From positions 46,659 to 110,658 of the forward strand of contig NZ_JAPDPI010000016.1 of NCBI RefSeq assembly GCF_026013615.1: a stretch of 64,000 nt of DNA, read 5' to 3'. Below are positions 1-64,000 of the stretch, piece after piece (positions within the stretch are counted from its first letter, which is position 1; each line of letters starts with the position of its first letter). Position numbers and translations under genes: made by a program. Below the pieces are notes generated by a model. The model searched no databases, had not been told where the DNA came from, and worked only from the letters and a program-made list of their open reading frames with translations. This DNA is from Plebeiibacterium marinum. GTDB lineage: Bacteria; Bacteroidota; Bacteroidia; Bacteroidales; Marinilabiliaceae.

Positions 1-2
1 TG

Positions 3-176
3 GAAATAGGCCTCGAGGATAGTCTGGACATCATTAATATAAAAGGTTTGTTGTTGCAACATGATACCCTTGATGTTGTAAATGCCACTATACGAAATAT
101 CGTGTTTGAATACCTGCCTGTTGAGGATTCTGTTGAGAATGAAGTTGTAGATACAGAACCAATGTTGCAAAAATGA
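3..176 (+). CDS. C-terminal fragment of an unidentified protein (window-truncated)
   Basis: Open frame from the window edge ending ...EPMLQK* at TGA 174-176; overlaps the next ATG (ATGA) in a coupled arrangement. Confidence 0.6.
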   Translation, partial: EIGLEDSLDIINIKGLLLQHDTLDVVNATIRNIVFEYLPVEDSVENEVVDTEPMLQK

Positions 177-733
177 GGAAAGTTGCCTCTCATTTCTGGC
201 TTCGGCCTGACGGGACTGTTGGTAAGTTTCCTATCATTACTTTCAACGAGTTAAATCAAATTGTTGAAGTTCGGGAAAGAAATACTTTCGAGGAAGAACC
301 AGGATTGGAATTGGTAAACGGGTTCCTTATTCCTGGTTTTGTTGATATTGCCCCTACGTCATTGGAAAATGCAGGGGAAGTTGATCTTCAAAAATATTTG
401 AACAGGCAAATTATTGGGGGAACAATAGTTTTAGGACTTTGTAGTAATCTTTTTAAAAGGGTTAAAAAGAAAACTGTAAAAGGTTTGTTTGTTGTGGAAA
501 GCGGATTAACAAATGTGGGTAACCAACAAACGGCCTTTGATATATTAAGGGCTGAAAAAGGGGGGCTGGATCAACTTGTACACTTTACAAGAAAAAATGC
601 AATAACCCTTGGTGTTCAGGATGATTATGGAACTCTTGAGGTAGGGAAAGCTCCCGGGCTCTTGTCAATTAGGAAGATGGACTATGAGCGTTTTTGTGTT
701 TCTGCAGATAGTAAAATTAGAATTGTGATTTGA
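173..733 (+). CDS. Short amidohydrolase-like protein lacking the catalytic barrel and HxH metal motif
   Basis: N-terminal 'LVNGFLIPGFVD' and C-terminal 'NAITLGVQDDYGTLEVGKAPGLLSI' resemble amidohydrolase ends; only 186 aa. Confidence 0.6.
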   Translation: MRKVASHFWLRPDGTVGKFPIITFNELNQIVEVRERNTFEEEPGLELVNGFLIPGFVDIAPTSLENAGEVDLQKYLNRQIIGGTIVLGLCSNLFKRVKKKTVKGLFVVESGLTNVGNQQTAFDILRAEKGGLDQLVHFTRKNAITLGVQDDYGTLEVGKAPGLLSIRKMDYERFCVSADSKIRIVI

Positions 734-1581
734 TGGAAATAAGTAAAGAGGTTCTTGAAATAGTAATAAATGCATCCGTGGAGGCTGGGAAAGCCATTAT
801 GGACATTTATGATAATGGGGATTTTGGTGTGGAAATGAAATCAGATAATTCACCATTGACCCTGGCTGATAAAGCTGCTCATGCAGTTATAATGGATTAT
901 CTGCAAGAAACCCAAATTTCTGTTTTGAGCGAAGAAGGGAAACATGCCCCTTATAAAGAGCGAAAAGAATGGGATCGGTTGTGGATTGTTGATCCGTTGG
1001 ATGGAACAAAAGAGTTTGTCAAGAAAACCGGTGAGTTTACTGTGAATATAGCTTTGGTTGAGAACTCATATCCAGTGTTAGGAGTGGTGTTTGTTCCTGC
1101 AAAAGGGGTTTTGTATTTTGGTGGATCAGGATCTGGTTCGTACCGAATTAAGTTATCTGATACATGGAGGTTGGAAGAGGTTGCTAATGTTGTTAAAGAT
1201 GCGGAGCAAATTTCAGCAAATGGCATTAATGATATATTAAAAATTGTGGCTAGTGTAAGTCATTTGTCGAAGGAAACAGAAGAATTTGCAGTGCTTTTAA
1301 AAGAGGAATTTGGGAATACCGAGTTTCTTTCGGTAGGGAGTTCTATAAAAATATGCAAGGTGGCAGAGGGGAGTGCCGATATTTATCCTAGATTGGGACC
1401 AACTATGGAATGGGATACTGCAGCAGGGCAGGCAATAGCAGAGGGTGCTGGTGCCTGTTTTATCAATTGGAAGACAAAAGAACGGTTTGATTACAACCGG
1501 GAAAACTTGTTGAATGATTGGTTTGTGGTATACGGACAAAAGTTTTCGGTTCAACAGATGAAGGATTTGATTTCAAGATAA
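730..1581 (+). CDS. cysQ: 3'(2'),5'-bisphosphate nucleotidase, inositol monophosphatase family
   Basis: Motifs 'LSEEGK', 'WIVDPLDGTKEF', 'WDTAAGQAIAEGAGA'. Confidence 0.9.
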   Translation: MMEISKEVLEIVINASVEAGKAIMDIYDNGDFGVEMKSDNSPLTLADKAAHAVIMDYLQETQISVLSEEGKHAPYKERKEWDRLWIVDPLDGTKEFVKKTGEFTVNIALVENSYPVLGVVFVPAKGVLYFGGSGSGSYRIKLSDTWRLEEVANVVKDAEQISANGINDILKIVASVSHLSKETEEFAVLLKEEFGNTEFLSVGSSIKICKVAEGSADIYPRLGPTMEWDTAAGQAIAEGAGACFINWKTKERFDYNRENLLNDWFVVYGQKFSVQQMKDLISR

Positions 1582-1759
1582 AGAATACTGGTTTCTATTG
1601 AAATAGGTGAGTAGGATCTCGTGTTTTAACTTAACAGGGTTGGAGCATTTTTTCTTTTGAGTTAGGCATTGTAGGTGTTTTTATTGTTTGTAGCGATATT
1701 CTGATACTTTATCGGCGTGAATTATTAACAATTTGTTGCATAACACCCTGGTATGCCTG

Positions 1760-1787
1760 TTGAATTTTTATTTTTTTCTTACCTTTG
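1760..1787 (+). promoter_or_regulatory. Predicted pgk promoter (TTG-N17-TACCTTTG)
   Basis: Bacteroidetes-type -33/-7 elements upstream of pgk. Confidence 0.45.
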
Positions 1788-1860
1788 AGCTCTCATTTAA
1801 CCCGGTTGATGGAATATCAATTAGTTTATAATTTTTTAAAAACCATATAATTTTATTCAC

Positions 1861-3036
1861 ATGCCTGCAATTGATACATACAATTTTTCAGGAAAGAAGG
1901 CAATCATTCGTGTTGATTTCAATGTGCCTTTAAACGATAAATTCGAGATCACTGATGATACTCGTATCGTAGCTGCTTTGCCAACTATTAAAAAAGTGTT
2001 GGCTGATGGTGGTGCCGTTATCTTAATGTCACACTTAGGACGTCCAAAAGGTGAGGCTCAGGATAAATTTTCATTAAAGCATGTGGTTGCCCATTTGTCT
2101 GCCAAATTAGGTATAGACGTAAAAATGGCTCCTGATTGTGTTGGTGAGGAAGTTAAGGCAATGGCTGCTGACCTTAAAATGGGTGAAGTAATGTTGTTGG
2201 AAAATTTACGTTTCCACAATGAAGAAACTAAAGGTGATGAGGCTTTTTCTAAGCAATTGGCAGAATTGGCTGACGTGTATGTAAATGATGCATTTGGTAC
2301 GGCTCACCGTGCTCATGCTTCTACTACTATTATTGCCCAGTATTTTGAAGAAAAAATGGCAGGTTTCCTATTGGATAAAGAAATCAAATTTTTAGGAGGA
2401 GCGGTTGCAAATCCGGTTAAGCCATTTGTTGCTATCGTTGGTGGTGCAAAAGTTTCAGGAAAACTTGAGGTATTAAAGTCGTTGATCGAAAAAGTGGATA
2501 CTATCTTAATCGGTGGTGGTATGGCTTATACTTTCTTAAAAGCACAAGGTCATAACATTGGTGGATCTTTAGTGGAAGATGATTTGATTGATACTGCAAA
2601 GCAAATTTTGGTTGATGCAGAAGCTAAAGGAGTTAACTTTATGTTGCCTGTAGATAACCTGGCTGCTGATAAATTTGATAATGATGCAGATATTCAGGTT
2701 GTAGGTGTTGAAATTCCAGAAGGAAGAATGGCTCTTGATGTAGGTCCTAAAACAGTTGAGGCATATGCTGCTGAGATTGCAAAAGCTAAAACTGTAGTTT
2801 GGAACGGTCCTATGGGTTGTTTTGAAATGCCAAATTTCTCAAAAGGAACATTTGGTGTTTGTGAGGCTGTGGCTGCTTCAGATTCTATTTCTATTATCGG
2901 TGGTGGTGATTCTGTTGCTGCTGTAAACCAAAGTGGTTTGGCTGATAAGATGAGCCATATCTCTACTGGAGGTGGAGCTTCTCTTGAGTACCTTGAAGGA
3001 AAAGTGTTGCCAGGTGTAAAAGCTGTAACTGAGTAA
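1861..3036 (+). CDS. pgk: Phosphoglycerate kinase
   Basis: 'IIRVDFNVPL', 'SHLGRPKG', 'VWNGPMGCFE', 'GGGDSVAAV'. Confidence 0.98.
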   Translation: MPAIDTYNFSGKKAIIRVDFNVPLNDKFEITDDTRIVAALPTIKKVLADGGAVILMSHLGRPKGEAQDKFSLKHVVAHLSAKLGIDVKMAPDCVGEEVKAMAADLKMGEVMLLENLRFHNEETKGDEAFSKQLAELADVYVNDAFGTAHRAHASTTIIAQYFEEKMAGFLLDKEIKFLGGAVANPVKPFVAIVGGAKVSGKLEVLKSLIEKVDTILIGGGMAYTFLKAQGHNIGGSLVEDDLIDTAKQILVDAEAKGVNFMLPVDNLAADKFDNDADIQVVGVEIPEGRMALDVGPKTVEAYAAEIAKAKTVVWNGPMGCFEMPNFSKGTFGVCEAVAASDSISIIGGGDSVAAVNQSGLADKMSHISTGGGASLEYLEGKVLPGVKAVTE

Positions 3037-3057
3037 TTATTTACTCAAAAATATATG

Positions 3058-3091
3058 AAACCTGCAGGGATATTTCTTGCAGGTTTTTTTT
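3058..3091 (+). terminator. Intrinsic terminator after pgk
   Basis: AAACCTGCA...TGCAGGTTT followed by T-tract. Confidence 0.85.
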
Positions 3092-3159
3092 GTGCCTTTA
3101 ATCCGGATATGTTACCCATATTGTGTGTTTAATATATCTTTGTGTAAAATTTTTATAGT

Positions 3160-4386
3160 ATGTTATTGGTATATAATGCAGGAATCGCAGTTTATAATGC
3201 AGGAATAAAGGTATTTTCTTTGTTTAATAAAAAAGCGGATCTGTTACAGAAAGGAAGAAGGGAAACTGCGCAGGAGATAAAAAGTCTGGATTTTACAGAT
3301 AAAACAATTTGGGTTCATTGTGCATCACTGGGTGAATTTGAGCAAGGCAGGCCTTTGATTGAAAAAATTAAGGAAAAATATCCTGAGAAAGTCGTGGTGC
3401 TTACTTTTTTCTCTCCTTCCGGGTATGAAGTCAGGAAAGATTATGAGCTGGCGGATTATGTTTTTTATTTGCCGGCGGATAGAAAAAAGCAGGTTAAAAA
3501 GTTTGTAGATGCAATAAATCCTGAAGTGGTAATATTTGTCAAATATGAATTTTGGTATCATTTTCTGACGTATTTGAATTCAAAAAGCATAAAAACTTAT
3601 ATAGTTTCTGCAATATTTCGGCCAGAACATGCCTTTTTTAAGTGGTATGGAAAGTGGTATCAAAAAATGCTGCGTTTGTTTACCCGTATGTATGTGCAGG
3701 ACGAGGAATCTGCCAGGCTGTTGGATTCAATCGGTATAGTGAATTATCAGGTAGCGGGAGATACCAGGTTTGATCGGGTGTGGGAGATTGCCCGGGCTTC
3801 AAAAGAATATCCGGAGCTTGAAGAGTTTGCCAAAAATAGTAAGGTTTTGGTGGGAGGGAGTTCGTGGCCTGCAGGTGAAAAGTTGATTGCAGAATACTTA
3901 AAGACAAACAGTGATGTAAAGTTGTTGTTGGCGCCTCATGAAATTCATGAAGAGCATCTGAAAGAAATAGAATCATTGTTGCCCCTTGCATCCGCAAGGT
4001 ATACAAAGTTGGATGGGGTGAATTTAAGTTCTCTTAGGGTGATGATAATAGATACTATGGGAATGTTATCTTCTATGTATCGATATGGTGATGCGGCTTA
4101 TATTGGCGGTGGTTTTGGAAGTGGGATCCACAATACTATTGAGGCTTCAACTTTTGGTTTACCGGTTGTTTTTGGCCCTAATTATAAAAAATATAAGGAG
4201 GCCTGTGATCTGGTTGATCTGAATGCTGGTTTTTCGGTAAGCGACCAGGAGGGTTTTAATACCATTATGGATAAGCTATTGAAAGATCAGTCCTTTCTGG
4301 ATGAGGCTTCTAAACAGTCTGTTGAGTATGTTGAAAAAATGAGGGGGGCTACTAGTATAGTTATGAATGAGATAGGGTTTGATTGA
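3160..4386 (+). CDS. waaA: 3-deoxy-D-manno-octulosonic acid transferase
   Basis: 'IWVHCASLGEFEQGRPLIEKI', 'AAYIGGGFGSGIHNTIEAS', GT30-type pattern. Confidence 0.92.
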   Translation: MLLVYNAGIAVYNAGIKVFSLFNKKADLLQKGRRETAQEIKSLDFTDKTIWVHCASLGEFEQGRPLIEKIKEKYPEKVVVLTFFSPSGYEVRKDYELADYVFYLPADRKKQVKKFVDAINPEVVIFVKYEFWYHFLTYLNSKSIKTYIVSAIFRPEHAFFKWYGKWYQKMLRLFTRMYVQDEESARLLDSIGIVNYQVAGDTRFDRVWEIARASKEYPELEEFAKNSKVLVGGSSWPAGEKLIAEYLKTNSDVKLLLAPHEIHEEHLKEIESLLPLASARYTKLDGVNLSSLRVMIIDTMGMLSSMYRYGDAAYIGGGFGSGIHNTIEASTFGLPVVFGPNYKKYKEACDLVDLNAGFSVSDQEGFNTIMDKLLKDQSFLDEASKQSVEYVEKMRGATSIVMNEIGFD

Positions 4387-4432
4387 TGGGCTGATTTTGC
4401 GGTTCGGTTAATAGATTGTTGAAAAACAGTTG

Positions 4433-4463
4433 AAACCCACTCCATTATCTGGAGTGGGTTTTC
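4433..4463 (+). terminator. Intrinsic terminator after waaA
   Basis: 12-bp perfect stem AAACCCACTCCA/TGGAGTGGGTTT, 5-nt loop. Confidence 0.85.
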
Positions 4464-4785
4464 CATTTTAAGGAATTTTGTGATTTTTACATGAGTATTT
4501 TCTAAAATCTTACTATATAATCTGCATTTTAAATTTTCCAATTGTTGGAGTCATAAAAAATCAAATTGTTGATAAAAAATTCTTTTTGGACAACTTTTGT
4601 GTTTTTTTAAAAATATAAAGTACAGGTTAAGAGGATGAAAGGGTTTTAAAATGGACAACTTTAGTGTTTGTTCATAAGTATTTCTTGTCTGAAATATTTC
4701 TCTTTTTTAATTTTACAAACAGTAAAAAGGGAGTTCTGAAAAGGATAATCAAAAGATATTAAGGTATTTAAAATTTTATATAGCT

Positions 4786-7344
4786 ATGGCAGTTTCACAA
4801 ATCGAGCAAAAAGTTGAGGAATTGAAGAAGATTTACACAAATGAGGAAGCGTATGAAGCCGCTTTGAAATATTTTAAAGGAGATGAGCTTGCTGCTCGTG
4901 TCTGGGTTAATAAATATGCATTGAAGGATTCTGATGGGAATATCTATGAATTGAATCCTGATGATATGCATAGACGATTGGCTCAGGAAATTGCTCGTAT
5001 TGAAAAAAAGTATCCAAATCCATTGTCGGAGGACGAATTGTTTGAGTTGTTCAGGGATTTTAAATACATCGTACCACAGGGTGGTCCAATGGCCGGAATC
5101 GGAAATAAATATCAGATTGCTTCTTTATCGAACTGTTTTGTGATAGGTAATACCGGTTCTTCTGATTCTTATGGTGGAATCATGAAAATTGACCAGGAGC
5201 AAGTTCAGTTAATGAAACGAAGAGGGGGAGTTGGTCATGATTTGTCACATATTCGTCCTAAAGGTTCGCCGGTAAAGAACTCTGCACTTACATCAACAGG
5301 TATAGTTCCTTTTATGGAGCGTTATTCAAATTCTACTAGAGAAGTGGCTCAGGATGGACGTAGAGGTGCATTGATGTTAAGTGTTTCTGTAAAGCATCCG
5401 GATTCTGAATCGTTTATTGATGCAAAATTGGAGCAAGGGAAGATTACCGGGGCTAATGTGTCAGTGAAGATTGATGATGAGTTTATGCAGTCGGTAGTTG
5501 ATGGTACTCCATACAGACAGCAATATCCTATTAAATCAAACGATCCTCAATATACTAAGGATGTAGATGCATCAAAGCTTTGGGGAAAAATCGTTCATAA
5601 TGCATGGAAGTCTGCAGAGCCGGGTATCTTATTTTGGGATACCATCATCAGAGAGTCGGTGCCTGATTCTTATGCTGATTTAGGGTATGAAACCGTGTCG
5701 ACTAATCCTTGTGGAGAAATTCCATTGTGTCCATATGATAGCTGTAGGTTAATAGCTGTAAATCTGTATTCATATGTTGAAAATCCATTTACGCCTAAAG
5801 CGAAATTCAATTTTGATAAATTTAAAGAGCATGTTGGTTATGCTCAAAGAATAATGGATGATATTATTGATCTTGAGTTGGAAAAGATTGATGGAATCAT
5901 TGCCAAAATTGATGAAGATCCTGAAGGAGAGGAAGTGAAACTGGTTGAAAAAAACCTTTGGTTAAATATCCGTAAAAAGGCGGAAGAAGGTCGTAGGACA
6001 GGAGTTGGTATTACTGCTGAAGGAGATATGTTGGCGGCCTTAAACTTGAGATATGGAAGCGAAAATGCAGTTGATTTCTCAATAGAGGTACATAAAAACC
6101 TTGCTTTGGCAGCTTATCGTTCATCAGTGGATATGGCTGTTGACAGAGGTGCTTTCCCAATTTATGATTTTAAGAAGGAGGTTAATAATCCGTTTATTAA
6201 CAGATTGTTTGAAGCAGATGCTTCGTTGGCTGAGGATATGAAAAAGCATGGACGCAGAAATATAGCATTGTTGACAATAGCTCCTACCGGGACTACCAGT
6301 CTGATGACCCAGACATCTTCGGGTATAGAACCTGTATTTATGCCAGTATACAAGCGTAGAAGAAAGGTTAATCCAAATGATCCGGAAACGCGTGTTGATT
6401 TTGTAGATGAGGTTGGAGACAGTTGGGAAGAATATACAGTGTTCCACCATAAATTTGTTACGTGGATGGAGGCTAACGGACATGCAACTACTAAAAACTA
6501 TACTCAGGAGGAATTGGATAAGTTGATAGAGACTTCCCCATATTATAAGGCCACTTCAAATGATGTGGATTGGGTTAGTAAAGTTCGTATGCAGGGAGGT
6601 GTTCAAAAATGGGTTGATCACTCAATTAGCGTAACTATAAACCTTCCGTCTAATGTTTCAGAAGAACTTGTTGGTGAATTGTATGTAGAGGCTTGGAAGA
6701 GTGGCTGTAAAGGAGTTACCGTTTATAGGGATGGTTCTCGTGCAGGTGTTCTTGTTGCAGATACAGAGAAGAAGGAAGAGGAAGCAGTTGCTTCGTTTTC
6801 AAAGAAAAGACCGGATGTATTGGAGGGTGACGTGGTTAGATTCCAGAATAATAAGGAAAAGTGGATTGCCTTTGTGGGATTGATGGAGGGACGCCCGTAT
6901 GAGATTTTTACTGGTTTGGCTGATGATGAAGATGGTATTTTGTTGCCAAAGTCGGTACAAAAAGGATTGATTATAAAGAGTAGGGAGTCGGATGGTACAA
7001 CAAGGTATGATTTCCAATATACCAATAAAAGGGGATATAAAACAACTATTGAAGGCTTAAGCTATAAGTTTGATAAGGAATTCTGGAATTATGCCAAATT
7101 GATTTCCGGTGTATTGCGACACGGTATGGCTATTGATGATGCTATTGATTTGGTGGCTGGATTACAATTGGATAGTGAGTCTATTAATACATGGAAGAAC
7201 GGTGTGGAAAGAGCACTTAAAAAATATGTTCCGAATGGAACGCTTGCTAAAAAGGGAAGCTGCGAAAACTGTGGATCAGATAAACTTACTTATCAGGAAG
7301 GTTGTTTGATTTGTCAGGATTGTGGATCCTCAAAATGTGGATAA
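4786..7344 (+). CDS. nrdJ: Adenosylcobalamin-dependent (class II) ribonucleoside-diphosphate reductase
   Basis: 'STNPCGEIPLCPYDSCRL', 'APTGTTSLMTQTSSGIEP', C-terminal Cys cluster 'CENCGSDKLTYQEGCLICQDCGSSKCG'. Confidence 0.95.
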   Translation: MAVSQIEQKVEELKKIYTNEEAYEAALKYFKGDELAARVWVNKYALKDSDGNIYELNPDDMHRRLAQEIARIEKKYPNPLSEDELFELFRDFKYIVPQGGPMAGIGNKYQIASLSNCFVIGNTGSSDSYGGIMKIDQEQVQLMKRRGGVGHDLSHIRPKGSPVKNSALTSTGIVPFMERYSNSTREVAQDGRRGALMLSVSVKHPDSESFIDAKLEQGKITGANVSVKIDDEFMQSVVDGTPYRQQYPIKSNDPQYTKDVDASKLWGKIVHNAWKSAEPGILFWDTIIRESVPDSYADLGYETVSTNPCGEIPLCPYDSCRLIAVNLYSYVENPFTPKAKFNFDKFKEHVGYAQRIMDDIIDLELEKIDGIIAKIDEDPEGEEVKLVEKNLWLNIRKKAEEGRRTGVGITAEGDMLAALNLRYGSENAVDFSIEVHKNLALAAYRSSVDMAVDRGAFPIYDFKKEVNNPFINRLFEADASLAEDMKKHGRRNIALLTIAPTGTTSLMTQTSSGIEPVFMPVYKRRRKVNPNDPETRVDFVDEVGDSWEEYTVFHHKFVTWMEANGHATTKNYTQEELDKLIETSPYYKATSNDVDWVSKVRMQGGVQKWVDHSISVTINLPSNVSEELVGELYVEAWKSGCKGVTVYRDGSRAGVLVADTEKKEEEAVASFSKKRPDVLEGDVVRFQNNKEKWIAFVGLMEGRPYEIFTGLADDEDGILLPKSVQKGLIIKSRESDGTTRYDFQYTNKRGYKTTIEGLSYKFDKEFWNYAKLISGVLRHGMAIDDAIDLVAGLQLDSESINTWKNGVERALKKYVPNGTLAKKGSCENCGSDKLTYQEGCLICQDCGSSKCG

Positions 7345-7377
7345 AGTTTTGCCTATTATAACTTTTTTACTTCAAGG

Positions 7378-7410
7378 AGCGGGATGGCCAATGGTTATCC
7401 CGCTTTTTTA
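7378..7410 (+). terminator. Intrinsic terminator after nrdJ
   Basis: AGCGGGAT...ATCCCGCT then T-tract. Confidence 0.85.
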
Positions 7411-7463
7411 TGTCTTGTAAGTATAACTTTCCAATTTCAGCTTTCAACTTTCTAACTTATATC

Positions 7464-7471
7464 TATCTTTG
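7464..7471 (+). promoter_or_regulatory. -7 element TATCTTTG upstream of gltX
   Basis: Match to Bacteroidetes TAnnTTTG, 18 bp before the ATG. Confidence 0.45.
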
Positions 7472-7488
7472 CAAAAAAAACAACAATA

Positions 7489-9012
7489 ATGAGCAACAGA
7501 AAAGTGAGGGTAAGGTTTGCCCCAAGTCCTACAGGGCCGTTACATATTGGTGGTGTAAGAACTGCTTTGTTTAACTATTTATTTGCTAAAAAGCATAATG
7601 GTGACTTTATATTAAGGATTGAAGATACAGATCAGACCCGTTTTGTAGAAGGTGCAGAATCTTATATCAATGAATCTCTTGAGTGGCTTGGGATGAAAAT
7701 AGACGAAGGTGTTGCTCAAGGGGGTGAATATGGCCCGTATAAACAGTCGGAAAGGAAAGAAATATATATTCAATATGCAGACCAGTTGATTAAAGATGGC
7801 TGGGCCTATTATGCGTTTGATACACCTCAGGAGCTAGAGGCACTAAGGGAAAAGGCGGAGGCTGAAAAAACGAAGTTTTCATATGATATGAATACCCGTT
7901 TGAGTTTACGCAATTCATTGAGTATGTCTGGTGATGAGGTAGAGGAGTTGATTGCAAAAGGGGAGCCTTACGTGGTCAGGTTTAAAATGCCTGAGGGGGT
8001 TGAGGTTTCTGCTGTTGATATGATCCGGGGAGAGGTGAAGTTTAATACGGCTATATTGGATGATAAAGTAATTTTTAAGTCTGATGGATTACCGACATAC
8101 CACCTGGCTAATGTGGTGGATGATTATACCATGAAAATATCCCATGTGATCAGGGGAGAGGAGTGGTTGCCATCACTTCCGTTGCATATTATGCTTTACA
8201 AGGCATTGGGATGGGAAAATGAGCGCCCTGATTTTGCGCACTTGCCGTTGATTTTGAAACCAACCGGAAAGGGTAAGTTGAGTAAGAGGGATGGTGACAA
8301 GGCCGGGTTCCCGGTTTTTCCGTTGGAATGGAAATCGCCTGAAGGAGAAATCGCTTCGGGTTACAGGGAGTCAGGTTATGTTGCTGAGGCTGTAGTTAAT
8401 TTGTTGGCTTTGTTGGGATGGAACCCCGGCACTGAACAGGAGATCTTCTCCATGGAAGAATTGATCGGGGCTTTCTCTATTGAGAGGGTTAATAAGTCGG
8501 GAGCTCGTTTTGATCCGGAAAAGGCAAGGTGGTTTAATCACCAATATCTTGTTAATGCACCGGATTCGGTGTTGGCCGGGCAGTTTATGCCGGAGTTGGA
8601 ATCCCGGGGTATTGTAGCTGAAATAGATTTGGTTGAGAAGGTTGTTGGATTGGTGAAAGAGCGCATAAATTTTGTTTCGGATCTTTGGGAGCAGGTTTCT
8701 TTCTTTTTTGTGGCTCCGGAGGAGTATGATGCCAAAGTGGTTAAAAAGCGATGGAAAGGTGATGTGCCTCAGTTTATGGGTAATTTGGCAGGAGTTTTAG
8801 AAAGTGTTTCGGATTGGACTGCGGATGCAATAAAGGAAGTGATTGCTGCTAGGATAGAAGAAGAAGGATTGGGTTTTGGCCTTGTGATGAATGCTTTTAG
8901 GTTGGCATTAGTGGGTGGCGGTTTTGGCCCGGATTTAATGACGATTGCAGAGCTTGTAGGTAAGGAAGAAACCATAAATAGGGTAAATAAAGCTGTGGAA
9001 GTTTTAGCATAA
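7489..9012 (+). CDS. gltX: Glutamyl-tRNA synthetase
   Basis: '[25 protein letters not shown]', 'KLSKRDGD'. Confidence 0.97.
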
Positions 9013-9029
9013 TAAAACATAAGGAAATT

Positions 9030-9065
9030 AAAAAAGGGTGGCTTCATTGAAGTCACCCTTTTTTG
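9030..9065. terminator. Bidirectional terminator between gltX and fabH
   Basis: AAAAAGGGTGGCTTCA/TTGAAGTCACCCTTTTTT between convergent genes. Confidence 0.8.
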
Positions 9066-9094
9066 ATATATGGTATATTATTCTGTCTGAATAG

Positions 9095-10093
9095 TTATTT
9101 TGAATCGTATCCCCATTTAAGGTATACAGATCCCCAGGTAAATCCTGCGCCAAAGGCTGCCAATACGATATTGTCGCCTTTTTTAAGTTGTTTTTCCCAT
9201 TCGTACAAACAAAGTGGAATAGTAGCGGATGTTGTATTTCCATACTTCTCAATATTGATCATTACCTGATCTTTTCTGATTCCCATCCTTCTTGCTGTGG
9301 CATCAATAATCCTAAGGTTTGCCTGGTGTGGAACAAGCCAGGTTACCTCATCTGACTCAAGGTTGTTTTTCTCCATAATCTCAACCGCAACATCGGCCAT
9401 GTTCGAAACTGCATGTTTAAACACTGCCTGGCCTTCCTGATAAACCACATGTTCTTTGGCGTCAACGGTTTCGTGTGAAGCAGGTTTTACAGATCCCCCA
9501 GCCTTCATAACAAGATGGTGTCTTCCTATTCCGTTGCTTCGCAAAATGGTGTCCCTTATTCCTATTTCTTCTTCAGTAGGTTCAATTAGTACAGCAGTTG
9601 CTGCGTCACCAAATAAAACACAGGTGGTGCGGTCAGTGTAATCTGTAATCGACGACATTTTTTCGGCACTAACTACAATTACTTTCTTGTGACTGCCTGA
9701 TTGAACATATTTACAAGCAGTGTCCAGTCCGTAAAGAAAGCCTGAACAGGCAGCGTTCATATCAAAGCTCTGTATGTTGTGAATCCCAACTTTGTCGCAA
9801 ATAATTGCTGATGTTCCCGGGAACATGTGGTCTGGTGTAACTGTTGTGCAAATTACTAAATCAATATCTTCCTTTGAAGTTCCTGTTTTTTTCAACAAGT
9901 CCTTAACAGCTTCTGCCCCAAGGTCAGATGCACCTTTGCCTTCGCCTTTAAGTATGCGCCTCTCCTTGATTCCAACCCGAGTCATTATCCATTCGTCAGA
10001 GGTATCAACCATGGAGCTTAGCTCTTCATTTGTCAAGATATAATCGGGTAGATATGCTCCTACACCAGTGATTACAGCGTTAATTTTTTTCAT
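9095..10093 (-). CDS. fabH: Beta-ketoacyl-ACP synthase III
   Basis: '[11 protein letters not shown]', '[13 protein letters not shown]', '[11 protein letters not shown]', '[10 protein letters not shown]'. Start set at MKKINAV, inside the longer ORF. Confidence 0.96.
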
Positions 10094-10291
10094 GTTAAAT
10101 AATTTCTCGACTGAATTTCGGCAGTCAAATGTTAGAAATAGCAAATGCTTTCCTTTTTGATATAAAAGGACTTAACTACTTTTTTTCTGAAGTTTCAGGC
10201 ATCCCCTTTTCGATTACAAATGCCCTAAAGCAAAATTTGCCCTGCTAATGCAAGGCAAATTTAAAAAAAGTACTTTTTAATCAAAAAAAAG

Positions 10292-10477
10292 TTATGCTGT
10301 AATTTCTTTTTCAACAGCTAGTTTTCCTCTGTAATAACCACACTCTCCACAAACGGTGTGAAGTTTTACAGCTGAACCACAGTTAGAGCATACTCCTAAT
10401 GCAGGAGCAGTTGCTTTGTAGTGCGTCCTTCTCTTGTCTCTTCTAGTTTTAGAAATCTTTCTTTTAGGATGTGCCAT
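10292..10477 (-). CDS. rpmF: 50S ribosomal protein L32
   Basis: 'MAHPKRKISKTRRDKRRTHYKATAP' plus Cys pairs. Confidence 0.97.
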   Translation of the reverse strand: MAHPKRKISKTRRDKRRTHYKATAPALGVCSNCGSAVKLHTVCGECGYYRGKLAVEKEITA

Positions 10478-10492
10478 TTTATAACAACTTTA

Positions 10493-11035
10493 CTAATTAC
10501 TATTATTATCTTTTAATTTTTTCAGAGCTTCCCACCTGGGGTCAATCTCTTCTTTTGATTCAATATCTTGACCGTGGTTGTCCGAAGAAAACTCTTCGAG
10601 TTTGCTAATCATCTCCGGGTCGCAATCTTCAGGATCCTCATGGACAGATCGTAAAGGCATACTTACCACTATAAATTCATATATCAATTGAGCTACATTA
10701 AACTCGTTTTCTTCATGAGGAAGTATGATGATTTCGTCGCTTGCTTCATCGTACATAATCCCAAACTTAACGTACATCCTTCCCTGGTATGAAACCGGCA
10801 ATGTCATTTTACCCAGGCAATTATCACAAACAGTTTCGGCTTCCCCTTTAATGTTAAAATCGAATTGTAGCATCTGGGATTTTTTATCCATTACCACATC
10901 AACATCAAATGTTCCGACTTCTATTACCGAATTTCCAATTGCTTCGAAAAATGGTTGCTCAATTTTATAGTGAAAATCATGTTTGCCATCCTTTAATCCC
11001 TTAAAGGCTATGTTGTAATCTTTTAGCTTATTCAT
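10493..11035 (-). CDS. DUF177 / YceD-family protein
   Basis: 'CDNCLGKMTLPVSYQGRMYVKFG'; upstream of rpmF as is typical for the family. Confidence 0.85.
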   Translation of the reverse strand: MNKLKDYNIAFKGLKDGKHDFHYKIEQPFFEAIGNSVIEVGTFDVDVVMDKKSQMLQFDFNIKGEAETVCDNCLGKMTLPVSYQGRMYVKFGIMYDEASDEIIILPHEENEFNVAQLIYEFIVVSMPLRSVHEDPEDCDPEMISKLEEFSSDNHGQDIESKEEIDPRWEALKKLKDNNSN

Positions 11036-11155
11036 TTCACCTTATATAAAAACTTTGCAAAAGTATAAAAATATCTAGTAGTAGAGAAGAAAAATATAAA
11101 ATTTATTTTTGTATTCTCAGTGGAACTTATTTGAGTGTGGTTAACGTGCACTCTG

Positions 11156-12319
11156 TTAGTTGGATACGTGTGTTGGTAGAATGATTCTAAAAGTGGTTTT
11201 TTTAAGAGGTTCAGACTCTTTTACATATATTTTTCCTTTGTGGTATTCCTCAATAATTCTTTTGGTTAATGAAAGTCCAAGTCCCCAGCCTCGTTTTTTG
11301 GTCGTGTAACCAGGATCAAAAACGGTTTTAAAATTCTTGCGGGGGATTCCTTTGCCATTGTCGGATATTTCTATAGCTACAAAAGAATCATGTACTTGTG
11401 ACGAAATGGTAATTGTTCCATAGCCTTTTATGGCATCAATGGCATTCTTTATTAGATTTTCCAATACCCACTCCAAAAGGGTGCTGTTTGCCTCTGTTTT
11501 TATATCGGGTTCAATATCAACATTAAAAATTACTTTGTCTGATGATCTTGTTTTAAGATATTTAACACAATTGTCTATTGTAGAGCTAAGGTTTATACTC
11601 TTCAAAATAGGTTTTGATCCGATTTTAGAAAAACGGTCTGCAATATTCTGAAGTCGCGTAACATCTTTTCTTATTTCGCCAATGGTTTCCGGGTCGTTTA
11701 TTTTTAAGTCGAGGTAATCCACCCATCCCATGAGGGAGGTTATGGGGGTGCCAAGTTGGTGGGCTGTTTCTTTTGACATGCCCACCCATACCTGATTTTG
11801 TTCTGCCTTTCTGGAATTGCTAAACGCCAGATAGGCTATGAATACAAATATAGATACTACTAAAAGCTGTATAACAGGAAACCAGGTAAGTTTAATAAGC
11901 AGAGTTGAAGTTTGATAATACAGGTATTGTTTTTCGTTGTCACCTAAGTCAATCTCAATGTATTTGCCTTCCGATTTTAACTCCTGGAGTTTGTTTTTCA
12001 GGTATGTTTCATCGTTTTTTTTAGGAACAGTCAGATTCCTGTGGTGGAGAATATTGTTTGCATTGTCAGTAAGGATTACAGGGACTGTAGTGTTGTTTTT
12101 TAAGACCTCCAGAGTCAGACCTATAGAATTGTCGTTGTTGCCGGGTTTAACCAATTGCCTTGTAGCTTCAGCCCAGAGTTCTACCTTTTTTCGCTCTTCA
12201 GCTTTGAGCTCATCAACTAAAGATTTTGTGTAAATGGAAGAAAATGCCCCAATTATTACCGCTCCAAGTAAAATAATGAGTTTATATCTTTTTTTATAGG
12301 TGTAATAATTTTTTGTCAT
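11156..12319 (-). CDS. Membrane sensor histidine kinase
   Basis: 'SKETAHQLGTPITSLMGW' H-box, N box 'NLIKNAIDAI', G boxes. Confidence 0.9.
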   Translation of the reverse strand: MTKNYYTYKKRYKLIILLGAVIIGAFSSIYTKSLVDELKAEERKKVELWAEATRQLVKPGNNDNSIGLTLEVLKNNTTVPVILTDNANNILHHRNLTVPKKNDETYLKNKLQELKSEGKYIEIDLGDNEKQYLYYQTSTLLIKLTWFPVIQLLVVSIFVFIAYLAFSNSRKAEQNQVWVGMSKETAHQLGTPITSLMGWVDYLDLKINDPETIGEIRKDVTRLQNIADRFSKIGSKPILKSINLSSTIDNCVKYLKTRSSDKVIFNVDIEPDIKTEANSTLLEWVLENLIKNAIDAIKGYGTITISSQVHDSFVAIEISDNGKGIPRKNFKTVFDPGYTTKKRGWGLGLSLTKRIIEEYHKGKIYVKESEPLKKTTFRIILPTHVSN

Positions 12320-12403
12320 ATCAGATTGTGTAGTTAAACCTCTATAACGGGAAATGCTGGCTTATTATTGTCTGTTGGAATTGTGTGTAAAACAATTGTT
12401 TGG

Positions 12404-15220
12404 TTATTGGGAGCAGTATTTGATTATCATACGCGTTATTTCCTCTTTTTTTGCCGGTTTGGCAATAAAGTCATCCATACCCGATAAAAAGGCCTTTTGC
12501 TTTTGAGTGTCATCGTTATTGGCCGTCATTGCAATCACCGGGCAGTTTTCGTCATAGCATTTTAATTCTTTTGTTGCATCAAAACCATCCAGTTCCGGCA
12601 TTGACAGGTCCATAAATATGATGTGGTATTTGTTTTCTTTGAATTTAGCGACAGCTTCTTTTCCATTATTGGCAAGATCAATTTCATAGCCAATTTTTCT
12701 AAATAGGTTTTGGGCGACTTTTTGGTTAAACAGGTTGTCTTCAGCCACCAATATGCGAATATCGTTTGGAACCACCTTCCCAACTGTATTTATCGGAAAT
12801 TTCACTGATTTAAAGTGTTTCAACAGCAGGTTTTGGAAAGTATGCAAACGAATAGGTTTCCTTAAATAAGCATCAGCACCCAGTTTTTTAGCCAGATTAT
12901 TGTTCATAGCTTCAAAATCTGAGCTTTGGAGCGCAATGGTGTAATTTTTATACAGATTGTGACTGTATAGTTGTTGTAAAAAATCTATGCCTCTGAAGTC
13001 TGGTCGGTGGTCAATTATAATGAGTTGGGTATTGTTTCTGTTTTTTAGCAACTGTATGGTTTCCTGGGAGGGTGCCATAATTCTGTAATTGATACCCAAT
13101 GCCATAATGTTTTTAACGATGTTTTGTACATGCAGCGATTCGTCCGTTATGATAAGGGCATTAATTTGTGTGTACGATAAAATATATGAGTAGTCGAGAT
13201 CTTTTACTTTGTGCTGGCTACTGTAAGGAATCGAAAAGATAAACTCTGCTCCGGGATATTCGACTGAAGTGGAGATTGACGAAGGGCTGTTTGCCCATAT
13301 TTCACCTCCCAAAAGTTTTACCAGGTTTTTCGAGATGGAGGTGCCAAGGCCGGTACCTCCAAATTTCCTCGTAGTACTTCCATCTTCCTGGGCAAATGGA
13401 TTGAATATTATTTGAAGCTTCTCCTTGCGGATGCCAATTCCTGTGTCCGAAATCTTAAACTGTAAGGCTGAGCCACCGTTTAAGGATGTGGTTTCCGAAA
13501 TATGAAGGTGCACTTTCCCTGAAGGTGTGAATTTTATGGCGTTGCTGATCAGGTTGTTTAATATCTGTCTAAATCTCAGTGGGTCTGTGTTGAAATCGTT
13601 AGGGAGTTGTACTGTTGTATCCCATGTTAATTCAATCGACCTGGCTTCTGCGAGTTTGGCGAAGTCTTTTATGGAGGCTTCAATCTCATTTTCGAGGTTA
13701 ACAGGGATGGTTTCTATTTCCAGTTTTCCTGATTGGATCTTGGAAAAATCAAGTATGTCGTTAATTAAGCCAAGCAATGTGTCTGCCGATCTTTTTACCA
13801 CACTCAACATTTCTTTATCAGTTTGGTTTGGAGACTGAGTTGTAAGTAGCATATCGGTCATTCCGATAATGGCATTGAGTGGTGTTCTTAACTCGTGACT
13901 TATGTTGGCGATGAATCTTGTTTGGGCAATCTGGTCCTTGTCGTTTAGTGCTAGTTGTTCAAAAGGCGTGATCTCTATGTATGTAATAATAAAATACTTT
14001 TTGTTTTGATTGTAAAATGGTATTTTTTCAGTTAGGATAACCTGTTTGTGTGGAGTGTTGTCGTTAAAAACGTATTTCTTTGACGACATTGAGATGTCAG
14101 ACCTGATGATCGTCCTTTTCTTTTCAAATATGATTTTTTCATTGGCCACTTCATCGAGTAATATTTCTTCATTATCGCATTCAAATATTTTTAAAGCAGC
14201 CTTGTTTACTAATTTTACTTTTTCTTCATAATCAACCATTACAATGCCAACCGGGGCAAAGTATAGTATTTTTCGAAGGGCATCTTCTGATTGGGCAAGC
14301 CGTTCTTTTGACTCTTTTTGTTTTTGCGAATATTGTGTAAATGCGTATATAATAAATAAAATTATAATAAGGCTGATAAGAGCAATAATGGAGGAGTTTT
14401 TAAGGATTGAATATGTAATTGGTTTTATTGGCAGGGAAAATGCTATGATAAGATCCTGGGTTGTGAACTTTAGTTTTTGGCATACGGTTAGTGTTTTTGT
14501 TTTTATGTTGTTGATGTGCAGGTGGTGGATTACTTGATTGCCCGAATCAGATAGTGCTGTTTGTGTATCCTTTGCCAGATCGTCAATCTCTAATTCCGGA
14601 ATTGTTGAGAACAGTAAATGGTAATCCGTATCTGCAATCCATTGAAATTGATGGCCTTTTATGTTAAAGCCTTTAAATATTTCAGCATAATACAATTGGA
14701 GGTTGAAATTATACACAAGGTATCCATATATGTGGGTATTGTTATATAGGGGTTGGCTAATGCTAAAGGTGTTTGATTTTTGGTCGAAACTAATTGTGCG
14801 TTTAAACTCTTCTTTTCTATAGCCATTGCTGAATTTTGTAATGAGAGAATTGTTGGGGCCTTTTTTTATGCTGTAACAATTCCCTTTGGTATCATATATG
14901 GATAAGTTTTTTATTGTTGAGGTATATCGGTTAAAAATGAGTTCAATCCTTTCTTTAATATGAGAACAATGTAAGCTATGCGAAAAGAGCTGTGTCAGGC
15001 CATCTTCATTAAATAGCATCGTGGCATTGGATTCAATCTCAGTTAAAAGGTCTTTGCTTTCTTTTTTGCAGGCATTTAGCTGTTTGGTCAGGATTGTTTT
15101 TTGGGTGTCAATTTGCCACAGGTATGTATCGCGATAATAATATATATTGCAAATAATTAAAAATGCAATGCTCGATATAGCAATGGCAATTGGTTTCTTC
15201 ATAATGAAAATAATACGCAA
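12404..15220 (-). CDS. Hybrid sensor histidine kinase with two receiver-like domains
   Basis: 'FIANISHELRTPLNAIIGMTDML', 'GGTGLGTSISKNLV', C-terminal 'ILVAEDNLFNQKVAQ...FMDLSMPELDGFDA...AKP'. Confidence 0.92.
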   Translation of the reverse strand: MRIIFIMKKPIAIAISSIAFLIICNIYYYRDTYLWQIDTQKTILTKQLNACKKESKDLLTEIESNATMLFNEDGLTQLFSHSLHCSHIKERIELIFNRYTSTIKNLSIYDTKGNCYSIKKGPNNSLITKFSNGYRKEEFKRTISFDQKSNTFSISQPLYNNTHIYGYLVYNFNLQLYYAEIFKGFNIKGHQFQWIADTDYHLLFSTIPELEIDDLAKDTQTALSDSGNQVIHHLHINNIKTKTLTVCQKLKFTTQDLIIAFSLPIKPITYSILKNSSIIALISLIIILFIIYAFTQYSQKQKESKERLAQSEDALRKILYFAPVGIVMVDYEEKVKLVNKAALKIFECDNEEILLDEVANEKIIFEKKRTIIRSDISMSSKKYVFNDNTPHKQVILTEKIPFYNQNKKYFIITYIEITPFEQLALNDKDQIAQTRFIANISHELRTPLNAIIGMTDMLLTTQSPNQTDKEMLSVVKRSADTLLGLINDILDFSKIQSGKLEIETIPVNLENEIEASIKDFAKLAEARSIELTWDTTVQLPNDFNTDPLRFRQILNNLISNAIKFTPSGKVHLHISETTSLNGGSALQFKISDTGIGIRKEKLQIIFNPFAQEDGSTTRKFGGTGLGTSISKNLVKLLGGEIWANSPSSISTSVEYPGAEFIFSIPYSSQHKVKDLDYSYILSYTQINALIITDESLHVQNIVKNIMALGINYRIMAPSQETIQLLKNRNNTQLIIIDHRPDFRGIDFLQQLYSHNLYKNYTIALQSSDFEAMNNNLAKKLGADAYLRKPIRLHTFQNLLLKHFKSVKFPINTVGKVVPNDIRILVAEDNLFNQKVAQNLFRKIGYEIDLANNGKEAVAKFKENKYHIIFMDLSMPELDGFDATKELKCYDENCPVIAMTANNDDTQKQKAFLSGMDDFIAKPAKKEEITRMIIKYCSQ

Positions 15221-15238
15221 TAAAGCACAGAAGATTAG

Positions 15239-16165
15239 TTATCTGTATTTCTCCTGTTTGGTTTCGAAAATACTTAAGTAACTCTGATATCTGGAAAGAG
15301 CAATTGCTTCATCTTCAACAGCCTGCTTTACTGCACAGCCCGGTTCGTGGGTATGGGTGCAGTTGCTATACTGGCAGTTGTGAGAGTGTTCAAAAAACTC
15401 CTTAAAATAATGGTATAATTCTTCTTTTTCAATATCTATTAATCCATAGCCTCTGATACCTGGCGTGTCAATTATATAACCGCCAAAATTGAGTTGGTGC
15501 ATTTCGGCAAATGTAGTAGTATGTTTGCCGCTTTGGTGTATATCTGAAATTTCGGCAACTTTTAAATTTAAACCGGGTTGTATCCTGTTGATCAACGTGG
15601 ATTTTCCAACACCAGAATGGCCGGAGATAACACTTACTTTATCTTTTAAAAGTTCTACTATTATACTTAGGTCATCATGCATTTTTGCTGAAATGGTATA
15701 GGTTTGGTAACCAATATTTTCGTATATACTGCGCATTTCGCTCAGGGCGTACAGGTGTTTTTGATCATACCGGTCTACCTTGTTGAATATTATTTTTACA
15801 GGTATCCTGTATGCTTCGGCTGATGCCAAAAAGCGATCGATAAACACGGGGGTGGTTATGGGATAATTAATGGTTACCAGTAAAAGAGCCTGATCAATGT
15901 TTGAAGCAATAATGTGTGTTTGTTTAGAAAGGTTTGAGGCCTTCCTGATAATATAGTTTTTTCTTTCCTTTATTTCGCATATAACACCTATTCCCTCATT
16001 TTCCTCCATTGAAAAAGAAACCTGATCGCCTACAGCAATGGGATTGGTGCTCTTAATGTCGTTTAAACGTAACTTTCCTTTTATAGTACAATTAACATCT
16101 TCCCCTTGAGGGGTTTTAACCAGGTAGCGGCTTCCTGTTGATTTAAATACAATACCTGTTTTCAA
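15239..16165 (-). CDS. rsgA: Ribosome small subunit-dependent GTPase A
   Basis: 'NKVDRYD', 'SGHSGVGKSTLIN', 'DTPGIRGYGL', zinc site 'CQYSNCTHTHEPGC'. Confidence 0.96.
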   Translation of the reverse strand: MKTGIVFKSTGSRYLVKTPQGEDVNCTIKGKLRLNDIKSTNPIAVGDQVSFSMEENEGIGVICEIKERKNYIIRKASNLSKQTHIIASNIDQALLLVTINYPITTPVFIDRFLASAEAYRIPVKIIFNKVDRYDQKHLYALSEMRSIYENIGYQTYTISAKMHDDLSIIVELLKDKVSVISGHSGVGKSTLINRIQPGLNLKVAEISDIHQSGKHTTTFAEMHQLNFGGYIIDTPGIRGYGLIDIEKEELYHYFKEFFEHSHNCQYSNCTHTHEPGCAVKQAVEDEAIALSRYQSYLSIFETKQEKYR

Positions 16166-16394
16166 GTCTAAAAATATTTATTCGATGAGTGTTGTGAAAA
16201 TTGGCTATAAAAATGTAAAAAAAACACGACAGTTTACAAGAGTTTTCTCTAAAAAAGTAAATTATTTTCCTGTTTGTTGCTTTTCTTTCTAAATTTGAGA
16301 GAATGGTCAATTCCTTTTGCCCTGGTGCTAAAATGGAAGATAAAAAATGTAGCTTTATGGTGATAAAGTGCCAAAATAAATAATGTTTAAACTA

Positions 16395-16453
16395 ATGAAA
16401 CGAGCCATGAGAAAATTTTCTCTCCCAGGGATGGCACTATAGGCGAGTTCCCT
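16395..16453 (+). repeat. Hairpin repeat, copy A
   Basis: Shares AATGAAACGAG[C/T]CAT[G/A]AGAAAA..TTCTC..GGGATGG..GGCGAGTT with copy B; contains the 14-bp palindrome GAGAAAATTTTCTC (16409-16422). Confidence 0.7.
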
Positions 16454-16507
16454 GTTTGCACACACGGACAGGCATCGAATACCTTTGGAAATAAAAATTA
16501 TAATGAG

Positions 16508-17281
16508 ATGAAATTTAATTTTTCTTTAAGATGGAGAGTGGGTGTATTGTTATTTGTTGTTGTGACTTGCAGCGGAGGGGCTCTTGTGGCACAGGTTACA
16601 GCACGTGATATCATAGATCGTGCAAATGAATTGCTTAGGGGTAAGACCAGTTATACTGAAATGGAAATGAAAGTGGTAAGGACTAAATGGGAACGGACAC
16701 TGAAATTTAAAGGTTGGAGTAAAGGTGTTGATTATTCCATGATCTATATAACTTTTCCGGCCAGAGAAAAAGGACAAGTGTTTTTAAAAAGGCAAAAAGA
16801 TATGTGGAACTACCTTCCGGATATAGATAAAATGATCAAGATACCTCCAAGCATGATGATGCAATCATGGATGGGTTCGGATATGACCAATGATGACCTG
16901 GTAAAAGGGGCTTCGATAGTAGAGGATTACATTCACAACATAATAGGAGAGGAAGAGAAAAATGGATATGATTGTTGGATAATTGAATTGATCCCAAAGG
17001 AAGATGCAGTAGTAGTATGGGGAAAGATTGTTTGCTGGATTACCCAAGAAGGATATATGACCCTGAGGAATGAATATTATGACGAGGATGGATTTTTAAT
17101 AAATACGGAATCACTATCAAAAATCAAAAATATAGGAGATAGGGTAATGCCAACATTTTTTGAGATCGTTCCTGAGGATAAAAAAGGACAGAAAACCACC
17201 ATGGAATTCACTAATGTAGAATTTGATATGCCTTTAGATGATGATTTTTTCTCGGTTAAAAATATGAAACGAATTAAATAG
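16508..17281 (+). CDS. LolA-like outer-membrane lipoprotein-sorting family protein
   Basis: Signal peptide; 'RANELLRGKTSYTEMEMKVVR', 'RQKDMWNYLPDIDKMIKIPPSMMMQSWMGSDMTNDDLVK'. Confidence 0.85.
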   Translation: MKFNFSLRWRVGVLLFVVVTCSGGALVAQVTARDIIDRANELLRGKTSYTEMEMKVVRTKWERTLKFKGWSKGVDYSMIYITFPAREKGQVFLKRQKDMWNYLPDIDKMIKIPPSMMMQSWMGSDMTNDDLVKGASIVEDYIHNIIGEEEKNGYDCWIIELIPKEDAVVVWGKIVCWITQEGYMTLRNEYYDEDGFLINTESLSKIKNIGDRVMPTFFEIVPEDKKGQKTTMEFTNVEFDMPLDDDFFSVKNMKRIK

Positions 17282-17286
17282 GGGGG

Positions 17287-18504
17287 ATGAGGTTGTTTGT
17301 TATTGCCTGGCGAAATTTATGGAGAAATAAGAAGCGTACACTTATTACGGTTTCCTCTGTGTTTTTTGGAGTTATTTTGTGTTCCCTGATGGGATCGATG
17401 CAAGAAGGTTCGTATAATAGCATGATTTCGAATCTTGTCAATTTCTATTCCGGTTATATTCAGCTTCATAATGAGGATTACTGGGAAGATAAAAGCATCA
17501 ATAATTCCTTTTTTGAAAGTGATTCCCTTGTAAATAAGGTAATGGCAGTTGATGGTATTGACTATATAATACCCCGTTTGGAGAGTTTTGCTTTACTGTC
17601 TGGTGGAGAACATACAAAAGGGGCCATGGTTATGGGGGTGCATCTGGAGAAAGAAAATGCATTGACTTCAATTGCAGGTAAAATTATTGAAGGAGCGTTC
17701 CTGTCTGGTGATGATGAGGGGGTGTTGATAGGTTTCCGGTTGGCCGAAAAGTTACAGGTGGGAGTCGGGGATACGGTCGTTTTGTTCGGACAGGGGTATC
17801 ATGGTATTACAGCTGCGGGCAAATACCCCGTAAGAGGTTTGTTTAAATTGCCAAATCCAAACCTGAATAGGCGGTTAGTATATATGGAGCTAAAAAAGGC
17901 GCAGGAGTTTTATGGTGCAGAAAGATTGCTGACTTCATATGTAATGGTTGTAAAGGATAATAAGATAATGAAAAGAGTGTTGCCCGTTTTGAAAAACAAC
18001 ATCTCTAAACCTTATAAAATTAGAAGTTGGGTAGAGATGTTTCCTAATATGATTCAGCAAATAGAAAGCGACAGGTCTTCTGCTTTGGTAATGAAAGGGG
18101 TGCTTTATATTGTTATCATGTTTGGTATACTGGGTACGGTAATGATGATGGTTACTGAGCGAAGAAGGGAGTTTGGTGTGATGATGGCGGTTGGAATGCT
18201 AAAGTATAAGTTGGCAATTACAGTTTTTTATGAAACTCTTTTTATGGGAATGCTGGGAGTGGTTTCAGGATTGTTAGGCAGCTTGCCGGTTGTCGGTTAT
18301 TTTTATCATAACCCAATTCCGCTAACGGGTAAGGTGGCCGAATGGATGGCCGACCTCGGTTTTGAGCCTTATATGTTTTTTTCATGGGAGGCAGGTGTTT
18401 TTATAAATCAAATGGTTGCTGTTTTTTTGATAACAATAATTGTTTCTGTTTTTCCGTTTGTGCGTATCATGAAAATGAGTGGTGTAAATGCATTAAAAGG
18501 GTAA
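17287..18504 (+). CDS. FtsX-type ABC transporter permease
   Basis: 'AWRNLWRNKKRTLITVSSVFFGV', C-terminal FtsX block 'MVTERRREFGVMMAVGML'. Confidence 0.9.
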   Translation: MRLFVIAWRNLWRNKKRTLITVSSVFFGVILCSLMGSMQEGSYNSMISNLVNFYSGYIQLHNEDYWEDKSINNSFFESDSLVNKVMAVDGIDYIIPRLESFALLSGGEHTKGAMVMGVHLEKENALTSIAGKIIEGAFLSGDDEGVLIGFRLAEKLQVGVGDTVVLFGQGYHGITAAGKYPVRGLFKLPNPNLNRRLVYMELKKAQEFYGAERLLTSYVMVVKDNKIMKRVLPVLKNNISKPYKIRSWVEMFPNMIQQIESDRSSALVMKGVLYIVIMFGILGTVMMMVTERRREFGVMMAVGMLKYKLAITVFYETLFMGMLGVVSGLLGSLPVVGYFYHNPIPLTGKVAEWMADLGFEPYMFFSWEAGVFINQMVAVFLITIIVSVFPFVRIMKMSGVNALKG

Positions 18505-18579
18505 TGTGGATTGGCTTAACATATTCAGGTAATATATAAATGGTGTTTGGGTTTAGTATCTGGTATTAAATAATAGTCT

Positions 18580-19794
18580 ATGATTTTAAAAATTGCATGG
18601 CGTAATATTTGGCGAAATCCGCTTAGGAGTTGGATTGTTATAGCTGCTCTTATTGTAGGTATGTATGCCGGGGTTTTTACTACAACATTTATGTATGGTT
18701 GGATGATGCAACGTTTAAAATCAGGAATTGAAACTGAAACTTCGCATATCCAGATACAAAAGCCCGGCTTTAAGCTGGCAGAGGATGTTAACTTGTTTTT
18801 TGAGAGTGATACATTAATTAGGGATCTCGAACGGCAAGGAGACATTGTTTGTGCTTCGGGGAGGTTGGTTGTGTCGGCAATGGTGGCTTCGGCAGAAAAA
18901 GCTGTTGGCATTCAGGTACTGGGTGTTGATGCAGGAAAAGATTCTTTGGTTGTTGATGTATCTGAAAAATTAGTTGAAGGAGCCTGGTTTTCTGGAGTAA
19001 AGAGGCATCCTGTTGTTGTTGGTCAGGAGCTGGCCAAAGAATTAAAGTTAAAACTGCGTTCAAAATTGATTGTCCGTTTTCAGGATTGCAATGGTGATTT
19101 TACAGGTGGGGCTTTTCGGGTTGCGGGTATTTTTAAGACTAATAATACAGGATTCGATGGAGGCAATATGTTTGTGAGGGATGCTGATTTGCAGAAACTT
19201 CTTTTAATTCCCAAAGGAATGTCGCATCAAATAGTAATAAGATGTACAGATCCTACCCGGGTGGATATAGTCAGGAATTCAATCGAACAATTTGCAAAGG
19301 GGTTGCGGGTTGAGTCCTGGAGAGAGATCTCGCCCGAGTTAGGGTATATTACCGAAACCATGAACGCTTATATGTATGTTTTTGTTATGATTATTCTTAT
19401 GGCTCTGGGTTTTGGAGTTGTTAACACCATGTTGATGGTGGTAATGGAACGGGTACATGAGATCGGTATGTTAATGGCAATAGGAATGAAGCGACATCAG
19501 ATATTTCAGATGATTGTATATGAAACAAGTATGCTTGCTTTGGTTGGCGGGTTGATTGGAGTGGCAGCTGGAATAATTACAACTCACTGGACCGGTAAAT
19601 CCGGAATAAACCTTTCCATGTGGGCCGAAGGTCTTGCGGAAATGGGGTATGATAGCATTATTTATCCTCAATATAATTTTCAAATGGTTAGCGGGGTTGT
19701 GGGACTTGTGTTGTTCACAGGTTTGGTCGCTTCGGTATATCCTGCAATAAAAGCCTTAAAACTGAACCCTTCACAGGCGTTGCAGTCTGTCTAA
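18580..19794 (+). CDS. FtsX-type ABC transporter permease
   Basis: 'IAWRNIWRNPLRSWIVIAALIVG', 'VVMERVHEIGMLMAIGMKRHQIF'. Confidence 0.9.
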   Translation: MILKIAWRNIWRNPLRSWIVIAALIVGMYAGVFTTTFMYGWMMQRLKSGIETETSHIQIQKPGFKLAEDVNLFFESDTLIRDLERQGDIVCASGRLVVSAMVASAEKAVGIQVLGVDAGKDSLVVDVSEKLVEGAWFSGVKRHPVVVGQELAKELKLKLRSKLIVRFQDCNGDFTGGAFRVAGIFKTNNTGFDGGNMFVRDADLQKLLLIPKGMSHQIVIRCTDPTRVDIVRNSIEQFAKGLRVESWREISPELGYITETMNAYMYVFVMIILMALGFGVVNTMLMVVMERVHEIGMLMAIGMKRHQIFQMIVYETSMLALVGGLIGVAAGIITTHWTGKSGINLSMWAEGLAEMGYDSIIYPQYNFQMVSGVVGLVLFTGLVASVYPAIKALKLNPSQALQSV

Positions 19795-19812
19795 TTTATA
19801 AATCTTAGAGCT

Positions 19813-20496
19813 ATGTCAATCATTCGGATTAAAAATTTACATAAAGTATATAGTCAAAAACAGATTCCTGTAAAGGCCTTAAACGGAGTTGATCTTACTT
19901 TTGATGAGGGTGAATTTACTGCACTGGTAGCTCCCTCTGGCGCTGGGAAGACAACTTTTCTGAATTTGTTGGGGGGACTTGATTTGCCAACGGAAGGTAG
20001 TGTTGAAATTGGTGGCGTCAGGATAGATCAATTATCCTCGGCAGAGAAGACAAAGTTCAGGTTGACAAACATTGGCTTTGTGTTTCAGGCATACAACCTG
20101 ATCCCTGTTTTAACGGCCTCTGAAAATATTGAATTTATAATGGAGCTCCAAGGTATTAGCAAAAGAGAACGTGCTGTCAGGAGCCGGGAGTTGCTGGAAG
20201 CTGTGGGTATACCCGATAAAGCAAATGTACGACCATTGCAATTAAGTGGAGGACAGCAACAAAGGGTTGCTGTAGCCAGGGCCTTGGCATCAAAACCCAA
20301 ATTTGTGTTGGCAGACGAACCCACGGCTAACCTGGATTCAAAGTCAACTGAAAATTTACTTGATATAATGCTTCAGTTAAATAAAAAGGAGAATATTACG
20401 TTTATTTTTGCAACGCATGATGCCAGGGTTGTAAAAATGGCCCGAAGAGTTATTACTTTTGAGGATGGTAAGGTTATCAATGATGAAGTCCGTTAA
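19813..20496 (+). CDS. LolD-like ABC transporter ATP-binding protein
   Basis: Walker A 'APSGAGKTT', signature 'LSGGQQQRVAVARAL', Walker B 'FVLADEPTANLD'. Confidence 0.93.
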   Translation: MSIIRIKNLHKVYSQKQIPVKALNGVDLTFDEGEFTALVAPSGAGKTTFLNLLGGLDLPTEGSVEIGGVRIDQLSSAEKTKFRLTNIGFVFQAYNLIPVLTASENIEFIMELQGISKRERAVRSRELLEAVGIPDKANVRPLQLSGGQQQRVAVARALASKPKFVLADEPTANLDSKSTENLLDIMLQLNKKENITFIFATHDARVVKMARRVITFEDGKVINDEVR

Positions 20497-21631
20497 AAAT
20501 AAAATATTTGTTTTAGTACTATTAGTTGTTTGGGGTGCAGATAATGTTATGGCACAAGAAGAGCTTGATTTCTCTGGTTTTGTGTCTGTTATGCCATCTA
20601 TGGTATATGTAAAAAGTCAGGATAAAACGAGTTTTGATTTTTTGGTGCATAACAGGATAAACTTGGGATACCAGATTAATGATAAGTTAAATTCAAAAAT
20701 ATCTTTCAGAAATAGGTTGTTCTGGGGCGAAACAGTTGAGTCAACGCCAATTTTTAAACATTTAATGACTAATGATCCAGGGTTTCTTGATTTGAGCTTT
20801 AATTGGGAGTCAAGGAGTAATTATTTGCTTAATACTAATATTGACAGACTATGGGTTGAATATGTAAGTGGTGATTTTCAGGCAAAGGTAGGAAGGCAGA
20901 GAGTGAATTGGAGCAAAACGATGATTTGGAATCCTAATGATATTTTTAATTCGTATTCGTATTTTGATTTTGATTATGTTGAGCGGCCTGGGATGGATGG
21001 GCTAAGGTTGCAGTATTTTACAGGAGTTAATTCAAATCTTGAAGCAGTGCTAAAAGTGAATAGGGATAATGATATTACAGCAGCTGCCCTATATCGGTCT
21101 ACGGTGCTGGGGTATGATGTGCAGTTGATTTCAGGTATAATTGAAAAGAGTGACTGGATTGTAGGTTGCGGTTGGGGAGGAGATATTTTGGGTGCTGGTT
21201 TCTATGGAGAAGCTTCCTATTTGATAGATAGGGAAGAGGATAGTAAAAACCAGTTGTTATTGGCTGTAGGAGCCAATTATATGTTGAAAAATTCGTTGCT
21301 TCTCTCAACAGAGTATTTTTATATGGAGAATAAGGGCGGATACAGTGGTGATTATACTTCTTTAGTCCACGCCCAAAGATCAATTAAAAACCTTAGTATC
21401 GACAAGCATTCTTATATGTTGTCGGTAAGTTGGCCTGTGAATCCGCTGTTAAATATATCTATGTCATATATGGGATTTGGATTTCCTGCCTTTGATAAAT
21501 TTTATTTGGGGCCTACTGTTGATTATTCGGTAAATGATAATTTAAGTTTTAGTGCAGTGTCTCAATATTTTTCGTTTGAAGGCGAAAATGAGTCGTTGGG
21601 TATTTATCTAAGGTTGAAGTGGTGTTTTTAA
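20480..21631 (+). CDS. Outer-membrane beta-barrel (porin-like) protein
   Basis: Signal peptide; alternating barrel pattern; 'VGRQRVNWSKTMIWNPNDIF'; C-terminal aromatic. Start moved inside the ORF to the MMKSVKNK Met. Confidence 0.75.
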   Translation: MMKSVKNKIFVLVLLVVWGADNVMAQEELDFSGFVSVMPSMVYVKSQDKTSFDFLVHNRINLGYQINDKLNSKISFRNRLFWGETVESTPIFKHLMTNDPGFLDLSFNWESRSNYLLNTNIDRLWVEYVSGDFQAKVGRQRVNWSKTMIWNPNDIFNSYSYFDFDYVERPGMDGLRLQYFTGVNSNLEAVLKVNRDNDITAAALYRSTVLGYDVQLISGIIEKSDWIVGCGWGGDILGAGFYGEASYLIDREEDSKNQLLLAVGANYMLKNSLLLSTEYFYMENKGGYSGDYTSLVHAQRSIKNLSIDKHSYMLSVSWPVNPLLNISMSYMGFGFPAFDKFYLGPTVDYSVNDNLSFSAVSQYFSFEGENESLGIYLRLKWCF

Positions 21632-21666
21632 CAATTTGGTCAGGTAATGGACTCAAAAATGTTAAC

Positions 21667-21707
21667 GTCACACCTTTGTCACAAGCCTGTCACGCTTTTG
21701 TCACGTT
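21667..21707 (+). promoter_or_regulatory. Four GTCAC direct repeats at 11-bp period (candidate response-regulator box)
   Basis: GTCAC at 21667, 21678, 21689 and 21700. Confidence 0.6.
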
Positions 21708-21737
21708 ATAAAATAGGAGAACTATTTTGTTGATCCA

Positions 21738-21745
21738 TATATTTG
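21738..21745 (+). promoter_or_regulatory. -7 element TATATTTG before the small membrane ORF
   Basis: Exact TAnnTTTG match 30 bp before the ATG; no good -33. Confidence 0.4.
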
Positions 21746-21775
21746 CTTCTATAACTAATAAAGCTCAATGTAATT

Positions 21776-22006
21776 ATGGATCCCTTAAAGATTAGCGTTA
21801 GATTTATCGTCTTTGTTATAATGGTTGTTATAGGCACTTTTATGGTAGAGTTTATGATTTCCTATTTATACAAATTATTGCTTACTTATTATTCATTGCC
21901 AAAAACAGAATTCAACCTGACATTTCTTTCGTTTTCAATAAGTTTCGTATTTTTTACTTTTTTGTCAATGGTTTCAGACTATTGGGGATTGTCAAAAGCG
22001 ATTTAA
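21776..22006 (+). CDS. Small (76 aa) two-TM membrane protein
   Basis: Two hydrophobic segments; preceded by a -7 box and the GTCAC array. Confidence 0.55.
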   Translation: MDPLKISVRFIVFVIMVVIGTFMVEFMISYLYKLLLTYYSLPKTEFNLTFLSFSISFVFFTFLSMVSDYWGLSKAI

Positions 22007-22178
22007 TTGTACACTTCGTCGGGATTGTATTTATTCGCTTAGGCGATAGCTCGTTTATATTCCGAACATATTTTGGTTTATTCAATTGGTAGTAAATCAG
22101 AAGGATATGGAGATGGGTGTGCGTTTGTGTACATAATTTGTTTGGGAGGTGGCAATTTGTAATGTGATATGACTTTAG

Positions 22179-22194
22179 TGTACGGTCACGTACA
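22179..22194. promoter_or_regulatory. Operator-like dyad TGTACG-GTCA-CGTACA
   Basis: Perfect 6-bp arms upstream of the MacB-like operon and a TATATTTG box at 22221-22228. Confidence 0.5.
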
Positions 22195-22335
22195 ATATTA
22201 TATCAAAAGTGGACACTTTTTATATTTGGCAAATAGGGTTAATGCAAACATATACAGGTGGTTGGGTGTTTTGGAATGGAGATTGATTAAAATGGCTTGT
22301 CAATAAACACATTATTAACTTTAAATCTTTGTCAG

Positions 22336-23052
22336 GTGAGTAAAAGTGTAATCAAGGTAAATGGTTTGCATAAATCTTATCGAACAGGAGCTAATTCTCT
22401 TCATGTACTCAAGGGTATAGATGTAGACATTAAAGAAGGCGAAATGGTTTCTATTATGGGTTCTTCCGGATCAGGAAAGTCAACCCTTTTAAATATTTTA
22501 GGTATTCTTGATAACTATGACCAGGGCGAATATCTGCTCAACGATATTTTGATTCGTCAAATGAACGAAAGAAAAGCTGCCCAGTTTAGAAACCAGTATA
22601 TTGGTTTTATTTTTCAGTCATTTAATCTTATTTCCTTTAAAAATGCAATGGAAAATGTTGCGTTGCCACTCTATTATCAAGGGGTGAGCAGAAAAAAGAG
22701 AAATATGATGGCCATGGAGTACCTTGACAGGCTTGGTTTAAAAGATTGGAGTGAGCATTTGCCAAGTGAACTGTCCGGTGGCCAGAAACAAAGAGTTGCC
22801 ATAGCCAGGTCGTTAATATCAAAACCAAAAATAATCCTGGCCGATGAGCCAACCGGAGCCCTTGATACGCAAACATCTTACGAAGTGATGGATATATTGC
22901 AAAGCGTTAACGATTCTGGCATTACTGTAATTATTGTAACCCATGAGAACGATATTGCTGAAAGGACACAGCGGATTATACGATTAAAAGACGGACTGAT
23001 TGAACCAAACCATATCAATTCAATGGCTCCGGCAACTGCAGTAGTTAATTAG
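22336..23052 (+). CDS. MacB-like ABC transporter ATP-binding protein
   Basis: '[15 protein letters not shown]', '[15 protein letters not shown]', '[11 protein letters not shown]'. GTG 22336 preferred; the ORF opens at TTG 22297. Confidence 0.92.
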
Positions 23053-23076
23053 TAAACCATACACAATTATTACAGT

Positions 23077-24321
23077 ATGTTTGATTATTTACAAGAGATA
23101 ATATCTACGTTGCGACAGAATAAACTCAGGGCAATAATGACCGGATTTAGTGTTGCCTGGGGTATCTTTATGTTAATATTGCTTTTGGGGTCGGGTAAAG
23201 GCTTGCAAAACGGTATGGAAAATAACTTTAGTGGTACCTCTAAAAATGCACTTTGGATATGGAGTCGCAGAACCCAGGTTGCTTATGATGGATTGAAAGC
23301 TGGGCGAAGGATTCAGTTTACAGACCAGGATGTTGAAGAATTAAAAAGGAAATTCGGCGATGACTTTGATAATATTTCGGGTCGCTTTTTTATCAGGGGT
23401 GAAGCCCGGATAACTTATAAAAACGAGTTTGGCAGTTTTAGAACCGAGGGCATTATGCCCGAATTCAATAAAATCCAGATTGTGAATCAGGAAGAAGGGA
23501 GATATATCAATCAGCTCGATATTGATCAGCATCGTAAAGTAACCATTCTTTCTAATCCAATTAAGAAAGCCCTGTTTAAAGACGAAACAGATGTTATAGG
23601 AAAGTACATTAAAGTTAATGATGTGCCTTTTAAAGTAGTGGGGATATTTACAGACCCAGAGGACAAAGAACGTAAAAGAATATACCTGCCGCTTACCACG
23701 GCCCAAAAGGTGTTTAATGGAGTAAATAAGTTGGGAGAAGTGGCTATTGCCACAAGTGCTATTACGGTGGCTGAAAATAAGCGGATTGAAGAAGAAGTCA
23801 GGACGCTGCTGGCCCAAAGGCATAGAGTGTCTCCTGATGACAAGCAGGCGTTGGGAATATGGAATACTTTGGAGCATTTTAAACAAGCACAAGGTGTTTT
23901 TACCGGCATACGAATTTTTGTGTGGATAATTGGGATAATGACCATTATTGCAGGAATTGTAGGTGTTAGCAATATTATGATTATCCTGGTAAAGGAACGA
24001 ACAAAGGAGATTGGAATCAGAAAAGCAATTGGAGCTACACCGTTCTCTGTCATTCGTTTAGTTCTTTCAGAATCGGTTTTTATCACTGCATTTGCAGGCT
24101 TCTTTGGTTTGGTAGCAGGAATGGGACTTTTGTCGGTAGTTAGCATGGTGTTACAACAAGCAGGAGGAGGTGTGGAAAGAGCCTTCTGGAATCCATCTGC
24201 AGATTTATATGTTGCATTATGGGCCTTGTTGATATTGGTGGTGGCCGGACTGGTTGCTGGATATATTCCTGCCAGAAAAGCATCATCTATCCGACCCATT
24301 GAGGCTCTTCATGATGAATAA
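23077..24321 (+). CDS. MacB-like ABC transporter permease
   Basis: MacB_PCD/FtsX pattern 'IIAGIVGVSNIMIILVKERTKEIGIRKAIGA'. Confidence 0.93.
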   Translation: MFDYLQEIISTLRQNKLRAIMTGFSVAWGIFMLILLLGSGKGLQNGMENNFSGTSKNALWIWSRRTQVAYDGLKAGRRIQFTDQDVEELKRKFGDDFDNISGRFFIRGEARITYKNEFGSFRTEGIMPEFNKIQIVNQEEGRYINQLDIDQHRKVTILSNPIKKALFKDETDVIGKYIKVNDVPFKVVGIFTDPEDKERKRIYLPLTTAQKVFNGVNKLGEVAIATSAITVAENKRIEEEVRTLLAQRHRVSPDDKQALGIWNTLEHFKQAQGVFTGIRIFVWIIGIMTIIAGIVGVSNIMIILVKERTKEIGIRKAIGATPFSVIRLVLSESVFITAFAGFFGLVAGMGLLSVVSMVLQQAGGGVERAFWNPSADLYVALWALLILVVAGLVAGYIPARKASSIRPIEALHDE

Positions 24322-24345
24322 TTATTAACCTAAAAAAACAACAAC

Positions 24346-25626
24346 GTGTTTGATAGAGACAGGTGGCAGGAAATATTAAATGCCATAAAGAAAAATAAAT
24401 TACGAAGTGCATTAACTGCATTCGGGGTTTTTTGGGCCATATTTATGCTTGTTGTAATGATGGGTTCGGGAAATGGACTGAAGAATGGTATCACGGCAGG
24501 CATACAGGATTTTGCAACCAATAGCGGCTTTATGTGGTCCGAAACCACAACAAAGGCTTATGAAGGTTTTAAACGGGGCAGGCACTGGAATATCAATAAT
24601 AAGGATATTGAGGAGATAAAGGATGAGGTTGCTGGTCTGGAGGTGATTTCGCCACGTTTAAGTGGCTGGAATCTGCGCAATGGTGAAAATATTGTCAGAG
24701 GAAAGCGTTCTGCAGCTTTTAACGTTATGGGTGATTACCCTTCTTACCGGATGATTGATCCTTGCACAATGGTGTGGGGCAGGTATATTAACGATGAGGA
24801 TATCCGACTGAAAAGAAAGGTCTGCATCATTGGTGAAAAAGTGTATGAAGTGATGTTTGATAAAGATGAGGATCCTGTAGGAGAATATATTCGTGTAAAT
24901 GGGGTATATTTTATGGTTGTAGGCGTATTCCGTTCAAATAATCCAAATATCAATATCGGAAGTAACAAAAAGGAAACGGTATACATGCCTTTTACTTCAA
25001 TGCAGCAAACCTATAACTATGGTGATAATGTGCATTTTTTTGGAATTACGGCCAAAAAGGGAGCCAAGGTCAAAGATATCATGGAGGATGTAAAAGTAAT
25101 TCTTCAGGAAAACCATAAGCTTTCCCCGGATGATGAAGAGGCTGTAGGAAAAGTGGATATTGAAAATGAAATTAAAACCATGGGATATATATTCCTGGGC
25201 ATTGATATTTTAATCTGGGTTGTAGGATTAGGTACCTTGATTGCCGGAGCTGTAGGTGTCAGTAATATCATGCTGATTATAGTTAAAGAAAGAACAAAAG
25301 AAATAGGTATTCAACGAGCTATTGGGGCTCGTCCGAGGTTAGTTATCGGGCAAATTTTAAGTGAGTCGGTTTTTTTAACAACCATAGCTGGCTTTATTGG
25401 CCTGGCCTTCGGAACTTTTGTTTTATATATGGTCGACCTGGCTGTAGATGCGTCCAGAGCCATGGCCCCTCCTGATGAAGAGAGTTTCTTCTTAAATCCT
25501 GAAATTGGATTGCCTATAGCATTGGCATCATTAGCTATGCTTGTGTTTGTAGGTTTTGTTGCAGGACTTATTCCTGCATTGAAAGCCATTAGAATTAAAC
25601 CAATAGAAGCATTACGTCACGAATAA
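24346..25626 (+). CDS. MacB-like ABC transporter permease, second copy (GTG start)
   Basis: 'LIAGAVGVSNIMLIIVKERTKEIGIQRAIGA'; clear paralog of the preceding gene. Confidence 0.93.
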   Translation: MFDRDRWQEILNAIKKNKLRSALTAFGVFWAIFMLVVMMGSGNGLKNGITAGIQDFATNSGFMWSETTTKAYEGFKRGRHWNINNKDIEEIKDEVAGLEVISPRLSGWNLRNGENIVRGKRSAAFNVMGDYPSYRMIDPCTMVWGRYINDEDIRLKRKVCIIGEKVYEVMFDKDEDPVGEYIRVNGVYFMVVGVFRSNNPNINIGSNKKETVYMPFTSMQQTYNYGDNVHFFGITAKKGAKVKDIMEDVKVILQENHKLSPDDEEAVGKVDIENEIKTMGYIFLGIDILIWVVGLGTLIAGAVGVSNIMLIIVKERTKEIGIQRAIGARPRLVIGQILSESVFLTTIAGFIGLAFGTFVLYMVDLAVDASRAMAPPDEESFFLNPEIGLPIALASLAMLVFVGFVAGLIPALKAIRIKPIEALRHE

Positions 25627-25638
25627 ATACACAAAGAA

Positions 25639-26721
25639 ATGAAAAAGTTTTTGAAAATATTATTAGGAATAAGTACAGTAGTTTTGTTTGGTTGGGTAGT
25701 ATATTATTTGTACAACCAGTCAAAAAAAGATCCGGTTGTTTATGAAACTGCATCGGTGGAAATATCAGATATAGTAAAGAAAACTGTTGCAACAGGATCT
25801 GTGATTCCTCGAAAAGAGATTGAAATTAAACCACAGGAGTCTGGTATTATTACCGAAATTTATGTTGAAGCAGGGGATGAAGTAAAAAAAGGAGAGTTAA
25901 TTGCTAAAGTGCAGATAATACCTGAAATGGTTCAGGTTAATAATGCAGAGAGTCAGTTAAATAAGGCAAAAATCAGGTTTAAAAATGCCGAAATAGAATA
26001 CAAGCGCAAAAAAGATCTGTATGATGGTGGCGTTATAGCAGAATCAGAGTATTTGGATGAGGTAATGGCCTATGAAAATGCAAAGGAGGATATGAATGCA
26101 GCCGATAATAACTTGCAGTTGATTAAGGAGGGGGTTACCCGAAAAATGGGAGCTCAAACAAATACTATTATAAAGGCAACAATCGATGGGATGGTATTGG
26201 ATGTTCCGGTTGAGGTTGGTAACTCAGTAATTAAGAGTAATACATTTAATGATGGAACAACTGTAGCTATTTTAGCTGATATGGGAAATATGATTTTTAA
26301 AGGCAAGGTAGATGAAACAGAGGTTGGAAAAATTAAGGAAGGTATGGATCTGGAGCTTTCCATTGGTGCTATTGAGGAACAGAAATATAATGCTAAACTT
26401 GAGTTTATTGCTCCCAAAGGGGTAGAGGAAAATGGTGCCATACAATTTGAAATTAAGGCAGCGGTTAATCTTAAGGAAGGTCAGTTTATCCGTTCAGGGT
26501 ATAGTGCTACTGCAGATATCGTATTGGATAGACGGGACAGTGTTTATGTGATCAAAGAAAAGTTGATTACGTTTAGTAATGACTCGGCATTTGTTGATGT
26601 GGAAATTGCTGACCAGCAATTCGAAAAAAGGGAAATTGAAACAGGATTGTCTGATGGAATCCAGATTGAAGTGAAAGAAGGATTAAGTAAAGATGATAAA
26701 ATAAAAGTACCTAAGTCATAA
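25639..26721 (+). CDS. Periplasmic adaptor (membrane fusion) protein, MacA-like
   Basis: N-terminal anchor, 'IKPQESGIITEIYVEAGDEVKKGELIAKV', coiled-coil hairpin. Confidence 0.92.
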   Translation: MKKFLKILLGISTVVLFGWVVYYLYNQSKKDPVVYETASVEISDIVKKTVATGSVIPRKEIEIKPQESGIITEIYVEAGDEVKKGELIAKVQIIPEMVQVNNAESQLNKAKIRFKNAEIEYKRKKDLYDGGVIAESEYLDEVMAYENAKEDMNAADNNLQLIKEGVTRKMGAQTNTIIKATIDGMVLDVPVEVGNSVIKSNTFNDGTTVAILADMGNMIFKGKVDETEVGKIKEGMDLELSIGAIEEQKYNAKLEFIAPKGVEENGAIQFEIKAAVNLKEGQFIRSGYSATADIVLDRRDSVYVIKEKLITFSNDSAFVDVEIADQQFEKREIETGLSDGIQIEVKEGLSKDDKIKVPKS

Positions 26722-26770
26722 TTGCAGGAGTTTTTATTGATCCACAATTCAAAATGTAAAAAATAATCAA

Positions 26771-28108
26771 ATGATAAAGAATATAGCGGCAATATTACTG
26801 GTTTTTCTAACTACAGGAATGCAGGAGGGGTATGCTCAGGAGGTTTGGAGCCTTGAAAAGTGTATTCATCATGCTTTTGACAATAATATATCAATTAAGA
26901 GACAAGAGTTAAATACAAGTATCCAAAAAAGCGAGTTGCAACAGAGTAAGCTAAACCGACTCCCGAGCATGAGCGTAGAGAGTTCGTTGGGATATAGTTT
27001 TGGATATACCTGGATTCAGGAGTTAGGAACAAATGTAAATGTAGATATCCAAAGCATGAATATTGGTGTAGGGGCTTCGGTGAATGTTTTTAATGGCTTT
27101 AATCAAAACAATACCATTAAGCGAAATAATGCCAATTTATTAGCGGCCGTTTCTCAAACGGAAAAGTTGCGTAATGATATTGCACTGCAAATTACCGGAC
27201 ATTATTTGCAGATTTTATTTGACAAGGAATTACTTGCAGTGGCTCAGGAACAATATGATGTTACAATGCAACAGGTAGAAAGGACCAATAAATTAGTGGA
27301 GTCCGGAAGTCAGGCAAAAGGGAGCTATCTCGAAATCAGGTCGCAAGCCGCAAAAGAAGCCCTTAATGTTACTATGCAGCAAAATAGCTTGGCATTATCT
27401 CTTTTGAATCTTGCCCAGTTGCTGGACTTAGAGGACGTGGATGGTTTTGATGTTGTATTGCCCGAAATACCAGGGGTGGAAGCAATATCTTTAGATAGGC
27501 CGGGTAGTGTTTACAAGGCCGCAGTTGATATCATGCCGCAAATAAAGGGAGCAAACCATCTGTTGGAGAGTTCAAATTATGATGTGGAAATAGCAAAGAG
27601 TGGATATTATCCCAGTTTGAGTTTGAATGGAAGTTGGGGATCAAGGGCAAGCTGGTTTTTAGATGATCCGGAAGATGTCAACCGCTCTTTTAGTGACCAG
27701 ATTGAGTCGAACAAAAACTCCTACATTGGTGCAACTTTAAGGATTCCGGTTTTTAATAAGTTTCAAACGCGTAACAACGTAAAGAGTGCCAGGGTACGCG
27801 TTATGGATGCCCAATATTCACTGGAGCAACAAAAACTGGATTTAAGAAAAGAAATTCAACAGGCGTATGCCGATGCAATGGCGGCATATAATAAGTATCT
27901 TTCGAGTAATGAGGCTGTAGAGTCTTACAAAGAATCGTTTAGGTATACTGAGCAAAAGTTTAGTGTGGGTTTGGTGAATTCGGTTGATTATAATGTGGCA
28001 AAAACCGATTATATCAGGGCGCAGTCAGACCTGTTGCAATCAAAGTACGAGTATATTCTTAGGAATAAAATACTTGATTTTTATAAAGGAGTTCCAATAA
28101 AACTGTAA
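26771..28108 (+). CDS. TolC-family outer-membrane efflux protein
   Basis: Signal peptide; 'WSLEKCIHHAFDNNISIKRQELN'; two OEP repeats. Confidence 0.93.
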   Translation: MIKNIAAILLVFLTTGMQEGYAQEVWSLEKCIHHAFDNNISIKRQELNTSIQKSELQQSKLNRLPSMSVESSLGYSFGYTWIQELGTNVNVDIQSMNIGVGASVNVFNGFNQNNTIKRNNANLLAAVSQTEKLRNDIALQITGHYLQILFDKELLAVAQEQYDVTMQQVERTNKLVESGSQAKGSYLEIRSQAAKEALNVTMQQNSLALSLLNLAQLLDLEDVDGFDVVLPEIPGVEAISLDRPGSVYKAAVDIMPQIKGANHLLESSNYDVEIAKSGYYPSLSLNGSWGSRASWFLDDPEDVNRSFSDQIESNKNSYIGATLRIPVFNKFQTRNNVKSARVRVMDAQYSLEQQKLDLRKEIQQAYADAMAAYNKYLSSNEAVESYKESFRYTEQKFSVGLVNSVDYNVAKTDYIRAQSDLLQSKYEYILRNKILDFYKGVPIKL

Positions 28109-28133
28109 TAACTAATAAGTTAGTAATTGAGTT

Positions 28134-28167
28134 TCGGCTGTTTGTGAATAACAACAGCCGATTTTTA
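28134..28167 (+). terminator. Intrinsic terminator after the efflux operon
   Basis: TCGGCTGTT...AACAGCCGA then T-tract. Confidence 0.85.
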
Positions 28168-28408
28168 TTTGTTTTCTTTGAATTTTACGGAAATATGCAA
28201 AAATAAACACAGTCACCTGCACTTCTGAATTGGTTTTCACTAAAGTATAGCATTGTTTCTGTTTGAAACAGTATTATTTAATCACCACTATTTGGTGAAG
28301 GTTCGCTTATTATTACAAACAACAATTTAGCACTGCGAGCTTGTTTATAATCAATTTCAAATAGTGCCAATCCCATCATACCTTTATTATGAATTAAAAT
28401 TTAAGGTC

Positions 28409-29050
28409 ATGATTATTGTGCTTTATATATTGTTGAGAGTGTTTTATCCGGGTTCTTTATTCTTTGTAAGATATGAATCGTTGTTTAAAACACATAGTGA
28501 AGAGGAGTGGATTTGTGTAAAAGCTACAAAGGGAGTTACTCTTCATGAGCGTTGGGTAAGTGTAAACGACAGCCTGAGCGTAAGGGAACGAAAAGGTGAG
28601 TTTGTTGCAACTTGTAATATCACTAAGGTCCAAAACTTTCTTTCTTCTCACCTTACGGTAGATAAATGGATGAAGAATATAAGGGTGACGGAATTTAACA
28701 GAGGGGGAAGTTCATTGTTTCATTTTCTGATAGATTTGCCGTGGCCTTTCAATAATAGGGATTTTATAGGGAAATACAGTGTTTATAATCTTGATCAGAA
28801 CAATTCAATTATTAAGATTGAGAGTGTAGATTATGCAATGGATAAAGTTACGGGTGTAGTGCGTATGAAGAGTTACAGGGCTACCTGGGAATTAATAAAA
28901 ATTAATGATTCCAGGACAAAGATAGTATTTACTACTTTTTCGGAAGAACCCCCCATGTTTCCGCAATGGATTCAGGAACCTGTAATTAAAAAGGTATTTA
29001 TGGGGAATTTAGTCCGGTTAAAAGAATTGCTGTCAGGGAAAATCGGATGA
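28409..29050 (+). CDS. START/SRPBCC-like lipid-binding domain protein
   Basis: 'GVTLHERWVSVNDSLSVRERKGEF', 'DLPWPFNNRDFIGKYSV' typical of START domains. Start placed at MIIVLY. Confidence 0.7.
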   Translation: MIIVLYILLRVFYPGSLFFVRYESLFKTHSEEEWICVKATKGVTLHERWVSVNDSLSVRERKGEFVATCNITKVQNFLSSHLTVDKWMKNIRVTEFNRGGSSLFHFLIDLPWPFNNRDFIGKYSVYNLDQNNSIIKIESVDYAMDKVTGVVRMKSYRATWELIKINDSRTKIVFTTFSEEPPMFPQWIQEPVIKKVFMGNLVRLKELLSGKIG

Positions 29051-29131
29051 CTTTTGTTGGTTCTCTTGTTAGGAACTCTTACCTTTTAGGATGGTATAAG
29101 TGAATTGGTTGTGATTTTAAATATTCTGATT

Positions 29132-29968
29132 ATGAAACTCGCAATAATCACCGGAGGAACAAGTGGATTAGGATTGGCATATGCAAATTGTTTAGCCGGT
29201 AAAGGTTGGCACCTGTTAATTACAGGGAGAAATGAAACCAGGTTGCTGTCTGCCAAGGTATATTTGCAGAAAAAGTATAAAGTGCCGGTTTCTGCCCATA
29301 AAGTAGATTTTAATAACGAAAATGAATTTGGCTGCTTTATTGATCGTGTTAAAAAGTTAAAAAGGGTTGATATGCTGATAAATAATGCCGGTTTTGGTTG
29401 TAGAAACGGATTTGTTAAAGAGCAGTTTTCTACACATCAAAAAATGTTGCAGGTATACATTACAGCATATACACATTTGATTCATTCCATTGTGCCTAAA
29501 ATGACAGAACAAGGAGCGGGTAACATCATCAATGTTTCATCCTTGTCTGCTTTCTTGCCATCTCCGTTAAATTATTTTTATTGTGCATCCAAGGCGTTTC
29601 TAATTAGTTTTTCTGAGTGTTTGCATGTTGATTTAAAGGATAAGGGTGTGAAAATTCAGGTTCTTTGTCCGGGATTTATAAAAACTAACTTTCATAATAG
29701 GATTAAGAGAGGAAGTGTGTGTGATGGTTTGGTAGGCAGCTTGTTGTGGATGAGTGCGGATAAAGTAGCACGATTAAGTCTAAAGTCTTTAAAAAGTTCA
29801 GGAGTGGTCGTTATTCCGGGATTGGTAAATAAGTTTATATATTATTTGTCACGATGGATTCCACGAAAAGCATATTACTGGGCCGTGTATCGTAGTGCCC
29901 GGTATTTAGACAAACCAAATGAAACAATGCAGGTTGTAAAGGAGCAACGCAAAATGGTTTATGCCTAA
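29132..29968 (+). CDS. SDR-family NAD(P)-dependent oxidoreductase
   Basis: 'AIITGGTSGLGLAYA', 'NNAGFG', 'YCASKAF'. Confidence 0.92.
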   Translation: MKLAIITGGTSGLGLAYANCLAGKGWHLLITGRNETRLLSAKVYLQKKYKVPVSAHKVDFNNENEFGCFIDRVKKLKRVDMLINNAGFGCRNGFVKEQFSTHQKMLQVYITAYTHLIHSIVPKMTEQGAGNIINVSSLSAFLPSPLNYFYCASKAFLISFSECLHVDLKDKGVKIQVLCPGFIKTNFHNRIKRGSVCDGLVGSLLWMSADKVARLSLKSLKSSGVVVIPGLVNKFIYYLSRWIPRKAYYWAVYRSARYLDKPNETMQVVKEQRKMVYA

Positions 29969-30005
29969 TACTGCTATATCTGATTGAAACTATCAGGTGT
30001 TAAGT

Positions 30006-31010
30006 TTATACGCCATGTGTGGCTCGGAAGTTTTCTGTCATCATATGGAGTTTGTTAAAAAACCTGTTTCGTTCCTTTTCTCCAACCTGACTGATTAGGT
30101 TCGATTTGGACAAAATAGCTTTCTGGAAGTTTTCAATACCCATACAAAAGTCTGGATTTGAAGAAACCAGTAAACCTAAAACATTGTAGGTCATAAATAC
30201 ACTACAAGTATCTCCACAAGATACATGTATGGTGTTGTCATTTAAAACCACCTCATTTTCATACAAGGTATATGAGTTTTCAATTCCTTTCAATTCTTCT
30301 CCTATCAGGAACCTCATACCCAGTTCGGCTTCTTTCTTGTTATGTTCAAGCCATATCTCAATTTTATCAAGCAGAATGGATAAATCATCTTTACCTTTAA
30401 AATATCCCGACACCCAATAATACTCAATCTGTCTCATTAGTATCCTGAAAGTGTCTTCGTTCCATATTTCGGTAGTAGGTATCTTGGTTGAAATATTGCT
30501 AATGTGTTTGCATTTTTGTTCTATTTCAGGATGGATAGATCTGACATCAAACTTTTTGTCTTCAAGTTCAGCTGAACTAAACAGTGTTTTGCCCCAAAAA
30601 AAGAATTTGAAAGCTGCAATTTCAGGAAACTGAAAATACTGGAAAATTGGAGGGTCTTTTGCTGCGTAAACAATCTCCTTGAATGGGTGTTGGTGGATGA
30701 GGTTAATGTAGTAATAGATAAAATCCAGCCATTTTAATCCGCTGAATTTTCCGGGTTGCACGGGGTAGTGTTTGAATGAAATATAATTGCTGTCGTTATT
30801 TAAAAGTTCGTCAAATGAAATGTCAAAATGTTTGGCTAATTCAATAGCTTCCTGCATTGATATGCTTTTTTCACCCCTTAGTCTCCTGTAAGCACTATCA
30901 TAGCTTATTTTTAACAATTCGGATATTTCATGTACAAGCGAATAGTTTGCGCCAAGTTTTTCTTTTATGGCTTTAAAAAATATTGCTTGTATGTTCGAAT
31001 TGGAAATCAT
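30006..31010 (-). CDS. HTH (XRE-like) transcriptional regulator
   Basis: N-terminal HTH 'LLKISYDSAYRRLRGEKSISMQEAIELAKHFDISFDELL'. Confidence 0.8.
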   Translation of the reverse strand: MISNSNIQAIFFKAIKEKLGANYSLVHEISELLKISYDSAYRRLRGEKSISMQEAIELAKHFDISFDELLNNDSNYISFKHYPVQPGKFSGLKWLDFIYYYINLIHQHPFKEIVYAAKDPPIFQYFQFPEIAAFKFFFWGKTLFSSAELEDKKFDVRSIHPEIEQKCKHISNISTKIPTTEIWNEDTFRILMRQIEYYWVSGYFKGKDDLSILLDKIEIWLEHNKKEAELGMRFLIGEELKGIENSYTLYENEVVLNDNTIHVSCGDTCSVFMTYNVLGLLVSSNPDFCMGIENFQKAILSKSNLISQVGEKERNRFFNKLHMMTENFRATHGV

Positions 31011-31073
31011 GCTATTAAAGTTACAACAAAACAGGTGTAAAACAGAATTTATTTTAAAATGTGAGAATATTTT

Positions 31074-31103
31074 TTGGAAATAAAGAACATATCGTTATCT
31101 TTG
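31074..31103 (+). promoter_or_regulatory. Predicted promoter TTG-N19-TATCTTTG
   Basis: Good match to the Bacteroidetes consensus with 19-nt spacing (TTG 31074-31076, TATCTTTG 31096-31103). Confidence 0.6.
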
Positions 31104-31107
31104 TAGC

Positions 31108-31182
31108 AACTCATAGTTTAGGGTTAGGTTTGGTTAAAGATTGGAAAGCAGCTGTATAAACGTTTTATAGCTGCTTTTTTTA
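31108..31182 (+). ncRNA. Candidate small RNA (or mnmH leader), ~70-75 nt
   Basis: Promoter immediately upstream, GU-rich body, intrinsic terminator at the 3' end, no ORF. Confidence 0.5.
31145..31182 (+). terminator. Intrinsic terminator of the candidate small RNA
   Basis: AAAGCAGC-TG-TATAAA/TTTATA-GCTGCTTT plus T-tract. Confidence 0.75.
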
Positions 31183-31290
31183 TGCAAACAGGTGAACGTT
31201 TTATGCCTGTTGGCTTTTTGCCACTTCTGTTATACAGAAAAACTATCCCCCTGTGCTATCTGTCTTCTTCTAAAATTATATTTTTGTGTT

Positions 31291-32322
31291 ATGATAGATA
31301 TTGATATTGAAACATATTATTCTCAATACGAAAATATACCAGTAATAGATGTCCGTTCTCCTGGAGAATTTGAAAAGGGGCATATTCCCGGAGCTTATAA
31401 TATACCACTTTTCAATAATGAAGAACGTGCCCATGTGGGAACTGTTTATAAGCAAAATAGTAAAGAAGCTGCTATTGAGTTGGGTTATGAATATGTAACA
31501 CCAAAGCTTGAGTGGTTTATTAATGAGTCACAAAAGGTTTCGCCTGATAAAAAGGTAGTTGTGCATTGCTGGCGTGGTGGGATGCGGAGCCACTCTTTTG
31601 CTAAACACCTTGAAGAGAATGGCTTTTGTAATGTTAAGGTTATAGATAAGGGATATAAAGGATTCAGGAATTTTGTTTTGGATTCATTTAAGGTAGGGGT
31701 TGACTTAAAGGTGATAGGGGGATTTACAGGTAGTGGAAAAACCCATATTTTGCACAGGCTTGAAAATATAGGATGTCAGATTGTAGATCTGGAAGGATTG
31801 GCCAATCATAAAGGATCTGCTTTTGGCGGTATTGGGGAAGAAGTTCAGCCTACGGTGGAGCAGTTTGAAAATAACTTGTTTGATATATGGCGCAGGCTTG
31901 ATTTTTCAAAACCTGTTTATATTGAAGATGAGAGCCATAATATTGGTAGCGTAAAGCTGCCCATGGATTTGTATGAGATGATCAGGAATGCCATTGTTTA
32001 TTTTTTGGTAGTGCCTAAAGAACAGCGAGCTAAGGTGTTGGTTGGTGATTATGCCGGGTTTGATAATGAGTTGTTGGAATACGGGATCCATAAAATCAAA
32101 AAGAAACTGGGTGGTTATGTAACAAAATTGGCGTTGGAGGCTCTTGAAAATAAGGATTACTTCCAGGTAGCCATGTATACTTTAAATTATTACGATAAAA
32201 GCTATATGAGGGGCGTAATGAGACGCGATCCTGGTAAAATCAGAAAAATAGAGCTGGTTGATTCTGATCCTGACGGCAATGCTGTGTTGATCAAAAAAAT
32301 TATTGAGCAGGGAACTGTCTGA
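31291..32322 (+). CDS. mnmH: tRNA 2-selenouridine synthase
   Basis: Rhodanese domain 'VVHCWRGGMRSHS', P-loop 'GGFTGSGKT'; next to selD. Start at MIDIDIE. Confidence 0.93.
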   Translation: MIDIDIETYYSQYENIPVIDVRSPGEFEKGHIPGAYNIPLFNNEERAHVGTVYKQNSKEAAIELGYEYVTPKLEWFINESQKVSPDKKVVVHCWRGGMRSHSFAKHLEENGFCNVKVIDKGYKGFRNFVLDSFKVGVDLKVIGGFTGSGKTHILHRLENIGCQIVDLEGLANHKGSAFGGIGEEVQPTVEQFENNLFDIWRRLDFSKPVYIEDESHNIGSVKLPMDLYEMIRNAIVYFLVVPKEQRAKVLVGDYAGFDNELLEYGIHKIKKKLGGYVTKLALEALENKDYFQVAMYTLNYYDKSYMRGVMRRDPGKIRKIELVDSDPDGNAVLIKKIIEQGTV

Positions 32323-32356
32323 TTCTTGTAGTTTCATATTTTATAAATAACGGAAA

Positions 32357-33391
32357 ATGTCTGAAAAAATAAAACTCACACAGTATAGTCACGGAGCGGG
32401 ATGTGGTTGTAAGATTGCACCAAAGGTGCTGGATGCCATGTTGGTTAGTAGTATTAATCCAATTGTGGATGAAAGACTGGTGGTGGGAAATGATAGTCGT
32501 GATGATGCTGCTGTTTATGATCTTGGCGATGGTACTGCTGTAATCAGTACTACCGATTTTTTTATGCCAATTGTTGATGATCCGTTTGTTTTTGGAAAAA
32601 TAGCGGCTGCCAATGCCATTAGCGATGTTTATGCAATGGGGGGTAAACCGTTGATGGCTATTGCTATTTTGGGATGGCCGGTTAATAAAATAGATCCTGA
32701 AGTAGCCCGCCATGTTCTGGATGGAGGCCGTGAAGCTTGTAAAGAAGCAGGGATTATGCTGGCTGGAGGACATAGTATCGATAGTCCTGAACCTATTTTT
32801 GGTCTTGCAGTTACCGGAAGGGTTGAGTTTTCAAAGTTAAAGCAGAATAATACAGCAACTAAAGGCTGCAAATTGTTTCTGACAAAGCCATTGGGGGTTG
32901 GTATTTTAACTACAGCACAAAAAAAAGGAGTGTTAAAATGTGAGCATCAGCAGGTGGCTCCCGAATCCATGAGTAAACTTAATGATATCGGGTGTAAACT
33001 GGCTGATATTGATGGGGTAAAGGCAATGACTGATGTTACGGGTTTTGGTCTTCTTGGGCATCTGCGTGAAATGTGCGAAGGAAGTAATCTTTCTGCCCAA
33101 ATACGGTTTAAAGATATTCCGAAATTTGATATGTTAGATGAATATCTGGATATGGAGTGTGTACCGGGGGGGACAAAAAGAAACTGGGACAGTTTTGGTG
33201 AAAAAATTAAAGTTGATGATCCTGCGTTGATAAATATTTTGTGCGACCCGCAAACCAGCGGTGGCTTGTTGATAGCTGTGGAACCGGATGCAGTAGGTAA
33301 AGTAGAAAGGCTATTGGGTGTACATGGAATTGAAGCAAGTTGTTTTGGTGAATTGGTTGGCCCACAGGATAAAGTGATCGTGGTTTATTAG
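32357..33391 (+). CDS. selD: Selenide, water dikinase (Cys form)
   Basis: '[19 protein letters not shown]', '[31 protein letters not shown]'. Confidence 0.97.
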
Positions 33392-33441
33392 AATGTTCCA
33401 TCATTTAAAGTCAAAAAGAAAGGTTACAGAAAAGTGTTTTT

Positions 33442-34053
33442 TCAATAATAAAGGTTCTTGATCCATTTTGATTTTTTGGGTATTTCCTTAATCATATTAT
33501 CCATTAGGTTCAGGTCTGTTATTTCTCTTTGGGTAATTATCTCAAAAGGAAATGATTTCAGTAGATTTCCCCGAAGGTATATTTGTTCTATGGATTTTGA
33601 ATTGATCAGGTGTTCGCAGCCGTTTGTAATTTGGTTTTCGGTAAAATCAACTGTTTTTAACGACTGGCATGAGCTTATGGTTGAAGGAATTTGTTGAAAT
33701 TCGTTTTGTCCCAGATAAAGTTTTTCTAACATAGGTAGGTTAGTGATTGTTTTTGGCAATGATTTGAGTTGGTTGTTCCTGATATCCAAACATTTTAAAT
33801 TTTTAAGTTTACCAAATTCGTCTGGTATGTGTTTGATGTTGTTGTCTTGAATGTTTAGGTATTCAAGATTTTGTAACTTAAATAAGGCTTTGGGCCATTG
33901 TCCTTTTAAGCGGATTTTTTGGATGCTGAGGTGAGTAATCTGACCAGAGTTATTGCATTGGTATCCTTTCAAAAACCAAACAACCTTTTCCAGCTTTTTT
34001 AGTTTTTTCGAAAGTTCCTTTTCCAGTTCTTCAATAATAAGAAGGTCGTCCAT
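33442..34053 (-). CDS. Leucine-rich repeat protein
   Basis: Repeats LxxLxxLxLxxNxLxxLPxxI. Confidence 0.85.
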   Translation of the reverse strand: MDDLLIIEELEKELSKKLKKLEKVVWFLKGYQCNNSGQITHLSIQKIRLKGQWPKALFKLQNLEYLNIQDNNIKHIPDEFGKLKNLKCLDIRNNQLKSLPKTITNLPMLEKLYLGQNEFQQIPSTISSCQSLKTVDFTENQITNGCEHLINSKSIEQIYLRGNLLKSFPFEIITQREITDLNLMDNMIKEIPKKSKWIKNLYY

Positions 34054-34220
34054 GTTGCAATAGTTGAATTGTTTCTCTTTTCAAATCTACTAAATAACAA
34101 TTGACAATAAAAGAAAAAGTAAGGAGCACCTAATTAACCAGAGTTCTTTAGTGTTGATTGGATTTAGTTTAATTTGTCAATTGGCGTAACTGCTATGCTC
34201 CAGACTGGTTTTGCCTTTTG

Positions 34221-35093
34221 TTATGTTGCGATATTGAATGTTCCACCTAATCTTTTGCGATATTCGGCAGGAGTAATGCCTGTAAAGTGTTTAAACAGCC
34301 TGTTAAAGTAAGATATGTTGTCGAAGGATAAACTGTAGGCAATTTGCTTGATAGGTTCGCTGTTAAGGCTTAATAGTAATTGTGCTTTTTCTATGCGTTT
34401 CCGGTTTATGTAGTTTGTTGGTGTTGTTTTCATTTCCTTTTTAAACAAGCGGATAAAATGATCGGTTGAAACAAAGCATATGTCTGCAATGTCCTTTATC
34501 CTGATATTGGTATTAATATGGGTATTGATGTATTTTAAAGCATTAATGATTCTTTGATCAGAGGTAGTGGCCTGTTGTTGAGCTCCAACAATAAACCTTG
34601 ATATCAGTTGCTGTATTATTGCCTTTGATTCGATAGAGACATAAAGCGGGCGTTTTCTGCTGGTTGTTAAGTTCTCGTCCAAAAAGGAAGGCGTATCATA
34701 TTCTTTTGGATCATATTTTCTCAACATCCTGTTAGGGTTTATCTCGTAGATCCTCTTAAAAAGCATTTGATCTAATTCGGATGCTTTAACCTCAAATGGG
34801 AATTCAAATTGGTCATATAGTGAAATAGTGTCTAAACTCTCATCATATATGTGTAGGTAGTACAAGTTGAAATTACCTGCGCAACTATCGGTGTGTACTG
34901 TATAGGGAGGGATGAGGTATATGTGATCGGGTTTAAGGATATGTTGTTTTTCGTTAATGGTAACCATTGCTTTTCCCCCTGTAACAAGGTATAATCTTGC
35001 AAAGGGACTAATTACGTTAGTATAGTTCCAGTCTCCATTGTGGGTGGCAAATCCAATATTTAAAAGAATAAAGTGTAAATTTTTTGACACCAT
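34221..35093 (-). CDS. AraC-family transcriptional regulator
   Basis: C-terminal 'IKQIAYSLSFDNISYFNRLFKHFTGITPAEYRKR'; N-terminal cupin-like domain. Confidence 0.92.
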   Translation of the reverse strand: MVSKNLHFILLNIGFATHNGDWNYTNVISPFARLYLVTGGKAMVTINEKQHILKPDHIYLIPPYTVHTDSCAGNFNLYYLHIYDESLDTISLYDQFEFPFEVKASELDQMLFKRIYEINPNRMLRKYDPKEYDTPSFLDENLTTSRKRPLYVSIESKAIIQQLISRFIVGAQQQATTSDQRIINALKYINTHINTNIRIKDIADICFVSTDHFIRLFKKEMKTTPTNYINRKRIEKAQLLLSLNSEPIKQIAYSLSFDNISYFNRLFKHFTGITPAEYRKRLGGTFNIAT

Positions 35094-35130
35094 ACCGTTC
35101 TTTGTGTTTTTTGCAAAAATAATAAATATC

Positions 35131-35146
35131 GATATAATATTATATC
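35131..35146. promoter_or_regulatory. 16-bp perfect palindrome GATATAATATTATATC
   Basis: Self-complementary, between divergent araC-type and fucP genes. Confidence 0.4.
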
Positions 35147-35185
35147 TGGTCGTTTATGTGTAATTAGGAAAAGTGCACTTTGTTT

Positions 35186-35193
35186 TATATTTG
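35186..35193 (+). promoter_or_regulatory. -7 element TATATTTG upstream of fucP
   Basis: Exact TAnnTTTG. Confidence 0.4.
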
Positions 35194-35337
35194 TAGTGCA
35201 TTTAATAGTCGGTATGTGATTGTATAATAGTTCAGTATGTACATTGTTGTAGTGTTAGGCTGTTTTACCGTATAAAGAGTGTGGGTTTATAGAGATACGA
35301 TATCGTGCTATTGTTTAATTAGTCATTTTAGGGTGTT

Positions 35338-36603
35338 ATGCAGATGAATAGTAATCAATCTTCCAAGGGAGTTTTACTGGAGAAAAAATATATTCTTTCC
35401 TTTATATTACTTTCTAGTTGTTTTATGTGGTGGGGAATTGCCAATAATTTAACCGATCCACTGGTGAAGGTTTTTAAAGCTGTTTTTGGAGAGCTGTCAA
35501 CGTTTCAGGCCTCTTTAATTCAGTTTGCATTTTACTTTGGATATTTTTGTATGGCTTTGCCGGGAGCGGCCATTTCTCGAAAGTTTTCTTATAAAACTGG
35601 TGTTCTGGTAGGATTAGGGGTATATGCATTAGGGTGTTTTCTTTTATATCCAGCCACTTTGCTGCAGGAGTTTGTGTATTTCTGTGTTTCATATTATGTT
35701 TTGGCTTGTGGATTAGGAATTTTGGAAACGAATGCAAATCCCTATATTATAGCTTTGGGCGATAAGCAAACAGCAACTCGTAGATTGAATTTTGCTCAAT
35801 CCTTTAATCCAATTGGTGCTATAACCGGGATTGTTTTGTGTCAGGTATTAATAATGTCACGGATGCCTGTTGATGCACTGGGTAATATTACTATTCCAGC
35901 TAGTAAAATTAATGAAACACTTCATATTGTCATTTTTCCTTATTTATCCGTTGCGGGTATTCTTGCATTGGTATGGATGCTTATTGCAATAACAAAAATG
36001 CCAAAGGTTTCAGATGAGCATGAACATGTTCATATTTTTAAAACCTTCAGAGCCTTATTTAATAATGCAAATTATACCTTCGCTGTTGTGGCTCAGTTTT
36101 TTTATGTTGGGGCACAAATTTCAGTATGGACCTATACAAACTTTTATATTCCGGAGCATTTACATGTTACTCCTGATGTGGCTTTGCAGTTTCATACCGG
36201 CGCCCTGGTCTTGTTTAGTGTGGCACGCTGGGTCTTTACTATTTTAATGAAGAAGTTTAAGGCCCAGTCTCTTTTGTTGTTTTCTTCGGTGTTGGCTATT
36301 GTGTTGTGTTTGTTAGTTGTATATGTGGGTGGAAAAATAGGGGTATTTGCCCTGATTGGTATTTCAGGTTGTATGTCGTTGATGTTTCCAACTATTTTTG
36401 GTTTGGGTAGTGAGGGTTTGAGTGATGCGGAAACCAAAGTTGCTTCTTCCGGATTGATAATGGCCATTTTGGGTGGTGCGTTAATTACTCCTTTGCATGG
36501 GTTTATGATAGATTTATGGGGGGTAAGTTTATCTTATCTGCTCCCCTTGCTTTGCTTTGTAATTATAGGCTCATATGCATATACAAAAATAAAGCTGTTT
36601 TAA
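35338..36603 (+). CDS. fucP: L-fucose:H+ symporter-like MFS permease
   Basis: 'CFMWWGIANNLTDPLVKVFKAVFG', 'LGILETNANPYI', 'FNPIGAITG'. Confidence 0.88.
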   Translation: MQMNSNQSSKGVLLEKKYILSFILLSSCFMWWGIANNLTDPLVKVFKAVFGELSTFQASLIQFAFYFGYFCMALPGAAISRKFSYKTGVLVGLGVYALGCFLLYPATLLQEFVYFCVSYYVLACGLGILETNANPYIIALGDKQTATRRLNFAQSFNPIGAITGIVLCQVLIMSRMPVDALGNITIPASKINETLHIVIFPYLSVAGILALVWMLIAITKMPKVSDEHEHVHIFKTFRALFNNANYTFAVVAQFFYVGAQISVWTYTNFYIPEHLHVTPDVALQFHTGALVLFSVARWVFTILMKKFKAQSLLLFSSVLAIVLCLLVVYVGGKIGVFALIGISGCMSLMFPTIFGLGSEGLSDAETKVASSGLIMAILGGALITPLHGFMIDLWGVSLSYLLPLLCFVIIGSYAYTKIKLF

Positions 36604-36616
36604 ATATACGTATTGT

Positions 36617-37663
36617 ATGAGTTTTGATTGTAGTAACGAAATAGGAAATAGTGGGGTGTTTATCCCTTCTATTGTGTTTGGAACGAGTTATTTAGGAAAT
36701 CTGTACAAAAAACTTTCATATGATGAAAAGTTGCGGTTGGTGCAAGGATGGTTTATGTGTACAGAAAAGCCTGTGATCGATTCTGCCGGAAAGTATGGGG
36801 CAGGCATGTCTTTAGAGATGATAGGGAGGTTGTTGGGAGATTTGAATGTTGATCCAGGTCAGGTAACAATAAGTAATAAGTTGGGATGGTATCGAATTCC
36901 CTTGCGGACTGAGGAGCCAACATTTGAACCGGGTGTGTGGGTGGATTGTAACTACGATGCCGTGCAAAAGATAAGTTATGAGGGGATTATTCAATGTTGG
37001 GAACAGGGAGAGGAACTGTTGGGGGGCAAGTATAAAACCCAGCTTGTTTCGGTGCATGATCCGGATGAATACCTCACTGGTGCTGATTCGTTAAAGGATA
37101 GGGAAAAGCGGTTGTTGGATATAACAGAAGCTTACAGAGCTTTGTTTGAACTGAAGGCGAAAGGTCTGGTAAAGGCTGTGGGTGTTGGTTCGAAAGATTG
37201 GCATGTTATTGAGGAGCTGTATGGGGAGGTTAAGTTTGATTGGGTTATGTTGGCTAATTCTTTTACCATCATGAAACATACGGATGAATTTCTTGGTTTC
37301 GTTAACCGGTTGCATAGAGATGGGGTTGCTGTAATTAATTCAGCAATATTTCATGGAGGGTTTGTAACCGGGAGTGATTTTTTTGATTATAAAAAAGTCG
37401 ATCCGGAGTCAAGTCAGGGAAAAGAAATCTTAGCATGGAGAAATGGCTTTGATAATTTGTGCAGTATATATAAAGTGCATGCATCTGATGCGGCAATTCA
37501 TTTTGTTTTGTCTCACCCTGCAGTTTCATCTCTGGCACTAAATACTAGCAAGCAGGAAACAATGCTGCGCAATTGGGATGTTCTCCATAGAGAAATTCCA
37601 AAGGAATTTTGGAGAGAAATGAAATTGAAAGGTTTAATATCTGCCAATTATAATTACATATAA
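36617..37663 (+). CDS. Aldo/keto reductase (L-fucose dehydrogenase-like)
   Basis: 'IVFGTSYLGNLY', 'DSAGKYGAGMSLEMIGRLLG'; fucose cluster context. Confidence 0.82.
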   Translation: MSFDCSNEIGNSGVFIPSIVFGTSYLGNLYKKLSYDEKLRLVQGWFMCTEKPVIDSAGKYGAGMSLEMIGRLLGDLNVDPGQVTISNKLGWYRIPLRTEEPTFEPGVWVDCNYDAVQKISYEGIIQCWEQGEELLGGKYKTQLVSVHDPDEYLTGADSLKDREKRLLDITEAYRALFELKAKGLVKAVGVGSKDWHVIEELYGEVKFDWVMLANSFTIMKHTDEFLGFVNRLHRDGVAVINSAIFHGGFVTGSDFFDYKKVDPESSQGKEILAWRNGFDNLCSIYKVHASDAAIHFVLSHPAVSSLALNTSKQETMLRNWDVLHREIPKEFWREMKLKGLISANYNYI

Positions 37664-37673
37664 ATCATGTGCT

Positions 37674-38507
37674 ATGGTAATAGATTCTCATCATCATTTT
37701 TGGAAATATAATACAGCAGAGTTTGGCTGGATAGATGACCGGATGAGCAGGATAAGGAGGGATTTTTTGCCTGGCGACCTTCTTTCTGAAATAAAAGAAG
37801 CCGGGGTGGAAGGTGTAGTAACAGTTCAGGCCAGGCAGTCTTTGCTTGAGACGGACTGGTTGCTTGAAGTGGCAAAGGCCCATGATTTTATTAGGGGGGT
37901 TGTGGGGTGGTTGCCAATTCAGAATGGTGATTTTTACAAATGGCTGGAAAGGTATTGTTGCTACCAGAAGTTGGTAGGTTTGCGACATGTAGTTCAGGAT
38001 GAGCCTGATGAACGGTTTATACTTGGACGGAATTTTAATGAGGGGATAAAGAAAATTACTGAGGCTGGATTGGTGTATGATATTCTGGTTTTTGATAAGC
38101 ATCTTCCTTGTGTGATTGAGTTTGTTAAAAGTCATCCAAATCAACTTTTTGTTCTTGACCATATTGCTAAGCCTAAAATAAGGGAAGGTTATTTGTCTCC
38201 CTGGAAAGAGAATATGAAGCAGTTGGCGGCATTGGATAATGTGTATTGCAAAATATCAGGTATGGTAACAGAAGCTGATTTTGAAAATTGGAGAGAGGAG
38301 GATCTGCAGCCTTATTTTGATGTTGTGCTGGAGTTGTTTTCCCCTGATCGATTATTGTTTGGGTCGGATTGGCCGGTGTGTTTGGTTGGAATAAAGTATG
38401 GACGTTGGGTTGAACTGGTAAAAAAGCAGGTGAAAAGACTATCCGAAGATGAACAGGATGCTATATTGAAACAAAATGCCATAAGAGTTTATGGTTTGTA
38501 TGTATAA
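37674..38507 (+). CDS. Amidohydrolase, L-fuconolactonase-like
   Basis: 'MVIDSHHHFWKYN', 'VLDHIAKP', 'LLFGSDWPVC'. Confidence 0.88.
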   Translation: MVIDSHHHFWKYNTAEFGWIDDRMSRIRRDFLPGDLLSEIKEAGVEGVVTVQARQSLLETDWLLEVAKAHDFIRGVVGWLPIQNGDFYKWLERYCCYQKLVGLRHVVQDEPDERFILGRNFNEGIKKITEAGLVYDILVFDKHLPCVIEFVKSHPNQLFVLDHIAKPKIREGYLSPWKENMKQLAALDNVYCKISGMVTEADFENWREEDLQPYFDVVLELFSPDRLLFGSDWPVCLVGIKYGRWVELVKKQVKRLSEDEQDAILKQNAIRVYGLYV

Positions 38508-38534
38508 GTAGTAAGGGACATATTTAATGTGGAA

Positions 38535-38599
38535 AATGAAACGAGTCATAAGAAAAGTTCTCATTCAGTGGGATGGTTATTTCTCCGGCGAGTTTCATG
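38535..38599 (+). repeat. Hairpin repeat, copy B
   Basis: Similar to copy A; terminal ATGAAAC (38536-38542)/GTTTCAT inverted repeat. Confidence 0.7.
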
Positions 38600-38626
38600 T
38601 GGCAAATGAAAGAAAATTATAAACAG

Positions 38627-39643
38627 ATGAAAGCAGTTGTTATAGAAAAGCCAGGCGTGGCTATGGTTGTTAACAGAGAAAAGCCTGTAATAAAACAAGG
38701 CGAGGTATTGCTGAAAATTAAATATGTTGGTTTTTGCGGATCTGATCTCACAACATATTTGGGTAAAAACCCAATGGTTAATTATCCAAGGATACCCGGC
38801 CATGAAATATCTGCTGTTATACACGAGTGTGCAGATGGGGTGCCGGAAAATTATACTGTTGGTAAAGCAGTAACAGTGATACCTTACAGTAATTGTGGGC
38901 AATGTCCCTCTTGCAAGGCAGGACGGGAATATGCTTGTCAGTTTAATCAAACCCTTGGAGTTCAGAGAGATGGGGCTATGTGTGAGTATGTGTCAGTTCC
39001 CTGGCAAAAGTTATTGATGGCAGAAGGTTTGAGTGATGTTGAATTGGCTCTGATTGAACCGTTAACAGTAGGGTTTCATGCAGTTGAAAGGGGGCGTGTG
39101 ACGGATGGGGATACTGTTTTGGTGTTTGGTTGTGGTATGATTGGAGTAGGGGCTATAGTGCGATCGGTACTACGGGGTGCAAAGGTGATTGCTGTAGATA
39201 TAGATGATGAAAAACTGAAAATTGCTAAAGAGTTAGGTGTGCAACATACAATAAACTCATTAAGTGAAGATTTAAGCTTGCGGCTAAAAGATATAGAGCC
39301 GGGAGGTCCCAGTGTGATTGTAGAAGCCGCAGGAAATCCTAAGACATATCTTTCGGCAGTACAGGAGATTGCATTTACGGGAAGGGTGGTATGTATTGGA
39401 TATGCAAAAGAAGAGGTATCTTTTGCTACAAAGTTGTTCGTGCAAAAGGAAATGGATATTCTTGGATCGCGTAATGCTACAGCAAATGATTTTAGGGCAG
39501 TGATATCATATCTTGGCCGGGGTGTTTTCCCGGTAGATAAAATGGTTACAGAAATTGTTGAACCGGAAAAAGCAAGCCAGGTACTTAATGGTTGGTCAAA
39601 AAATCCCGGAAAAGTATTTAAAATTCTGCTGGAGTTTAATTGA
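38627..39643 (+). CDS. Zinc-binding alcohol dehydrogenase family protein
   Basis: 'GFCGSDLTTYLGKNP', 'PGHEISA', 'CGQCPSCKAGREYAC', 'VFGCGMIGVGAI'. Start at MKAVVIEKPG. Confidence 0.92.
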   Translation: MKAVVIEKPGVAMVVNREKPVIKQGEVLLKIKYVGFCGSDLTTYLGKNPMVNYPRIPGHEISAVIHECADGVPENYTVGKAVTVIPYSNCGQCPSCKAGREYACQFNQTLGVQRDGAMCEYVSVPWQKLLMAEGLSDVELALIEPLTVGFHAVERGRVTDGDTVLVFGCGMIGVGAIVRSVLRGAKVIAVDIDDEKLKIAKELGVQHTINSLSEDLSLRLKDIEPGGPSVIVEAAGNPKTYLSAVQEIAFTGRVVCIGYAKEEVSFATKLFVQKEMDILGSRNATANDFRAVISYLGRGVFPVDKMVTEIVEPEKASQVLNGWSKNPGKVFKILLEFN

Positions 39644-39774
39644 TGAATCTTTTATGAGATTTTTTCTAAGAGAACCGATAGTAGACTGTCAATGGGATCT
39701 TTCGTTTAATGACTTTGTAAATTATTAGCAGGAGATATGGAGCGAATTCCAAATAAATAAAGTAAGGTGGTCAA

Positions 39775-39813
39775 GAAAAAAAGCCCTCTGTTAATTTAAC
39801 AGGGGGCTTTTAA
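39775..39813. terminator. Bidirectional terminator
   Basis: AAAAGCCCTCTGTTAA/TTAACAGGGGGCTTTT between convergent genes. Confidence 0.8.
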
Positions 39814-39831
39814 AATGTGAGAGCTTGTTAA

Positions 39832-40026
39832 TTAAAGCTTGATCAGTTTTACTCTGCCAATCTGACCAGTCTTTAATTTACACTCAATGCCTTTTAGATG
39901 AAAAGCTACCTCGTCAATCACTTCTTGCACAACACCGTGTGTTAAATTACCTGATCTTTCATCTTGCTTTTGAAGAATAGCAACTTTTGTCCCTTTTTTA
40001 ATGTTTTTTCTTTCTCTTCCGTCCAT
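39832..40026 (-). CDS. ywbE: YwbE-family small protein
   Basis: 'RKNIKKGTKVAILQKQDERSGNLTHGVVQEVI'. Confidence 0.85.
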   Translation of the reverse strand: MDGRERKNIKKGTKVAILQKQDERSGNLTHGVVQEVIDEVAFHLKGIECKLKTGQIGRVKLIKL

Positions 40027-40120
40027 TTCTATGCTTCTATATTTGATACGTTAATTTTTTATTGCGCTGAATATAAGGCAGTATTGTTTGTTATTATAGG
40101 AACGCAGCTGCCTGTATAAA

Positions 40121-40158
40121 ACAAAAACTCCCGACCTTCTTTCGAAAATCGGGAGTTT
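40121..40158 (-). terminator. Terminator downstream of tRNA-Cys
   Basis: AAACTCCCGA...TCGGGAGTTT with A-run on + (T-tract on -). Confidence 0.8.
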
Positions 40159-40162
40159 GATG

Positions 40163-40234
40163 AGGTTCCTGGCGGATTCGAACCGCCGTACCTGGTTTTG
40201 CAGACCAGTGCCTAAGCCACTCGGCCAAGGAACC
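40163..40234 (-). tRNA. tRNA-Cys (GCA)
   Basis: Cloverleaf: acceptor GGTTCCT/AGGAACC, anticodon arm CTGGT-CTGCAAA-ACCAG, T arm GGCGGTTCGAATCCGCC. Confidence 0.95.
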
Positions 40235-40408
40235 TTTTTGATTCGGGTTGCAAAATAAGCAAATAATTCCTTATCAAGCAAGAGAAAAATATAATTTGTT
40301 GCGAAAAAATAATCTTTGGGTTTTAAATCAGGGAATTAAATTTTGCATGCCTTGGTATTTTGTTGTTCTCTGGCTTTTGAAATTAATAACAACACAACAA
40401 TTACATGT

Positions 40409-40783
40409 TCATTGATTTCGCTCTGTGTTTTTTTCCAATGTAACACTTACTGCTTTCATTTGGCCTCCCATGGGAGGATTCATCTTTGATGCCTTTACCT
40501 TAATCCAGTTTATGTAATCAAATTTTTTAACAATGGCATCCACAATTCGGCCAACGAGATGTTCGAGTAAATGTGATTTCTCACTGATCTCTTTCTTTGT
40601 TATCTCATAAACGGTAACATAGTTCAATGCATCCTGAATATTATCTGTTTTGCTTGCTTTTTCAATATCGGTTTTAATTGAAATGTTTACAATAAACCTG
40701 TTACCTACTACTTGCTCCTCCTTGAAACAGCCATGGTAAGCATAAAACTCCATGTCTTCAAGCTCAATTATTCCCTGTTGCAT
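40409..40783 (-). CDS. folB: Dihydroneopterin aldolase
   Basis: 'IELEDMEFYAYHGCFKEEQVVGNRF', 'KASKMNPPMGGQMKAVSVTL'. Confidence 0.93.
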   Translation of the reverse strand: MQQGIIELEDMEFYAYHGCFKEEQVVGNRFIVNISIKTDIEKASKTDNIQDALNYVTVYEITKKEISEKSHLLEHLVGRIVDAIVKKFDYINWIKVKASKMNPPMGGQMKAVSVTLEKNTERNQ

Positions 40784-40987
40784 AATTTATTTATCTTTAT
40801 TTGGATGCGAAGTTATGAATTAGATTAAGCAAATTGTAGCGGATGTATGAAAATTTTATACATATTAACGTTTAAAATATGTACTGATAATTGCAAAACT
40901 TTTATTTTTGTAGGTTTCAAGATGGAACTAAGAAGATTCGCTCTGAGATCTCTTATCTCTATTCTAAATTTTTAGAATTTTTTACCT

Positions 40988-42700
40988 ATGAGCAAAGACA
41001 AAATAGAAAATGCAGCGGAAGCAGTAAAGTCGAACTTTATCCACCAGGAAATTGATAAAGACCTCGCTGAAAATAAAAATAACGGAGCGGTATTAACAAG
41101 GTTCCCTCCAGAACCTAATGGATACTTGCATATAGGCCATGCTAAATCTATTTGTTTAAATTTTAGTCTGGCACAAAAATATAAAGGAGGGTGTAACCTT
41201 CGTTTTGACGACACAAACCCTGTGAAGGAGGATGTTGAATATGTTGAGAGTATTCAGGAAGATGTAAAGTGGCTTGGCTTTAATTGGGAAGGAAACGTAA
41301 AATATGCTTCAGATTATTTTGACCAGCTGTATGATTGGGCAGTGAAGTTGATTAAAAAGGGCAAGGCCTATGTTGATGATCAAAGTGCAGAGGAAATTGC
41401 TTCGCAAAAAGGTACGCCTACTGAGCCTGGACAGGAAAGTCCATACCGTAATCGCTCCGTAGAAGAGAATCTGGATCTTTTTGAAAGGATGAAAAACGGT
41501 GAGTTTGCAGCAGGGGCAAAGGTATTGAGAGCCAAAATTGATATGGCGTCACCAAATATGCACTTGCGTGATCCTTTTATGTACCGTATTATTCATCAAT
41601 CGCACCACAGAACCGGGGATAAATGGTGTATATATCCAATTTACGATTTTGCTCATGGTCAGGAAGATTTTGTAGAAGGTATAACACACTCAATATGCAC
41701 GCTGGAATTTAAGGTGCACCGTCCGTTATATGACTGGTTTTTAGATCAGATTATTGATGGAGATGAGGAGATGGAAAAAAGAGTCAGGCCCCGCCAGATT
41801 GAGTTTGCCCGCTTAAATTTGAATTACACTGTAATGAGTAAGCGCAAGCTGTTGGAGTTGGTTCAAAAAAATATTGTTGCAGGATGGGATGATCCTCGTA
41901 TGCCAACGGTTTCCGGCTTGAGAAGAAGAGGTTATACTCCTGAATCTATCCGTAACTTTGCTGATAAGGTTGGCGTTACAAACAGGGATAGTATAAGTGA
42001 TGTGGCCTTGTTGGAAAGTTGTGTGCGTGAAGACCTGAATAAAAAGGTGGCCAGGGTAAACGCTGTGGTTAATCCTTTAAAGTTAATCATCACAAACTAT
42101 CCTGAAGGGCAGGTTGAGATGGTTAACATGATTAATAATCCTGAGGACGAATCAATGGGCAGTCGTGAATTGCCGTTTAGCCGCGAGGTATATATCGAAC
42201 GTGAAGATTTTATGGAGGATGCACCCAAGAAGTTTTTCCGTTTAGGGCCAGGTAAAGAGGTTCGTTTAAAAGGAGCTTATGCTGTAACCTGTACCGATTT
42301 TAAAAAGAATGAAGCAACAGGAGAAATAGAGGAAATTTATTGTACTTATGATCCGGAAACAAAATCGGGTGCCACTACAGTAACCCGTAAAATAAAGGGG
42401 ATCCTTCATTGGGTGTCTGTTGAACATGCTGTTGATGCAGAGGTAAGGATGTATGACAGGTTGTATAACCATGAAGATCCTGCAGGGCAGAAAGATGCAG
42501 ATCATCTTGATTTCATCAACCCTGAATCACTAAAAATAGTGAATGCCAAAGTAGAGCCTTCGTTAAATGAAGCCAATCCTCTGGATAAGTTTCAGTTTCA
42601 AAGGGTAGGATACTTTTGTGTGGATAAAGATTCAACTTCGGGTAAACTTATTTTCAATAGAACTGTTGCTCTTAAAGACAGTTGGGCCAAAAAGAAATAA
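40988..42700 (+). CDS. glnS: Glutaminyl-tRNA synthetase
   Basis: '[23 protein letters not shown]', '[11 protein letters not shown]'. Confidence 0.97.
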
Positions 42701-42723
42701 GTATCCTGAAATAATAATACAGT

Positions 42724-42756
42724 AAAGGGTGCTTGATTCAAGTGCCCTTTGTTTTG
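42724..42756 (+). terminator. Terminator after glnS
   Basis: AAAGGGTGCTTGA/TCAAGTGCCCTTT. Confidence 0.7.
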
Positions 42757-42845
42757 AAATAGTGAATGTTTAATAATTTGTTAAGATTTGAGTCGAGGGT
42801 AGGAGCTTTTTGGGTTTGATATTTTTACTGAAAATAAAAGAAGAG

Positions 42846-42876
42846 TCTCTTATCTCAAGTCTCTTATCTCTTATCT
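42846..42876 (+). repeat. TCTCTTATCTC tandem words
   Basis: TCTCTTATCTC-AAG-TCTCTTATCTC-TTATCT just before ppc; another copy at 40949-40959 before glnS. Confidence 0.7.
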
Positions 42877-42885
42877 AAAAGAAAT

Positions 42886-45453
42886 ATGAACAGTCAAATT
42901 GTAAAATCTTATCAAGAGGAAATAGAGTTGAAATATCAACTGTATAACAGCCTCTTTTTATCATTGCAACTCGAAGCGGTTGAAAAAACGGGAAACATGA
43001 TTCCTTTGTTGTATCAATCGTCTGTTAAAGGATTAGAAAATGGTGAAGATCCCGTTTCTATTGTTCAGAAGTTTTTTGCTAAACATCAGGCCGATTTGTC
43101 TGCAGATGAGCAAAATGACTTTTTGTTCAAAGTAATTCAATATATTGAGCGTCAGATTGTTTTGATAGATGCATTGGAGGATGCTGCCTATAATAAAATT
43201 CACCGTATAAAAGGGGAAAATTCATATGCTTCCATGACCGACAGGGTTAAAAAGGAGAACCTGATGGAGCAGATGGCTAAGGTGGTAAAGGAATTTGGTG
43301 TGCGGGTTGTATTAACTGCCCATCCTACTCAGTTCTATCCTTCGCAGGTATTGGGAATTATTACCGATTTGATGGAAGCTATCAAAAAAGGGGAAGTTGG
43401 TAATATCAGAAATTTACTGGGGCAGTTAGGGAAAACTCCATTTTATCAAAAACAGAAACCAACCCCGTTGGATGAGGCAAATCGGTTGAACTATTACTTG
43501 AGGGATACCTTTTACCCGGCCATTGGTGAATTGTTAGATAAAACAGCAGAGGACTACAAAGAGGCACTGGAGCATAATGATGAGTTGGTTTCATTAGGTT
43601 TTTGGCCGGGAGGCGACAGGGATGGAAATCCTTTTGTAACAGTTGATACTACTAAAGAAGTGGCAGCCCGATTAAGAAATACTGTTACCAATTGTTATTA
43701 TAAAGATGTAAAGGAACTTAAACGTAGAATTACTTTTGCAGGTGCTCATGAAAAGGTGGTTGAAATTGAGGATTTGCTAAAAGCTGAATTGGCTAATTCA
43801 ACAGGTGCGGCCAATGTAGACTTGGCTGTATTTAAGGCTAAAATAGAAGATCTTGAAAATTGCATCCAGGAAGAACATCAGGGGCTTTTCGTAGAGAAAG
43901 TTCAGTCGTTGAAGCGAAAACTACAGCATTTTGGTTTTTACATGGCCAGTATCGATATTCGACAGGATAGCAGGGTTATTGCCAGGGCATTAAAAGAAGT
44001 TGTTAAGGCTTATCCCGATATTCTTCCTTCCAACATTTTCGAAATGGAAGAAAAGGAGCAAATCCAGTTGTTGGTGAATGCTCGTGGGGTTGCAGATCCT
44101 AATATTTTTGAGGATGAAGTGGTAAGGGATACCGTAGCTTCGTTTGGTGTGATAAAGGATATCCAGAAGGCCAATGGACAAAGAGGGGCGCATAGGTATA
44201 TTATCAGTAATTGCCGCGGTCCTATTGATGTGGCCAGGGTGTTGGCAATGTTCCGCATCTGTGGTTGGGGTTACGAAGAGTTAACAGTTGATATTGTTCC
44301 GCTTTTTGAAACCATTGATGATTTGAAAATGGCTGGAGATGCCATGCAAACATTATATACCAACCCAACATACCGTAAGCACCTCAATAGTCGAAACGAC
44401 AGGCAAACTGTGATGCTTGGCTTTTCAGATGGAACTAAAGATGGGGGATACCTGATGGCCAACTGGGCAATATTCTCAGCTAAGGAAGATATTACTTTAA
44501 AATCCCGCGAAAGCGATGTGGAAGTGGTATTTTTTGATGGCAGGGGAGGTCCGCCGGCGAGAGGGGGTGGTAATGCTCACCGTTTTTATGCTGCTATGGG
44601 CAAAAATATTGAGAGCCGTCAGATACAGATGACTGTTCAGGGACAAACAATCAGTTCCCATTATGGGATAAAGGAGGCTGCTGCCCACAACCTTGGTTAT
44701 TTGCTGACTGCAGGCCTGTCGAATCGGTTGTATAGCAAACCTCAAAATCAGATGGATGCCACCCAGCATGAATTTATTGCTGAAATGGCAGAAGCGAGCT
44801 ATAAAAAGTATCTTTCATTAAAGGAGCATCCTTTGTTTGTGCCGTATTTGGAAGAAATCAGTACGCTTAAATATTACGGAAAGGCAAATATTGGAAGCCG
44901 CCCAAGCAAGCGCGGAGGTGGCGATAAAATCAATTTTGAAGATTTAAGGGCTATCCCGTTTGTAGGGGCCTGGAGCCAGTTAAAGCAAAATGTACCAGGT
45001 TTCTTTGGACTGGGATCTGCATTGAAAGAGCAGGATGAAAAAGGAAATATTCAGGCCTGTAAGGATTTGTATCAGAATTCTATCTTCTTTAGAACCTTGC
45101 TGTCTAATAGCATGCAAAGCATGAGCAAGACTAGTTTTGAGCTTACGCGTTATTTAGAAAAACATGAGAAATTTGGAGGTTTTTGGAAGATTATCTATGA
45201 TGAGTTCTTGCTAACTAAAGAAATGGTGCTTAAAGTATCTGGTATGCCTTGTTTGTTGGAGGATAATCCAAGAAGTAGGATGAGTATTCAGTTAAGGGAA
45301 AAAATAGTTCTTCCATTATTGATTATTCAGCAGTATGCTTTAATGAAACTGCATGAGGCAAATGGCAATAAAGATATTCCTGTTGATGTTTTTGAAAAAA
45401 TGGTGATCAGGGCCATGTTCGGAAATATTAATGCGAGTAGAAACTCAGCATAA
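42886..45453 (+). CDS. ppc: Phosphoenolpyruvate carboxylase
   Basis: 'VVLTAHPTQFYP', 'FWPGGDRDGNPFVT', 'FFDGRGGPPARGGGNAH', 'IGSRPSKRGG'. Confidence 0.95.
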   Translation: MNSQIVKSYQEEIELKYQLYNSLFLSLQLEAVEKTGNMIPLLYQSSVKGLENGEDPVSIVQKFFAKHQADLSADEQNDFLFKVIQYIERQIVLIDALEDAAYNKIHRIKGENSYASMTDRVKKENLMEQMAKVVKEFGVRVVLTAHPTQFYPSQVLGIITDLMEAIKKGEVGNIRNLLGQLGKTPFYQKQKPTPLDEANRLNYYLRDTFYPAIGELLDKTAEDYKEALEHNDELVSLGFWPGGDRDGNPFVTVDTTKEVAARLRNTVTNCYYKDVKELKRRITFAGAHEKVVEIEDLLKAELANSTGAANVDLAVFKAKIEDLENCIQEEHQGLFVEKVQSLKRKLQHFGFYMASIDIRQDSRVIARALKEVVKAYPDILPSNIFEMEEKEQIQLLVNARGVADPNIFEDEVVRDTVASFGVIKDIQKANGQRGAHRYIISNCRGPIDVARVLAMFRICGWGYEELTVDIVPLFETIDDLKMAGDAMQTLYTNPTYRKHLNSRNDRQTVMLGFSDGTKDGGYLMANWAIFSAKEDITLKSRESDVEVVFFDGRGGPPARGGGNAHRFYAAMGKNIESRQIQMTVQGQTISSHYGIKEAAAHNLGYLLTAGLSNRLYSKPQNQMDATQHEFIAEMAEASYKKYLSLKEHPLFVPYLEEISTLKYYGKANIGSRPSKRGGGDKINFEDLRAIPFVGAWSQLKQNVPGFFGLGSALKEQDEKGNIQACKDLYQNSIFFRTLLSNSMQSMSKTSFELTRYLEKHEKFGGFWKIIYDEFLLTKEMVLKVSGMPCLLEDNPRSRMSIQLREKIVLPLLIIQQYALMKLHEANGNKDIPVDVFEKMVIRAMFGNINASRNSA

Positions 45454-45462
45454 TATAGTTAT

Positions 45463-45519
45463 TGGTTAATTAGTCATTGGTCATTGGTGGTAAAACTAAC
45501 GACTTATGACTAATTACCA
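45463..45519. repeat. Inverted repeat of TTAGTCAT words
   Basis: TAATTAGTCAT (45467-45477) versus ATGACTAATTA (45506-45516), extended by GG/CC. Confidence 0.6.
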
Positions 45520-45530
45520 GTGTGCTTATT

Positions 45531-45998
45531 TTATTGTCCCAGTTCATCGTATTTTAAAAAGTCCTGAACCTCGAGGAAAGCACGTTCCATGCGAACCATT
45601 TTGTCAATCATAAAGTTAAAAATGGCAGGCCATTGTTCAGGAACAAGGTAATCTCCATCCATTTCCTTATATACACGGCATACCTCTTCTCCAAGGTCTT
45701 TTTCACAGGCAAAATCCCAGATTAGTTCTTCACCAAATTCATTTTCAAATATTTTTTTTGTGGCTTCCAGTTTTTCGTATATCTGTAGCCTTCTGCTTTC
45801 GTGTTTGATATTTATTTCAAGGGCAACAATAATTTTTTTGCGGCTAACATCAAACCTTAAGTCAACACCCTTAACTCCTGTCTTTTCTCCAATCCATACC
45901 TTCACCCTTCCTCGTTGCCCGGGTAATCTGCGGGTTTTATTTCCCAGTTTTCTCCAAAACTCCAGTATCAGTTCTTTTTTTTCTTCTTTTGAATACAT
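45531..45998 (-). CDS. DUF4268-type protein
   Basis: 'FWRKLGNKTRRLPGQRGRVKVWIGEKTGVKGVDLRFDV'. Confidence 0.75.
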   Translation of the reverse strand: MYSKEEKKELILEFWRKLGNKTRRLPGQRGRVKVWIGEKTGVKGVDLRFDVSRKKIIVALEINIKHESRRLQIYEKLEATKKIFENEFGEELIWDFACEKDLGEEVCRVYKEMDGDYLVPEQWPAIFNFMIDKMVRMERAFLEVQDFLKYDELGQ

Positions 45999-46000
45999 AA

Positions 46001-46168
46001 TTATTGATCCTCTTTTTTACCGGAAGTGTATAAAACGAAAAGCAAATATAAACTGCCCATACCTATTAGGCTGCCACCTATTATTTCTGCATTGCTATAG
46101 GATCCGTGTATGGTACCAAATCCCAGGACTATTAAAATAGCAGCTATAATGCCAAGTGTTCGTTTCAT
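46001..46168 (-). CDS. 55-aa two-TM membrane protein (absent from the ORF track)
   Basis: MKRTLGIIAAILIVLGFGTIHGSYSNAEIIGGSLIGMGSLYLLFVLYTSGKKEDQ*; abuts the DUF4268 gene. Confidence 0.65.
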   Translation of the reverse strand: MKRTLGIIAAILIVLGFGTIHGSYSNAEIIGGSLIGMGSLYLLFVLYTSGKKEDQ

Positions 46169-46188
46169 GTTAAATGATTTTAAATAAA

Positions 46189-46216
46189 AAGCCTGTTCGA
46201 AAATTCAAACAGGCTT
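46189..46216 (-). terminator. Terminator after the porin-like gene
   Basis: AAGCCTGTT...AACAGGCTT. Confidence 0.75.
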
Positions 46217-46241
46217 CAAATTTATAGCTTTTGTATTTCTT

Positions 46242-47498
46242 TTAAAAATTATATCTAAATCCAAGTACTAAACGATTGTTTGCATATTCTTTCGAATTTT
46301 TGGGTCTCGATTTGACATCGGGAGTTCCATATGCTGCAACTGTATAAAGCCATTCCAAACCTATAGTTAGAGGGCCTGAATAAAATTTCACTCTTGGAGA
46401 GAAGTTGTAAATGTATTCTATGTTCCATCCTCTAGTATATGCAGTTTGGTCAAAATCAACTTCAGCAGTACTAGGGTCATCGTAATAAATGATAGATTCA
46501 CTTGCTGTTCCATGGTTTTGCGTATATCCGGCAAAAAATCCCCATTGAATTTTTTTGTTGTTCGAGTGGATGTCTGTCCAAACTGATGAAGTTCTGATTG
46601 CTTCAAATTCATCGTTTATGGCAACTCCATTATTAGCCTTACGGGCAATCCCCCCAATCATTACCTGGTTGGTCATGTTTCCTCCATATACACCTTCTGC
46701 CTTTATTGTTATGGCAGGTAGGGTAAGTTTTGCCGACAGGTTTGCATGGGCGCTTGTTACTTTTCCTTCAGAAATAGCCAGGTTGTCGTCAACAGCTAGT
46801 GGTTGAACTTGTTTTACGCCCACTGTAGCGGCCAGGAAGAAATCTTTAGGAGAACCATATTTTAATTGAAAGTTAAATTCAGGAATGTCGGCATATTCAA
46901 CCTGCTCTAATGCACCTGAATTTTTAAAATCACCTTGCGAAAGAGCTGAAAGTATTAGAGAAAGGTCTTTTGACGGTGAATAAGTAAATCTTAACTGTGG
47001 GTTACGGCTTAAGGGATGGAAAGGTAAACCAACAACAAAATTAACTGTAGCCGGGAAGTTTTCCGGTATAAAGAGTGGATGCCAGGTTTGACCCGCCAAT
47101 AGTGATGTTTTGTTCCATTTAAGATTTAAAAAGGCATGTCTTAACCTTACAGCAAAATCTTTGGAGTTGCCTGATGCTCCTGCAAAATCACCTTCTATTT
47201 TTGCAGTTGTTTTTGCTCCAAAGGCATCCGGTCCGGAAATGGCAAAGCCCAAACGGCTTATCCCTGCACCAAAGTCAAATTTTGACTTGTCGTTTTTGTC
47301 GCTTCCGTTAGCATCTGCCGAAAAGCTTTTGGGGTATAAGTAGCCATGTCCACCTCTGGCTGCCACACTTTCCCTGGTGTCAACAAAAGCATCAAAGCCA
47401 ATAAAACCATAGGTTTTAACCGAAACAGTTTTCTCCTTTTGCTGGGCCTGTGTTGCCAGTGACAATAAAATAAAAATGGGTAAAAGTAATTTTTTCAT
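46242..47498 (-). CDS. Outer-membrane porin-like protein
   Basis: Signal peptide, barrel repeats, terminal 'LVLGFRYNF'. Confidence 0.8.
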   Translation of the reverse strand: MKKLLLPIFILLSLATQAQQKEKTVSVKTYGFIGFDAFVDTRESVAARGGHGYLYPKSFSADANGSDKNDKSKFDFGAGISRLGFAISGPDAFGAKTTAKIEGDFAGASGNSKDFAVRLRHAFLNLKWNKTSLLAGQTWHPLFIPENFPATVNFVVGLPFHPLSRNPQLRFTYSPSKDLSLILSALSQGDFKNSGALEQVEYADIPEFNFQLKYGSPKDFFLAATVGVKQVQPLAVDDNLAISEGKVTSAHANLSAKLTLPAITIKAEGVYGGNMTNQVMIGGIARKANNGVAINDEFEAIRTSSVWTDIHSNNKKIQWGFFAGYTQNHGTASESIIYYDDPSTAEVDFDQTAYTRGWNIEYIYNFSPRVKFYSGPLTIGLEWLYTVAAYGTPDVKSRPKNSKEYANNRLVLGFRYNF

Positions 47499-47651
47499 TT
47501 TTAGTGAGCGTTGTTGTGTATATTTAAAATAAATTCTGTTTTTTTATTGAGTAAACTATAATACGCAAATAATTGTTTTAGGTTTATTTAATTATGTTTT
47601 TAAACATTATTTTTTTTGTTAAAGGCGACAAAAGTATCTAAAAAATTAGTA

Positions 47652-50600
47652 ATGAAGAAAATTCTTACCTTTTTATCTGCTCCCTATTTGATGATAGTTT
47701 TATTGATTTTGCTTGCAGCATCCATGGGCATTGCCACATTTGTGGAAAATGATTTTGGAACCAATGCAGCTAAAGCATTGTACTATAACTCTTGGTGGTT
47801 TGAAGCGTTGTTTGTTTTGCTGGCTGTTAATTTGTTGCTTAATATCGTTAAGCCATATATGTATTCAAAGGGGAAACTCGCTGTTTTATTGTTTCATGTT
47901 TCTTTTTTTATAATCATTTTAGGTGCTGCCTTAACCCGTTATGTTGGTTGTGAAGGTTTGATGCATATCAGGGAAGGTGAGACTGCAGATAGGTTTTTGT
48001 CCTCTGGTTCATATATATCTGGTAGTGTAGAAAAGAATGGAGAAGTTGTGTTGTTTGAACAGGAAGTGTTTATGTCGGAAAAAAGTAAGGGGTGCTTTAG
48101 TGAAAAGGTGAGTGTTGGAGGAGATGATATTCAGATAAAGAGCGTTGATTATATTTCACAAACCACTTACGTTGCAACTGAAGGTGCAGGAGGGAAGCCT
48201 TATGTTTCAATAGTTTATTCTGATTTGCAGGGTGGTAGAAGAAATGTGGGATTGTTTTGGGGTGATAAGGTCAGTGTAGATGATTATGTTATTGCTTTTG
48301 GTGAAGACACTGTAGCAGATTTCCATATTTATCCTGAAGGGGATAGCCTTATGTTTTGCTCCACTCATAGTGTTTTTACAACAGATATGGCTTCTCAGCA
48401 AGAAAAGGAAATAGGTGTAGGTGTTTCTCATCAATTTGTTCCCAAAAAGCTTTACAAAACTGAAGGGATCTTTATTGTTCAAACCCATTATATGACTAGC
48501 GCAATCCTACAGCCCGTTCCTGTATCTGAGGGAGAAAATGGGAGTTATGAAGAAAGTGTAATACTGAATGTAGCAGTGGATGATAGTGTTAAAACATTGG
48601 TGCTGCAAGGAAATATAGGGGCTTTAGGGGAAACTAATAGTATAGAGGTGGATGGATGTAAAATTACAGCTAGCTATGGGTCTAAAATTCTAAATATCCC
48701 GTTTAAAATTATGCTTAACGATTTTCAACTAGACAGGTATCCGGGTTCGGAAAGTCCCTCTTCGTTTGCAAGCGAAGTAACATTGTATGATGCAGAAAGG
48801 GGTGTGAAAGCAGATTTTAGAATTTTCATGAATAATATACTGAATTATAAGGGGTATCGGTTTTATCAGTCTTCGTATGATAAGGATGAGTTGGGAACTG
48901 TATTGTCTGTAAATAATGATTATTGGGGGACTACCATTACATATGTCGGATATTTTTTAATGTCAATAAGTATGTTGTTGTCGTTAATTGCCTCCAAAAG
49001 CCGGTTTGTTCATTTGTCAAAGGTTGTAAAGGAAGTGGGCAATCAAAAAAAGAGTCTTGTTTTATTGGGACTGTTTTTTATGTCGATATGTGCATATTCT
49101 CAATCTGTTGACGAAGCCGTTAAGGTTAGTGAAACGCAAGCGGAGAAATTTGGAGAACTATGGGTGCAGGATAACGGAGGGAGGTTGAAGCCCTTGAATT
49201 CAATGAATGGAGAGGTGCTTCGTAAACTGGTGAAACATAATACATTCAAAGGTTATTCTGCAGACAGGGTGGTTTTGAGTATGTTGGCTTACCCTGAGTT
49301 ATGGCAAAAAGTGCCAATGATAACCGTTAAGGCAGAAAGCATAAAAAGAATTGTAGGCAATAGGGATAAGAAAGCTTCGTTTGCTGATTTTTTTACCAGC
49401 TCCGGAGTTTATAAGTTGAGCAAGGAAGTAAATGATGCTTATCGAACCAAGCCTTCTTACAGGACCAAGGAACAAAATGATCTGATAAAAATTGACGAAC
49501 AGGTTAATGTTTTGTATATGGCAAAAACAGGTCAGTTGTTAAAGATATTTCCTGTTCCTGGAGAAGAGGGGGCGGCTTGGCTTCAGCCCGGACAATATTC
49601 GGAAAGAATAGAAGGAGGCGATAGCCTGTTTGTGAGAAATGTTTTTGGGATTTATCTGAAATCCTTAATAGAGGGAAAAGACCAGGAGGCATTGAAGTAT
49701 CTGGATGCAATAAATAAGTATCAAAAAAAGTATGGCGCCGATATAATTCCCGGCAATAAGGTCAAAAGTCTTGAGATATTCTACAACAGGAGCAATCTTT
49801 TTTTAATGTTGGCACCAGTGCTCTTTGTTTTGGGGTTGTTGTTGGTAGTGATACAGTTTGCCTACTTGTTCGTGCCCAAAAAATCACCGGGAATGGTAAA
49901 TGTTATCGGGTTCTGGGTATTGTTTTTGGGATTTTTAGCCTATTCAGGAGGGTTGGCTTTACGTTGGTATATTTCAGGTCATGCCCCATGGAGCAATAGT
50001 TATGAATCTATGCTGTATATTGGCTGGTCTATGTTGTTGGCCGGTTTGATCTTTTCTGGGAGGTCTGCCATTGCGCTATCGGTAGCTGCACTTTTTTCCG
50101 GAATAGTATTGTTGGTATCTCATTTGAGCTGGATGAACCCGGAAATTACCAATTTGGTTCCGGTGTTAAAATCTTATTGGCTGACGATACACGTTGCTGT
50201 TATTGTAGCTAGTTATGGATTCCTTGGGTTGGGAGCTTTGATGGCATTTTTTAACCTGATTTTGATTGGGGTCCAAAAAACAGGGGATAAAAAAATAGAA
50301 TTGACTATAAAGGAGTTGAGTGCAATAGTAGAAATGGGGCTTACGGTTGGATTGTACCTGATGACTATAGGGTCGTTTTTGGGAGGTATTTGGGCCAATG
50401 AATCCTGGGGAAGGTATTGGGGGTGGGATCCTAAAGAAACCTGGTCGCTGGTAACCATCGTTGTTTATGCAGTTATCCTGCATCTGAGGTTTGTGCCCTC
50501 ATTGAGGAGTTTAGTAATTTTCAATGCTGTTTCGGTTGTGGGTTTCTTTTCTGTATTGATGACATATTTAGGAGTGAATTACTATTTGGCAGGAATGCAC

Positions 50601-50726
50601 TCTTATGCAAAAGGTGATCCTGTGCCGGTTCCTGATTTTGTTTATTATGTTATTGTAACTATAGTTGTAGTAGTGGGTTATGCTTTTTATAATCATGATA
50701 AGACAAGAAAAACGAGTTTAGGTTAA
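47652..50726 (+). CDS. ccsBA: Fused cytochrome c biogenesis protein (ResB-CcsA)
   Basis: ResB-like N-terminus; CcsA motif '[34 protein letters not shown]'. Confidence 0.92.
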   Translation: [1024 protein letters not shown]

Positions 50727-50955
50727 CTCGTTACTAATAATTTTTGTTTGGAGTAATTGGTCTTGACAGAAAGAGGTTTCCAAAATATATACAATGTTGT
50801 TTATTTGCTGTTAATAAGTAAGCTCCAATTGGTACGGGTACTCAGGTTTAATATTTGTATTTTTGAAACATACAGAAAGAATGTAATAAGAAAACACGGA
50901 TTACCTATAGTTTGGTAGGTCTGGGAATAGGATATATTTAAACCGGGAGTGATAA

Positions 50956-53900
50956 ATGAAAAAGGAAAGTTTGGAAAATACATCCAGGCTTCAGTCATTA
51001 GAGGCAGAGGTTAAGCATCTGAAAGGTTTGCTTAGCAAAGTATCGGTGTCTTCAAATCAGGTGGAAAGTGGTTTTGTCGATAAGATCGAATCAAAAATTG
51101 ACGGGTTGGCTCATAGTGGTGAACGGTATGCTGATATTGTAGCGTTAGTTTTAAAAGAGTTGGGTCAAAATATTAGTGCTGATAGGGTATCTGTTTTTGA
51201 TTACGATAATGACAGCAGTGGATATTTAGCTAAATATCAATGGTGTAATGAAAATTTTCAGGAATATCATCCTTCAGACCTGATCATAAGCGATATTGAA
51301 AATCCTTTATTAAATCCTACTTGTGGAAATGCATTTGCTACATGCTCTTTAAACGAAGATCTTAAGAATTCGTTGGCTTCAAAATTTGAAACATTTCAGG
51401 TTCAGTCTTTATTGATCCTGCCATTTGGCAATGATGAAATCATAAATGGATTGTTGGTTCTTGAAGTATGTACTTTTAGCCGGGAGTGGTTTGATTTTGA
51501 AATCAATGAACTTGCATCAAATAGCAGGTTGATTGAATCTTTGCTTGATAAATATTGGTTTAAGAGAAATGCACAGGAGGAGGTTTTAATAAGGTCGTTG
51601 ATACACAAGGCAACCCAGATTGTTTCACACAGTCGAAATTCCAGAAAATGTATTGTTCAACTATTGGAGCTGATCGGGCAAGAATTGGCTATTGAATCGG
51701 CTTATATTGTCGAAAAAGGAAATCTTTCTAATCACCATGAGCTGTTGTGGCTACAGGGTGAACATGAAGAGGATGGGTGTTTGTCTGGGTTTGAAATTGA
51801 CAAGCTTGTTTCAGGAAAATCGATAGGAAGTGGCATTGTGTTGCATAAAAAAGAGATTTCCGGGAGTGGGGTGGATTTTGTTCGTTCGGAATCGATAATG
51901 GTTAGCAAGCTTGAATGTAGTAATGATTTTGTGGGTTGGCTGATTGTGGAAGCAACAACAGACAGGGTTCGGTGGATTAGTAAGTTTAACGGATTTTTGA
52001 AATCGCTTGCAAACCTGTTGTCTACTGCTTTGGGAGATCTGCATCAGGAAAATGAGCTCAATAATAGGTGTTTGTATTTGCTCGAAGCCAACAAGGGATT
52101 GGCTGTGAAGGAAACCTTTTTGCAAGAAGTGTTAAAAAATGCGCCTTGGGGTATCATAAAGTTATGTGGATCTGAAGTGAAACTTGCAAATGAAAAAGTT
52201 GCTTCAATATTTGAATTGTCGGTTGAAGAACTAGTTGGTAAGCAGCTTGTAGATTTGATTGATAAAGACAGGGCTTCTGAGTTGTTGCTACAGGCTCGTA
52301 AAGGGATGGGAATTGTACAGATACAAACGAGTTTGCAGGTGGGATTGTATACCAAGCAATTATTGTGTGCAGCGGCTGTTGACAATTCAATGAGCGAAGA
52401 TGGTTTTATGCTTTTTATATCTGACGTAACTTCACAGGTTGCTGTTGAAACTAAATACTCTGAACTCAGAATTCGTTATGAAAAGATATTGGAATCATCA
52501 ATTGATGGAATTTTTATAACAGATTTAAATACAAATGTAAAATTTGTTAATAAATCAGCTCGGGATATATTGAAATATGATGCAGTTGAGGCCACGCAAT
52601 TAAGTTTAAAAGAATTGTTTATTGAGGAGGCAGATGATTTTATTACGAAAATGAAATCTGGTCTTGTCTCTGATAAGTTTTATAAAAGTCGCGCTGCTCT
52701 GAAAAATAAAGACGGAGAAGTGTTATTGGCCGATATAGCTGTCAGTAAAATTTACATTGATAATAAAGAACATCTTTATTTTACGATCCATGAAGTAGGA
52801 GTGAGTGATGTTGTGGAGCCTGGAATCCAGGGAACAGGAGGCGATTTTGAGCAGTTGGCACTGGTTAGTCCTGATATTGTGTTGCGTCTGGATACCGATA
52901 GGCGAATATGGTTTTATAATGAATCCTTAATAAATAATTTTCCCTTTTTGGCTGAAAAGGAAGTGCGGGGAAGTACACTGACTGAGCTGGGGGTATTTAA
53001 TGAAGTAGTTGGACCAACCTGGGAAGCCAAAATAAATGATGTGATTTCGACAAAAGAAAAAACTGCTATGCAGCTTGGGTTTAGTGATGAGTCGAAAGAG
53101 CTGTATTTTGATTGGGTTATTTCTCCTGAGTTGGATGGCCAGGGCAATGTGCTTGGTTTATTTGCGATAGGGAAGAGTCTTTCGGAACAAAAAAATGTAG
53201 AAAAACAATTGTTAGAGGCCAAGGTGAAAGCGGAGGAGTCGGATAAACTGAAATCTTCGTTTCTAGCCAATATCAGTCATGAGCTAAGAACCCCCTTAAA
53301 TGCGATTGTTGGTTTTTCTGCCTTGCTTAGGGGAGATAATGTGTCGGATGCAGAAAGGGACGATTATGTGGAAGTGATCCATAAAAACTCTGACAGCTTG
53401 ATGAGTCTCATCAATAATATTATCGATGTGGCCAAGATTGAAAGTGGAAAGATAGCTGTGGAGAAGGAATCTGTTGAGGTTCGTGAGGTGCTTCAATCGT
53501 TATATGATGATTTTACTCCTAAGATTGACATTGAGCATAAAGGCAGGGTTAAGCTTTATTTGTCGATGCCTAAGGAAGAGAGATGTGAAATACTTTCCGA
53601 TTCAATCAGGTTCAGGCAAATTATGGTGAATTTAATTGGTAATGCGGTTAAATTTACCATTAAAGGATTTATAGAATTTGGATATGCCAGAGAAGATGGT
53701 GTGATAAAGTTCTATGTTAAAGATACAGGAATAGGTATTTCAGAAGCAAAGCAAAAACTGATATTCCAACCTTTCAGAAAAGAAGTAGAAACAAGCAATC
53801 AAATATATGGGGGAACAGGAATAGGTCTTTCAATATGTGAAAAAATTGTACAGGCATTAGGTGGGGAAATAGGTTTGAAATCGGATAAAGGAAAAGGTTC

Positions 53901-54390
53901 TGAATTTTATTTTACGCATCCTGTTGAATTGCAAAAGAAAGAAGAGGAGAAAAGAATATCTCATAAAACCATAACAATTACTAATCCTGTATTGCAAAAG
54001 AACTACTATTGGCCAAATAAGATGATGCTGTTGGTTGATGAGAATAGCAGTGCTCACTTGCAAATGCGGAAGTTTATAGAAAAAACCGGGATTACATTGG
54101 TTTCTGCACGTACTGCAGCCGGAGCAAGCAAGTTGCTTATGAACAGAAAGGATATCCATTTGGTTGTTATGGATTTAAAATTTCCGGATTCAACGGGTTA
54201 TGAACTGGTGAAGGAAATTAAAAAACTCAACACCAATATTCCTGTAATTGTTCATTCGGATAAGGCTATAAATGGTAATTGTGATGATTTGTTAGGCCAG
54301 GGTTTTGATGCTTGTATTCAAAAGCCTTCAGATAAAGATGAAGTCCTTAATGTAATGGATAGGTTTCTTGTTGAGGCAAGTCAGAGGTAG
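50956..54390 (+). CDS. GAF/PAS hybrid histidine kinase with receiver domain
   Basis: 'SFLANISHELRTPLNAIVGFSALL', 'GGTGIGLSICEKIV', C-terminal REC with 'VVMDLKFP' and 'QKP'. Confidence 0.92.
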   Translation: MKKESLENTSRLQSLEAEVKHLKGLLSKVSVSSNQVESGFVDKIESKIDGLAHSGERYADIVALVLKELGQNISADRVSVFDYDNDSSGYLAKYQWCNENFQEYHPSDLIISDIENPLLNPTCGNAFATCSLNEDLKNSLASKFETFQVQSLLILPFGNDEIINGLLVLEVCTFSREWFDFEINELASNSRLIESLLDKYWFKRNAQEEVLIRSLIHKATQIVSHSRNSRKCIVQLLELIGQELAIESAYIVEKGNLSNHHELLWLQGEHEEDGCLSGFEIDKLVSGKSIGSGIVLHKKEISGSGVDFVRSESIMVSKLECSNDFVGWLIVEATTDRVRWISKFNGFLKSLANLLSTALGDLHQENELNNRCLYLLEANKGLAVKETFLQEVLKNAPWGIIKLCGSEVKLANEKVASIFELSVEELVGKQLVDLIDKDRASELLLQARKGMGIVQIQTSLQVGLYTKQLLCAAAVDNSMSEDGFMLFISDVTSQVAVETKYSELRIRYEKILESSIDGIFITDLNTNVKFVNKSARDILKYDAVEATQLSLKELFIEEADDFITKMKSGLVSDKFYKSRAALKNKDGEVLLADIAVSKIYIDNKEHLYFTIHEVGVSDVVEPGIQGTGGDFEQLALVSPDIVLRLDTDRRIWFYNESLINNFPFLAEKEVRGSTLTELGVFNEVVGPTWEAKINDVISTKEKTAMQLGFSDESKELYFDWVISPELDGQGNVLGLFAIGKSLSEQKNVEKQLLEAKVKAEESDKLKSSFLANISHELRTPLNAIVGFSALLRGDNVSDAERDDYVEVIHKNSDSLMSLINNIIDVAKIESGKIAVEKESVEVREVLQSLYDDFTPKIDIEHKGRVKLYLSMPKEERCEILSDSIRFRQIMVNLIGNAVKFTIKGFIEFGYAREDGVIKFYVKDTGIGISEAKQKLIFQPFRKEVETSNQIYGGTGIGLSICEKIVQALGGEIGLKSDKGKGSEFYFTHPVELQKKEEEKRISHKTITITNPVLQKNYYWPNKMMLLVDENSSAHLQMRKFIEKTGITLVSARTAAGASKLLMNRKDIHLVVMDLKFPDSTGYELVKEIKKLNTNIPVIVHSDKAINGNCDDLLGQGFDACIQKPSDKDEVLNVMDRFLVEASQR

Positions 54391-54409
54391 TTCTTTCAGA
54401 TAGATTTAA

Positions 54410-54452
54410 GCAAAAAAAATGTGTATCTCTATTGTAGGTGAGATACACATTT
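54410..54452 (-). terminator. Terminator of the 54505-55134 gene
   Basis: AATGTGTATCTC/GAGATACACATT with A-run (T-tract on -). Confidence 0.85.
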
Positions 54453-54504
54453 AAAATGAGTATTAAGTTGAGTTTGTTGTTGCTCAACCTGGTCTTCCTG
54501 ATCT

Positions 54505-55134
54505 TTATTTGTTAAAGGCATAAGTGTAATTTTTGTTATCCGAATTGATCTGCACTGTATAATTTCCAGTTGGCAATGCTGAAATATCATATTTCTTTGA
54601 AAAAGCATTTCCGCCTGTAACCGTTTGTGTAAATAATTCTTCTGAGTTTGCATCTGTAATAGATATGCTAAATGCTCTGCTGCTAAAATCCAGGTGGCTT
54701 ACAAGTAATGTGTTGTCAGTTACTTTTACAAAAGAATTGGCCTTGTTTAGTGAAGCGCTCTTTTTTTTGTCCGTTACAATCTTGTGATCTTCAACAATAA
54801 ATGATTTTGAAAGACTTTCGCTTCCTTTTTGTTTTAGTATAACAGAATATTCACCATCGCTCAAGTGTGAAAAATCCAGTACTTTTTGTGTGAAGCCCGG
54901 TTGGTCAATCCATTCTTTGTGAAAAACCACTCCCTCATTGTTCTCAATTAGTAAAACAGCATTCTTGGCACTAAAGTTACTTACCGATAATATGGAATAG
55001 TCAGTGTGTAAGTAGGGTAAGATAGAGACTTTAGATGCTGGTGCTTTTCCTTCACCTTCTCCTGCAAAAACTGTTGTGGTTAAGGCAAACATTACTCCCA
55101 ATGCTAAACCTTTAAATAATCTACTTGATTTCAT
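54505..55134 (-). CDS. Secreted protein with two DUF3244/secretion-tail-like beta domains
   Basis: Signal peptide; two internally similar segments ending 'LSDGEYSVILK' and 'LPTGNYTVQIN'. Confidence 0.7.
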   Translation of the reverse strand: MKSSRLFKGLALGVMFALTTTVFAGEGEGKAPASKVSILPYLHTDYSILSVSNFSAKNAVLLIENNEGVVFHKEWIDQPGFTQKVLDFSHLSDGEYSVILKQKGSESLSKSFIVEDHKIVTDKKKSASLNKANSFVKVTDNTLLVSHLDFSSRAFSISITDANSEELFTQTVTGGNAFSKKYDISALPTGNYTVQINSDNKNYTYAFNK

Positions 55135-55160
55135 AAAATATATGTTTTTTGTTGATAAAG

Positions 55161-55182
55161 TGTCAACTTTGGTGGGTTGACA
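55161..55182. promoter_or_regulatory. Operator-like dyad TGTCAAC-N8-GTTGACA
   Basis: Perfect 7-bp arms 27 bp upstream of the 55134 start codon. Confidence 0.5.
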
Positions 55183-55302
55183 TTACAAACATACATGTAT
55201 TTGGTGTTTTGATTGCAAAAAATAGGGGGTGCGAGACTTGTGATTTATGTTTTATTAAGGCTTTGTTGCAAAAGTTCGTTTCGGTAACATGTAGAAAATA
55301 CA

Positions 55303-55324
55303 AAGTTAACATTAAGTTAACATT
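55303..55324. repeat. Perfect tandem 11-mer AAGTTAACATT x2
   Basis: Direct sequence; further TTAACA at 55336 and 55355. Confidence 0.7.
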
Positions 55325-55463
55325 GAAAAGAGGCGTTAACAAATGGGCTGGTTTTTAACAAAAATGCCCACAATTATTCCTCCAATGTTAAAAATATCCT
55401 TTGCTTTTACTGGCTTTGTTAATTACTGTTTTGTATCGTTCAGACGCTGTGGGAATCAGTTGT

Positions 55464-57878
55464 TCAAAACCTGCTTGATATGGAAATAATGAAGTTTCTG
55501 CCAGGGCTGCTTATACCTGATGAGAAGGTCTTGTAATGTATGTCGGTAATGTTTTCGATAGAAATCTGGGCGATTATGTTCTCGGATATTTCAAATTGGT
55601 TTGCCCAATTAATGGTACACCAGGAAGGGAATGTATTGTTTATCCCTTCTTCTTCGTTGTCTTCTCCGTAAGGCGACATGTCGGCAAATTCTTTTTTACC
55701 CTGGTAATGGATGTAAACCTCAGTTTTATATCTTTTCTTTTGGTATGAAGTAGAAATTTTTCCGAATAAAGGGGTGATGTGCCCCAATGGTTCATTTGTC
55801 GATGTGATCTTTCCGTGGGTGTAATTAATAGTGGCCTGAATGGAAATATGCGGCAGAGGTGAGGCGTTTACGCCTGCACATATTCCTTTGATTGAGGCTT
55901 TCTGTGCGTTAATGTTTGTTACAATTCTATATAAATCACCATCATAAGGAATGGAGTCCATTTTGTATGGGGTGTTGTAACTCCTTACAATGGCATCCCT
56001 TAACCAGGTATGATAAAGTGAAATATTTAATAATATCATTTCGTTGTTAAATGACTTGTCGGCAGAAAGTTCCAGGTTATAGGCGTATTCTGGTTTTAGG
56101 CCTGGATTGGGTAAGCTTATTTCATCATTCTTTGCTCTTATCTTTCCATAATCGTCAACGTTAGCTACTCTGTATCCACTGGTAAATATGGTGTTTATTT
56201 TCCATGATTTGTCAGGTGAGTATACAAATCCAATGCTTCCGGAAGGAGCAGTGTTTCTGTTGTCTAGTTTTTTTAGTAAAGGTTTGAATCCATCGGTATC
56301 TTTAAATTTCGAACTGAAATGATAGTGCCCGATCCGAATGCCGGCATTGAATATAAGATTGGGGTTTAGTTCTGTATGGTAACTAGTATATATAGCATAC
56401 GTGTGAGAGTGTGTTCCTCCGTTTGGATATCGTGTTGGTGCAGAGCTAATGTTGTTTGTGTTGATGTTTTTATAAGACGCATTGGAGTTTACGTGGTTGT
56501 AGATGAATTCTATTCCGTAGTTTATTCTTGAGCTTGATTCCAGTTGCTTTACTAAGTCGATATTTATGCTGCCTATATTTAGATCTTCAACCTGTGATAG
56601 TTTTTGTTCTGAATTGAACTTTCGGCTATGTCGCGATTCTTTAATTTTTTGGTAGGCAACAACAGTGTGTACAGAACTGAAAATTTTACATTGTTTGTTG
56701 TACTGGCTATTGGCAGATATAAACAGCCTTTCCTGGGGACCGTAGTAGTATTCGCTATATTTTAGATAATCGTTTTTGTAATCGTTAAGCGCATCAAACC
56801 TGTGAATATTGGATGAGGTGGAATACTGGCTGTTTAGCATTAATTCATGGTTTCTGTTTGCCTGGAAACTCATCTTTTGAATGATGTCATATTGTTTGTA
56901 ACCCGTAAATAGTTGTGTTGATGGATTTGGGTTAATAAACATGGAGTCTTTTCCATTGATTCTTTTACTGTAGTGTAGTATTTTTCCCCATTCGTCAGCT
57001 CCTGCACTATTCCTCCTGTTTTTACCCATTTCAATATCTCCAAAGTCGCTGTACGAAAAGCTTGTTAATGAAGCAATTTTTTTTGATCCCAGGTTTAAAT
57101 GGATGTTCGACTTTAACGTATTTGTTGAAGAGTGCGCTTGCAAGGATGCTCCCGCTTTTATAAAAGGATTGTTGGCGGTGGAATAAACTGGATTTTTAGT
57201 GTTATAGCTGATTACCCCGCCCAAGGCGTCACTTCCATACATTACAGAAGAGGGGCCAAATAGGATTTCAGTATTATTTAAAATTGAGGGGTCAATGGTG
57301 ATGGAGTTTTGTAAATGGCCGCTTCTGTATATGGCATTGTTCATTCTAACGCCATCAACCACCAGTAGTATTCTGTTGGCTTCAAATCCACGCAGAACAG
57401 GGCTGCCTCCCCCTCCCTGGCTCTTTTGTACTGCAACGTACCCTGTGGATGTTAATATGTCGGCTGCGGTATTTGCATTTTTATATTGTATGGTTTTGGG
57501 AGCAACAGTTTGTATGAAATAGGGAATGTTTTTTTTGTTTTCTTCAATTCTGTTGGCAGACACAATAAACTCATCAATGGTAAATATTTTCGGGATCAGG
57601 TATATGATTTTTTGGTTTCTTTCATGAACCTGTAAAAGCAAAAGGTTATAGGCCGGATGCTTAATCCAAAGTTTGCTATTTTTCTCAAATATAGATAAAT
57701 CTATTGATCCACTGGCATTTGAAACTGTTGTTGTAGATTCGTATTCGTCAAAAACCATTACGTTAGATACAGGCAAATGTGTTTCGCTATCTAAAATAGT
57801 AATGTTTTGGGAATTAATTTCGAGTGAGGAAAATAGGGTTAATGATAATAGTAAAAATATAATATTAATGTTCTTCAT
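55464..57878 (-). CDS. TonB-dependent outer-membrane receptor
   Basis: Carboxypeptidase-like N-terminus, plug 'GGGGSPVLRGFEANRILLVVDGVRMNNAIYRSGHLQ', barrel. Confidence 0.93.
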   Translation of the reverse strand: MKNINIIFLLLSLTLFSSLEINSQNITILDSETHLPVSNVMVFDEYESTTTVSNASGSIDLSIFEKNSKLWIKHPAYNLLLLQVHERNQKIIYLIPKIFTIDEFIVSANRIEENKKNIPYFIQTVAPKTIQYKNANTAADILTSTGYVAVQKSQGGGGSPVLRGFEANRILLVVDGVRMNNAIYRSGHLQNSITIDPSILNNTEILFGPSSVMYGSDALGGVISYNTKNPVYSTANNPFIKAGASLQAHSSTNTLKSNIHLNLGSKKIASLTSFSYSDFGDIEMGKNRRNSAGADEWGKILHYSKRINGKDSMFINPNPSTQLFTGYKQYDIIQKMSFQANRNHELMLNSQYSTSSNIHRFDALNDYKNDYLKYSEYYYGPQERLFISANSQYNKQCKIFSSVHTVVAYQKIKESRHSRKFNSEQKLSQVEDLNIGSINIDLVKQLESSSRINYGIEFIYNHVNSNASYKNINTNNISSAPTRYPNGGTHSHTYAIYTSYHTELNPNLIFNAGIRIGHYHFSSKFKDTDGFKPLLKKLDNRNTAPSGSIGFVYSPDKSWKINTIFTSGYRVANVDDYGKIRAKNDEISLPNPGLKPEYAYNLELSADKSFNNEMILLNISLYHTWLRDAIVRSYNTPYKMDSIPYDGDLYRIVTNINAQKASIKGICAGVNASPLPHISIQATINYTHGKITSTNEPLGHITPLFGKISTSYQKKRYKTEVYIHYQGKKEFADMSPYGEDNEEEGINNTFPSWCTINWANQFEISENIIAQISIENITDIHYKTFSSGISSPGRNFIISISSRF

Positions 57879-57890
57879 TTCTTGAATTAC

Positions 57891-59795
57891 TCAGTCCAAC
57901 ATCTGTTTTGCGGTCTTATAAATTGATTTTTTGTCAAATCCGCATTCGTGCTGTAATTCAGTTTGTGTGCCATGATCAACAAACCTGTCAGGGACACCCA
58001 GTTTTTTTATTTGTGAAGCATAGCCGTGTTCAACCATAAATTCCGTTACAGCGGTGCCTATACCACCAATAATCGTTCCATCTTCTATGGTAATAACTTT
58101 TTTATGCTTTTTAAATACCTGGTGCAGCAATTCTTCATCTAAGGGTTTGCAGAATTTCAGGTCGTAAAGGGCTGCAGAAATGCCTTCTCTTTCCAGGGTT
58201 TTGCATACTTGTTCGGTTTTGTTGCATATGGGTCCTAAGGTAAGTATGGCTATGTCATCCCCTTCTCTGATTTGTTCGCCCTTTCCAATCACAATTGTTT
58301 GCATTTGGTTTTTCCACTCTAGTATTGAGCCATTCCCTCTTGGATAACGAATGACAAATGGCCCCATGTTGGCTTGCTGTGCAGTAAACATTAGGTTTCT
58401 TAGTTCATGTTCGTTGCGGGGACTGGCAATAATCAGGTTGGGGATAGGGCGGAAAAATGCCAGGTCGAAAACGCCATGGTGCGTTGCTCCGTCAGCACCT
58501 ACCAGGCCAGCTCTGTCCAAACAAAAAACTACATTGAGTTTTTGTAATGCAACATCGTGTATAACCTGATCAAAGGCACGCTGCATGAAGGATGAATAGA
58601 TGTTGCAAAATGGTACCAATCCAGATATGGCCAATCCTGCAGAAAATGTGACGGCATGTTGTTCTGCTATTCCAACATCAAAAGCCCTGTCGGGCATTTT
58701 CTCCATCATAATATTTAATGAACATCCGGAAGGCATAGCTGGTGTTATCCCTACAATATTTTCATTTTTTTCAGCGAGTTCAACAATGGTGTGTCCAAAT
58801 ACATCCTGGTATTTTGGAGGTTTGGGTTTTACCTCTTCAGGTTCAATTTTTTCACCGGTTTCTTTGTTGAATTTTGCTCCTGTTGCATGCCAGGCGGTTT
58901 GGTTTTCTTCAGCCAGTTTAAAGCCTTTCCCTTTTTTTGTAATGCAATGTAGTACTTTTGGGCCTGGGATGTCTTTCAGGTCTTTCATTACTTTTACCAG
59001 GTGATTGATGTCATGCCCGTCAACCGGACCAAAGTATCTGATGTTAAGACCTTCAAATATGTTTGTTTGCTTGGTGAGCAAAGATTTTATACTGTTGTTT
59101 ATGGCAACAATCTTATCTTTTGCATTTGGGCCTGTGATTTTAAATTTTTCCAGGCCCCTGAATATTTCTCTTCTGATTTTATTGTATGTATGAGAAGTTG
59201 AAATATCAACAAGATAATCGCTTAGTCCCCCAATATTGGGGTCTATAGCCATATTGTTGTCATTTAATACAATAAGCATATTGGCCTTGGATGAGCTAAG
59301 GTTGTTTAAGCCTTCAAATGCCTGGCCTGCAGTCATGCTGCCATCGCCTATAATGGCAACCGCCTGCCTTGTTGTTTCCTTGTTTCGTTGAGCAGCAAGA
59401 GCGATGCCCAATGCTGCAGATATTGAAGTTGATGAGTGGCCAACGCCAAATGCATCAAATTCACTTTCAAAAATATTAGGGAAACCGCTAATGCCTTTAT
59501 ATTTACGATTTGTGTGGAATACATCTTTTCTTCCGGTCAGTATTTTGTGTCCGTATGCCTGATGGCCAACATCCCAGATTAGTTTGTCGTATGGGGTGTT
59601 GAAAACATAATGCAGCGCAACGGTAAGCTCAATAACACCAAGACTGGCACCAAAATGCGCCGGATTGCACGAAACAGCATCAATGATAAAATCTCTAAGT
59701 TCCTGGCATACCTGTGGCAAATCTTTTTCGTTGATTTTTTTTAGGTCGTCAGGGCTATTAATGTCTTTGAGAAGGCTGTTTGTTATGTGTTGCAT
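57891..59795 (-). CDS. dxs: 1-deoxy-D-xylulose-5-phosphate synthase
   Basis: 'GHQAYGHKILTGRK', 'GDGSMTAGQAFEGLNN', 'DRAGLVGADGATHHGVFD'. Start set at MQHITNS. Confidence 0.97.
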   Translation of the reverse strand: MQHITNSLLKDINSPDDLKKINEKDLPQVCQELRDFIIDAVSCNPAHFGASLGVIELTVALHYVFNTPYDKLIWDVGHQAYGHKILTGRKDVFHTNRKYKGISGFPNIFESEFDAFGVGHSSTSISAALGIALAAQRNKETTRQAVAIIGDGSMTAGQAFEGLNNLSSSKANMLIVLNDNNMAIDPNIGGLSDYLVDISTSHTYNKIRREIFRGLEKFKITGPNAKDKIVAINNSIKSLLTKQTNIFEGLNIRYFGPVDGHDINHLVKVMKDLKDIPGPKVLHCITKKGKGFKLAEENQTAWHATGAKFNKETGEKIEPEEVKPKPPKYQDVFGHTIVELAEKNENIVGITPAMPSGCSLNIMMEKMPDRAFDVGIAEQHAVTFSAGLAISGLVPFCNIYSSFMQRAFDQVIHDVALQKLNVVFCLDRAGLVGADGATHHGVFDLAFFRPIPNLIIASPRNEHELRNLMFTAQQANMGPFVIRYPRGNGSILEWKNQMQTIVIGKGEQIREGDDIAILTLGPICNKTEQVCKTLEREGISAALYDLKFCKPLDEELLHQVFKKHKKVITIEDGTIIGGIGTAVTEFMVEHGYASQIKKLGVPDRFVDHGTQTELQHECGFDKKSIYKTAKQMLD

Positions 59796-59936
59796 TCTTT
59801 GTGTACAAGTAAAATTTATTGTGTGCAAATATAACATATTACACCGAAACTAACATTACAAGTGTTTTTATACTTAAAAAATATAAGCATCTTTGATGGC
59901 AAAATTTAATCAACACATTTAAAATCTTACAAGGAA

Positions 59937-60953
59937 ATGAAGGGATTAAAAATTTTATTTTGTGGTATTGTAATAACAGGGATGTTTTCGTGTGTGCCTT
60001 TAAAGCAATTCCAGGATCTTGAAGGTAAATATGATTCCAATAAAGGTGAACTGCGGGCAATGCAGGATGAAAATGAAAGCCTTGAGGTGAGCAACAGGGA
60101 GTTTTCTTCGGAAATTGAAGGTTTAAAAGAGGAAGTGTTGCAGCTGGAGAAAGATACCCTGAGGTTGGCCAAAAAAGTTTGGTCGCTTGAAAACAGGAAT
60201 AAAGAATTGGCGGGTCAATATGGTGATTTTTTAGAGGATTTTGCCAATAATAATAAAGATCAATCTTCAGGAGAGCTGTTGAAACATTTGCAGTCGTTAC
60301 ATGAAGAGTTGCAGAAACGTGAAGATGAATTGGCTGAGTATGAGAGGGAGCTGGAGAAAAAAAGACAAGGGCTGGAGCTGGCAAAAAGTGACCTTGATCA
60401 AATGCAGTCGGAGCTGGAGCTTCGCAACAAGCGTTTGTTTGAGCTTGAAAGTGCCTTGTCGGAAAAGGATTCTTTAATGAATGCATTAAAACAAACAGTG
60501 GCAGATGCACTGACCGGTTTTAGCGATGAAGAGCTTGAAGTACATATTAAAAATGGGAAAGTATATGTTTCTATGGAAGAAAAGTTACTCTTTAGTTCAG
60601 GAAGCTATCAGGTAAGTGCCATTGGTATCGGGGCTTTGGGTAAAATTGCAGGAGTGCTGGAATCTAAAAAAGACATCAATGTTTTAGTAGAAGGGCATAC
60701 AGATGATGTACCCTATAAAAGTACCGTGCTGCTTGATAATTGGGATTTAAGTGTTAAAAGAGCGACGTCGGTAACGAGGATTTTGTTACAGGGACAAAAT
60801 ATTGATCCATCGAGGATTACAGCAGCCGGAAGGAGCGAATATGTACCTGTTAAGAAAGGAAAAACTCCTGAAGCCCGGAAAAAGAACAGACGCACAGAAA
60901 TCATATTGTCACCAAATCTTGATCAGATATTCAACATACTCGAGACTAATTAG
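59937..60953 (+). CDS. OmpA-family protein with coiled coil
   Basis: Lipoprotein-like signal, long heptads, OmpA 'VEGHTDDVPYKS...NRRTEIILSP'. Confidence 0.9.
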   Translation: MKGLKILFCGIVITGMFSCVPLKQFQDLEGKYDSNKGELRAMQDENESLEVSNREFSSEIEGLKEEVLQLEKDTLRLAKKVWSLENRNKELAGQYGDFLEDFANNNKDQSSGELLKHLQSLHEELQKREDELAEYERELEKKRQGLELAKSDLDQMQSELELRNKRLFELESALSEKDSLMNALKQTVADALTGFSDEELEVHIKNGKVYVSMEEKLLFSSGSYQVSAIGIGALGKIAGVLESKKDINVLVEGHTDDVPYKSTVLLDNWDLSVKRATSVTRILLQGQNIDPSRITAAGRSEYVPVKKGKTPEARKKNRRTEIILSPNLDQIFNILETN

Positions 60954-60984
60954 TCAAACAAAATGCTATTGTTTATATAGTGTA

Positions 60985-61971
60985 ATGTATTTCAGGGCTT
61001 TAACTTTCAAAAAGATCTTGAATGTTTTATTGCTTGCATTTTCCTTTATGTATAGTAAGGTCTTTAAAAATACTGTGCATAAAGGGATGCCTTTTGCTGT
61101 AAGTGTGGAGCCTAATAATACATGCAATTTGTTTTGTATTGAATGCCCTACGGGTTTAAATATCCTGCAGAGGCCAAAAGGGCGTGTATCCTTGCCTGCT
61201 TTTAAAAATATTGTTGATCAGATAAAGGAGCGTACTGTAATGGTAAACCTGTATTTTCAGGGTGAGCCATTTTTAAATAAAGACCTGATTAAATTGATCC
61301 AATACTCAAAAAATAAGGGGCTTGTTGTATCAACTTCAACAAATGCCCATTTTATTAATGAAGAAATAGCAAAGGATATAGTTCAGTCTGGGCTTGACGA
61401 ATTATATATTTCACTTGATGGGGTCGATCAGGAAGCTTATGGGAAGTATCGGCTTGGGGGTGATATTAATAGTGTTGTGAGGAGCATAAAAAACCTGGTT
61501 GCAGCCAAAAGGAAATATAATTCTAATTATCCGGTAATCAGGTCCCAAATGTTGGTCTTTAGTCATAATGAACATCAGGTTGAGAGGTTCAAGGAATTAT
61601 CTTATAGTTTAGGTGTAGATGTTGCCGATATAAAAACCGCACAGATTTATAATGTCGAAAATAAGAGTCATTTAATACCCAAATCAAAAAAGTATTCGCG
61701 ATATACTAATGATTCTGAAGGAAAATTCAGGATAAATGGGGAAGTTAAAAACTCGTGTTGGAAGCACTGGAGCTCCTGTGTTGTAACATGGGACGGAAAA
61801 GTTGTTCCCTGTTGTTTTGATAAAGATGCAGCGTATGTACTTGGAAATGTATTGGGTGCAAGTTTTGTGGATATATGGAGAAGTGGCAAATATGATCGTT
61901 TTCGCCGCAATATATTAAATCGTCAGAATCAAGTAGAGATGTGTAAAAACTGCCCGTTAAGCAGGGGGTAA
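60985..61971 (+). CDS. Radical SAM/SPASM-domain protein
   Basis: 'EPNNTCNLFCIECPTG' (CxxxCxxC), C-terminal Cys cluster 'CCFDKDA...CKNC'. Start set after the OmpA stop. Confidence 0.88.
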   Translation: MYFRALTFKKILNVLLLAFSFMYSKVFKNTVHKGMPFAVSVEPNNTCNLFCIECPTGLNILQRPKGRVSLPAFKNIVDQIKERTVMVNLYFQGEPFLNKDLIKLIQYSKNKGLVVSTSTNAHFINEEIAKDIVQSGLDELYISLDGVDQEAYGKYRLGGDINSVVRSIKNLVAAKRKYNSNYPVIRSQMLVFSHNEHQVERFKELSYSLGVDVADIKTAQIYNVENKSHLIPKSKKYSRYTNDSEGKFRINGEVKNSCWKHWSSCVVTWDGKVVPCCFDKDAAYVLGNVLGASFVDIWRSGKYDRFRRNILNRQNQVEMCKNCPLSRG

Positions 61972-62147
61972 AGGGTTGGCTTTTTGCAGAAAACAATAGT
62001 ATTAGGTTATATTGGATGCAATAATTATTAAATTTAGGTAGAAATAGCTTTTTTTTTGATTAAAAGAAATAATAATTGATATGAAAGTCCTATTTTTAAA
62101 GCATTATTAAACCCACACAATTTCAGGTTTTTTGCCTGATAAACTAT

Positions 62148-63980
62148 ATGACAAAAAGAGGAACAAGTAGATTCATTAGATTGATAAATATTTGGGTAAG
62201 AAGAAGGCTGGGGCCAACCTCATTACCTTCTGGGAGTGGTTTCTCATATTGGCGCGAAAGGATTTTTCATTATTTTACTCTGTTCCTTATTTCAATAGGC
62301 TTACTTTCATACCTTTATTATACCATCTCTTTTTTGCAGACGAACGATATAATACCTGCAATTTTCAGTTCCACTATTTTTATTTCTACCTTGTTTGTTT
62401 CGTTGGTACGGATATTTCCGTATTCATTCCGGGCAGGTTGGATTTTGGGGTGTATCTATTTGTTAGGAGGGTATTTGTTTATTACAAGTGGCCCGGTATC
62501 TTTAGGTTTGGTTTTGCTTTTGGCTTATTCTGTGCTCTCAAGTATACTGTTAGGGTACAGGGCAAGTGTTTATTCTGTAATTTTTAATGTGGTGATATTG
62601 CTTGTCGCCTCAGTTCTCCACTATTCCGATATTATTACTGAAGGATTGCAGCTTGATATGGAGCTGAGTACATACATTAATCTGGTAGTTTTATTTGGGG
62701 TGGTAAATATAATAACCCTATCTCCTTTGTTGTCGTTTATAAACGGGATGAATTTTAGTTTTGAGAAAGAACTCCGTTATAAAAACATCTTAAGTAAAGA
62801 GCGGGAAAAATTAATGCGTGCAAAAATAAAAGCGGAGGAGTCTGATGTACTAAAGACTGCATTTCTTTCAAATATGTCGCATGAAATACGAACCCCTATG
62901 AATGCTATATTGGGGTTTAGTAACCTGTTGTCACACAAGGAGATTAGTGCTATTGAAAAGGAGGAGTTCGTCAATCTGATCAGGATTAATGGGAAAAACC
63001 TCCTTACTTTGGTTGAAGATATTATTGATATTTCAAAAATAGATAGCGGTCAATTGCGTATAAAAAATGCTCCGATATGCCTTCATGGTGTGTTGAAAGA
63101 GATATATGATTCTTTTTGGGATGATATAAAACGAAGGGGGCAGATTAATTTGAAACTGTATTTGAATGAGGGGATATCTGAAAAGAACACTACCATATTG
63201 ACTGATGCATTTCGTTTAAAGCAAGTGCTTATAAATTTAGTGGGTAATGCCATAAAGTTCACAGAAAGAGGATTTGTTGAGTTTGGTTATGAGTTGAAAA
63301 ATGAAGAAGTACTTCAGTTTTATGTAAAAGATACAGGGATAGGACTTCCGGAAGGAAAAGAGCAGATTATTTTTGAACGGTTTCAAAAATTTTCAGGAAC
63401 GAAGCAAAAGATGCTTTATGGAGGTACCGGTATTGGATTGTCCATTGCAAAAGATCTGGTAAGCCTTATGGGGGGTAAGATATGGGTGGAATCAGAAGAA
63501 AAAGTGGGTAGCACATTTTATTTTACCGTTCCATATCATAAAGTGAGCAATGTTGGTTTAGATTCCTTTAAAGAGGATGATGTGGCTGTGTACAACTGGG
63601 AAGGCAAAACATTTTTAATAGCAGAAGATGAAGAGGATAATTTCAGATATCTGGAAGTAGCCTTGTCTATTTCAAATGCAAGTTTAATTTGGGCACGTAA
63701 TGGAGCTGAGGCAGTGGATATTTTTAACCGGATTGGTAATATTGATTTGGTGCTGATGGATATAAAAATGCCGGAAATGGATGGTTATAGTGCTACGCAG
63801 GAAATAAAGAAGAGGAATCAGGAAGTGCCTGTTATTGCACAAACAGCTTATGCAATGAGTGAGGAAAGGGAAAAATCTAAAAAAGCAGGTTGTGATGATT
63901 ATATATCAAAACCTATCAGCTATGATGATTTGCTAAGGGTTATCAATAAGCATGTGCCAGGAGTAAACGGAAAAAATTGA
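62148..63980 (+). CDS. Hybrid sensor histidine kinase/response regulator with TM sensor
   Basis: TM helices, 'AFLSNMSHEIRTPMNAILGFSNLL', REC 'FLIAEDEEDN...VLMDIKMPEMDGY'. Confidence 0.93.
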   Translation: MTKRGTSRFIRLINIWVRRRLGPTSLPSGSGFSYWRERIFHYFTLFLISIGLLSYLYYTISFLQTNDIIPAIFSSTIFISTLFVSLVRIFPYSFRAGWILGCIYLLGGYLFITSGPVSLGLVLLLAYSVLSSILLGYRASVYSVIFNVVILLVASVLHYSDIITEGLQLDMELSTYINLVVLFGVVNIITLSPLLSFINGMNFSFEKELRYKNILSKEREKLMRAKIKAEESDVLKTAFLSNMSHEIRTPMNAILGFSNLLSHKEISAIEKEEFVNLIRINGKNLLTLVEDIIDISKIDSGQLRIKNAPICLHGVLKEIYDSFWDDIKRRGQINLKLYLNEGISEKNTTILTDAFRLKQVLINLVGNAIKFTERGFVEFGYELKNEEVLQFYVKDTGIGLPEGKEQIIFERFQKFSGTKQKMLYGGTGIGLSIAKDLVSLMGGKIWVESEEKVGSTFYFTVPYHKVSNVGLDSFKEDDVAVYNWEGKTFLIAEDEEDNFRYLEVALSISNASLIWARNGAEAVDIFNRIGNIDLVLMDIKMPEMDGYSATQEIKKRNQEVPVIAQTAYAMSEEREKSKKAGCDDYISKPISYDDLLRVINKHVPGVNGKN

Positions 63981-64000
63981 AATGAAATAACCACAAAAAA

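Follow-up and report, generated by a model that had tools for sequence, protein, structure and literature searches.

A predicted small RNA upstream of mnmH-selD in Plebeiibacterium marinum belongs to a dispersed multicopy family and is probably distant kin of FopS

FopS is a paralogous small RNA (sRNA) family of Bacteroides thetaiotaomicron with 12 to 15 members per genome, each about 65 to 70 nt long. Its members lie at scattered loci and have a sigma-ABfr promoter, an unstructured 5′ seed with the R1′ consensus GTGTTTTTCATAGTATTAGATTTAAGGTTAACAAA and a short terminator hairpin (PMC11697453). The family has been reported to be conserved in Bacteroidaceae and to act together with RbpB, an RRM-1 protein; it pairs with the start regions of SusC-type mRNAs, acts in sugar-uptake control and is induced by bile salts (PMC11697453). 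GibS, a 145-nt sRNA of B. thetaiotaomicron, is transcribed from a PM2 promoter and carries the seed R1 together with a second seed, R2, while the DonS-type sRNAs of Bacteroides fragilis are cis-antisense to susC (PMC7366714).

Here, we analyzed 64,000 nt of the Plebeiibacterium marinum genome, referred to as the window, in which a candidate sRNA precedes mnmH by about 110 nt, both being encoded on the same strand. The features assigned to this region are as follows, class A denoting the subfamily of the window's RNA (see below).

31074 to 31076, + strand: -33 element TTG of a sigma-ABfr-type (Bacteroidota) promoter, from the sequence and class-A promoter statistics
31096 to 31103, + strand: -7 element TATCTTTG, from the sequence and the box-to-core spacing in class A
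31108 to 31112, + strand: predicted transcription start, placed by its distance to the -7 box
31110 to 31137, + strand: invariant family core CTCATAGTTTAGGGTTAGGTTTGGTTAA, 28 nt, presumed single-stranded seed, with a CAU complementary to the start codon AUG
31138 to 31142, + strand: spacer AGATT between core and terminator, from the sequence and the fold
31143 to 31179, + strand: intrinsic terminator hairpin of 14 bp, from the inverted repeat, the fold and covariation in 9/9 pairs (33 relatives)
31171 to 31181, + strand: 3′ arm and U-tract, with the predicted 3′ end at about 31180 to 31182, from the sequence and the fold
31279 to 31286, + strand: -7-like box TATTTTTG directly upstream of mnmH and outside the sRNA, found at the same place in 5/5 mnmH orthologs

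The initial annotation had read the TTG and TATCTTTG as a Bacteroidetes -33/-7 promoter followed by a GU-rich stretch free of ORFs and a Rho-independent terminator with a T-tract, and all three assignments were borne out. The gap between TTG and TATCTTTG is exactly 19 nt, and the full two-box sigma-ABfr promoter was found within 60 nt upstream of 14 of 24 class-A copies, compared with 0.5 in shuffled sequences. The sRNA promoter is the sole perfect TTG-N19-TATCTTTG of the window; allowing one mismatch, the pattern was seen 4 times where 3.5 were expected, and because it is thus no commoner than chance, the promoter taken alone is no proof. The GU-rich stretch lies between the promoter and the hairpin AAAGCAGCTGTATAAACGTTTTATAGCTGCTTT, which is followed by a T-run and forms an inverted repeat (31145 to 31159 and 31163 to 31177). 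The RNA from 31108 to 31182 folds at -20.2 kcal/mol (z -2.8 to -3.3), with a predicted 14-bp stem (31143 to 31156 and 31166 to 31179) followed by U and a 5′ half that is otherwise mostly open. A terminator scan did not include the hairpin at 31143 to 31179 among its listed terminators. We found no noteworthy ORF inside the predicted transcript; a 32-codon GTG ORF at 31061 to 31159 begins upstream of the predicted start.

Searching with positions 31060 to 31190 revealed further copies in the same genome (C113, C102, C22 and C88; 87 to 96% identity in the best-matching parts) and copies in every genome of the genus. Exact matches to 20 nt of the core numbered five in the P. marinum genome and one to seven in each of eight further genomes from the genus. 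The FopS trait of several near-identical paralogs per genome is present in the window's family. When 20 nt of the core were compared with 84,980 species genomes, 57 stretches were recovered. These belonged to Marinilabiliaceae (Labilibacter, Saccharicrinis, Plebeiobacterium, Carboxylicivirga, Marinilabilia, Alkaliflexus, Thermophagus and Anaerophaga) or to MAGs carrying the promoter-core-terminator unit, with a single exception in Shewanella, where the match lacks this unit and resembles a chance hit.

Across Marinilabiliaceae, CTCATAGTTTAGGGTTAGGTTTGGTTAA is near-invariant, while the terminators vary. Both sides had changed in 9/9 stem pairs among 33 relatives, with 46 double-changed cells compared with 13 in shuffles; slid registers scored far below, a comparison that is somewhat favourable because the tested pairs came from the RNAalifold consensus of the same sequence-based (MAFFT) alignment. 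Terminators that diverge with compensatory changes around a fixed core are characteristic of selection acting on an RNA. According to the initial annotation, the candidate would be refuted if relatives did not conserve its promoter, body and terminator; they proved to be conserved, at other loci. The element is almost certainly a functional RNA unit. It is very probably a real free-standing sRNA, with predicted start and end, that belongs to a dispersed multicopy family and is distant kin of FopS.

With FopS it shares multiple dispersed copies, a sigma-ABfr promoter, a 5′ seed that is presumably single-stranded, an intrinsic terminator and a comparable length, predicted here from the sequence as about 70 to 75 nt. 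The two seeds have CATAG...TTAG...GGTTAA in common and nothing more of GTGTTTTTCATAGTATTAGATTTAAGGTTAACAAA: the seed is CTCATAGTTTAGGGTTAGGTTTGGTTAA here but TTTTTCATAGTATTAGATTTAAGGTTAAC in FopS, and the window copy lacks the leading U-run. GibS has the R1 seed of FopS and, like the subfamily that we call class B (below), is a longer RNA, but it differs in its PM2 promoter and second seed R2, whereas in class B a small hairpin precedes the core within the RNA, and the locus follows a DUF3078 gene. DonS-type RNAs are likewise small RNAs of Bacteroidales; unlike them, the window's RNA is antisense to no annotated gene.

We compared three covariance/profile models, built from the window's family (R1), from other Bacteroidales and class-C copies with no core-family or FopS sequence included (R2), and from FopS only, a very uniform set (R3). 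Model R1 found 12 of 16 tested FopS loci (E 3e-4 to 0.28). Model R2 recovered 13 of the same 16 loci, and its sole match in the 64-kb window was the sRNA site (E 3e-4). Model R3 gave no match in the window and found none of the copies in the P. marinum genome. Of 295 Bacteroidales genomes, R1 matched 131 with an E value of 0.1 or less, and many of its better matches outside Marinilabiliaceae were UUUUUCAUAGUUAAGGUUUAGGUUAAA units, several of them by miaB; outside Bacteroidales, R2 matches were weak. On this basis we define an order-wide sRNA class, UUUUUCAUAG..UUAGG..GGUUAA plus a terminator, which includes both FopS and the window's RNA. Rfam returned nothing credible for the window element at gathering or relaxed thresholds. 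A linkage of the order-level copies to DUF3078 was considered and not found, many adjoining miaB instead; a FopS-like UUUUUCAUAGUUAAGGUUUAGGUUAAA sRNA divergent to miaB was seen in several Bacteroidales genomes (L279, L283, L295 to L298 and L301).

Judged from sequence, FopS and the window's family are likely branches of one superfamily with common descent, although the sequences are so short that this falls short of proof. The window's family is a separate subfamily beside FopS, since the FopS-only model misses the window's RNA, the genus lacks an RRM protein of the RbpB type and no preference for SusC-type targets is prominent here. Should the window's RNA represent a sister subfamily, the class would be both older and broader than has been described.

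Within Marinilabiliaceae, we distinguished three subfamilies. Class A, that of the window, is short and dispersed and has its own sigma-ABfr promoter directly before AACTCATAG; where a -7 box is present, its end almost always lies 6 to 7 nt before the core. The window's genus supplied 23 of the 24 distinct upstream regions of class A; the remaining one, L028, is an atypical copy. In class B, TTTTC precedes the core, which lies inside a longer RNA. Counting only copies with a readable same-strand upstream ORF of more than 350 aa, this ORF encoded a homologue of the DUF3078 protein of P. marinum, used as the reference, in 33/33 cases (E at most 3e-73). As class B always lies downstream of the DUF3078 gene, it is a syntenic copy across the family, and it is probably the ancestral one. 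Class-B loci after the DUF3078 outer-membrane-protein gene include L147, L031, L032, L038 and L043; in some genera, class B is possibly derived from a 3′ UTR. Class-B copies of the window's genus carry a TAnnTTTG box some 65 nt further upstream, and a small hairpin lies between. Class C, TTTTTTTCATAGATTAGGGTTTAGGTTAAA, is FopS-like with a U-run and is the form closest to FopS; the P. marinum genome has at least one copy (C98:93752), and G001 has about ten.

Several class-B and class-C copies elsewhere have promoters of the sigma-54 type. The sigma-54 form YGGCAY-N5-TTG was found within 60 nt upstream of 7 of 42 class-B copies (0.02 in shuffles) and of 5 of 29 class-C copies, a set that includes order-level copies (0.00 in shuffles), with the boxes 19 to 34 nt before the core. 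RpoN is encoded in 52/52 good genomes of Marinilabiliaceae, and we found no report of sigma-54-driven FopS-like RNAs in the literature searched. Equating these boxes with the GibS promoter was rejected, PM2 being near-palindromic with boxes at -10/-30. TTGGCAY-N5-TTG boxes at a nearly fixed distance ahead of FopS-like sRNA cores were seen in L012, L015, L017, L024 to L026, L389, L391 and L393 and, outside Marinilabiliaceae, in L284 and L292.

The RRM domain (PF00076, RRM_1) was absent from 9/9 genomes of the window's genus (G000 to G008). Of 21 genera of Marinilabiliaceae, 17 have it, and so do 14/14 genomes sampled from genus g12, judged from shared contigs to be Carboxylicivirga and its close relatives; one or two such proteins are usual in most genera of the family. 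Because this amounts to one evolutionary loss, the coincidence of RRM absence with the spread of class A is suggestive only.

The window's RNA is very probably a free-standing trans-acting sRNA of about 70 to 75 nt, predicted to start at about 31108 to 31112 and to end at about 31180. By analogy with FopS and GibS, its unpaired 5′ core may pair with the translation-initiation regions of several mRNAs. The CAU would lie against AUG, followed by the GU-rich stretch, and translation would be blocked; the many copies could provide dose or separate control, and the RNA would act without an RbpB-type RRM protein, unlike FopS. Kinship makes start-region pairing the best guess, and we consider its chances to be evenly balanced. 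Target tests covered about 1.26 Mb of the P. marinum genome, and no target was prominent in them. The complement of the 16-nt seed (at most 3 mismatches) occurred at 67 sites, the copies themselves included, compared with 165 for the reversed control, and since it is no commoner than that control, long complementary targets were rejected. Apparent targets of the form AACTTAACTCTAATCTATGA were also rejected, as these are reverse complements of further paralogous sRNAs. Duplex energies of the seed at gene starts exceeded those of shuffled seeds, but the excess was gone when the shuffles kept CAU. The excess, SusC starts included, is explained by the anti-AUG CAU and is not claimed here. Fifty SusC starts of the genome showed no strong site and no special complementarity, and the GU-rich core alone showed no complementarity excess at gene starts.

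The last of these results would also fit a core that is bound by a protein, the RNA serving as a sponge or decoy and the invariance reflecting protein binding rather than mRNA pairing. The 28-nt core is conserved beyond the needs of pairing alone, and RbpB of Bacteroides binds FopS at the region corresponding to the window's core (PMC11697453). We regard this reading as unlikely, though worth keeping in view: the obvious protein, an RRM protein, is absent from a genus in which the core is still invariant, and sponges normally carry repeated sites, whereas each RNA here has one.

A mobile non-autonomous repeat, spreading as a promoter-terminator cassette and having little role in regulation, is an improbable alternative. 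Such a repeat would account for the multiple dispersed copies, their variable number, the related copy in a viral contig (L088) and an HTH-mnmH gap that is about 116 nt longer here than in G008, which lacks the element. Against it, no terminal inverted repeats surround the element, the terminators diverge in a compensatory manner around a fixed core and class B keeps its synteny throughout the family.

The initial annotation had left the choice between a stand-alone sRNA and a terminated leader of the selenium genes; dispersed paralogs and covariation uphold an sRNA of about 70 to 75 nt, and the leader did not stand. A terminated 5′ leader of mnmH-selD, whether riboswitch or attenuator, is suggested by the position of the RNA on the same strand and by the terminator at its end, but is very improbable. 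Five full-length orthologs of mnmH were compared within the genus. Only that of the window has the RNA upstream; it is absent in the four relatives, including G008 (L335), which keeps the HTH-mnmH pair without the core. The TATTTTTG box precedes the start codon in all five orthologs, indicating that mnmH has its own promoter. Furthermore, many loci that carry the promoter-core-terminator unit have no mnmH, the other copies adjoining unrelated genes that differ from site to site, and no Rfam leader reached the gathering score. The initial annotation had suggested checking whether the element tracks with mnmH/selD or appears elsewhere; such tracking was not seen, and the element appears unconnected to the adjoining selenium genes. 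Finally, the chance occurrence of a promoter and a hairpin in AT-rich intergenic sequence can be dismissed: single promoter-like sites of the TTG-N19-TATCTTTG type are common, but conservation, covariation and paralogs refute this reading by comparison, and the element stands above chance because of its promoter spacing, its covariation and the conservation of the whole unit at unrelated places.

Returning to the trans-acting sRNA, we tentatively propose a history that may well prove wrong. An ancient Bacteroidales-wide anti-start-codon sRNA class, with FopS as one branch, would have been represented in ancestral Marinilabiliaceae by a single copy next to a gene for a DUF3078 outer-membrane protein. 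The window's genus would have lost the RRM partner and repackaged the RNA as short dispersed copies with promoters of their own, and sigma-54 promoters would serve in other genera. If true, this would be a natural experiment in an sRNA regulon surviving the loss of its RNA-binding protein, and the genus offers a clean test of that protein's contribution. A sister subfamily would mean a FopS-like class absent from Rfam that is able to live without an RRM protein. The invariant core and freely varying terminators make the functional parts easy to separate.

Exact FopS cores were found in 25 viral contigs (L089 to L113), one of which (L091) is identical to the published 35 nt at every position; in L090 and L108 the core lies just after a tRNA-like sequence. 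Viral contig L088, which contains a variant core, matches a stretch of Labilibacter sediminis (L072). Copies were also clustered: three within about 0.4 kb in G016 (L063/L012), two within 0.2 kb in G003 (L005) and three about 2 to 3 kb apart in G001 (L379). In G007, near-identical class-A copies lie about 3 kb apart and at several contig ends (L159 on G007:C310 and the ends of other contigs), an arrangement that suggests a larger repeated module. The class-A copy on C102 lies near a gene for a sigma-54-dependent response regulator (PF00158, E 1e-62; L145:6720-8006).
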